IMG/VR virus record: IMGVR_UViG_3300020165_000065
Location: 1 to 36,423 of that record
Direction: 5' to 3' (one strand)
Origin: a virus
DNA: 36,423 nt
Shown: positions 1-36,423 of the stretch, piece by piece
Position numbering within the stretch: position 1 is the stretch's first letter
Layout: each line of letters opens with the position of its first letter
Program-made: the position numbers and the translations under genes
Notes under the pieces: generated by a model
What the model saw: only the letters and a program-made list of their open reading frames with translations
What the model was told of the DNA's origin: nothing
The model's database searches: none

Positions 1-587
1 TTTATAAACTCAGGATTTTTTAAATCACCCTTAAATTTACCAAATAATGCTCTTAAATCTTCTCTAAATTCAGATACTGACCCTGTTGGTTGAAATGGTT
101 CGGAATCTGGGTCCTCTGGGTTTCTATTAAAACCACTATAACTGGTAACTTCATTCATTTCCATATTATCAATTTCATCACGAACCCATTCTTTTTCATT
201 ATCACCTAATTGGTCATAATCCATTCCAAATTCCATATTTGCAATGTCATCATATATGTCCATTTGCTCATTTAATTCAATAGGAAAATCTAAAGGCACT
301 TTTTTACCTTCAAACATACCAAAATGACCTAAATTAGTTTCTGTAAGTAAAGCTAAATCATCTTCATTAGTAAATTTTAAAATGCCTCTACTATATAAAG
401 ATCTTGCTTCTGCAAATAAATCAAAATAAGCACGTGAACCCGCACGGTATAAATGTTCAGTAAGCGGTTTATCGTTGTCTATATGGTGTTTTAAACCCTC
501 AGACAATATAGCACGCGGTGCTAAATTTTCATTTAACATTAACGTTGATTTATTAGTATCACAAGTATTACATCCGCAGTTACACAT
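1..587 (-). CDS. Partial conserved phage protein with Cys-rich N-terminus (3' end outside window)
   Basis: An open frame runs from an ATG at 585-587 to the window edge without a stop, giving about 195 residues. The N-terminus is MCNCGCNTCDTNKS, with Cys at 2, 4, 6 and 9, which could bind a metal ion. A motif L-S-E-G follows at residues 28-31 and resembles T4 gp21 prohead protease sites. The rest is acidic and soluble-looking (a run such as DQLGDNEKEWVRDEIDN), with no membrane segment. I do not recognise a functional domain. The preceding gene ends at 606, so this is the last visible member of the minus-strand operon. The reading frame is certain; the function is unknown. Confidence 0.8.
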   Translation of the reverse strand, partial: MCNCGCNTCDTNKSTLMLNENLAPRAILSEGLKHHIDNDKPLTEHLYRAGSRAYFDLFAEARSLYSRGILKFTNEDDLALLTETNLGHFGMFEGKKVPLDFPIELNEQMDIYDDIANMEFGMDYDQLGDNEKEWVRDEIDNMEMNEVTSYSGFNRNPEDPDSEPFQPTGSVSEFREDLRALFGKFKGDLKNPEFI

Positions 588-605
588 ATTGTTTTATTTT
601 ATTTT

Positions 606-1643
606 TTAACCCCAAATTTTATCAAAATTAATTCTAATTGCACTCTGTTTTACTTCAAAGTCTTTCATTAATTCATCACTATTTTTTAATTCATCAAAAT
701 TAATTTGAAAGAATTTAATATCCCCATTGTCTTTTACATTTGCTAAATGGTTACCATCTCCTGGTTTTCTATCTAATTTTGGTTTTAAAAGTTGTATTGC
801 CATCTTTCTCCCCATATCCTGAGGGCTATCTGAATCTTCTAAATTTAATGTATTGTATACTCTATCTACATTAGATTTAATATTTTTAAATAAAGGATAT
901 TCATCTACTAAATCACTATTTTTATTTAAAAGGCTTTTAAACTCTTTTACTTTTTCCATAGCAGCCGTAAGTTGAAATCCTCTAAAATTAGTTGGATTTA
1001 CTGTTTTTGGCAATTCACCTTCACCATCAAAAACACTTACTAGAGCACTAAACCCAAATATAAGTGAAAGTAATGATAAATTTTCTTTATCAGCTCCAAA
1101 TCTTCCTAAACCGTGTAAACCTTTATCAGTACTCCAAGATTTAACCTCTACTCCCTGATTGTTAAAGTATAAATCCGGGTCATCTTTTTCTCTACCTTCT
1201 GTTACTTTAGCACTATTTGAAAAATGATATAACCAATATAATGCAATTTCTCCATTCCCCACACCTAAAGAACCAGCACTACCTATTTCTTTTCCTACTT
1301 TTGGGGGTTTAACAGGGTATAGTTTGGTAAATAATTCTTTATCTTCAGAGCTAACTGCTATACTAAATGTAGAATTTTTATAAGGGTATTTACTCTTAGG
1401 TTTTGGAATTGGTTTATCTTTGTAATCTTTACCATATATAGCATATCTAATAGTATCATTATATGTTTCAGACCCCCCAGAAGGTTGTGATGTTTTGACA
1501 TCAATTTCTACTTCTTCTTCTGCTTCTATTACAGTTTTTATTAATTCAAATAACATATCTTTATCTTTAGGATCACCCATATCAGGATATCCTTTAGGAA
1601 ATTTATATGCTATTTTATGTAAATATTTTGTTATATTATCCAT
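606..1643 (-). CDS. Putative PD-(D/E)XK-like nuclease fold protein
   Basis: This 345-residue protein is not a close match to any enzyme I can name. Residues 129-168 hold a plausible PD-(D/E)XK core: GNGEIALYWL with E132, then DPDLYF with D157, then GVEVKSW with E166-V-K168. That order (helix glutamate, Asp, E-x-K) is typical of restriction-endonuclease-like folds. The C-terminal half has a hydrophobic patch around LSLLSLIFGFSALVSVF but no clear membrane anchor. Its ATG overlaps the stop of the upstream gene by one base (TAATG), which suggests translational coupling. Its place at the end of a virion-type cluster could mean a packaged or DNA-processing nuclease. That role is inference. Confidence 0.72.
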   Translation of the reverse strand: MDNITKYLHKIAYKFPKGYPDMGDPKDKDMLFELIKTVIEAEEEVEIDVKTSQPSGGSETYNDTIRYAIYGKDYKDKPIPKPKSKYPYKNSTFSIAVSSEDKELFTKLYPVKPPKVGKEIGSAGSLGVGNGEIALYWLYHFSNSAKVTEGREKDDPDLYFNNQGVEVKSWSTDKGLHGLGRFGADKENLSLLSLIFGFSALVSVFDGEGELPKTVNPTNFRGFQLTAAMEKVKEFKSLLNKNSDLVDEYPLFKNIKSNVDRVYNTLNLEDSDSPQDMGRKMAIQLLKPKLDRKPGDGNHLANVKDNGDIKFFQINFDELKNSDELMKDFEVKQSAIRINFDKIWG

Positions 1644-2083
1644 TATATGTCTATATCAACGTTATCATCTACCTCCACATCTACATCTTCTCCACCACCT
1701 TCAACAGCATCAGTGTCAGCCTTTACACCATATCTTAAAATACGTGCAATAGCTTCTGTTGCTCTTTCTTCTTCTGGTAGATTTAATAAGTAATATCTTT
1801 TACCTTCTACTTGAGCTACCCAACTTGTTCTTGAGTATGTTAAATAAAAAGCTTGATCATTTTTTAAATTTATTCTAAAAGTTGATGGTTTTGGGGCAAC
1901 CCAATCAATTGATGATAAAAAAGAATCAAATTCATGAGTTAACAAGTCAACAATAATAGCTTTTAACTCTGGGAATTTTGTTAATTCATCATATTCCACA
2001 GCAGCTGCTTCTGCTTGTTTCTTGTTACCAACAACAGTTGGGACAAGTAATCTTATCTTTTCCCTTAATTCTGCTGATGTCAT
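1643..2083 (-). CDS. Conserved phage protein with acidic C-terminus, function unknown
   Basis: The 146-residue product has an N-terminal helical half (MTSAELREKIRLLVPTVVGN) and a middle with mixed beta-type sequence including WVAPKPSTFRINL and SWVAQVEGKRYYLLNLP. It ends in a very acidic tail, EDVDVEVDDNVDIDI, which resembles the acidic repeat region of the 220-residue protein at 4423-5085. No catalytic motif is visible. It starts 1 base after the 714-residue gene ends and overlaps the following gene by one base, so it belongs to the same operon. A structural or scaffolding role would fit the context but is not shown by the sequence. Confidence 0.78.
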   Translation of the reverse strand: MTSAELREKIRLLVPTVVGNKKQAEAAAVEYDELTKFPELKAIIVDLLTHEFDSFLSSIDWVAPKPSTFRINLKNDQAFYLTYSRTSWVAQVEGKRYYLLNLPEEERATEAIARILRYGVKADTDAVEGGGEDVDVEVDDNVDIDI

Positions 2084-2084
2084 G

Positions 2085-4229
2085 TTATTTTTGTTTTGCT
2101 GTTGGGCCTTTACCTCCGCCTTTTGCTTTATATGATGCTACTGCACCTGCAATTGCTTTAGCTGCCTTACTAGATTTACCTTGTTTTTTAATTTTATTAA
2201 CTAAAGTATCGTATGATTCATCAATAGAAAAACCACTCATATATTTTTTACCTTTTTGAGTTTCAATAGCTTTAGTTAATTTTCTAGTATAATAACTTAC
2301 CATTTCATCATCACCATCAAAATCAGGTGCACCCGCTGCTGCCATAGCTGCTAAAACACCTCTTACAGGTGAAGATACACCCCCTTCATACCCACTTTGC
2401 TTATTAGCAAATGCAGCTATTTTTTCTCCCTGTGCCATTAGACCTTTTAAGTCTTCATCTATTTTACCATCTTGGTCTTCATCTTTAGCATCGATTTTTT
2501 TATCCCAAAATCCTTTAGGTAAACCTTCTTTTAACTCTTTAGCTAATTTTTCTGCTATTGAACTATGTTTAGAAGTAGATTCATTTACGGCTGCATCTGG
2601 ATAATATTCTGCAGGTCCTATTTTTAATTTACTTTTATCAGTAACACCTGTGTCAAACCAAGATTTAATAGCATCATCAACATTTCTACCACCTAAGAAA
2701 AAGCTTAGTAAACTTTCTAAACCTTTAGGTCCTTCTGCTACCCAAGCATCAAATTCTTCTTCATTGTCCCACTCAAATTTATCATCAGATGTAAATTGAT
2801 ATACTGGTTTGTTTTGTAAATTAGACATTGCAAATGCCATTCCACTACCTTCATGATTACCATAATGAGATTCTTTAAGTGATACAACATCTTTAGATGG
2901 TGTTTCCTTATATTTAAAATAAATAGTATATCTCTTTTTATTATTATTATAATCTGTTAAATATACTGTTTTTTTAGCAAATGCTTTTCCGTTGTAGGCG
3001 CGGCGCCATTTATTCATATTCATTGCTTCTTCTATTGGTTTTTTACTTTCCTCAAATGCTCCTGATGCATATTCTCTTCCTACTGATGCATCACCTAATT
3101 CGTTTGGTGTGTATAATGACGCTTGAAATCCTGTATCACCATCTGTGCCTAGTTGGCCTATTTCTTCATCTACTACGTCTGTAGCTACATCAACTACGGC
3201 ATCAATTTTAGGTTCTTTAAGTTCAAATTCAAGATAATGTTTAGCTCCTGATATATTATTTTTAGCTGTTGTGATTTTTGATTGCCACCAAGCAGGGAAA
3301 TCAATTTCTCCCATACCTTCTAAATCATCCATCATTTTATATAATTCCATAGCATAACTACCAATATGGTAAAGCTCTGCTTTAAGCATTCCAGGTTCAT
3401 TATCTTCATGACCTAAATCAATATCTTCTTTTACTTTATATAAAAGTTTATGACCATCAAGTTCTAATTTACCACTTTGATGAAGTTTATCCATATCATC
3501 TTGAGATAAATCTAATGTTGTTCCTGGTGCTTCATTTATTTCTTCAGCTTCACTATCGGCTATATCTTTTAAATAACTAAGTACTCTTCCAAATTTTTGA
3601 TTTTTAGAATAATCTTTTTGTTCTTTATCTTGTATAGAATTAAAAATCCCAAGCATTGCTTTTGCAAATCCTTGGGGGTCCTTAATTTCATTAGCAAATT
3701 TCTGGATAATTGATGTAGGTAATTCTACTTCATTCATTTTACCTTTATTTTTTAAATCATCATAGGCTTTACTAATGTTACCACCATATAGTCTACCAAC
3801 AATTTGCTTACCTAATGCTTCTAATTCACTATTATTTAATGAGTGTGGTCTACCAAAACCTTCTAAATAAAATTGACCTATATCTTCATAATCATAAGTA
3901 AAATCTTTTCCCAACGGAATTGATGAGTCTAATTCTTTTATGTTTTTTTCAATAGCAGCCCCCCTAGTTTTTTCATAATCTGATAGCTTTCCATCCTTAT
4001 TTAAATCTGCTTTTGATGGGTTTTTTAATGCATCTTTAATCAACTCTGTTAAATTAGGATCTCTCATTTCTTTTGTTTGTTTTTTAGCCATATTAGTTGC
4101 ACGTCCATACATAACTGCCTCAGCATCTTTACCATATTTTTTAACAAGGTCACGTTTGTTACCTTTCATATTCATGATAATATCTTCCCTCTTTTTGAGT
4201 TCTGCTTTTGACAGTTTACGCTCGTTCAT
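2085..4229 (-). CDS. Large modular phage protein with EF-hand loop and GPTAKQK C-terminal tail
   Basis: This 714-residue, mainly hydrophilic protein looks modular. Residues 75-86 (DLNKDGKLSDYE) form a canonical EF-hand calcium loop with D, N, D, G, L and E at positions 1, 3, 5, 6, 8 and 12. A second DxDxDG loop at 583-594 is less complete because position 12 is Leu. Segments matching the T4 gp21 cleavage rule occur at I231-N-E-A234 and I399-E-E-A402, both in apparent linkers. The last 40 residues (KKQGKSSKAAKAIAGAVASY, then GPTAKQK) form a lysine-rich module that I recall from marine phage virion-cluster proteins. No enzyme motif was recognised. Its neighbours suggest a virion or internal head protein. 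The function is unproven. Confidence 0.78.
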   Translation of the reverse strand: MNERKLSKAELKKREDIIMNMKGNKRDLVKKYGKDAEAVMYGRATNMAKKQTKEMRDPNLTELIKDALKNPSKADLNKDGKLSDYEKTRGAAIEKNIKELDSSIPLGKDFTYDYEDIGQFYLEGFGRPHSLNNSELEALGKQIVGRLYGGNISKAYDDLKNKGKMNEVELPTSIIQKFANEIKDPQGFAKAMLGIFNSIQDKEQKDYSKNQKFGRVLSYLKDIADSEAEEINEAPGTTLDLSQDDMDKLHQSGKLELDGHKLLYKVKEDIDLGHEDNEPGMLKAELYHIGSYAMELYKMMDDLEGMGEIDFPAWWQSKITTAKNNISGAKHYLEFELKEPKIDAVVDVATDVVDEEIGQLGTDGDTGFQASLYTPNELGDASVGREYASGAFEESKKPIEEAMNMNKWRRAYNGKAFAKKTVYLTDYNNNKKRYTIYFKYKETPSKDVVSLKESHYGNHEGSGMAFAMSNLQNKPVYQFTSDDKFEWDNEEEFDAWVAEGPKGLESLLSFFLGGRNVDDAIKSWFDTGVTDKSKLKIGPAEYYPDAAVNESTSKHSSIAEKLAKELKEGLPKGFWDKKIDAKDEDQDGKIDEDLKGLMAQGEKIAAFANKQSGYEGGVSSPVRGVLAAMAAAGAPDFDGDDEMVSYYTRKLTKAIETQKGKKYMSGFSIDESYDTLVNKIKKQGKSSKAAKAIAGAVASYKAKGGGKGPTAKQK

Positions 4230-4231
4230 TC

Positions 4232-4387
4232 CTATTTATGGTTTCTTTTGAAATCAGCAGATAAGTTTTTAATTTTATTGGCAGCAGATCTACATCTACC
4301 CTTTGCGGCAGCACTTGTTTTTTCTAATTCTGCTTCAATTAATAATACTTGTTCTTTAATTCCTTCTAATAATTCTTTTGTGTCCAT
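4232..4387 (-). CDS. Small histone-H1-like (Hc1-type) DNA-binding protein
   Basis: A 51-codon frame opens with ATG at 4385-4387 and ends with TAG at 4232-4234. The product starts MDTKELLEGIKEQVLLIEAE. Its second half, AAAKGRCRSAANKIKNLS then ADFKRNHK, is Lys/Arg-rich and helical. An acidic first helix followed by a basic AxGxRxRxxxxxIxxLxxxFR helix is the pattern of the short Bacteroidetes histone-H1-like family (Hc1). It fills the gap between two clear genes, and an A-rich stretch precedes its ATG. A role in condensing phage DNA or packing with it would fit. The family assignment rests on pattern only and needs a profile search. Confidence 0.6.
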   Translation of the reverse strand: MDTKELLEGIKEQVLLIEAELEKTSAAAKGRCRSAANKIKNLSADFKRNHK

Positions 4388-4422
4388 TTTTATAAATTTT
4401 ATTTGTTAATAACTGTTTTTAT

Positions 4423-5085
4423 TTATTTTTCTAATCCTGCTAATTTAGCAAATCTTTGAATTGACTCATCTAATGCAAATCCAATCTCAGCATCTTCAGC
4501 TGGGTTGTCTTTTGTTACATTAACTATACTATCAGAATCAACTTCATCACCACCCGAACCTACGAATCTTTCAGGATCCATTCCTTGTTCTTCATTAGTA
4601 GCTACAACGTGTGCTCTAGTATAATAAGTAATTGTATTTCCTATTTGGTCTAATAGTTTTTCATCTCCTAAACCTTTAGCTTCTTCTTGTGCCTTAGTTA
4701 AAAGACCTAATATAGCTGCTACATCAGAATCTTCACCTGCTAATTCTGAATCAACTTCAATTTCTGATTTGGATGATTCATCATCAATGTTAACATCATC
4801 TTCAATATCTACATCAATATCTTCATTATCTTCAACATCAATATCTTCATTATCTTCAACATCAACATCCTCAGCTTCATTAACATCTTTTTTAAAGTCT
4901 TTCTTTAATTTAGCTAATTTTTCTTCGTTATCTTTAATGTCTTTTTCAAGATTTTTAATGTGATCTCTATCATCACGAATGGCACCTTCCATTCGTTTTT
5001 GTTCTTCGCTGTTTCCTTTTTTAGAGTCATCAGCTTCAGCTAAAAACTGACTTTTGATGATTTCTTTTAATTCCGATTTTTTCAT
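4423..5085 (-). CDS. Acidic conserved phage protein with tandem EDNEDIDV repeat
   Basis: This 220-residue protein begins MKKSELKEIIKSQFLAEADD, an amphipathic leader followed by L15-A-E-A18, which fits the T4 gp21 cleavage rule. A charged coiled-coil-like helix spans about residues 25-67. An acidic stretch (72-105) with two copies of EDNEDIDV follows. The C-terminal domain contains ILGLLTKAQEEAK and DQIGNTITYYTR, segments I recall from marine T4-like phage proteins of unknown function. The leader and acidity recall internal head or prohead-core proteins, but this is inference. A candidate late promoter lies 30 bases upstream of the start. Confidence 0.8.
   Translation of the reverse strand: MKKSELKEIIKSQFLAEADDSKKGNSEEQKRMEGAIRDDRDHIKNLEKDIKDNEEKLAKLKKDFKKDVNEAEDVDVEDNEDIDVEDNEDIDVDIEDDVNIDDESSKSEIEVDSELAGEDSDVAAILGLLTKAQEEAKGLGDEKLLDQIGNTITYYTRAHVVATNEEQGMDPERFVGSGGDEVDSDSIVNVTKDNPAEDAEIGFALDESIQRFAKLAGLEK
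4811..4858. repeat. Two tandem copies of a 24-bp repeat inside the acidic protein gene
   Basis: Two identical 24-bp units (4811-4834 and 4835-4858) sit head to tail and in frame, each coding for eight acidic residues (EDNEDIDV on the minus strand). A partial third unit follows. Copy number probably changes by slippage or recombination. Confidence 0.9.
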
Positions 5086-5115
5086 TATATTTGTATTTTT
5101 CTGTTGATTAATTTT

Positions 5116-5126
5116 ATTATAAATAT
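5116..5126 (-). promoter_or_regulatory. Candidate late promoter ATATTTATAAT
   Basis: On the minus strand this reads ATATTTATAAT followed by AAAATTAATC. It lies between the end of the gene at 5134 and the start at 5085, 29-30 bases upstream of the ATG. It is one of six near-identical copies found in gaps before genes. It contains TATAAT and the reverse complement of the T4 late octamer TATAAATA. Confidence 0.6.
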
Positions 5127-5133
5127 GTAAAAA

Positions 5134-5424
5134 TTATTTCTCATACGTTCCTTTTCGATATTTTGCGGACTTTGTATTTTTTACAAATTGTTTTCCTTTT
5201 TTACTACCCCTAACTTTCTTAGCAACTGTAGATTTTCTTTCTGATTTTGACAAAGATTGAGCTTTTTTCTTAGGTAAACATCTGGTAGTGGCCTTTCCTT
5301 TTTTCATAGTACCACAATCACCTGCAATATTACCTGATGTGTTAATTCTTACCCAATTTTCTTTTTTAAACCAATCACGTAAGGATTCTTTAACTATTTC
5401 ATATACTCTTTCTTCTGTTATCAT
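5134..5424 (-). CDS. Small basic conserved phage protein (DUF5872-like)
   Basis: The 96-residue, strongly basic product has WFKKENWVRI near residue 20, then a Cys-containing core GDCGTMKKGKATTRCLPKKK (two cysteines about 12 residues apart), then ERKSTVAKKVRGSKKGKQFV. This pattern (W-V-x-I, a CG pair, RCLP, a Lys/Arg-rich tail) matches a small protein common in marine phages that I know as DUF5872-like. Its charge suggests DNA or RNA contact, but no function is established. Its ATG overlaps the upstream gene's TGA by 4 bases (ATGA). Identification is from memory of the family pattern. Confidence 0.75.
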   Translation of the reverse strand: MITEERVYEIVKESLRDWFKKENWVRINTSGNIAGDCGTMKKGKATTRCLPKKKAQSLSKSERKSTVAKKVRGSKKGKQFVKNTKSAKYRKGTYEK

Positions 5425-5957
5425 GTTACTGCTCCTGCTATATCTTTAATTAGTGTAGTTAAATCTTTACCTTTTAAAGCTGCCTTTAAACCACTAATGG
5501 TTCCTGATGCTATATTACCTTTTGATAAACTTTGTACTGCTCCACTACCGGCTTTAACACCTAAACTTAAAATTAATAAAGCATATAAACCATCAGTTAC
5601 CAATTTTATTGTTTTTGGATCTTTAGAAAATAATGAAACTACACGTTTAATGGGTCCCTTAAAATCTTGTTCTAATTTATGAGTAAAATCATAGATTTTT
5701 TTAGCTGCTTCTTCACCTTTACCAAAATTATATTTTTTAAATATTTTACCTGAGAATTTAGCTATAATGTTGATTAATGTTGTGCTAGCTAATACTGTAG
5801 ATAAAATTGTTATAGGATCAACTATTTCTTTTAATTCATCTTTTTTATCTTCTAAGGTATCTTTTATTTCATCAGCTAAAGCATCACCTAAACTATCTAT
5901 TTCATTTTCATAGATAGGTTTAGAAAAAAATTCTTGTATTATTTTTAAATCTTTCAT
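5421..5957 (-). CDS. Conserved phage protein with hydrophobic segments, function unknown
   Basis: This 178-residue protein has a charged N-terminal helix (MKDLKIIQEFFSKPIYENE) that resembles the leader sequences of neighbouring proteins. Two hydrophobic stretches follow, near residues 48-66 (ITILSTVLASTTLINIIAKF) and 122-138 (DGLYALLILSLGVKAG). They could be membrane segments or buried helices. The C-terminus is Gly/Ala/Ser-rich. No known motif is visible. It sits 1 base downstream of the 515-residue gene and overlaps the next gene by 4 bases. It might be an internal virion or membrane-active protein, but the sequence does not decide. Confidence 0.72.
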   Translation of the reverse strand: MKDLKIIQEFFSKPIYENEIDSLGDALADEIKDTLEDKKDELKEIVDPITILSTVLASTTLINIIAKFSGKIFKKYNFGKGEEAAKKIYDFTHKLEQDFKGPIKRVVSLFSKDPKTIKLVTDGLYALLILSLGVKAGSGAVQSLSKGNIASGTISGLKAALKGKDLTTLIKDIAGAVT

Positions 5958-5958
5958 A

Positions 5959-7506
5959 CTACCCTTTCATTTGACCTTTACATACTTTAACAGCACGACC
6001 ATTCAAGTAAGCAGATGATTTCTCACCAGCTGCCATTCTTTTCTTTCTATATGCTTTACCTTTAGCACAAAGTTCTTCAGTTAGATTTTTTCCTAATTCA
6101 GTAGTTTCTTTAATATCTTTAATTGCTTCTTTTAAACTACCTAACTGTTCAATTGCTCTAGTAAGATCTCGTTTTGCTTCATCTTCACTAACACCTCTAT
6201 ACTTAGCTATACTTTTAATAGCACGTAAGGCAATTCTTTTTTCTTCTGTTGAAGCACTTTCATCTATTGATTCTTTAGTATTTATTCTATCTTCAGAATC
6301 TACGGCATAGCTACCATCGTCTTGTTCTAATTCTCTACTATCTACGATTAAAGTATTCCAATCTATCTCCCCTGTGTCGTCATCCCTATCTACTATAAAT
6401 AGCCATTTATCATCATTTGATATTGCCATTAAATCATCATCACCTTTAGATTCTTGTTTAAATTTTAAATTTGTAAGTGTTTTATTACCATGATGGTTAG
6501 TTCCTCTCCATCTAATAGTAACATTATCAAGATCACTTATGTTATCAATTATTACTTCTTTATCTTCTGTTTTTCCAGGTGCTGTGTTTATAGCAGTTCT
6601 AGTTTTATATGAATTTTTTCCTATTTTTTTACCTTCAGCTATTGCTTGGTCATAAGTCATTTCTTTTCTACCTGATAGTTTAGCAATTGCATTATCTATA
6701 CGGTTTAGTTTACTACCATATTCATCAGCAATTGGTCCACCTTCTGGTTCAGCTTCTTGCTCCATATCACGCATTAATTGATCTCTTTCTTTCTTAAGAA
6801 ATCTAAGTTTAGTATCATTATTATTACCACCACGAGCTTTTTTAACAGCATCACCATATTCTTTACCGAAATCTGATTTAGGTTGGGATAGTATTTTATC
6901 AGTTCTATCTTTAGCAGCTCTTATTTTTACGAGTACTGGGTCATTTATATCCATTTCGTTAACTGATTTGTATAGTGAAAGTAGTCTTTTAAGTTCTTTC
7001 TGTACTAACATTTCTGTTTCAGAAGTTAAAGGTTCACCATTAGCTTCACCACTATCTAATATTTCTTCTGCATCTTTGATTTGTTTTTTGATGCCTGCTT
7101 TACTCATCCCTTCGTTGATTGGAAAATCTGCTACATTAAATTGAAATTTTATTTTTGGGTACCATGCTCTATCTCCATCATATTCCATTTCATACCAATT
7201 AGATTCTGATTCTATTTCAAATCCTTTAGATTCTACCCACTTTAATGCTTTATTCCAATCATTAGGATCAAGTTCTTCTCTAACACTAAATGTTATAGAA
7301 CCAAAGCCTTTGCCTTTTAATGGGTCTGAATCTGGTCTGTCACCACTATACATTTGTAATGAAATGTTAGGGTTATAATCATTAAATTGAGAATCTAATT
7401 CTTTTCCTAATTCTATTTCTCGAGATCTATATTCCCCATATTCGTCTATTTGACCTTCATTAAGATAGCGGTTTCTATTCCACTTAGTGATATTAAAATT
7501 ATCCAT
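5959..7506 (-). CDS. Modular phage protein with LCAKGKAY...VCKGQMKG C-terminal module
   Basis: The product has 515 residues. The N-terminal leader FNITKWNRNRYLNEG contains L15-N-E-G18, and a second site I130-N-E-G133 sits at an apparent domain border; both fit the T4 gp21 protease rule. Residues about 60-128 look like a small alpha/beta domain, 140-270 are charged helices, and 310-395 look beta-rich. The last 40 residues (LCAKGKAYRKKRMAAGEKSS and AVKVCKGQMKG) form a Cys/Lys-rich module I recall from other marine phage proteins. No catalytic motif was found. A late-promoter-like motif lies 9 bases upstream of the ATG. Probably virion-associated, by context. Confidence 0.78.
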   Translation of the reverse strand: MDNFNITKWNRNRYLNEGQIDEYGEYRSREIELGKELDSQFNDYNPNISLQMYSGDRPDSDPLKGKGFGSITFSVREELDPNDWNKALKWVESKGFEIESESNWYEMEYDGDRAWYPKIKFQFNVADFPINEGMSKAGIKKQIKDAEEILDSGEANGEPLTSETEMLVQKELKRLLSLYKSVNEMDINDPVLVKIRAAKDRTDKILSQPKSDFGKEYGDAVKKARGGNNNDTKLRFLKKERDQLMRDMEQEAEPEGGPIADEYGSKLNRIDNAIAKLSGRKEMTYDQAIAEGKKIGKNSYKTRTAINTAPGKTEDKEVIIDNISDLDNVTIRWRGTNHHGNKTLTNLKFKQESKGDDDLMAISNDDKWLFIVDRDDDTGEIDWNTLIVDSRELEQDDGSYAVDSEDRINTKESIDESASTEEKRIALRAIKSIAKYRGVSEDEAKRDLTRAIEQLGSLKEAIKDIKETTELGKNLTEELCAKGKAYRKKRMAAGEKSSAYLNGRAVKVCKGQMKG

Positions 7507-7515
7507 TGATTTTTA

Positions 7516-7526
7516 GTTATAAATAT
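7516..7526 (-). promoter_or_regulatory. Candidate late promoter ATATTTATAAC
   Basis: The minus strand reads ATATTTATAAC then TAAAAATCA before the ATG at 7506, leaving only 9 bases to the start codon. It differs from the consensus ATATTTATAAT at the last base. Such a short distance would give a very short or absent 5' leader. Confidence 0.55.
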
Positions 7527-7537
7527 ATAAAAATATG

Positions 7538-8113
7538 TTACTTTTTAAGATTATTTAAATGTTCGATAGTTTTATTTAATCCTTCTAATACTTTTGATTT
7601 ATTAGGAGCCCCTACCCAACTTTCAACATCGCCCTGTTCTGTAATAAAACCTTTATTAGATAATACTAACTCAGCTTCTATATAAGCTTTAAATTCATTA
7701 ACAAAATTATCTATTTCTGAGTTGATGATTTTAGACTCATAAGCTTCATATAAACCTGCTACTCTTAAATGATGTTCAAACTCAACAACACAATTAAAAC
7801 ATTTTTTATGTATATTGTAGTAGGGTTTATCTAAATCTGTATGCATTTTAGACCCACAATTAGGGCAAAAAATAGGCATTATGTGTGCTTTTTTTGCTTT
7901 ATCTAATTTGGTAATATTTTGTTTAATACCTTCTTTAATAGTCCACATCCTACCATCTACTTCCCAAACATCACCTTCTTTATAATCTTTATCATGTTTA
8001 GCATAACCCACACTCTGACCTACTTTTTCACCGTGTTTTCCTTGGATAAGGTTACGCATTCTATTTACATCTCTTTCAGTAAATTGTTTATTTAGACCTT
8101 GTACTTTACTCAT
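7538..8113 (-). CDS. Zinc-finger phage protein, function unknown
   Basis: The product has 191 residues. Residues 83-108 carry two CxxC knuckles, C83-P-N-C86 and C105-F-N-C108, 18 residues apart, a treble-clef or zinc-ribbon-like arrangement. The N-terminal part (FTERDVNRMRNLIQGKHGEK and WEVDGRMWTIKEGIKQNITK) resembles a conserved protein of T4-like phages from freshwater and marine settings, but I cannot name a function. A helical acidic tail follows. Its ATG overlaps the upstream gene by 4 bases. Zinc binding is well supported by spacing. Whether it binds DNA or protein is open. Confidence 0.78.
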   Translation of the reverse strand: MSKVQGLNKQFTERDVNRMRNLIQGKHGEKVGQSVGYAKHDKDYKEGDVWEVDGRMWTIKEGIKQNITKLDKAKKAHIMPIFCPNCGSKMHTDLDKPYYNIHKKCFNCVVEFEHHLRVAGLYEAYESKIINSEIDNFVNEFKAYIEAELVLSNKGFITEQGDVESWVGAPNKSKVLEGLNKTIEHLNNLKK

Positions 8114-8322
8114 AAAACTAATTTATTTAATTCTTTAATAATAACTTGTACACCTTCTTTTGATAAATTACCCCCACTATATAATTGTTTAAGATAATTT
8201 GATAATTGTTCTACATCTACCTGTTTTGGTGGGTCTCCAATAAAGGGTTTTGGAGTATTATTACTTCTTAATCTTGGTGATCCCCCCTTATATCCCCCAG
8301 CTAGTGTATTTAATTTACTCAT
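8110..8322 (-). CDS. Small phage protein of unknown function
   Basis: The 70-residue product has a Gly/Ser/Arg-rich first half (LAGGYKGGSPRLRSNNTPKP) and a helical second half (VDVEQLSNYLKQLYSGG, EGVQVIIKELNKLVL). No motif is recognised. The frame is supported by ATGA overlaps of 4 bases at both ends with the 668-residue and zinc-finger genes, the same junction used throughout the operon. This coupling argues for a real gene despite the small size. Confidence 0.7.
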   Translation of the reverse strand: MSKLNTLAGGYKGGSPRLRSNNTPKPFIGDPPKQVDVEQLSNYLKQLYSGGNLSKEGVQVIIKELNKLVL

Positions 8323-10325
8323 AATCCTAATGCTTTAAGTTGGTTAATAGTGTCAGCTGCTGATGTGTGTAATATGCCTATTCCACCTGCTTCTTTCCAT
8401 TGTTCTATATTTGATTCTCTATCATCAATTAATATATGATTAGGTTCAGCATAATTTTTCTTATTATAAGCTTGTGCTAAAGTTAATTTAATGCCCGGCA
8501 TATTATTTCTAACCCATAATCTTTTACCTAATCTTGATGTTTCAGATCTAGATGGAGAAGATAATAACTCTACATCGTAATCTTTAATATAATCCCAATA
8601 CTGTTTAGCATCTTCCATCCAAGGCATTCCTACCCAAAATCCAACTTTACCTTCACCATCAATTAATTTCCAAAAACCATCTTTACCAAATTTCTTTTCA
8701 TACTCTCTAGGTGGTATTCCTTTTGAGTATTTTTCGAATGATTTGTCAAAATCTGTTAACACACCATCCATGTCTGAGTATATTTTATATTCCATAGGGG
8801 GTGAAGATACGACCTCTTCTTCGGGTATCAAAACTCCTTCGGCTATTTCTCTAGCAAATTGGTTTAAACCAAAGGGATCTTTGCCTAATTTGTCATCAAA
8901 ACCATGTTTATGTTTATAAGGTTTTACTTCATTTATAGGCTTATTATTGTTCCCACATTTATGACATATAAATAAATCATCTCCACCATCTGCTATTTTC
9001 CAACTCCAACCACACTTATCACATTCAATTTTGTTACCTACAACAACCTCATTTAAACTATCAGTCCAATTTCTAAATGTCATTGTGCCTTTTAAATTAG
9101 CTTCTGCTTCAATATCATTTAACTCATCATCTTCTTGAGTGTTTGTTGTAGTAATATTACCTAATCTATCTTCTAAATTTTGAATGTGGTGAATCATTTC
9201 ATGAGTGTAACTACGCGCTATATCTTTAGGATGTCTACCTTCAGTATATAATACTATAGTTTGTGTGTTTGGGTCATAATACGCTGTCTTACCAAGAAAT
9301 TCGCGTGCATTTTCACTATCACCATTAACAAATTCTAAACTAGGTAAAGGTTCTATGTTCATGCCTTTATCTAACATATGTTGAGTTAGTTGAGCTAATT
9401 TTTCAATAAGATTAATATCTTTAGTATATGAAGCGTTTTCATTAAGGGCAATAACAGGAGTTGAGGTTTTGAAATCTTTTTTACGCATTACTGTTTTGGC
9501 ATACATTTCAATATCATCATCAGTTACATTTATAGCAAATGGTATATTAATATTATTATTAAAATCCTTAACAACAGCATTAAAATCATCGTCTATTTTG
9601 GATAAAGGTTTACCGTGTTTTCTATGTAAACGTTTAAACATCCCTACTAATTCTGGTACTGATATAGGTTTAATATTTCTTTCATCATTTACCCTATCTA
9701 AGAAATGTTTTGTAAACTCAATATCAATTCCTAATTTATTAAATAAACTATCAGCATATTTTTCAATTGAATCTAATTGGGGTTTGGTAATTTCTTCTTT
9801 AATTACTGGTCTTAAGATATTAAATACTTCTTCTTTTTCACTATCATCTAACTCATCAGGTAGAAATGGTGATAATTCATCAGTTGACATTTTTGCTGCT
9901 TTTCTAGCATTAGTTCCACTCATACCTTTATCTTGTGTAAATTGTACTTTTACTTTCATATTAGGATAAGCGGATTCTATGTTTTTAGTTCTATTTTCAA
10001 TATCTTCTAAATCATCATCTCTTCCTTCTCTTCCTCCTATAATAAAATAAACTTCATCCTCAGGGTTATTTTTTCCTAAACGAACAATATCACCAATTGG
10101 TGATTTTGCAGGTTCAATTCTGACTTTCATAGGGAGATATTTTTTAAATATATCCCAAATTAAAATAGCTTCAGCTTGACTTACCCCATTTCTTTCCTTA
10201 CTCCCAACATAAATAATAAATTCATCTATTTCAGGAAGAGATTCTAAAGCTTTTTTAACTACTTCTAAATGTCCTTTAGTGGGTGGTTTAAAACCACCAC
10301 CATATGCTGCTATTACCTTACTCAT
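8319..10325 (-). CDS. Multidomain protein: nucleotidyltransferase, HExxH peptidase-like, zinc ribbon, HAD phosphatase
   Basis: Four modules can be read in 668 residues. Residues 1-150 form a cytidylyltransferase-like domain (GGGFKPPTKGHL with a TxGH-type motif at 16-19; SGTNAR at 136-141, like the family's ISSTxxR). Residues 180-295 are an unassigned domain with FTKHFLDRVNDERN and KTVMRKKDF. Residues 300-425 contain H375-E-M-I-H379, a zincin signature, with a downstream EAEAN that may hold the third ligand. C435xxC438 and C454xxC457 make a zinc ribbon. Residues 511-668 are a HAD domain (D518-M-D520-G-V, SSPSR at 589-593, IDDR at 633-636). I494-A-E-G497 sits between ribbon and HAD and could be a cleavage site. 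It overlaps genes on both sides by 4 bases. Substrates are unknown. Confidence 0.82.
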   Translation of the reverse strand: MSKVIAAYGGGFKPPTKGHLEVVKKALESLPEIDEFIIYVGSKERNGVSQAEAILIWDIFKKYLPMKVRIEPAKSPIGDIVRLGKNNPEDEVYFIIGGREGRDDDLEDIENRTKNIESAYPNMKVKVQFTQDKGMSGTNARKAAKMSTDELSPFLPDELDDSEKEEVFNILRPVIKEEITKPQLDSIEKYADSLFNKLGIDIEFTKHFLDRVNDERNIKPISVPELVGMFKRLHRKHGKPLSKIDDDFNAVVKDFNNNINIPFAINVTDDDIEMYAKTVMRKKDFKTSTPVIALNENASYTKDINLIEKLAQLTQHMLDKGMNIEPLPSLEFVNGDSENAREFLGKTAYYDPNTQTIVLYTEGRHPKDIARSYTHEMIHHIQNLEDRLGNITTTNTQEDDELNDIEAEANLKGTMTFRNWTDSLNEVVVGNKIECDKCGWSWKIADGGDDLFICHKCGNNNKPINEVKPYKHKHGFDDKLGKDPFGLNQFAREIAEGVLIPEEEVVSSPPMEYKIYSDMDGVLTDFDKSFEKYSKGIPPREYEKKFGKDGFWKLIDGEGKVGFWVGMPWMEDAKQYWDYIKDYDVELLSSPSRSETSRLGKRLWVRNNMPGIKLTLAQAYNKKNYAEPNHILIDDRESNIEQWKEAGGIGILHTSAADTINQLKALGL

Positions 10326-11119
10326 GAATTTAAGAATTTACCTATTCGCATCTGTGCTTCTTCTTTAGACATTGTATATTCAATTACATCATATACAAAA
10401 TCATCATCTAGCATAATTTGAATCTCTTCTTTATCTTTAGCCTTTCTAGCGTCTGATTTAGCTTGTTCTTTTGGTGTTTTTGGTTTTGTTCCTTCAGGTT
10501 TAAATGGAGTAAGATATTTTTTTATTATTTTATCTATATTTTGCATTCTATTATCTAATGTATTGGCTACAGCTACAAAATTATTACCAAATAATTCAGC
10601 ATATTTAGGTAAATTATCTGTTACACTTTTCCATGTACGCATTACAATAGCAGGTGCTAAACTTCTATCTTTACCTTCTGATTTTTCATATCTGTCTTGG
10701 TTTTGAGATAGTGAGCGTTCTAAATCAGTATAAACATAAAGCATAAATACTTTGTATCCTGCTTCTTCTAATTCATTTTTTAATTTAGCAGTTTGATTAT
10801 ATGAAGCTCCTGTTCCATCTAAAATAAAAGATTCTTTGCCTTCTATAGTAGCTTCTACATCTCCTTTAAATTGTTTATTTGCAGCAGCCATTTGTTTAGC
10901 TTGCTCACTTCTTTCTTCAGGAGTAGCATTTTTTAAATCTAATGTTACATTAGCTTTTTGTAATAGGGGGACATAAATATCATCTACATTTAGTATTTTT
11001 ATACCACCTAAATCTAAACCTCTTAAAATGTATCCTTTACCAGCTCCTGGTGCTCCTGCTAATATAATGGCCTTTGGCTCTGCTATAGCTTCTTTTAATA
11101 ATTTAATTAGTGAAATCAT
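10322..11119 (-). CDS. P-loop kinase (zeta-toxin / polynucleotide-kinase-like)
   Basis: The 265-residue protein has a Walker A motif G22-A-P-G-A-G-K28-G, an acidic pair D46-D47 after a beta strand, and a second strand with ILDGTGAS. An Arg-containing lid-like region follows (NQDRYEKSEGKDRS). This order fits the zeta-toxin/AAA_33 group of small-molecule or nucleic-acid 5' kinases. The N-terminus MISLIKLLKEAIAEPKAIIL is unusual: ten residues ending in L8-K-E-A11 precede the fold, as in T4 capsid-targeting leaders. A basic Lys-rich linker (about 205-232) and an acidic C-terminus follow. A candidate late promoter lies 14 bases upstream. The phosphorylated substrate cannot be told from sequence. 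Confidence 0.78.
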   Translation of the reverse strand: MISLIKLLKEAIAEPKAIILAGAPGAGKGYILRGLDLGGIKILNVDDIYVPLLQKANVTLDLKNATPEERSEQAKQMAAANKQFKGDVEATIEGKESFILDGTGASYNQTAKLKNELEEAGYKVFMLYVYTDLERSLSQNQDRYEKSEGKDRSLAPAIVMRTWKSVTDNLPKYAELFGNNFVAVANTLDNRMQNIDKIIKKYLTPFKPEGTKPKTPKEQAKSDARKAKDKEEIQIMLDDDFVYDVIEYTMSKEEAQMRIGKFLNS

Positions 11120-11133
11120 AAATTGAATATTTT

Positions 11134-11144
11134 ATTATAAATAT
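11134..11144 (-). promoter_or_regulatory. Candidate late promoter ATATTTATAAT
   Basis: The minus strand reads ATATTTATAAT then AAAATATTCAATTT before the ATG at 11119 (14 bases between). The first base of the motif overlaps the stop codon of the upstream nuclease gene. It matches the copies at 5116, 16071, 29023 and 32283 exactly. Confidence 0.6.
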
Positions 11145-11914
11145 CACAATTTTCTTTTAGCTTGCGTTCTAAATTCGGTGAATATTGGCTTATGTTTAGG
11201 ATTTTCTAAATCAAATAATTGTTTTACAGTATTAAATATATTAATATTTTCATCTTGTGAACGTTTTGATTCATACATTTCCCATCCTTTACCCTGCATT
11301 GATCCTTCTTTAGGACCTCTTTTAGAGGATTTTAACCATAAAACCCCATATCTATCTGCTTTTTTACCAAAACATTCTTCATAACATTTACCATAAATTG
11401 CGGTTTGAAGATCATATGTAGTTTGTAAGTGGTTAGAAGTTTTAAAATCAATAATCCATAACTCACCATCAATTTCACAAACCATATCACAAGTACCTGC
11501 TACTTTGATTTCATCTGAAAATAAATGAACTTCAGTTTCAATTAGTGTTGGGTTGTATGTTTCCCACCAATCTACAAATCTTAAAAACATTTGCCATACT
11601 AAGGTGTCATACATTGGGATTCCGTTTTGTAAAAAGTTTAACTCTTTACCATTAAGATAATCCTCACACATTTCATGTACTTGAGTACCTTCTTCACCTG
11701 CTTTTCTTACAATCCAATCAGCACTGTATCCTACTTTTTTTAACCAATCTTGAAAATGTTTACCTTTTGGATAACAACTTAAAACATAAGTAATTGATGG
11801 GTAATAATCACCATTTCTTTGATAATACCTTGAATCTGGGAGTGTAATTTGTTTAGCATCTTCCGAAATTTCTAAAATCCTATTATAGGACTTTTTAATT
11901 GTTTTTTTACTCAT
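11144..11914 (-). CDS. PD-(D/E)XK exonuclease, RecB/Cas4-like
   Basis: The 256-residue protein shows the full signature of the RecB-like PD-(D/E)XK nucleases: H80 in TQVHEMCEDYL, D143 in AGTCDMV, D156-F-K158 in WIIDFKTS, and Q170xxxY174 in the downstream helix. These residues bind the metal ions used to cut DNA. The N-terminus (YPSITYVLSCYPKG) is typical of phage members. It overlaps the primase gene by 4 bases, so recombination or replication is the likely setting, for example end processing. No cysteine cluster like that of Cas4 is present, so it is not an Fe-S Cas4. Confident on fold, less so on substrate. Confidence 0.85.
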   Translation of the reverse strand: MSKKTIKKSYNRILEISEDAKQITLPDSRYYQRNGDYYPSITYVLSCYPKGKHFQDWLKKVGYSADWIVRKAGEEGTQVHEMCEDYLNGKELNFLQNGIPMYDTLVWQMFLRFVDWWETYNPTLIETEVHLFSDEIKVAGTCDMVCEIDGELWIIDFKTSNHLQTTYDLQTAIYGKCYEECFGKKADRYGVLWLKSSKRGPKEGSMQGKGWEMYESKRSQDENINIFNTVKQLFDLENPKHKPIFTEFRTQAKRKL

Positions 11915-12843
11915 ACTAGAGATAATTTTTTTTCCATTAAGGCGTATTGTGTTAGAGGAATGGATTTTTGTATTAGGTTAGTAAAATGGGTAAATCCCAT
12001 TTCGCTAGGGTCTTTCCCTTCAAGTTCAACTAGATGAACTTCCTTGCCTTCATTAATAAATTTTTCTGCAAATTTTAAAGATTTTTTTAATGCGTCATTA
12101 TCTAATGCTATGTATATTTTTTCAACTGTTGATGTTACAATCCGTTTCATTAGGTTTTGTTGTATATTGTTGCCTAATAACGGTATTGCATTTCTTTTAA
12201 TGGCTATGGCGTCAAATGGTCCTTCGCACAATATTAACGGTAATTTCCAATTTATAAACAATTCAAATGGGATGACATCACGTGAGGTTTCAGGATTACG
12301 ATATTTAATATATGGTTCTTTTTCAAAAGATCTACCTGTAAAATAATTTAAATTTCCAGATTCATCATAAGAAGGTATTATAACCATTTTTGAGTATCTT
12401 CCTGATGTGCAATATCCTATGTTATATTTTTCAATATCATCTTTAGTAATACCTCTGCTTTTTAAATAGTAAGCAGCTTGTCTACCCTCAATGTCTGATG
12501 ATGTTATATCTTTAAATGATTTATATTCTTCAGGAAGTTTTAGTAAGGTTGTATTTATTACAGTTTTACGTTCCTTTTCATTTCCTATTAACTTATATAA
12601 TTCTGTAAATTTTTCAGGGGATGCTTTAACTTGTTTGAATAAAGACGTGATTTTAGTTCCTTTTTTATTACAAACCCAACAATGCCAAGGATTATATCCT
12701 TTTTTATTTTCAGAAAAATTAATCTCTAATTTTGGTTTATGGTGGTTGCAATACGGACAGTTATGGGCTTGGTTGCCTCTAGCTGTTCGTTTACCCGCAC
12801 CTATAACGGAATTTACTAAACTTACTAATAGTTCATTAATCAT
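11911..12843 (-). CDS. DNA primase, zinc-binding plus Toprim (DnaG/gp61-type)
   Basis: The 310-residue protein makes RNA primers for lagging-strand synthesis. The N-terminal zinc knuckle has C29-P-Y-C32 and C55-W-V-C58. The Toprim core begins near residue 200 with LILCEGPFDAIA (E207, D211), followed by IALDNDA (D248, D250) and a third acidic motif KDPSEMG (D278). The order and length are close to T4 gp61 (about 340 residues), though the zinc ribbon and Toprim are also DnaG-like. It probably works with a replicative helicase encoded outside this window. A promoter with a palindromic spacer lies directly upstream; the ATG is only 4 bases from the TATATTATA box. Confidence 0.88.
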   Translation of the reverse strand: MINELLVSLVNSVIGAGKRTARGNQAHNCPYCNHHKPKLEINFSENKKGYNPWHCWVCNKKGTKITSLFKQVKASPEKFTELYKLIGNEKERKTVINTTLLKLPEEYKSFKDITSSDIEGRQAAYYLKSRGITKDDIEKYNIGYCTSGRYSKMVIIPSYDESGNLNYFTGRSFEKEPYIKYRNPETSRDVIPFELFINWKLPLILCEGPFDAIAIKRNAIPLLGNNIQQNLMKRIVTSTVEKIYIALDNDALKKSLKFAEKFINEGKEVHLVELEGKDPSEMGFTHFTNLIQKSIPLTQYALMEKKLSLV

Positions 12844-12847
12844 GGAG

Positions 12848-12878
12848 TATAATATACGAAACTAAATTTAGATATCAA
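12848..12878 (-). promoter_or_regulatory. Candidate promoter TTGATA / TATATTATA with palindromic spacer, before primase
   Basis: On the minus strand TTGATA (12873-12878) is followed after 16 bases by TATATT (12851-12856) within GTATATTATA. The spacer contains the perfect 10-base palindrome CTAAATTTAG (12862-12871), placed where a repressor could act. The same 10-base box GTATATTATA occurs at 34436-34445. The start codon is 4 bases downstream, so the transcript may be leaderless. Confidence 0.5.
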
Positions 12879-12881
12879 CGG

Positions 12882-13331
12882 TTAGTTAAAATCTTTTGTA
12901 TAAAACTTTCCTAAAATATTATCATTAAAAAATTCATCGGGTGTTTCTAAAACTTGATAAATCATTTGATACTTTACTTCATAATAAGTAAGTAATTTTT
13001 TGGAGGGGGCAAATGTTAAAATTTGTCGTTCAAAATTTTCTTTAGGTTCTGTTTTATATAACTCATTCAAATATTTATTTGAACCCCAATAATTTTTCCA
13101 ATTTGATTCCTTTACAACTAGTTTATAAGATGGTCTACGGCCTACTACTCCAGCATATTCTGCTATTTCTTTTTTACCTAATTTTACTTTAGAAGTATTT
13201 TGTAATATTTTCCTACCTATATAAGATTTTTTAGTAGGTGTATGGATTATCCTATATACAAAACCATGGGTTAACTCTGGGAAGTCAGAGAATTCTAATA
13301 TTTCTTTTTGTTGGTATTTCCAATTTATCAT
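12882..13331 (-). CDS. SegE-like GIY-YIG endonuclease
   Basis: The 149-residue product carries a GIY-YIG-type core near the N-terminus: G23-F-V-Y26, then S36-Y-I-G39-R-K, and later KNYWGSNKYLNEL and a conserved Glu in YYEVKYQ. This layout matches the putative SegE-type GIY-YIG endonucleases of T4-like phages, which are free-standing DNA endonucleases often linked to homing. It overlaps the structural gene at 13328 by 4 bases (ATGA), so it is translationally coupled to a virion gene, and the primase promoter follows it. Mobility is inferred from family behaviour; no flanking duplications were seen. Confidence 0.78.
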   Translation of the reverse strand: MINWKYQQKEILEFSDFPELTHGFVYRIIHTPTKKSYIGRKILQNTSKVKLGKKEIAEYAGVVGRRPSYKLVVKESNWKNYWGSNKYLNELYKTEPKENFERQILTFAPSKKLLTYYEVKYQMIYQVLETPDEFFNDNILGKFYTKDFN

Positions 13332-14293
13332 ACGTCGAAATTTACAATAACTGTTGTATCTGTAAACTGAGATACTGGTAATGGGAAAGATAATTTTCCT
13401 ACAGCTACTAATTGTTGTGATTCATTATACAATCCTACACAAGTAATGTATGGTTCAAAAAATGAACCTGTTACAAAAGGATAATATTGTTCACTACTAT
13501 CACCCGGAATAGATTGAGTTAATAGGGATGGATTTAGTGAGTATCCTAATTCGTTTTCTAATATAACACATTTATATTGTTGTTCATAAATAGTTAGTGA
13601 TGAAGAAAATGCTATAGTTGTATTACCTAATAATGCAGGATTACTATTAATTGAATTGCCTATATTAGTAGAACGGGCATCTCTAGTAAGTATAACCATA
13701 CCATGAGAGTAAAATATTTGACCAATTACTACATCTTGTGATCCAGATATAATATTTCCCTCACCATCATCCTTTAAAGTTATTCCGGTAGGATAATCAG
13801 GTGTTGATGTTGTAAATAGAAAAGTTCCAGGTATTACTTTTTCCCCATAAAGTTTAGTTGGTATAGATATTGAAGTTATTTGTGATATGGGAGTATTTTG
13901 TTCACTTCCAGTATTCCAGTATCTTTCTTGAAGTAAAGAAGATTGAAGGTAATTATCATATAAAGGTGATTCTATATTACCAATAGATCTGTCATCTTCT
14001 CTTGTAACTCCCGGAAGTATACTACCTGTGTTTACAAAATCTCCTTTACTTGAAGATATGTAATTTGTGTAATATAATTGTTTTGCACTATTCCATATAG
14101 AATTTACTGAGGAAGAATATTCAAATCCAGTTTGAATATTAAGTGATGATGTATAATTTACATTGTTACCAGAGTAAATATTAATACCATTTTCAGACCC
14201 TGTAATTTCATTACCTGTAAAAGTAAATCCTTTATCTGCTGTAAATGGAGTTATTGTAACATCCTTTGTTGTGAATTGTTTCCAAGCGCTCAT
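13328..14293 (-). CDS. Tail/baseplate structural protein, paralogue of the upstream 356-residue protein
   Basis: The 321-residue, S/T/G/N-rich protein has beta-type sequence without enzyme motifs. Its last third parallels the protein encoded at 14297-15367: YITCVGLYNESQQLVAVGKL here against YITTVGLYNNDQELVAVAKL there. VIPGTFLF against ILPGVWTL and SISIPTKLYGEK against YALPIERAGYKE also align. The two genes are adjacent, separated by 3 bases, so this looks like tandem duplication followed by divergence. The context, downstream of the giant tail protein, suggests a fibre or baseplate-periphery role. The exact role is unknown. Confidence 0.78.
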   Translation of the reverse strand: MSAWKQFTTKDVTITPFTADKGFTFTGNEITGSENGINIYSGNNVNYTSSLNIQTGFEYSSSVNSIWNSAKQLYYTNYISSSKGDFVNTGSILPGVTREDDRSIGNIESPLYDNYLQSSLLQERYWNTGSEQNTPISQITSISIPTKLYGEKVIPGTFLFTTSTPDYPTGITLKDDGEGNIISGSQDVVIGQIFYSHGMVILTRDARSTNIGNSINSNPALLGNTTIAFSSSLTIYEQQYKCVILENELGYSLNPSLLTQSIPGDSSEQYYPFVTGSFFEPYITCVGLYNESQQLVAVGKLSFPLPVSQFTDTTVIVNFDV

Positions 14294-14296
14294 TCA

Positions 14297-15367
14297 TTAG
14301 AAGTCTAACTTGATCCTTACAAGTAATTCCTTAGTAAAATCTTTTAACAAAGGTCTTGAAAGTTTAGCAACTGCTACTAATTCCTGATCATTGTTATATA
14401 AACCTACTGTAGTAATATATACTTGGGGGTCATTAATAAAAGAATTATATAATACAGCTCCATCTGAACCTGAGATAAATGATGGGTTTGTTGAATAATT
14501 TGAATTTTGACTTCTAGCTCTACAAAATATAAAATCTGATGAAAGATTTTCTTGTGAGTTTAAAGTAAACCCTGGTGATGGTGATATAGCTGAGGCATCA
14601 TCCATAGCTTCAAACATTAATTTAGGATTATTTTCTTGGCTATTTGATGTTCTGTCTGTTTGTAAATTAATACCTGAATCTGCTACTGTACCATCTAATG
14701 CTTCACCACTTAATAATATTACTCCAATATCTGGTAGTAAAAACCCATAAGATCCTGAGTTTAGTGTCCATCCTTGTGGTTGAGTAACAGAAGTATAAAC
14801 ATTACCTGCTGATCCTGTTACTATGTTATAAACTCTACCAGCTTCTGAAAATACTGCTGCTCCTCCTAATTTACTATCATCTGTAAGATATATATTATTC
14901 CCAGTACCATCAGAAAGTGCTAAAGTCCATACTCCTGGTAGGATTTCTTCTTTATATCCTGCTCTTTCAATAGGTAAAGCATAAAAATATGATGATGATT
15001 GATTTCCAAATACAAATGAAGATTCTTCATCTCCTAGAATTAAATTTCTATATTGTCCATAATTTGTTCTTGTTGGTGATAAACCATTAACATTAGGGTT
15101 GTATAATAAACTACCGCTACCATCAGCATCACAATAAGCTATTGCAAATTGTACAGAACCTGTAGCTTCTTCAGAGCCATAAATACTATAATAGAATTGC
15201 CCCGTGGCACTTGCTGCTTGTACTGATGATGTAAACATCGTTGTTAGTGTAGGTTGATTATTTTCCCATACTGTACTGGTTACATTTTCAGTACTAATAA
15301 TCATATCCTGAGGTTCTATTGGGTAGAACGCTGTTATTTGATTATCATTTGTTATTTGAACTGCCAT
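14297..15367 (-). CDS. Tail/baseplate structural protein (first copy of a duplicated pair)
   Basis: The 356-residue product is rich in Ser, Thr, Gly and Asn with alternating hydrophobic residues, as in beta-rich virion proteins. It contains ALPIERAGYKEEILPGVWTL, then GFLLPDIGVILLSGEALDG, then the C-terminal GLYNNDQELVAVAKLSRPLL that it shares with its neighbour at 13328-14293. No adhesin or enzyme motif is visible. It starts 12 bases after the 224-residue structural gene ends and forms part of the block following the 2722-residue protein. Assignment to the tail comes from location and composition. Confidence 0.78.
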   Translation of the reverse strand: MAVQITNDNQITAFYPIEPQDMIISTENVTSTVWENNQPTLTTMFTSSVQAASATGQFYYSIYGSEEATGSVQFAIAYCDADGSGSLLYNPNVNGLSPTRTNYGQYRNLILGDEESSFVFGNQSSSYFYALPIERAGYKEEILPGVWTLALSDGTGNNIYLTDDSKLGGAAVFSEAGRVYNIVTGSAGNVYTSVTQPQGWTLNSGSYGFLLPDIGVILLSGEALDGTVADSGINLQTDRTSNSQENNPKLMFEAMDDASAISPSPGFTLNSQENLSSDFIFCRARSQNSNYSTNPSFISGSDGAVLYNSFINDPQVYITTVGLYNNDQELVAVAKLSRPLLKDFTKELLVRIKLDF

Positions 15368-15379
15368 ATTTTTTTATTT

Positions 15380-16054
15380 TTATGTTCTAGTGATTTGGAT
15401 TGGAATTTGAACTCTTGCTCCTGAATCCATTCCTATAATAGTTAAAGTGCTAAATAAAGTACTAGTTGAATTACCTCCTTGACCAAATAAAGTAGCAATA
15501 CCTGTTGCTGTTAAAGTACAAGACATTCCTATTACGGTTCTAGATACATTAGTACCATTTGTAATCATTGAATTCTCATTTAAACTATTTGCAGATTTAG
15601 ATGTAATACCATCCCCTTGAACTACTGAAAATTGTCTTACATCACTAACTGTAAACATATACCCAGATGCTTCATTTACTGCATTATTGCCTAAATAGTT
15701 TGCAGTTTGTGGTGTAATAGTAGTAGATAATGTTTGTTTTAATTTTACTGCTGAGAAGCCACCAGCTGAAACTACTGGCATTGTTGCTGTGTCTCTTGGT
15801 AAAGTTACTAACTTATACTTCATCATTTGAGTTTCATCTGGAAATGCTTCTAATAATGGCATATTTTGAATAGCTTCACCATAATAAGCAGAACCTGAAG
15901 GGTTTGTTGGATTATACAATGTATAATCTATTTCATCATCTGATAATGCGAAAGACCTTATGTTAAAAGAACCATCACCTCTTGCTAAAAGTTCTCTTCC
16001 TTTTGTTGTTAAGATAGCATCTACTGTTACTACCTGATTGTTTAAATATCCCAT
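15380..16054 (-). CDS. Phage structural protein (LTTKGRELLARGDG family)
   Basis: The 224-residue product opens with VVTVDAILTTKGRELLARGD and continues FNIRSFALSDDEIDYTLYNP. I recall this N-terminal pattern from a conserved structural protein of marine T4-like phages. The C-terminal half is S/T-rich (FTVSDVRQFSVVQGDGITSK) and ends in short beta-type segments (IQIPIQITRT). No catalytic residues are evident. A late-promoter-like motif lies 16 bases upstream, suggesting that this gene begins a transcription unit with the two duplicated tail genes and the GIY-YIG gene. The molecular position in the virion is unknown. Confidence 0.8.
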   Translation of the reverse strand: MGYLNNQVVTVDAILTTKGRELLARGDGSFNIRSFALSDDEIDYTLYNPTNPSGSAYYGEAIQNMPLLEAFPDETQMMKYKLVTLPRDTATMPVVSAGGFSAVKLKQTLSTTITPQTANYLGNNAVNEASGYMFTVSDVRQFSVVQGDGITSKSANSLNENSMITNGTNVSRTVIGMSCTLTATGIATLFGQGGNSTSTLFSTLTIIGMDSGARVQIPIQITRT

Positions 16055-16070
16055 TTGCTATGTTATTTTA

Positions 16071-16081
16071 ATTATAAATAT
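16071..16081 (-). promoter_or_regulatory. Candidate late promoter ATATTTATAAT
   Basis: The minus strand reads GTATATTTATAATTAAAAT, 16 bases before the ATG at 16054, in the 57-base gap after the 2722-residue gene. It is an exact copy of the shared 11-mer. Confidence 0.6.
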
Positions 16082-16111
16082 ACGTTTTTTTTGTTTTTAC
16101 TCCAAGTTATA

Positions 16112-19100
16112 TTATTCAGTTGGAGCTCTTCTTGTGTCATTGTCTTCATCTGCTCTAAAAGCATTTTTAGCTCTTAATTGATTTATTAAAGTTTGAACAT
16201 TTCTTTTTTGGATAGGTGTAAAATCCCCAGGTATTAAATATCCTGATGGGCCAAATGTTCTAGCACCCTCTGATCCTGTTGGGTTAGATTGGAATATTAT
16301 AACTCTATCAGAAGCATTAACTCTTCTTCTTATAGTAAAATTAAATATTTTATTATCTTCTATATCAAAATTCATTGGGTTTGGAGAAACATAAATTCTA
16401 TCGAAAATAGATGCTGAATTTATAGTTTGGGTAACAGCAAAACCAGGACAAACATAACCATGGTTATTATCAGGTGAATGGGGAACATCTACTACTGTGA
16501 AATCTTGTTCATTTATAAATGCTTTACCTTGAGAATTAGCAGATGATGAATATGCAATTCTAATTTCATCTCCCTTTTCAATTAAAAAAGGTAGAGAATA
16601 GTCTTGGTAGTTTGCTATTTCTGGAAAATAACCTTTAGTTAGTGGGTTGGGGGAAACATAAGAGCCAATTGAACTTGTAGCATTTGCTGATTGTCCTACA
16701 TCCCATGTAAAAAATATTGAGTCTTGCTTTATTCGTTTAGCACCAATAGGCCATCCTAATTGATTGATAGTTGGAGTTATTATGTTAATATTAGTTGCAA
16801 ATTGTCCTTTTTGTAAACATTTATTTACAGAGTGAATAGCACCTAATCCTGGACCTGAGATCCATTGGTATGTTGAGGCTGCATCCGGAATTGCTTCAGC
16901 TGATGCTGTAATTGTTACTCCTCCCCCAAGTAGCCTTAAATATCCACCTTGATAGTTTGGAGAAGTTGGATCTGAATCTTGACTTGCTGATAAGAAAAAA
17001 TCATAACCTGCCATTTGTGAAAGTCCCCAACCACCACTTCCTGGTGCTTTTTGTAAGGTTAAATCTATAAAATTACTTGATGTTGGTTTTCCATATGTAC
17101 CTGAGCCTGTAGATTTATACATTCCAAAAATACTCCCGGTGTTAAAAGCCATAAATTTAGCATATGATGTTTGGTTGGGTTCATTAGATAATAAAGCATT
17201 ATATTCTAAAGCACCTTGATATATTGTATTATCACCAACAGCTAATGAACCATAATTAATAGTTGAAAGTGATCCTGATAGTCCTTTTACTTTTCCTACA
17301 TTATAATTAACATCAGATTTTCTATCTACTTCAAATGTACTTCTTACTTCTGTTATTTGATCATCAGACCCATCAATACTAACTACTACTGGGGTTGTTG
17401 GGGCTTTTTCACCTCTAATATCCTCTAAAGGTGATTCAATTAATTGATCTATATTAAATGTTGTAGAATCCCATAACTCATAAGTTTCTTTTGAAGATCT
17501 ATAATGAGCAAAATAAATTGGATGTTTTGAAATTGTTGAAAATGCTACTCCTTCAGAAGGCATCTGTTGGGGGCTTGAATCTCCTAACCAAGATGGTGAA
17601 GTATATGTTGTAATAATTATCCCTTTATTGTGAACTAATATACCATTTGCATAGTAATTACTATTAGGATTTACATCTATTATATTATATACTTTATAAT
17701 CTCCTTTAATTTTGTTTACTGTTGTTATTGTTGATAAATCTTCATTTATAGTTTTACAAATATCCAAAGGTTTTAATTCAGAAGCATTTACAAGTCCTTT
17801 ATCTTTAACATAAAATGGATGTTCTTCTGTTGTTTGAATAATATTACCATTATCAAATGTTATTTCTATTAAAGATGAAACTAATTTTGTATCAATACTT
17901 CCTACAACACCTTCTTCTTGTTTATTATCATCAGGATTGTATGTTAATATAAAATCTCCAGGTTTAAAATCTTCAACATTTTTAATACTATCTTTTGTTG
18001 TAGATATTTTAGTACCTTCTACAAAACAAGTAGTAGCTATTGTGAATGTTTCATTAGACCCTGAAAACATACTTCCTGTTATATTACCGTTTAGGTAAGT
18101 AATATTTGTTAGTGGTGGAGTATAAGTATTATAATCTGCACTTTGTAATTTACTTCCTAAATATCTTGGTATGATTGAGGATTTTTGAGTATAAAAACTA
18201 TCTGGCACTCTTGCTTTTAATGCTGATTGAGATATTATAGGTTCAATATTTGATGGAATTGGACCATTATCATACTCTACAACTTGCAAATAAGTATTTT
18301 TTACACTTTCAGTAGCATTATTTATTAAAGGATAATATGATGAGTTTTCAAATTCTAAGTTATTTGAAGGTAATTGAGGGTTAAAATTAACATACTCTGA
18401 ATCTTGAGGTCCTGATGGGTTATATTGTATAAGTGGGAAACTTCCGTTAACTGAACCACTTAAATATCTACTATTTTGTGGGTTATAATTAAATACTGTC
18501 CATCCCGGACTTGTTGAATCTTGTAAAAAGGAAATACCTTCTAAATCATTTAAAGATTGGATAAAGACATTACCTGCTTTTCCATAAGAATCTATAGGAG
18601 CTGGTGTACCTATATAATTAGGAAGGTTTAATTCAAATGATGGTTCATTTGCAAAAGTAGATAAATTATTATTAATTACTCCTGTATCTGGATCTTGAGT
18701 TTCATTATTAAATGTTAATTGTTCTGGAAACCAGCCTGACCCATCATACCATGAACCTGTCCATGTGGATCCTATCAATGCTAAACTTGCTGATCCTATT
18801 CCATAATTATTAAGAGTTCCATCTTTTTGATTGTCGGCAAATTTAGTTCTTTGTATTCTTTCAGGTGAAAGATAAACTTCTATGCCACGGACTGTTTCCG
18901 TAAACATATCTGGGGATGGTCCAAAAGATGTTGGCTGATTAAGTCTAATAGGTCTACCCCCATTATTCCAAGGATCCTTAAACCAATATTTAGTTATTCC
19001 ATATGTTGCTGATGTTGTTGTAATTGTTGGGGCATCTGGGTCACCCGTATTGATTATACCTGTCGTGCTATAATATTTAAGTACTGAATCATTATTTCCT

Positions 19101-22100
19101 AACATATTAGAAAATATTTCCTCATACTTCATATTATTATATTGTGGGTCTGTAATACCATAATCAACATTTAAACCTATGGCATAAAATTGATTCATTG
19201 AACCCGATGTAGTTGGGAATTTTATATAAGGACCCCACTGGTTTGGTGTATTCTCTCCACCTTCGATAGCAGGAATGCCTGAGTATTCTGGGGGTACTTG
19301 GTTTATAGGATTTATATTTGATTCTTGGGGTACTTCTATGACTGAACCATTAGAATTTTTTCTAGCTACAACTTCACCATTTGATAAATTTTGGCTAGAC
19401 CAACCTAAATAACTCCCAAATTTATTTGAAATAGAACCTGCTGGGATGTCCATTTGACTGGGTAAAATTAACCCTACAATCCACCAATCTTCTGGTTGAG
19501 TTGGGTCTTGATAATAAAATATAGAACCCGTTTTTGTAGAAAAACTATTATCTATTTCCCACTCAGCCCATAAATTATAAACTGATTCTAACCCAAGTCC
19601 TTCTTTTGTTGGGTCATAAAATGAGGATGTTGATTGTAAATCAAAAGTACCTGAAGGGAATGTGTTTTGAAATGGGTCTGTAGTATTCCATGAACTATTT
19701 TGATATGCACCAAAACTTGCAGTAACTATTAAGTTATATGTAGTATTTATTGTATTTGGCTCACTAAAAGGATTTACTAGTAAAGATTGAGTTGTTACTG
19801 TTATTTCACTTCCACTGAATTCTCCATTATAAAATTCATCTTGTGATTTATGTAATTCATAAACACTACCAGATATAGTTTTATTTTCTATAATGTAGGA
19901 TTGTGTAGTAAATGAATTCCATATACTTGATGAAAATGGGAGAACAGCACCTTGAAAATCATTTGCGTTTGGTTGGTTTACAGAATACATCGACCAAAGG
20001 AAGTTTTCCATAGTTACAGAAGCAGGTATAGGATTATTTGGATCACTAACATCCATACCTTTAAACCAGAAAGTAATATCTTCCCCTGGGAGCATTTCAT
20101 AGTATGAAGAACTTGCAATTGTAGCTCCAATAGGAGACAATGAAGATGAAGTTATTATATCAGTACCTATAATTCCTCTTATAGATGATGATACTGCAAA
20201 TTCAAATCCTTCATCAAATCCTAACTCACCTACAGTATTAGTTTGGTTAAAAAGAAATCTTGTTTTAATTGGGGTTTTTAATCTTAAACCTTGTTTTAAA
20301 GAAGTTCCAAATCTAGATAATACTATATCTCCATATGTTGCTGTACTTCCACCTTGAGGAATCAGATTAATATATTGGTCTGGTAAATTACCAGGAGTAT
20401 TAGACGAAAAATATGAGAAAAATCCAGATTGGGTAACTTCAACATTGTAAGGATTTAAAACTCCTCCTGTTGATCCACCAATATCAACCATCTTAATACT
20501 TCCTGTAAGTTCTAAATCTCTATATGAGATTGGACTATTCATTCCTGTAGCTGTAGATTGACCACCTACTATTGATCCTGTTTCAGGTGTGTATGCTATT
20601 ATCGTATTTGGATTAACTGTAATAGGTACACGACGATTACGCTCCAACATATGTTGTTTAACTATAACACCTGTAGTTACACTAGTACGAGCGGGTACGT
20701 ATGATTTAATTGCTTTAAATAATGAATTATCAAAATATTTAATTAATCTTAAATAATCCCAAACATCACCTTCTGTATATTTTTTAAAATATTCATTTGC
20801 TATATTTCTTAATTTAGGGTAATAGTTTTCTTTACCCTCATAAGCAAATCTAGGATCAGCTAATACATCTGATATTACACCATAACCATAAGTTGCTATT
20901 ATATCATCATTTACTTCATCCTGTGGTGAAAATCCTACTTCTAAACTTGTTATATCTTCAGTATAACTTTTGCTAATTAAATAGTCTTGATCTATACTTC
21001 TATATTTAGATAATACATTACCATAATCACTACCATCATCAACTTGAATTTTATTTGAAATTCTATTTCTAATTCCTATTGCTGGTTGGTCTAGAAAGTA
21101 TGTTTCTACGTTAGGTTTACTATAAGTGTAGGTAGATGCTGCTTCATACCCAATAAATTCATAACATGAAGTTAGTGAAGAATTTGAAGGATTGATAAAA
21201 GATTGGGTAAACACCATAGGTGCTGATCCTGTAATTGATGGGTGTGATGATGATATAAGAGTTGAGAATGATTCACTTACGGATGCCGTAAATTTATATT
21301 CTAATTCATTTCCTAAAGGTGCTCTAAAGTTAATAATATCAAATGATGATTCTGATCCTGTAACATTATTACCTTCAACGGATTCAGGATTCATTACAAA
21401 ATCATTAAATACTTCTTTTGAAATATTGTTAGAATAATATCTAAATTCTTGAAAAGATCCTGAAAATATTTTGGCTCCTTCATTTAAGACTTCAGTCATT
21501 ACATCTGAACCTGAAACATACCCCCCAACATAAACACCATCATATTCTGTAACTCCAAAACTATTCCAAGATTCATTTATTGTAGGATGTACAGCTTCTG
21601 GTAAATCATATTCTACACTATCATAAGTTCCTCCTCCATATCCTGAGTTGAAAGCTATATTTGCTGAAGACATACTTACTGATCCTGACCATCCTAATGA
21701 ATTTCCATCCCAACCATCTACTTGCTTATTAGCTACAAATAAAGTATATGTTGTTGGTGTGTCATTAGTACTAGCACTTACGTGTTGGTCTCTTTGTAGT
21801 AAAACACTCCACCACCCTCCATCAAAAAATGGTAATTCAATATCATCTGATATTTGTACTCCCCCATCGGGTTGAGAGGCAGACATATAAAATCTTAATT
21901 TACCATAGTTGTAATAATCACTAAAACTAGACCCAGAATATGATCCTGATGGTTGGTCTTCATAAAATAAACCAATACCCCAATCCATTTGTTGATCATT
22001 AGTTCCATTTGATTTTTTAACGGCTAAAGATTGGCTATAAAATTTACCTCCATAACTTGATGATGGGTGTCCTGTAGTTTTAAATCTAAAAGCAAGACCA

Positions 22101-24280
22101 TCAGGTACTATATACTCATTACTATCTATCTTATTACGTTGTAATGGCATCCAAGGTACTTTAACCGACGAACTTGCCATATATTGGTTGGCAACTGGTG
22201 TATACGCGTAACTATAACGTTTATACCATAAATCATAATCATCTGAGTTGTCCTTATTTTTACCCCCAAATTCATTAATTCGAAGTATTGTATTTGGAAT
22301 ACCCCAAATATTAATTAATTGTCTTAAACCACTAATTGTACCTTTTTTCTTAGTAAGATAAGCCATATTGTGGTAAAGACGTTTATATATTTCTTTACTT
22401 ACTTTATCAATAGCATATGGGAATCCTGGTTCTATTAGTTGTTCTACATAATTAAGCCATGAATACCCTAAATTCCAGTAATTTATTATTTTACCATTAT
22501 TTACAGCTACATAATCTGTAATTAATTCACTTCCTGTTGGTGGAACATAAATCCCATTATCTTCACCTGTTAACCCTATAAAATTATCTTGGTTGTCATA
22601 ATTATTTCCAAAAGTTTCAAATCCTAAACCTTTTATAGCATCAGCAGCTAAATCTAAAGGCAATCCAGATTCTGGGTCATTAGTAGTGTTATATCTTTCA
22701 CTTAATGCTTTAGTATATAACCATACTTCATCAAAAGATTGACCCACCATATTAGAAAATTCTACATATTCATTATTGTCTGAATTTTCTGTTATAAAAG
22801 TTGGTATAGTATAATACAACCAGTTTTGATTATCTTCATCATATAAAGATGCTGATAATACATAACCTCCATAGTATTGGGAATTTTCAACATCACTACC
22901 CATCCATGTTAATACCTCTGTACTTCCTGTTGGTAACAGGGAATAAGGATATGATGATCCAGTTTTTGGATATGCAAAAGATGATGAATTATAATAAAGA
23001 TAACTTTCATACCCATCAAAATTTGAAACTAAATTTGTAATATTAGTTTGTAGACTTGATAAACTCTGAGATATTTCTATTACATTAGGATTTGATCCTG
23101 TTATTGTTGTGATAGTATCAATGTCAGATTGGTATGATTGTATTTGAGATACTTTTTCATAAAAATTATTAATTCTCTGTTTTGCTGAAGAAAAATTAAT
23201 ATATTCATCAAACGTGTTGTATGAGTAGTTAGGAGTGATTGTTACCCCAGTTTGGTTTAAATAATTTAAAACACTATCTAATGATGATGATGATTCGGTT
23301 TTTGTTAAATCTTCATAAGATTTTAAAGTTGTTGAATTATTAACTAAATCTTGAAGGGGAATATTAACATTAGGACCTTTAATGTAATTTGCATTATCTA
23401 TAAAATTTGAAAAATCTTGAATAAATTCTACTTTATAGGCTACTGTTTCTCCTACTTTAGTTGCAACATATAATCTCTGTTCAACATTATAATTAGCAGG
23501 TAATGGTTCATATAATTTAATTAATATAGAAGGATCTAATGCCTTTTCAGGAGTAGATTCTAATGCAATATTAACAGCAACTACATAATTATTTTGATAA
23601 AAACTTAAATAAAATTCATCAAAATATTCAGTTGAGTTTAATTTATCTTTTAATGAAGCAAAACCATTTTTAATATCTACAGCAGATATTGCATTAGATT
23701 TTATTCTTATTTCTGTTCTATCTCCTGATATTTCAGATATATAAAATGTTTGAGTTGTTGATGAGGCTAATTCATAATTAATAAAATTATACACAGCAAA
23801 TAACTCACCATTATCAAATCCTCTATCGTATAAATCTAATGTAGGTTGTAATGTAATATTATTTGTTGGGATAGAAGCAGATCCTGTATTAACTACAGCA
23901 ACACCTTGACTGTTTGTATAAGAAGTTGCATCTGAAGTATCAGCAATTGCTGTATTCTCTTCAATTGTATAATCAGTAAAGTTATAATCTTGAGATAATA
24001 AGGTTTTTGTAGTACTATAAGTATAAAATTCAATTATACTCCCACTTTGAAAAAATGAACCTGATATGTCTTCACTTGGGATAATTTCAGATTCAGCAAA
24101 ATCATACCCCATACTAACAACTGTAGATGCTGGTATTTGAATGCAGGAAGAGCTAATATTAATATTATTTTCCCTATCATTAGTTATAGGAGTTACAACA
24201 GCATCTCTTTCGAGATTGCTTTTATAATCTGTACCTAATGCTTTAGACATTTCTTTTAATTCATCAAATTTATATTCCAT
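16112..24280 (-). CDS. Giant tail structural protein with LamG-like domain and inserted Hint domain
   Basis: This 2722-residue protein is by far the largest product here. The N-terminal region (MEYKFDELKEMSKALGTDYK) is followed by long S/T/N/G-rich beta-type sequence. Residues about 640-680 contain KKKGTISGLRQLINIWGIPN. Residues about 730-955 resemble a LamG/concanavalin-like fold (FRFKTTGHPSSS, GGWWSVLLQRDQHV, EFRYYSNN), which often binds glycans. A 134-residue Hint (intein-like) domain occupies 2085-2218. The C-terminus ends FRADEDNDTRRAPTE. Size and position beside gp6 and gp25 genes suggest a baseplate or long tail protein, perhaps host-binding. The domain calls other than Hint are tentative. 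The frame is uninterrupted. Confidence 0.85.
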   Translation of the reverse strand: MEYKFDELKEMSKALGTDYKSNLERDAVVTPITNDRENNINISSSCIQIPASTVVSMGYDFAESEIIPSEDISGSFFQSGSIIEFYTYSTTKTLLSQDYNFTDYTIEENTAIADTSDATSYTNSQGVAVVNTGSASIPTNNITLQPTLDLYDRGFDNGELFAVYNFINYELASSTTQTFYISEISGDRTEIRIKSNAISAVDIKNGFASLKDKLNSTEYFDEFYLSFYQNNYVVAVNIALESTPEKALDPSILIKLYEPLPANYNVEQRLYVATKVGETVAYKVEFIQDFSNFIDNANYIKGPNVNIPLQDLVNNSTTLKSYEDLTKTESSSSLDSVLNYLNQTGVTITPNYSYNTFDEYINFSSAKQRINNFYEKVSQIQSYQSDIDTITTITGSNPNVIEISQSLSSLQTNITNLVSNFDGYESYLYYNSSSFAYPKTGSSYPYSLLPTGSTEVLTWMGSDVENSQYYGGYVLSASLYDEDNQNWLYYTIPTFITENSDNNEYVEFSNMVGQSFDEVWLYTKALSERYNTTNDPESGLPLDLAADAIKGLGFETFGNNYDNQDNFIGLTGEDNGIYVPPTGSELITDYVAVNNGKIINYWNLGYSWLNYVEQLIEPGFPYAIDKVSKEIYKRLYHNMAYLTKKKGTISGLRQLINIWGIPNTILRINEFGGKNKDNSDDYDLWYKRYSYAYTPVANQYMASSSVKVPWMPLQRNKIDSNEYIVPDGLAFRFKTTGHPSSSYGGKFYSQSLAVKKSNGTNDQQMDWGIGLFYEDQPSGSYSGSSFSDYYNYGKLRFYMSASQPDGGVQISDDIELPFFDGGWWSVLLQRDQHVSASTNDTPTTYTLFVANKQVDGWDGNSLGWSGSVSMSSANIAFNSGYGGGTYDSVEYDLPEAVHPTINESWNSFGVTEYDGVYVGGYVSGSDVMTEVLNEGAKIFSGSFQEFRYYSNNISKEVFNDFVMNPESVEGNNVTGSESSFDIINFRAPLGNELEYKFTASVSESFSTLISSSHPSITGSAPMVFTQSFINPSNSSLTSCYEFIGYEAASTYTYSKPNVETYFLDQPAIGIRNRISNKIQVDDGSDYGNVLSKYRSIDQDYLISKSYTEDITSLEVGFSPQDEVNDDIIATYGYGVISDVLADPRFAYEGKENYYPKLRNIANEYFKKYTEGDVWDYLRLIKYFDNSLFKAIKSYVPARTSVTTGVIVKQHMLERNRRVPITVNPNTIIAYTPETGSIVGGQSTATGMNSPISYRDLELTGSIKMVDIGGSTGGVLNPYNVEVTQSGFFSYFSSNTPGNLPDQYINLIPQGGSTATYGDIVLSRFGTSLKQGLRLKTPIKTRFLFNQTNTVGELGFDEGFEFAVSSSIRGIIGTDIITSSSLSPIGATIASSSYYEMLPGEDITFWFKGMDVSDPNNPIPASVTMENFLWSMYSVNQPNANDFQGAVLPFSSSIWNSFTTQSYIIENKTISGSVYELHKSQDEFYNGEFSGSEITVTTQSLLVNPFSEPNTINTTYNLIVTASFGAYQNSSWNTTDPFQNTFPSGTFDLQSTSSFYDPTKEGLGLESVYNLWAEWEIDNSFSTKTGSIFYYQDPTQPEDWWIVGLILPSQMDIPAGSISNKFGSYLGWSSQNLSNGEVVARKNSNGSVIEVPQESNINPINQVPPEYSGIPAIEGGENTPNQWGPYIKFPTTSGSMNQFYAIGLNVDYGITDPQYNNMKYEEIFSNMLGNNDSVLKYYSTTGIINTGDPDAPTITTTSATYGITKYWFKDPWNNGGRPIRLNQPTSFGPSPDMFTETVRGIEVYLSPERIQRTKFADNQKDGTLNNYGIGSASLALIGSTWTGSWYDGSGWFPEQLTFNNETQDPDTGVINNNLSTFANEPSFELNLPNYIGTPAPIDSYGKAGNVFIQSLNDLEGISFLQDSTSPGWTVFNYNPQNSRYLSGSVNGSFPLIQYNPSGPQDSEYVNFNPQLPSNNLEFENSSYYPLINNATESVKNTYLQVVEYDNGPIPSNIEPIISQSALKARVPDSFYTQKSSIIPRYLGSKLQSADYNTYTPPLTNITYLNGNITGSMFSGSNETFTIATTCFVEGTKISTTKDSIKNVEDFKPGDFILTYNPDDNKQEEGVVGSIDTKLVSSLIEITFDNGNIIQTTEEHPFYVKDKGLVNASELKPLDICKTINEDLSTITTVNKIKGDYKVYNIIDVNPNSNYYANGILVHNKGIIITTYTSPSWLGDSSPQQMPSEGVAFSTISKHPIYFAHYRSSKETYELWDSTTFNIDQLIESPLEDIRGEKAPTTPVVVSIDGSDDQITEVRSTFEVDRKSDVNYNVGKVKGLSGSLSTINYGSLAVGDNTIYQGALEYNALLSNEPNQTSYAKFMAFNTGSIFGMYKSTGSGTYGKPTSSNFIDLTLQKAPGSGGWGLSQMAGYDFFLSASQDSDPTSPNYQGGYLRLLGGGVTITASAEAIPDAASTYQWISGPGLGAIHSVNKCLQKGQFATNINIITPTINQLGWPIGAKRIKQDSIFFTWDVGQSANATSSIGSYVSPNPLTKGYFPEIANYQDYSLPFLIEKGDEIRIAYSSSANSQGKAFINEQDFTVVDVPHSPDNNHGYVCPGFAVTQTINSASIFDRIYVSPNPMNFDIEDNKIFNFTIRRRVNASDRVIIFQSNPTGSEGARTFGPSGYLIPGDFTPIQKRNVQTLINQLRAKNAFRADEDNDTRRAPTE
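17627..18028 (-). other. Hint / bacterial intein-like (BIL) domain inside the giant tail protein
   Basis: Residues Cys2085 to Asn2218 of the 2722-residue protein form a mini-intein-sized module. It starts CFVEGTKISTTKD (block A) and has TTEEHPFYV (block B type, with the His) and VYNIIDVNPNSNYYANGILV (block F). It ends VHN (block G). The next residue is Lys, not the Cys, Ser or Thr needed for normal splicing. This matches bacterial intein-like domains, which can cleave at one or both ends. No homing endonuclease is inserted. Flanking sequences (FTIATT before, KGIIITTYT after) read as host protein. Confidence 0.85.
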
Positions 24281-24291
24281 TAACTATTATA

Positions 24292-24657
24292 TTATTGATT
24301 ATCCGCAAAATCTTGGATTATTTGAGCAATCTCTTGTCTTACTTCTAAATTTTCTGTTCTTAATTCTGCTATTTCTGCTAATAATGATTCTATTTCTTCC
24401 CTTTGTGGAGCATAATCAATAAAATCTCCACTAGTTTGTACTAAATATTCATGTGAGTTAACCTCACCATCTTTAGGTATTTCATAAAAAAACTTACCAT
24501 ACAATATCCAAAAATCCTCTTGAGTAGCCAAATTAACATCAAAAAATGATGGATCATCTACAGATGTTAATTGTGTAAAATTTGTATCTATAGTATTATT
24601 AAAAGCTTCCTTATCAAATACTTGTCGTATTAATTTTATATTTTTTTTATTTGTCAT
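24292..24657 (-). CDS. Small tail-cluster protein with C-terminal coiled coil
   Basis: The 121-residue product has a globular first part (DDPSFFDVNLATQEDFWILY) and a C-terminal helix from about residue 84 (REEIESLLAEIAELRTENLE, then VRQEIAQIIQDFADNQ) with heptad spacing typical of a coiled coil. This suggests an oligomer or an attachment peg in the tail. Its ATG overlaps the stop of the upstream gene by 4 bases, and the giant protein starts 11 bases after it ends. It may be a chaperone or small subunit for the giant protein, an inference from adjacency only. Confidence 0.75.
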   Translation of the reverse strand: MTNKKNIKLIRQVFDKEAFNNTIDTNFTQLTSVDDPSFFDVNLATQEDFWILYGKFFYEIPKDGEVNSHEYLVQTSGDFIDYAPQREEIESLLAEIAELRTENLEVRQEIAQIIQDFADNQ

Positions 24658-25796
24658 CCTTTTGCTACCTTAAACATAATATTTTCATCGAAAACTTTTA
24701 CTTCACCACTTATTGATGTTTTAACTAAAATTGTATAATATCTTTCAGGTTCTAAACCATTACAATATAAATCAAAGTAACTTGAAGTATCATCAGCACT
24801 AATCCTTGTGTATTCAGGATCAAAATCAATTACAAATTCATTAGTTTCTGTATCTTTAATAGCATATAATGATTGACTTTCTGGAAGAAAATAATTAGTT
24901 GTATAGAGAGAGGCTGTTAAAAATGCTCTATCTGGATACTTGGGCATAGCCGCAAATCTTAATCTAGGAATACTTTCTGAATAGTATGTACCGAGATTGT
25001 TATAAATAGAAACAAAACTTTCTACTTGGGGTAATATAGTATTTTTAGAAGATCCAGTATTAAAAATATAATCATTAAATCTAAATTCTAATTGTGGGGG
25101 ATAGATTGTATTAGTATCAATTGAAAAAAATCTAAAAATTGTGTTGTTCGCTTTAGTATTAATAAATTCACTTCCTGAAGGTTGTTTTACTAAAAATCCT
25201 TCATTAGCAAACCCATTAACATTATTTAATGAGTAACTGTACCAAGTTTCAACTGTTTTTGATACATCAACAAGAATATCTTTTGTATCAGCATAAGTAA
25301 AAGCTTGGGATTGTGTTACGGGGTCTAAAGTTAAATTAGAACCTGTATACCAATTTCCTCCACCTTCTAAAGATGAGTTATATGAAGCTGTTACATAAGG
25401 AGAAAACCCTGATGAGGGCCACTCTACAGATCCTGAATAATCTAACCAGTTCCAACTAGTACCATTAGTTACTATTGGGGAATCATTATATCTTCCTGTT
25501 CCCATACCCCAATTTCCACTAACAGGATAAAATTCTAATTTTTGATCTAAATTTAACCCTGTTACTACAGCATTAAAGTTTCTTAAATATGCTTTATATT
25601 CTCCATTTATGATTTTATCATTATACATCTCAGCAATTTGACTTGTAGGAAATTTAATTAAATATCTACTAACCTGTGCTGTAGCATTTGCTTGATAAGT
25701 TGATGCCTCAATAATCTGATCTAATCCTGTATTTTTATTTGGGAATTCAGTGTATAAAGTTGCATCTTTTTCAGGAAAAATTTTATAAATAGCCAT
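24654..25796 (-). CDS. Tail structural protein, beta-rich
   Basis: The product has 380 residues. It opens MAIYKIFPEKDATLYTEFPN, a start reminiscent of DNRLRE/CBM96-like beta-sandwich modules, and continues with YLIKFPTSQI and VDVSKTVETWYSY, which are also typical of that fold. The rest is S/T/N-rich, with a C-terminal fibronectin-like stretch (GLEPERYYTILVKTSISGEV). No catalytic residues were seen. It lies between the gp6-proximal small protein and the giant tail protein, with a 4-base overlap downstream. A baseplate-periphery or fibre role is likely from location. The fold suggestion is tentative. Confidence 0.78.
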   Translation of the reverse strand: MAIYKIFPEKDATLYTEFPNKNTGLDQIIEASTYQANATAQVSRYLIKFPTSQIAEMYNDKIINGEYKAYLRNFNAVVTGLNLDQKLEFYPVSGNWGMGTGRYNDSPIVTNGTSWNWLDYSGSVEWPSSGFSPYVTASYNSSLEGGGNWYTGSNLTLDPVTQSQAFTYADTKDILVDVSKTVETWYSYSLNNVNGFANEGFLVKQPSGSEFINTKANNTIFRFFSIDTNTIYPPQLEFRFNDYIFNTGSSKNTILPQVESFVSIYNNLGTYYSESIPRLRFAAMPKYPDRAFLTASLYTTNYFLPESQSLYAIKDTETNEFVIDFDPEYTRISADDTSSYFDLYCNGLEPERYYTILVKTSISGEVKVFDENIMFKVAKG

Positions 25797-25799
25797 ATC

Positions 25800-26387
25800 T
25801 TATATATTATCGTTTTTTGATTTTTGTTCCACCATATAATCCATATAAGTATTTTGTGGAGTATATGCTTGTACTTCCTGATTTGGAACATTTTCGCCTT
25901 CTTTATTCTTTAAAGGAGTACCACTTGTTGGGTTAGGAGTAAAATTATTTTTAGTAGATGGATATTGTTTTAATTGATATGTACCATCTTGACCAACGGT
26001 ATTAAGTTTATTGGGTGCTATTCTATTAGGACCTCCTGATCCTCCTTGTCTTACTCCAGCTTCACTTGATTCTATATCTAAAGCAGTAATTTTAAGAGCG
26101 GGGGATGTGCTATCTTCAGGTGTTATACCATTTTCATACAAAATAGAATTTTGATTTGTTCTAGAATCTTGTAAATATGGATTTTGTGCTGAATAAACTT
26201 GTTCAAATCCACTCCCAGCTGTCATACCATCTACAACAATAACAGGATCATTAATTGGACCTCCTTCAGGTTCTGGGTTTTGGGTGTCTAAATTAGTTTT
26301 ATTAAAACTATCTCTTAAGGATTGTTTTGGACCTTTCCTAATTCTTTCTTCTATTGCTCTATCTAAATTATTTGTTCCGATTGCCAT
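25800..26387 (-). CDS. Proline/asparagine-rich phage protein next to gp6, function unknown
   Basis: This 195-residue, low-complexity-looking product is rich in Asn, Pro, Gly, Gln and Thr. It has a charged start (NNLDRAIEERIRKGPKQSLR) and a long flexible middle (EPEGGPINDPVIVVDGM and SGGPNRIAPNKLNTVG). No domain is recognised. It is preceded by an A-rich stretch instead of a Shine-Dalgarno site and follows gp6 by 11 bases. It could be a linker or disordered tail component. Coding status is supported by tight packing and an uninterrupted frame. Confidence 0.72.
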   Translation of the reverse strand: MAIGTNNLDRAIEERIRKGPKQSLRDSFNKTNLDTQNPEPEGGPINDPVIVVDGMTAGSGFEQVYSAQNPYLQDSRTNQNSILYENGITPEDSTSPALKITALDIESSEAGVRQGGSGGPNRIAPNKLNTVGQDGTYQLKQYPSTKNNFTPNPTSGTPLKNKEGENVPNQEVQAYTPQNTYMDYMVEQKSKNDNI

Positions 26388-26398
26388 TTTTTTTTATT

Positions 26399-28261
26399 TT
26401 ATAGTGGTACTACTCTACCTTTAATGTCAGTATTAGGATATTTAATTTCAAATATCATTGGGTCTATTGAAGGATACACAACATCATTTACAGTTGCTCC
26501 TGGGATGTCATATGCATAATCACTATACCCCAAAGATACTCCTGATAAATTATTTACTGTTATATTTTTTACAGTTTGGACTCCTTCTACTTTATCTAAA
26601 AGAATATATAAATTATTAAGTAAAATAGGTTGATTAATCTGCCAATTATCTACTGCAAAGAAATTAGTTAATGATGTTATACATTTAGTAATAGTTTCAT
26701 TATTATTAAAATTAGGTAATACTATAATATCAAATATTACTTCTATATTAATAATAAAAGCATCTTTAATTTTAACAGAATCATTAATCATTCTATACTC
26801 TGCTAAGTAAGTTTGTAAATTTTGTTTCATTAAAGGTGAAGCTGTTCTTAAATTACCATTAGCATCATATGTTAAAACAAATAAATCTAACATTGTAGGT
26901 AATTCACCAGGTTGAAATTCATTTATTTTTACTGGGGCTGCATATGCTTTTGCTATAGTACCCAAATTAGAAGGCATAGATAAAGCTCTTATTAAATAAT
27001 CTTCTTTTGTTACAGTACGTAATTGATTTTGGAAGTTACCAACAGCATTTAATCTTAATTCTTCAACAGTATCACCATCTTGACCCCCATCAGCTGCTAA
27101 TTCATTATTTGAAGAAACTGATTTAAATATTTGATTTGCTAATGCTGTATCTGGTAGGTTGGGGTTTACAAATGTAAAATTAGTATCATCTAATACAGTT
27201 AAAGTACCAGCTTCAACATTAGATCCAATTCCCCCTCCTGTTAGATATCTAAAATTTAAAGTTGTATTATATGGAGCAATACCATAAGTATTTGTAAATA
27301 TAAAATTTAAAGGTGAAAAAGCAGTTGTTAATTGATCTCTTTCAAATGACAATCCTAAACCTACATTATCTGGGTTTGGAACTATTTGCTCATCATTATT
27401 TGTTGTTGCCCCCGCTCCAAATTGAATTTGTAATGACCCTGAGTCTATAAAACGTGATACAAATCTTCTTTGCACTTGTTTTAATCTAAGTAAATATGGA
27501 GCATCTTCTTCTATATTGAATTGTGGGTCATTTGTATTTGTGTTTCTAATCGTATCATATACGTTTTCTTGCGCCATATTGGGCACTTCATACCAGGTAT
27601 TGCCATCTGTATCTACGCAGTCTAATATGCCTATAATATTAGTATCTTTAATATTTCTTTCATCAAATCTTTTTGAGGCATTAAATGTAAATGATGTTGT
27701 ATTAATAGTTGCAGATATTGCTTTTCTTGTTTTCTTTAATAAGAAATATGTTGGGTTATTACCTGAAATTTGATATACTGATGTAGTTGTAGGATTTAAT
27801 GATCCTGATGCTGAGAAGTCAATTACATCTTCAATTAAAAACTTTATATTACTGTCTAAATTAGAAGTAATTTGAGTATTTTCTGGAATAATCATGGCAT
27901 AGTTGTAATCTGGAACATATTCACCACTTTCTAATATAGCTGGTACTTGTTGGTAAAAGTCAAGATTTACACTAGCTGCTGTTGTTACTTTAGGAGTATA
28001 TCCTAATAAGTAAGCCATTTGGTATAAATTTTCCTGCTGTCTTGCTTTTTGAATAAATGTTTCTTGTATTTGGTTATCTAAATAAAAAGATAACACATCA
28101 CCTACATAAGATGCCATTTCCATAAACAACATACCTGTAGAGGTATCTGTAAAATCATTATAGGTATTAGGGAAATATGTTTTTGAATATTGTATTAAAG
28201 AATTTCTAAATTGGTTGAAATCTTTATTAATATATCTTATGTCTCGTTTTAAATCTGCCAT
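26399..28261 (-). CDS. 6: Baseplate wedge protein, gp6-like
   Basis: The 620-residue product is close in length to T4 gp6 (660). The N-terminus DIRYINKDFNQFRNSLIQYS, followed by TYFPNTYNDF and GMLFMEMASYVGDVLSFYLD, is the hallmark start of gp6-family wedge proteins. QETFIQKARQQENLYQMAYL and LLGYTP follow. The C-terminal half has the baseplate-J-like core, including LRTVTKEDYLIRALSMPSNL and INIEVIFDIIVLPNFNN. gp6 joins the wedges into the baseplate ring that drives sheath contraction. Its start overlaps the gp25 stop by one base, the same gene order as in many T4-like phages (gp25 then gp6). Confidence 0.92.
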   Translation of the reverse strand: MADLKRDIRYINKDFNQFRNSLIQYSKTYFPNTYNDFTDTSTGMLFMEMASYVGDVLSFYLDNQIQETFIQKARQQENLYQMAYLLGYTPKVTTAASVNLDFYQQVPAILESGEYVPDYNYAMIIPENTQITSNLDSNIKFLIEDVIDFSASGSLNPTTTSVYQISGNNPTYFLLKKTRKAISATINTTSFTFNASKRFDERNIKDTNIIGILDCVDTDGNTWYEVPNMAQENVYDTIRNTNTNDPQFNIEEDAPYLLRLKQVQRRFVSRFIDSGSLQIQFGAGATTNNDEQIVPNPDNVGLGLSFERDQLTTAFSPLNFIFTNTYGIAPYNTTLNFRYLTGGGIGSNVEAGTLTVLDDTNFTFVNPNLPDTALANQIFKSVSSNNELAADGGQDGDTVEELRLNAVGNFQNQLRTVTKEDYLIRALSMPSNLGTIAKAYAAPVKINEFQPGELPTMLDLFVLTYDANGNLRTASPLMKQNLQTYLAEYRMINDSVKIKDAFIINIEVIFDIIVLPNFNNNETITKCITSLTNFFAVDNWQINQPILLNNLYILLDKVEGVQTVKNITVNNLSGVSLGYSDYAYDIPGATVNDVVYPSIDPMIFEIKYPNTDIKGRVVPL

Positions 28262-28668
28262 TATTGTAGTAATATAGTTATGTCATCAGTTATCCCAAAG
28301 TTTGCTACAGTATATGTTAATGTAAAACTTATAGTATTTCTATCAGGTTGATTATCAAATAGAATTTCTTTTATATCTACTTGTGGGAAATAATTTTTAA
28401 TATCATTTTGTATTCGTTCTTGTAATTCGTCGGTTGTTCGATCTAAAACATTTTCAAATAATAAATTTCTTAAATCTGCCCCAAACATAGGATTAAATAC
28501 TCTTTCTCCTCTATTGGTTAATAAATAATTGATTAAATTGGATTTTGTTTGCTCTCTAGTTGTAAATGTAGGTACAAAAACAGCAGGCCCATTTAAGGGA
28601 AATCCAAACCCAACAGCTTTACGGCCTACTGAGTCAATTGGAAATCTGTTTTGTAAAATTCTTGCCAT
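28261..28668 (-). CDS. 25: Baseplate wedge protein, gp25-like
   Basis: The 135-residue product matches the gp25/GpW small wedge family in size and pattern. Near residue 48 it has NLINYLLTNRGERVFNPMFG, the conserved NRGERxxxPxFG signature, followed by LRNLLFENVLDRTTDELQER. In T4 this protein sits with gp6 and gp53 in the inner baseplate wedge and starts sheath assembly. It is coupled to gp6 by a one-base stop/start overlap. The start codon at 28668 is preceded by A/T-rich sequence with no Shine-Dalgarno match. Confidence 0.93.
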   Translation of the reverse strand: MARILQNRFPIDSVGRKAVGFGFPLNGPAVFVPTFTTREQTKSNLINYLLTNRGERVFNPMFGADLRNLLFENVLDRTTDELQERIQNDIKNYFPQVDIKEILFDNQPDRNTISFTLTYTVANFGITDDITILLQ

Positions 28669-28672
28669 TTAT

Positions 28673-29017
28673 TTATTTTTTTAACAATCCTGATATTTGT
28701 GCCATATCAACTTCACCTGGGGGTAATGATCCATTAATTGCATCTCCGCCTTGTGGGTTAAATTTAGGTTGTACTTGAGCTGATGTAAATTGTCCGCTCA
28801 TATCACCTAATATATTTGAATATGCTGATCTTTTTTCTTCCGCACTCATAACAGGTTGTTGTGGAGTTTGTTGCTCTACAACAGTTTGATGAGGTACTGA
28901 TGCTATAGTTGTAACTTTTGGAGTCTTAACAGCTTCCAGTAAAATTTCCTTCAATTCTTCTTGAATTGCTTCTTTTACTGATTCTTTAATTAGAGTTTTT
29001 AATTGTGATGACTTCAT
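28673..29017 (-). CDS. Small phage protein with leader-like N-terminus
   Basis: The 114-residue product begins MKSSQLKTLIKESVKEAIQE, an amphipathic charged helix, and reaches L26-L-E-A29, which fits the T4 gp21-type cleavage rule. The remaining sequence is Gln/Pro-rich (TVVEQQTPQQPVMSAEEKRS) and ends PPGEVDMAQISGLLKK. No domain is recognised. The N-terminal helix resembles that of the 220-residue acidic protein at 4423-5085. A late-promoter-like motif lies only 5 bases (AAAAA) before the ATG. It might be a capsid- or baseplate-associated small protein; the sequence cannot tell. Confidence 0.72.
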   Translation of the reverse strand: MKSSQLKTLIKESVKEAIQEELKEILLEAVKTPKVTTIASVPHQTVVEQQTPQQPVMSAEEKRSAYSNILGDMSGQFTSAQVQPKFNPQGGDAINGSLPPGEVDMAQISGLLKK

Positions 29018-29022
29018 TTTTT

Positions 29023-29033
29023 ATTATAAATAT
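29023..29033 (-). promoter_or_regulatory. Candidate late promoter ATATTTATAAT, 5 bases before an ATG
   Basis: The minus strand reads ATATTTATAATAAAAAATG. With TATAAT as a -10 element the transcript would begin at or beside the start codon, giving a leaderless message. It is the closest spacing among the six copies and would drive the small gene, gp25 and gp6. Confidence 0.6.
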
Positions 29034-29049
29034 TAAATTATTAAATTTT

Positions 29050-30702
29050 TTAATCTCCTTCAAAGAAACTTCCAGTTGATAGAGAAATTATTCCCCCCTG
29101 ATTAGATTGGATTTCTTTTGTAAACCCAGGTGGATCATAATCTTTAAATACAACTGTGTATTTAAGTAAATATTGCCCGGGTTCAGCATATTGAATTTTA
29201 ACTTCTATAGCTTCTCGATCTACGGTTTTCACTGTTACTACATTTCCATCTTCACCACTACCGGCGTTATTAAAATTTGAATCAATTCTTACCTTAACTT
29301 CACCTTGTAAATAACTACCATATTCAGGCTGGCCATAGTCTCCTTGAACGTATTGATTTTGAACTTCATTACCTCCTGTGTCTATTTTTAAATAAACAGA
29401 TTTATTAGGTTGTGTGGTTTCAACAAATATTTGTTTATAATAAGTACCAGACCCATTTTGTACAATAGGTAAAGTAATATCTAAATCAGACATAGTTACA
29501 CCATTAGGTAGTAATACAGTAACTGGGGGTAGTGGTGGAGGGTTTGTACCCCCAGGTGCTGTTGTATTTCCATCTGTACCCCCACCACTTACATTTCCAT
29601 CACCATCTATTCTATCATCATCATCAGCTTCTTCCATATTATCAAGAACCCATTTATTTTGCCAATATCTAACATTAAGTGAATCAACATTAAATTTAAC
29701 TTCATCTATTAATACTTTAACTGATGTACTATATGAATATGCTCCTCGTTCTTCCATAGTACCAATTGGTGGTCCTATATTATAAACATTAATTCCTTTA
29801 AATATATTAAAATTAGAAGGATTTATGTTTGTTGCTTTTACTCTTCTTTGTGGGAATGAATATTCATTATCATCATTATATTCTATAGTTAATCTCCAAT
29901 CAAAACCAGCATTATATCCAAATCTACCACTTTCATCTTTAATTATTTGCTGGCCAGATCCTGGGTCTATTTCACCCTTTGTGTAGTTACCATCAGGGTC
30001 TAATGGAATAAAAATTGTAGGTTGTCTTTGATATAAAAGAGGATTACCACTATTAGGGCTTAGTTGTGATAATAAATCATCTTCATTGGCAGTATTTAGG
30101 TTTGGGTTTACAAAATTTCCGGATTCAGCTGCTACATTTCCTATTTCATTAATTAAATCATTTACTTCTTGTTGAGTCATAGGCCCACCATCTTCACCCC
30201 CATTTTGTGCTAATTCTTCAATGCAAACATTTAACACACCATCTAAAGTTTGTAATTTTGTAACTATAGTTTGAGCAGCTTCTTGTATAGTTTTACCGGC
30301 AGATGGTACTACTTTAAGAGCACCTTTAGCTCCTTTTAATAAATCACCTAAAGTATCTAAAGAATCTGCTAGAAGTGTAATAACATTTATAGGAATACCA
30401 ACACCTGGTGGGACTGATGTTGGTATAGGGATGGCTTTTATTACCTTAACGGCTGTACTTACCGTAGTAACTATAGTATTGGTAGTTTCAGCTGTAGCTT
30501 CTACAGTATTAAAAGCACCAACAACATTTTCAAGAGCTCCCTGTATTTGGTTTTTTTGTTTTACTATATTTAGTAATTCTGCTTTTGGGGGGCAGGATGC
30601 CTTAAATCTATCTATAAGAGCATCAATAGCAACTTCAAACTTAGTTAAGTTTTTAATTACTTTTGTAATTGTTTTTATTAGAAGGCTAGATAGAAACGAC
30701 AT
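29050..30702 (-). CDS. Baseplate-cluster structural protein, helical N-terminus and beta C-terminus
   Basis: The product has 550 residues. Residues 1-175 are mostly helical and hydrophobic (SLLIKTITKVIKNLTKFEVA and GVGIPINVITLLADSLDTLG), possibly coiled or membrane-interacting. A mixed region with VYNIGPPIGTMEERGAYSYS and KVLIDEVKFNVDSLNVRYW follows, then a Gly/Pro linker (GNVSGGGTDGNTTAPGGTNP) and a beta-rich C-terminal domain (QYLLKYTVVFKDYDPPGFTK). It sits between the spike-like gene and gp25, overlapping the former by one base. A hub- or tape-associated role is possible. I recognise no family. Confidence 0.75.
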   Translation of the reverse strand: MSFLSSLLIKTITKVIKNLTKFEVAIDALIDRFKASCPPKAELLNIVKQKNQIQGALENVVGAFNTVEATAETTNTIVTTVSTAVKVIKAIPIPTSVPPGVGIPINVITLLADSLDTLGDLLKGAKGALKVVPSAGKTIQEAAQTIVTKLQTLDGVLNVCIEELAQNGGEDGGPMTQQEVNDLINEIGNVAAESGNFVNPNLNTANEDDLLSQLSPNSGNPLLYQRQPTIFIPLDPDGNYTKGEIDPGSGQQIIKDESGRFGYNAGFDWRLTIEYNDDNEYSFPQRRVKATNINPSNFNIFKGINVYNIGPPIGTMEERGAYSYSTSVKVLIDEVKFNVDSLNVRYWQNKWVLDNMEEADDDDRIDGDGNVSGGGTDGNTTAPGGTNPPPLPPVTVLLPNGVTMSDLDITLPIVQNGSGTYYKQIFVETTQPNKSVYLKIDTGGNEVQNQYVQGDYGQPEYGSYLQGEVKVRIDSNFNNAGSGEDGNVVTVKTVDREAIEVKIQYAEPGQYLLKYTVVFKDYDPPGFTKEIQSNQGGIISLSTGSFFEGD

Positions 30703-31934
30703 TATTTAGATTTACTTACTTTAGATTTATACATTTGAATTTTATTAAGCATTGTTTGTGCTTTAACAAGTGTTTGTGTAGCAGGAGCTGGGATAGCTGC
30801 GTTAGGGACAAAAGGAATTGGTGTACCAATTGGTGTTCCTAATGCACTACATAATGATATTAATGATGTCATTAATGATGAAAAATCTGAAAGAAACTTA
30901 TCACCTAATATTATGGGTTCAGTAGCACCCTTATCACCTAAATAAATTTCAGGAGATGATACTATGGTTTTTGGGGTATCTATATTTACACTATTTACTG
31001 AGTTTAGATTTATAGTATCAAAAGATGAAAGTAAAATAGAATCTGATTTTGAATTAAATAATAATCTACCTGAATTTAAAATTACTTGTTCTTCTTTAAA
31101 AATAGGAGCTGCTGTTGGTGATGAAGCATATGATTTATAACTTTTACTAGCTAAATCAATTGGTACTTCTTGAGTAGTTGTTAAATAAATACTAGATTTA
31201 TCTGTGTTTATGTCTTCTACTTGTGGAATCCAAGGGTCACTATCTTCTTCATGTTGTCCATTTTTTATTATTGTAATAGCATCACCGTTTTCTCCTGATT
31301 TAGACCATGTATTGGGGATTGTTGCATCTTTATTAGTTGAACCAAATCTAAGAGATTGTCCCCATCTTCCTTGATATATTAAATCACCTTCATAGGGTTG
31401 AAGATTTCTTATAGATAGTTTTTCTTTAAAATCTTTACCTAAATCAATTTCAGTACTACCATCAGAAACTCTTCTAATTGAACCAGCAGTTGTTTGTTCG
31501 TAATCTTGAGATTGTGCTGCGGGTGTTGATTCCCCATTAATAGGATCTGGGATAGCATTATGATGTGTGCTATTCCAAATATTTATTGCCTGAAAGTAAT
31601 AATATGTTTGGTCATTAACATCACCTTGAACATTACTGTTTGGTAATGATATTATGTAAACTATTTCGTTTTTTAAAGGTATATTAGAATTATTAGGAAA
31701 TAAAGGTCTTGCAAAGTTATCAGTTGTAAATTGGGGGCTGGGGTTTGGGGTATTTAATTTATCAAAAAATAAACAACCTATAGAACTCCAATTGCCAAAA
31801 TCTTTAAATGCTTTGTTTTCAGTTTGTTCGTCCACCATAGCATGTCTTACCCTAGCTGCAAATACCCCAGAATTTTGAGGTTTAACTGATGGTGTGCCCT
31901 TAAGTGAATTTAATCCTGTAGGTTGTTGAGCCAT
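30702..31934 (-). CDS. Putative baseplate spike/hub protein (gp5/VgrG-like)
   Basis: The product has 410 residues. The N-terminal half (GVFAARVRHAMVDE, IVYIISLPNSN, and NLQPYEGDLIYQGRWGQSLR) resembles the OB-fold segment of gp5/VgrG spikes, including the phrase GRWGQSLRFGS. The second half has repeating short beta strands (ILNSGRLLFNSKSDSILLSS, TINLNSVNSVNIDTP) typical of a triple-stranded beta-helix needle. The C-terminus is helical and Ala/Pro-rich. No lysozyme catalytic domain is present, unlike T4 gp5. Its location just before gp25 and gp6 supports a baseplate centre role. It overlaps both neighbours by one base. Confidence 0.72.
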   Translation of the reverse strand: MAQQPTGLNSLKGTPSVKPQNSGVFAARVRHAMVDEQTENKAFKDFGNWSSIGCLFFDKLNTPNPSPQFTTDNFARPLFPNNSNIPLKNEIVYIISLPNSNVQGDVNDQTYYYFQAINIWNSTHHNAIPDPINGESTPAAQSQDYEQTTAGSIRRVSDGSTEIDLGKDFKEKLSIRNLQPYEGDLIYQGRWGQSLRFGSTNKDATIPNTWSKSGENGDAITIIKNGQHEEDSDPWIPQVEDINTDKSSIYLTTTQEVPIDLASKSYKSYASSPTAAPIFKEEQVILNSGRLLFNSKSDSILLSSFDTINLNSVNSVNIDTPKTIVSSPEIYLGDKGATEPIILGDKFLSDFSSLMTSLISLCSALGTPIGTPIPFVPNAAIPAPATQTLVKAQTMLNKIQMYKSKVSKSK

Positions 31935-32272
31935 TATTTATTTTCTTTTGAAATTTTTTCCATCTCAGCTAATAATTGTTCTTTTTCTTCTTCACTAATT
32001 CCTAATCCACCATCTTCATCTTGGTTTTGAAGCGCTCTTTGAACAATAGTAGCCATTTTAATTAGAGCATCATCATTTTTAACTCCAATTTCCATATATT
32101 CTTTAATAAGAGGAACTATAAGAGTAGCATCACCTATTTCTTGAACTAAAGGTTTTAATTCTGATATTAAAGCTACTACTTGAGTATCTCTCTTTTTTTG
32201 GTTTTGGTAGATTTCTTCTAATAAATCAGAAAATTTTTTATCCCCAAAAACGTATGAATCTAACTGTCCCAT
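31934..32272 (-). CDS. Small helical phage protein of unknown function
   Basis: The 112-residue product is mostly helical and acidic: FSDLLEEIYQNQKKRDTQVV, then VPLIKEYMEIGVKNDDALIK and a C-terminal SEEEKEQLLAEMEKISKENK. No motif is recognised. It lies directly between the late sigma factor and the spike-like gene and overlaps the latter by one base (TAATG). An exact ATATTTATAAT motif stands 10 bases before its ATG, so it is probably the first gene of the late baseplate transcription unit. It may be an assembly chaperone, but nothing in the sequence proves this. Confidence 0.75.
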   Translation of the reverse strand: MGQLDSYVFGDKKFSDLLEEIYQNQKKRDTQVVALISELKPLVQEIGDATLIVPLIKEYMEIGVKNDDALIKMATIVQRALQNQDEDGGLGISEEEKEQLLAEMEKISKENK

Positions 32273-32282
32273 AATGTTTTTG

Positions 32283-32293
32283 ATTATAAATAT
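32283..32293 (-). promoter_or_regulatory. Candidate late promoter ATATTTATAAT
   Basis: The minus strand reads GCATATTTATAATCAAAAAC, 10 bases before the ATG at 32272, in the 33-base gap after the sigma-factor gene. It would drive the baseplate operon starting with the 112-residue gene. Confidence 0.62.
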
Positions 32294-32305
32294 GCATTAT
32301 TAAAA

Positions 32306-33118
32306 CTATTTTGGTGGAAAGTAGCCATGTTCTAAATAAAACATATACTTTTCTTTAAATATAGCATATAATTTATTAGCTATTTTAGTTATTTTTGGAG
32401 TTTTAACATCTACCATCTCACGAATGTAGATATAAAGTGCCTTTTTATTAAATACATCAATGGCATCTCTTTTTCTAAATAATTCTAAAATGGCATCAGC
32501 TATAGTAGCATCATTACCTTTAGGAAATAAAACATAAATTCTATCAGTACAATATTTTACATATTGGTCTATAAATAAAGATAAACGATCTTCATATTTA
32601 TAGTCTTTATTTTCTTTTAAATTTCTACTACTAAATTCTTCATCTTCAACTAAAACTTGAGTATCATCTAATCTATTTTGTGATATAATAAATGAAGGAT
32701 CTGATGTATCTAATTGTGAGTAGTGATTTAAATCTGAAATTGCTATATTTTTTATTTTTTTACCGTAATTTTTTTGGTTGTATACTATTAACCAACGTTT
32801 AACTATAGTTCCAAAATATGAATAGGCTTTAGCTCCATTTTCAGGATTAAATAGATGTATTTTAGATAATAAAAAGGTAATTATCTCATGTTGTAAATCT
32901 TCTAAATTTTCTACCCCATCAGTATGATAAAACTTAAAAGTATGGATGATATTTTCTGTAAGTTTATAAAAACCCCAATGTATATGTTCGGCATATATAT
33001 CACTTCGCTCTTCGGGATCAGAGGAGCGATTGTATCTTACAATCGCTGCTTCTGTCACTTTTGAAAAATATACTTTTTTCTGAGGTAATGATTTATGCCT
33101 CCTTATTATTTCATCCAT
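32306..33118 (-). CDS. 55: Late-transcription sigma factor, gp55-like
   Basis: The 270-residue protein has a sigma region-2-like segment at about 69-118: GVENLEDLQHEIITFLLSKI, then YSYFGTIVKRWLIVYNQKNY. This F-G-x-I-V-K-R-W-x-I pattern is the hallmark of T4 gp55-type factors, which replace the host sigma on RNA polymerase to read late promoters. It is longer than T4 gp55 (185 residues); the extra C-terminal part (about 160-270, ending FYLEHGYFPPK) is helical and of unknown role. It lies just upstream of the baseplate operon and its motif, which fits control of late genes. Family assignment is good; promoter specificity is untested. Confidence 0.85.
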   Translation of the reverse strand: MDEIIRRHKSLPQKKVYFSKVTEAAIVRYNRSSDPEERSDIYAEHIHWGFYKLTENIIHTFKFYHTDGVENLEDLQHEIITFLLSKIHLFNPENGAKAYSYFGTIVKRWLIVYNQKNYGKKIKNIAISDLNHYSQLDTSDPSFIISQNRLDDTQVLVEDEEFSSRNLKENKDYKYEDRLSLFIDQYVKYCTDRIYVLFPKGNDATIADAILELFRKRDAIDVFNKKALYIYIREMVDVKTPKITKIANKLYAIFKEKYMFYLEHGYFPPK

Positions 33119-33126
33119 CTGCTATT

Positions 33127-33420
33127 TTATTCTTTTAATTGGAAATCATTTAGAATTTCTTGAATTTGTTTAATTTGCTTAAAGAAAAAACCTACCTCAT
33201 CATCTGACTCAAAAGATCCTTTTACATCAATTTTTTTTACCTTTTCATCGGCAACTTCTATTACCCTGGATATTTTATCTAAATAATCAAGATATCCTAA
33301 TACTATATCTTCTGCTCTTTCATTTTTCTTAAGTAAATTAAAAGTTGTATATCCTAAGACTAAAACTAAAATGCTTAAAATTGCAATTGTTACAAATAAT
33401 GTAGTTGGATAAATTTCCAT
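33127..33420 (-). CDS. Small membrane-anchored protein with coiled-coil tail
   Basis: The 97-residue product has one hydrophobic segment at about residues 7-30 (TLFVTIAILSILVLVLGYTT) after a short N-terminus, then a Lys/Glu-rich helical tail (VADEKVKKIDVKGSFESDDE, then FFKQIKQIQEILNDFQLKE). This is a single-span membrane protein, with the tail probably cytoplasmic by the positive-inside pattern (NLLKKNERAED). It lies between the HD-domain gene and the sigma-factor gene with spacings of 2 and 8 bases. The function is unknown. Lysis accessory or membrane tether are possible, neither supported directly. Confidence 0.72.
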   Translation of the reverse strand: MEIYPTTLFVTIAILSILVLVLGYTTFNLLKKNERAEDIVLGYLDYLDKISRVIEVADEKVKKIDVKGSFESDDEVGFFFKQIKQIQEILNDFQLKE

Positions 33421-33422
33421 AT

Positions 33423-34196
33423 TTATAGTTTATCAAAAATGTTTTGTAAACCTTCACTTTTAATAGAGCCTAAGGCTTTATTTTTTGTAGAGGTTTTCTT
33501 ATTATTACCCAATGTAAAATTATTTTTACTGGTATCCAAGTTATTTTTAAATTTAGGCAACCATTCAATTTCAAATTCAATTCTAGCTGCCATCATATCT
33601 GCTTGATGTAAAATAAATGGTAATGAAGTGCGTGGTTTTTGTTCTGGCATATAACCCTTTAAATATTTTTCATTAGCTGAATCATATAACCCATCATGTG
33701 TTTGGATTGCTACCATTTCATTAAATGTATATTTAATGTTATTATCTTGAAGTAAAAATAATCCTCTATCTGGGACAGCTGAAAATGCTAATTCTTTATT
33801 AAACATATAATCTTCACCTAGTTTATCTTTTCTCCATTTATCAGTTTGTGGGATATAAGCTTCATGGTTATCATCCCCCATTTTACCTAAATCATGATTA
33901 ATAGCTGAGAATACTAATTCTTCAGTAGTAAAAGTAGTCATATCACAACCAAAACCTTCCCAAACAGCAGACATTGATAAAGCAGCTTTAACTACTCTAT
34001 TAACATGATCTACATAACCTCCAGGAAAGGCAGAGTGATATTCTTTTTTATGAGCAGCAGGCATAAACATAATACGTTCCGCATACTTTTCATAAAATTT
34101 AGTTAGTTGTTCTTTACGAGGAGAGGAAATATAAGTATCAATATTACTCAAAAATTCCACCCAATTCATTTGAATTTGGTCTGCTGTTAATTTCAT
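33423..34196 (-). CDS. HD-domain metal-dependent phosphohydrolase
   Basis: The 257-residue product carries HD-superfamily metal-binding residues in order: H64 in GGYVDHVNRV, H101-D102 in AINHDLGK, H167-D168 in AIQTHDG and H197 with D200 in LHQADMMAARIEFE. Such enzymes hydrolyse phosphoester bonds in nucleotides or nucleic acids. The C-terminal tail is Lys/Asn-rich. HD-domain genes of this type are common in T4-like marine phages, where they are thought to act in nucleotide metabolism. The exact substrate cannot be read from the sequence. It is two bases upstream of the membrane protein gene. Confidence 0.84.
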   Translation of the reverse strand: MKLTADQIQMNWVEFLSNIDTYISSPRKEQLTKFYEKYAERIMFMPAAHKKEYHSAFPGGYVDHVNRVVKAALSMSAVWEGFGCDMTTFTTEELVFSAINHDLGKMGDDNHEAYIPQTDKWRKDKLGEDYMFNKELAFSAVPDRGLFLLQDNNIKYTFNEMVAIQTHDGLYDSANEKYLKGYMPEQKPRTSLPFILHQADMMAARIEFEIEWLPKFKNNLDTSKNNFTLGNNKKTSTKNKALGSIKSEGLQNIFDKL

Positions 34197-34212
34197 AACT
34201 TTTATTTTTGTA

Positions 34213-34410
34213 TTATCCGTTTCTTAGAACTCCGGCTTCGCGTTCAACTAAAGATTCTACCTCTTCAATTTTATCATAAACCTCTTTTATTTTTTTTCTA
34301 AAAGTATCAATGTCGCTTCCTCCACGGGATACCATTAGATCTAATGTTTTAACTCCGGATTTAATATTTACAAACCCTTTGTCAACCAATTCTTTGTTTC
34401 TAAATGCCAT
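34213..34410 (-). CDS. Small phage protein of unknown function
   Basis: The 65-residue product contains ELVDKGFVNIKSGVKTLDLM followed by a charged helix (RKKIKEVYDKIEEVESLVER). No domain is recognised. A good TTGGAT-17-TATATT promoter candidate stands upstream in the 147-base gap, with a leader of about 20-25 bases. This supports a real gene at the head of the HD-domain/sigma-factor unit. Confidence 0.7.
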   Translation of the reverse strand: MAFRNKELVDKGFVNIKSGVKTLDLMVSRGGSDIDTFRKKIKEVYDKIEEVESLVEREAGVLRNG

Positions 34411-34557
34411 ATTATTTTTATTTTATTAATGTGTCTATAATATACAATAACCCCCTCATTCATCCAACCTATACTCCTCATTTCCTATTCTTTCATTTTC
34501 CTAAATATCTTCAAAACCCGTATTTCCAAGGTACCCAAAATTTCTCTGGTATCCTAC
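34411..34557 (-). promoter_or_regulatory. Non-coding gap with candidate promoter TTGGAT / TATATTATA
   Basis: This 147-base gap is the longest without a gene. On the minus strand TTGGAT (34462-34467) is followed after 17 bases by TATATT (34439-34444) in GTATATTATA. Upstream lies a purine-rich tract (about 34450-34505: GGAAATGAGGAGTATAGG and similar) with G runs unusual for this genome. No open frame of useful length, tRNA or clear terminator was seen. It probably drives the 65-residue gene and what follows. Confidence 0.5.
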
Positions 34558-34992
34558 TTAAAGTCGTAATTCTTTTGATAGTTTAAGAACTTCTAAAAGA
34601 TGAAGACATTTTTCATACTCTTCTCTTTCTGGGGATTGGAAATGTTTGATGGCTAATTCTAAAGAAGTTTCCAAAAAATCATCACCATGTGCCAATATAG
34701 CCTCAACATGATCTTTATTACTAAGATCTATTTTTTTAATATAAAACCAAGCTCTATTATAAGCAATTACTTCACCGGCAGCTGCTAATTCTGCAGGATC
34801 TAACTCCATATTTGAATTTTTTAACAATCGTATTGCTTTTTTCCTAAAATTTATATGATTAAGGATAAGTTTTGTATGCATACCTAACCAATATAGGGGA
34901 GTTGAGGTTAAATTAGTATAAGTAGTAGTATTATTACTTACATCTTCTTCACCAAATAGGTTAAATATATTATCAAAATCCATTTTTTTCAT
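34558..34992 (-). CDS. Helical phage protein of unknown function
   Basis: The 144-residue product has an N-terminal stretch MKKMDFDNIFNLFGEEDVSN and a Thr/Asn-rich segment, then helices including LYWLGMHTKLILNHINFRKK and AAAGEVIAYNRAWFYIKKID. The C-terminus is charged (EEYEKCLHLLEVLKLSKELR). I recall similar proteins in marine T4-like phages but no function. It begins 2 bases after the 62-residue gene ends. An alternative start at the second Met (codon 4) is possible; the first was kept because the spacing matches operon style. Confidence 0.75.
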   Translation of the reverse strand: MKKMDFDNIFNLFGEEDVSNNTTTYTNLTSTPLYWLGMHTKLILNHINFRKKAIRLLKNSNMELDPAELAAAGEVIAYNRAWFYIKKIDLSNKDHVEAILAHGDDFLETSLELAIKHFQSPEREEYEKCLHLLEVLKLSKELRL

Positions 34993-34994
34993 AC

Positions 34995-35183
34995 TTAGTA
35001 ACGATCTTTACTATTACCACCTCTTATCCTATATAAAGCATACTCCCACTTTTCAACCACAGTTTTATTTTTATGTTTATCTTGAGATTGCATTTTTTTA
35101 GTTTGTATGTCAAACTTTTCTTTTAATCCTTCTCTTTGTACTGTTTCATAAACTTCATAAAGTGCGTCTTCGTAATGGCTCAT
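34995..35183 (-). CDS. Small charged phage protein of unknown function
   Basis: The 62-residue product (MSHYEDALYEVYETVQREGL, later NKTVVEKWEYALYRIRGGNS) is helical and highly charged. No motif is recognised. It is the first gene after a promoter candidate with exact TTGGAT and TATATT boxes 17 bases apart, and the next gene follows by 2 bases. This context supports coding despite the short length. Confidence 0.7.
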   Translation of the reverse strand: MSHYEDALYEVYETVQREGLKEKFDIQTKKMQSQDKHKNKTVVEKWEYALYRIRGGNSKDRY

Positions 35184-35211
35184 TTTAAAAATTTTATAGT
35201 ATTAAAGTCAT

Positions 35212-35240
35212 AATATATGGTATAAATACTAGCAATCCAA
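35212..35240 (-). promoter_or_regulatory. Candidate promoter TTGGAT-17-TATATT
   Basis: On the minus strand TTGGAT (35235-35240) and TATATT (35212-35217) are 17 bases apart, and the downstream box continues TATATTATG. The same boxes and spacing occur at 34439-34467. The start codon is 28 bases below the -10 box. The spacer includes GTATTTATACC, a partial match to the late motif. Confidence 0.55.
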
Positions 35241-35247
35241 GTAATTT

Positions 35248-36231
35248 TTACCTTAATATTGTAAGATGCCCAGATTTTTGATATATTTCTGGGGAATTAT
35301 ATTTTCTAGCATAGAAAGTATAAACATATATTCCATCAACCACATAAGAGGATCCACCTTGCATACTACCATCCCAATAAGGATAACTGCTATAATCTTC
35401 TCCGTAACCTTCAAAAACTAAACTTCCCCATCTATTGTAAATCTTAAATTCTACATCAACCCAACACTCTAAATCAAAAATAATTTCCCAAACATCATTT
35501 ATACCATCATTATTTGGGGTTAGTACATTAGGTATAAAAACATTCCAAGGCCAGCACCCATCAATAATTAATTCACTACAGGGCAAACCAGTATTACAAT
35601 CTACTTCAATAATTTTTGTGATAGTATCTGTTAAAAAAACATACTCTAAAACTTCAACTTCCAAAGTATCTACTGTATATATGTAATTGTCTACAACTAC
35701 AGTATCTGCTATGTATTCCACAATTGTATCGGTTAAATACACGTATTCTTGCGTTATAACGGTGTCAATTTGCGTTTGTATAATAGTATCTGGTGGTAAA
35801 GTTATAGTAATTGTATCGTTTAAACAATCAACAGGACACTCAGGTATTTCAGGTAAGAATACAGTTGTATTATTATTTCCAGTAACGATTTCATTTAAAA
35901 TACCATCAACAGACATTACAAAAATACTACCAGGCCCTTCCATTTCAAAATAAGGAGTAGTAAAGAATTGCCCTTCCCCAGGAGGAATTGCATAAGCCCC
36001 AAATAAATCACTACTAAAACATTGATAATAATCTTCATTCCAAATTTCAATACAATAGTCTGTAATTTCTTCATCACCAAAATTCCATACAACATAATTT
36101 ATGTTATAAAAAGGTGTATCACCAATACACCCAGTTTCAATTTCTACATCACCTATTATGGCATCTGGAGATTGGGAAAATAACGATAAGGGCAGTAATA
36201 TAACCGCAAGGGAAAGAAGAAATTTATACAT
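35248..36231 (-). CDS. Secreted protein with T9SS type B (gliding-motility, CHU_C-like) sorting domain
   Basis: The product has 327 residues. Residues 1-20 (MYKFLLSLAVILLPLSLFSQ) form a clear Sec signal peptide. Residues about 25-128 look like a CARDB-type beta-sandwich (NINYVVWNFGDEEITDYCIE, GEGQFFTTPYF). Residues 138-210 are repeats of D-T-I/V with YVYLTDTIVEYI and YVFLTDTITKII, a spacer style common in Bacteroidetes surface proteins. Residues 231-327 are a type B C-terminal sorting domain: FIPNVLTPNNDGINDVWEI, FKIYNRWGSLVFEG, YWDG, VDGIYVYTF and GHLTILR. Such domains direct export through the type IX system and surface attachment. It is flanked by phage genes and tRNAs. The role in infection is unknown; surface modification or exclusion is a guess. 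Confidence 0.88.
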   Translation of the reverse strand: MYKFLLSLAVILLPLSLFSQSPDAIIGDVEIETGCIGDTPFYNINYVVWNFGDEEITDYCIEIWNEDYYQCFSSDLFGAYAIPPGEGQFFTTPYFEMEGPGSIFVMSVDGILNEIVTGNNNTTVFLPEIPECPVDCLNDTITITLPPDTIIQTQIDTVITQEYVYLTDTIVEYIADTVVVDNYIYTVDTLEVEVLEYVFLTDTITKIIEVDCNTGLPCSELIIDGCWPWNVFIPNVLTPNNDGINDVWEIIFDLECWVDVEFKIYNRWGSLVFEGYGEDYSSYPYWDGSMQGGSSYVVDGIYVYTFYARKYNSPEIYQKSGHLTILR

Positions 36232-36298
36232 TAAGTAATAGAGAGTGTAAAGTAGAATAACGTTTTATCACTAATACATATGTAAATCTTCTTTAAGG

Positions 36299-36375
36299 TA
36301 GGCAAGGAGAGACTTGAACTCTCATGTAACCAATTACTCTTTCTACAAGGTATAAGCTTGAGGAGATACATGCCT
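36299..36375 (-). tRNA. tRNA-like element with unusual or missing D-arm, possibly Ile(UAU)
   Basis: On the minus strand a 77-base element has an acceptor stem (AGGCATG with CTTGCCT, one U-U mismatch), a clean T-arm (GAGAG-TTCAAGT-CTCTC at 36307-36323) and a possible anticodon arm CAAG-CTTATAC-CTTG (36346-36360) with U33 and A37 and anticodon UAU. Only 8 bases lie where the D-arm should be. A 22-base segment between anticodon and T-arms contains GTAA-TTGG-TTAC, which resembles a D-loop (AATTGGTTA). No CCA is encoded. It starts 3 bases after tRNA-Arg ends. It may be degraded, divergent or rearranged. Confidence 0.45.
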
Positions 36376-36378
36376 ATG

Positions 36379-36423
36379 TGGTGAACCCGGTAGGATTCGA
36401 ACCTACGACCGATACCTTAGAAG
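36379..36423 (-). tRNA. tRNA-Arg(UCU), 3' part only (5' half outside window)
   Basis: The minus strand shows the anticodon loop CTTCTAA (UCU at 36419-36421), 3' anticodon strand GGTAT, variable loop CGGTC, T-arm GTAGG-TTCGAAT-CCTAC, acceptor strand CGGGTTC, discriminator A and an encoded CCA (36379-36381). Positions 1-31 lie beyond the window end. It would read AGA, a common arginine codon in this AT-rich genome. Confidence 0.88.

Follow-up and report, generated by a model that had tools for sequence, protein, structure and literature searches.

The window analysed here, which comprises one whole IMG/VR virus record (IMGVR_UViG_3300020165_000065; 36,423 nucleotides), carries a gene whose product is, by domain criteria, a well supported substrate (cargo) of the type IX secretion system (T9SS) of type B. 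That a phage encodes such a cargo, as claimed in a first-pass annotation of the window, is borne out by a phage family with its own clade of C-terminal domains (CTDs), by purifying selection on the CTD and by the exchange of heads between related phages. We think it fairly probable that the product is a phage-owned display protein, which would be exported by the host T9SS, anchored by a host carrier and would remodel the surface of the infected cell.

All 35 open reading frames (ORFs) taken as genes lie on the minus strand of the window, and the cargo ORF (Table 1) was the sole positive among 34 window ORFs in our own heuristic signal test (hydrophobic stretch, K/R and cleavage-like motif), by which the signal peptide described in the first-pass annotation is retained as a signal-like start. 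The complete C-terminal type B sorting domain described there was confirmed by two profiles above their cut-offs, CHU_C (PF13585) matching residues 232–324 (E 1.4e-16; 60.8 bits, curated cut-off 27) and TIGR04131 residues 233–325 (38.9 bits, cut-off 35), which places the domain at the extreme C terminus of the 327-residue protein. Positions common to bacterial CTDs are kept (PN, PNNDG, ND, NRWG, W286, G288, Y302 and G321, among others), and Cys212, Cys218 and Cys226 of the upstream collar are invariant in a 15-row family alignment. The type A models PF18962 and TIGR04183 gave no match in the cargo protein at E≤1, no PHROGs family was found at E≤0.1, and the head had no Pfam match. The suggested CARDB relationship fell away at the sequence level, PF07705 giving no Pfam match in the cargo protein even at E≤1, and is reduced to a weak fold-level likeness of the head.

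Table 1. Positions of the features described, in the window (plain numbers) and in related loci (L handles)
Feature	Position	Strand	Basis
T9SS type B cargo gene, 327 aa, ATG start	35248..36231	(-)	ORF reading, PF13585 + TIGR04131
Signal-peptide-like N terminus, residues about 1-20	36172..36231	(-)	own heuristic
Head, residues about 21-133, one predicted Ig-like beta-sandwich domain	35833..36171	(-)	AlphaFold2; part differing in L014
Stalk, residues about 137-225, DT-rich, DT[IVL..] repeats	35557..35823	(-)	family sequence reading
Cys collar, residues 211-226: DCxTGLPC then Cys226	35554..35601	(-)	family alignment
Type B CTD (CHU_C/TIGR04131), residues 231-327, with Cys256-Trp257	35251..35541	(-)	profile matches
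3' part of upstream tRNA-Arg, cut by contig end	36379..36423	(-)	sub-threshold Rfam match; position carried over from L003
RNA leader	L011:9941-9980; L013:9397-9436; L021:25-65; L022:2008-2046; L023:970-1010; L228:3871-3912; L240:5293-5332; L243:5246-5285; L246:5152-5191; L250:5154-5193; L253:333-372; L012:1-36; L025:9358-9397		
Phage M43 gene beside type B gene	L019:11264-13297; L235:4116-5435; L258:3107-5104; L263:3032-5107		

The phage origin of the gene was assessed from its occurrence in other contigs. The cargo protein is present at 100% identity in six other IMG/VR viral contigs (59,616; 163,571; 32,000; 97,766; 164,118 and 164,122 bp), and in the two contigs compared (L027 and L028) the next four downstream genes are also 100% identical to those of the window. 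Contamination, or a chimera joining host and phage DNA, could be imagined from the fact that this CTD type is common in Bacteroidota, but the six viral contigs with the same protein, the same neighbours in the two compared and the phage-type CTD clade described below make it practically negligible; the chimera, which the first-pass annotation had named as the finding that would speak against it, is ruled out by the identical protein and neighbours. The same annotation had placed the gene between phage tRNAs. ARAGORN called no complete tRNA in the window, but longer contigs of the same phage carry tRNA-Leu(taa) and tRNA-Arg(tct) directly upstream of the cargo gene, and the window ends inside one of these: its last 45 positions match the 3' part of the tRNA-Arg of the longer contigs and gave 16.4 bits with the Rfam tmRNA model, below the gathering threshold of 47. 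Between tRNA-Arg and cargo gene, tRNA-like acceptor and T arms were seen by eye at about 36300–36372 (about 9860–9932 in L003) in a stretch not called by ARAGORN, perhaps a decayed tRNA.

Conservation in related phages proved to be partial, in that a family exists and the gene is found beside the conserved neighbour gene (33423–34196) at 8 of 71 loci compared (out of 80), some of which have little upstream DNA; the cargo gene is accessory rather than core. In two loci, L031 and L077, another apparently secreted protein, of 211 or 241 aa, fills the slot between the tRNA end and a 62-aa gene; by eye its end looks like a type A tail, and the L031 protein had no Pfam or NCBIfam match. Since the baseplate wedge protein of the window is nearest to that of Flavobacterium phage vB_FspM_immuto (NC_055915; an isolate with a 160-kb genome), with 44.7% identity over 99%, a flavobacterial host is likely.

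Six exact copies of ATATTTATAA were observed on the minus strand of the window, at 5117, 7517, 11135, 16072, 29024 and 32284, as compared to 1.67 expected, and as many occurred in 1 of 100 shuffles; all are on the coding strand, 6–31 nt ahead of ORF starts, suggesting that ATATTTATAA is likely a promoter of this phage. It is absent from the 60 bases upstream of the cargo gene. This bears on the possibility that the product is a virion protein, a decoration or fibre reusing a CHU_C-like beta-sandwich. Ig-like domains are frequent on phage virions, and the baseplate genes share their strand with the cargo gene; however, the product starts with a signal-like sequence, a feature that virion proteins can do without, keeps the conserved CHU_C positions and has no PHROGs match, and the six ATATTTATAA copies precede other ORFs, so that we regard a virion protein as quite improbable.

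A scan of viral contigs with the family alignment returned 178 relatives, of which the best 80 were kept, and PF13585 scored above its cut-off in 14 of the first 15 family records; the remaining one is truncated by the record end. Reading of the frames revealed a common plan consisting of a signal-like start, at least one head module, a stalk built from DT[IVL] repeats, a collar resembling DCxTGLPC and the CTD. By our heuristic, a signal-like start is present in 42 of 49 distinct family proteins; among the seven failures (L020, L229, L237, L238, L265, L272 and L273), all except L273 open with Val-Lys and have no visible ATG, which probably reflects GTG starts. The collar was found in 76 of 79 family rows (duplicates kept) and is missing in L266–L268. 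For the stalk and CTD, counts were based on one row per distinct C-terminal 97 residues, leaving out L025 (cut), L273 and bacterial matches under 70 residues. On this basis, a run of at least five DT motifs precedes the CTD in 45 of the 49 phage rows versus none of the 103 bacterial rows; three of the four exceptions (L255, L262 and L264) are cut at their 5' end, and L266 is truly without a stalk. Throughout the family, DT motifs mostly lie an even number of residues apart (8, 10, 12, 14 and 16, with 9 as the main odd value), as would be expected if alternate residues of an extended strand faced one way, the stalk itself being poorly modelled: the full-length structure model had a mean pLDDT of 53.8, with the stalk under 50, and was not used for fold searches. 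One phage carries two type B genes in tandem (L024:9260-12042).

We analysed the relationship of phage and bacterial CTDs in a tree of 155 CTDs, built on only 102 columns. Together with the other CTD of the tandem phage L024 and a single bacterial row (L121), the 49 phage rows make up a clade (support 100/95), from which closer bacterial relatives may be missing, since the bacterial rows were drawn from the best 80 of at least 528 loci. Cys256 and Trp257 are present in all 49 phage rows, versus 5% and 1%, respectively, of the 103 bacterial rows. The CTDs of two huge phages fall outside the phage clade, among bacteria; these phages, of 642 and 635 kb, have genes for long repeat proteins with a type B domain at their C-terminal end (L118:1-3274 and L119:775-3274), and type A domains are present elsewhere in their genomes as well. 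The bacterial member of the clade is a protein of Flavobacteriales UBA1993 (L121:1-2031), whose CTD is nested among those of the phages and has the Cys-Trp pair, making gene flow between phage and host possible. In a search for bacterial sources of the CTD, UBA1993, which is itself the centre genome, was the sole match of profile A2 both among 395 genomes of the class (E≤1e-25, scoring 12 candidates for each genome listed) and among 42 genomes (E≤1e-30).

Estimates of dN/dS were 0.03–0.12 for the CTD (five comparisons), 0.14–0.23 for the head (three comparisons) and 0.15–0.48 for the stalk (five comparisons). The CTD is the most constrained part of the protein and is under purifying selection.

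The heads behave differently from the anchor, that is stalk, Cys collar and CTD. Between L003, from the phage of the window, and L014, DNA identity is 93.5% across 10.3 kb that begin in the stalk and continue downstream, and 100% across 92 bp that run from within tRNA-Arg to about position 36297 of the window; no DNA match was found between these two stretches, and the heads of L003 and L014 have no significant similarity (38% over 37 aa). Similarly, L246 and L013 are 97% identical along the 5.2 kb leading up to the start codon and 96.7% identical along 3.2 kb starting at the stalk. Their CTDs have an identity of 100% and their heads one of 50% (over 191 aa), and L013 has a second head module. 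Conversely, L014 and L246 have heads that are 91% identical on CTDs that are 64% identical. From these three comparisons, one head is therefore found on two anchors and one anchor with two heads, and we conclude from the sequences that heads are exchanged between related phages, the anchor being kept.

These observations bear on a further explanation, namely that the cargo acts as a decoy, whose CTD binds host PorP/SprF carriers or the translocon and jams the export of host adhesins, the head mattering little. A CTD more constrained than head and stalk would suit such a decoy, as would the lack of an own carrier in the phage records (see below); however, the heads are under purifying selection too, and the recurrence of one head on two anchors fits a head that works. 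We consider a decoy unlikely.

The head of the window was predicted by AlphaFold2 as a seven-strand beta-sandwich (pLDDT 75.7, pTM 0.71). None of the Foldseek matches reached E≤0.001; the CARDB domain 2kl6 appeared as a weak match at rank 43 (E 0.013, TM 0.52/0.56), and the top matches of a second structural comparison were parts of glycosidases, with Z 9.9 and below. An inference of the ligand from the fold was dropped, as many unrelated beta-sandwiches reached similar scores. A PDB sequence search with the head profile returned at best a xylanase at E 0.49. Head profile A3 works, since it matched 7 of 10 phage records, and in the sample of bacterial genomes searched it matched none of 42 and none of 395 (in the latter set, up to 11 candidates were scored for each genome listed).

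M43 metalloproteases occur in some relatives, either as the head or as the product of a neighbouring gene. The N-terminal parts of the L021 and L022 proteins match PF05572 (64.0 and 67.5 bits, respectively; cut-off 23), and L023 likewise has its match inside the type B gene. A separate M43 gene adjoins the type B gene in L019, L235, L236, L258 and L263; PF05572 matched 6 of 24 phage records, 5 of them above the cut-off, and the motif HExxHxxGxxH is present in L228, L235, L236, L258 and L263. Dockerin-like repeats passed the Pfam cut-off in L019 only and reached the NCBIfam cut-off in L228 (29.0 versus 29); those of L258 and L263 remained below cut-off. In L228, the M43-like gene (3934-5206) lies in two overlapping frames and is broken or mis-assembled. 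L019, a viral-classed contig, also carries a chaperonin (cpn60) and a TonB-dependent receptor near its type B gene (60-1472 and 6502-9213).

The first-pass annotation suggested a block to superinfection, altered gliding or adhesion, or help with release, each of which may be a role of the cargo. Superinfection exclusion or surface remodelling is the role that we propose, and the present results would fit adhesion or nutrition as well. The exported cargo could accordingly change adhesion, aggregation, gliding or the breakdown of proteins outside the cell, as an auxiliary gene for spread or nutrition. The predicted beta-sandwich is like that of many adhesins, and the M43 proteases beside or inside some family members would suit such an activity; however, no head is related to a characterised adhesin at the sequence level, the head profile reaching nothing in the PDB beyond the xylanase noted above. 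We regard an auxiliary gene of this kind as somewhat unlikely.

In a branch of the family, the type B gene is preceded by a putative RNA leader. This 40-nt element was found in 13 of 59 searched sources, once in each (Table 1). Twelve of the elements stop 21–24 nt short of the ATG of a type B gene, and that of L228 ends 21 nt before the M43 frame preceding such a gene; the leaders of L013 and L025 are almost the same. With a loose script, 41 distinct stretches were obtained, mostly chance occurrences as judged by eye, of which 11 with the leader sequence formed alignment A6. The leader hairpin is fully paired in all 11 sequences, with two-sided changes in four of five pairs, and its numbers of paired cells and two-sided cells and its covariation score were above those of all 500 shuffles and of every slide; the count of pairs with a two-sided change was reached by 93 of 500 shuffles and the pair-type count by 489 of 500. 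A 4-bp outer helix, placed where it fits best, pairs in all 11 sequences, and in the control five of five distinct types pair with their own strands versus 6 of 20 swapped combinations. A third helix, which would make a pseudoknot, is fully paired in 10 of 11. Taken together, the sequences point to a leader composed of a covarying hairpin and an outer helix, and likely folding into a pseudoknot.

A stricter pattern run over all viral contigs returned 19 stretches, all directly before family genes (11 with the CTD in view and 8 recognised by the gene start), the pattern itself having been drawn from such leaders. Rfam had no family at threshold for the leader, and one example searched at E≤10 gave weak matches only, the best being CRISPR-DR40 at E 2.7. 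The cargo gene of the window itself is without a leader element. Other elements were observed in the leader-bearing relatives. L013 has six copies of a 57-nt AT-rich element with a TTTTGCTTATATTAG core (at 1-57, 1291, 7293, 8398, 11490 and 17821), perhaps another promoter class. The loose hairpin script also found a stretch with CTGACGAGTC, common to L013 (13393), L011 (13023) and L246 (8820) and lying between tRNA genes, which may resemble a hammerhead core.

We next consider how the cargo may be exported. No match to the PorP/SprF carrier model PF11751 was found in 40 distinct phage records (15 + 24 + immuto), most of which are fragments, so that a carrier gene could lie outside them and its absence is firm only for records of near-genome length; as a control, the same model gave 13 matches in a bacterial genome. 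As no PorP/SprF was found in these records, export would need the carrier of the host. According to PMC9143113 and PMC12635249, type B substrates are handed to PorP/SprF carriers, stay bound to them and are anchored by them. PMC12618676 further describes orphan substrates without a linked carrier, three of which have one carrier in common in Flavobacterium johnsoniae, as well as cross-use between similar CTDs, along with a carrier recognition in F. johnsoniae that is specific and for which common motifs alone are insufficient. Since orphans and cross-use are published and no carrier of its own was found, the phage cargo would be an orphan type B substrate borrowing a host carrier.

From the domains, their conservation, the exchange of heads and the phage-type CTD clade, we infer export, anchoring on a host carrier and a purpose as follows. 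With its two signals, the cargo would be expected at the host surface. It would be made during infection with a Sec-type signal peptide and enter the periplasm; the host type IX system would read the type B CTD and export the protein across the outer membrane, where a host carrier of the PorP/SprF family would take it over and keep it anchored, with the stalk keeping the head at a distance from the cell. Within the phage lineage the anchor is retained and heads are exchanged, and some relatives have an M43 zinc metalloprotease as the head or as a secreted-looking neighbour. The purpose would most likely be to remodel the surface of the infected cell, by masking or cutting receptors and adhesins and by occupying carriers that host adhesins need, and further phages would adsorb less well to the remodelled surface. 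We favour protection against further adsorption because both the diversity of heads and the proteases found with them are consistent with an arms race over receptors.

In F. johnsoniae, gliding mutants resist phages, and phages alter the surface of infected cells usually via small membrane proteins or lipoproteins. Bacteroidota are abundant in the sea and in the gut. We put forward, as a tentative possibility, a broader model in which marine Bacteroidota phages own a dedicated display platform. Its phage-type type B anchor (stalk, collar and Cys-Trp CTD) would receive different heads, including metalloproteases, through recombination; in one branch, a pseudoknot-like RNA leader of the platform's own would act as a switch, and loading on host type IX carriers would give the infected cell a new coat. 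If true, type IX-addressed, modular and exchangeable proteins would offer viruses a general means of remodelling cell surfaces in Bacteroidota, and the choice of PorP/SprF carriers by phages, display-based superinfection exclusion in Bacteroidota and the reshaping of host surfaces by phage proteases would become testable; the heads and CTDs identified here can be tried directly in F. johnsoniae.

With regard to known systems, the phage cargo has a signal peptide-like start and a C-terminal type B domain in common with bacterial type B substrates, which according to PMC12618676 and PMC9143113 are used together with PorP/SprF carriers and include 12 proteins of F. johnsoniae, among them SprB, and PG1035 of Porphyromonas gingivalis. 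Like the three F. johnsoniae orphans (PMC12618676), it has no carrier gene found alongside. It differs from the bacterial type B rows in being phage-borne, in its separate Cys-Trp CTD clade, in its upstream Cys collar and in its DT-rich stalk; the F. johnsoniae and P. gingivalis substrates are likened here by description, the counts of phage versus bacteria resting on 103 other bacterial rows. The CTD profile also matched the C-terminal end (residues 5816–5882 of 5898, E 1.7e-5) of GhpA, the grappling hook protein of Aureispira (PDB 9flp), which is in contrast a very long bacterial protein matched in its CTD alone.

Among phages, a parallel is found in Cryophage, for which Bellas et al. 2020 (PMC7468147) describe a phage-encoded type A T9SS cargo that varies between phage variants, and already suggest hijacking of the host T9SS and superinfection exclusion. 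The two systems are alike in their phage-encoded, variable T9SS cargo and differ, by the descriptions in this source, in that the Cryophage type A domains are found on an endoglucanase, a GH39 and a PA14 protein, as opposed to type B domains with a stalk and beta-sandwich or M43 heads; the type A model PF18962 had no match in G002, G004 and G005, 164-kb contigs with the same cargo gene. T9SS sorting domains are likewise phage-encoded in a gut phage cluster, crAss-BACON cluster 2, where PMC6949934 places them on BACON-domain proteins near head genes. The excerpts of PMC7113391, PMC7077304, PMC9127263, PMC5879114, PMC13269007 and PMC10013915 hold nothing on phage T9SS cargo, and no report of a phage type B cargo was found among the top-listed titles, abstract beginnings and passages of the open-licence PMC literature searched. 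The novelty implied by the first-pass annotation is thus narrowed to the type B case, the phage T9SS cargo and the idea of hijacking having been published in 2020 (PMC7468147) and sorting domains in PMC6949934.

The nearest isolated phage by baseplate wedge protein, immuto, has a T9SS cargo of its own, gp015 (L289:4692-5423), with a cohesin and a type A domain (PF18962, 34.6 bits versus 27; TIGR04183, 44.8 versus 23), and the cargo protein of the window had no match in immuto at E≤1e-3. Two genes upstream of gp015, gp013 has a C-type lectin domain. Overall, T9SS cargo in phages was already known in its type A form, and the family described here presents type B cargo with a new anatomy.
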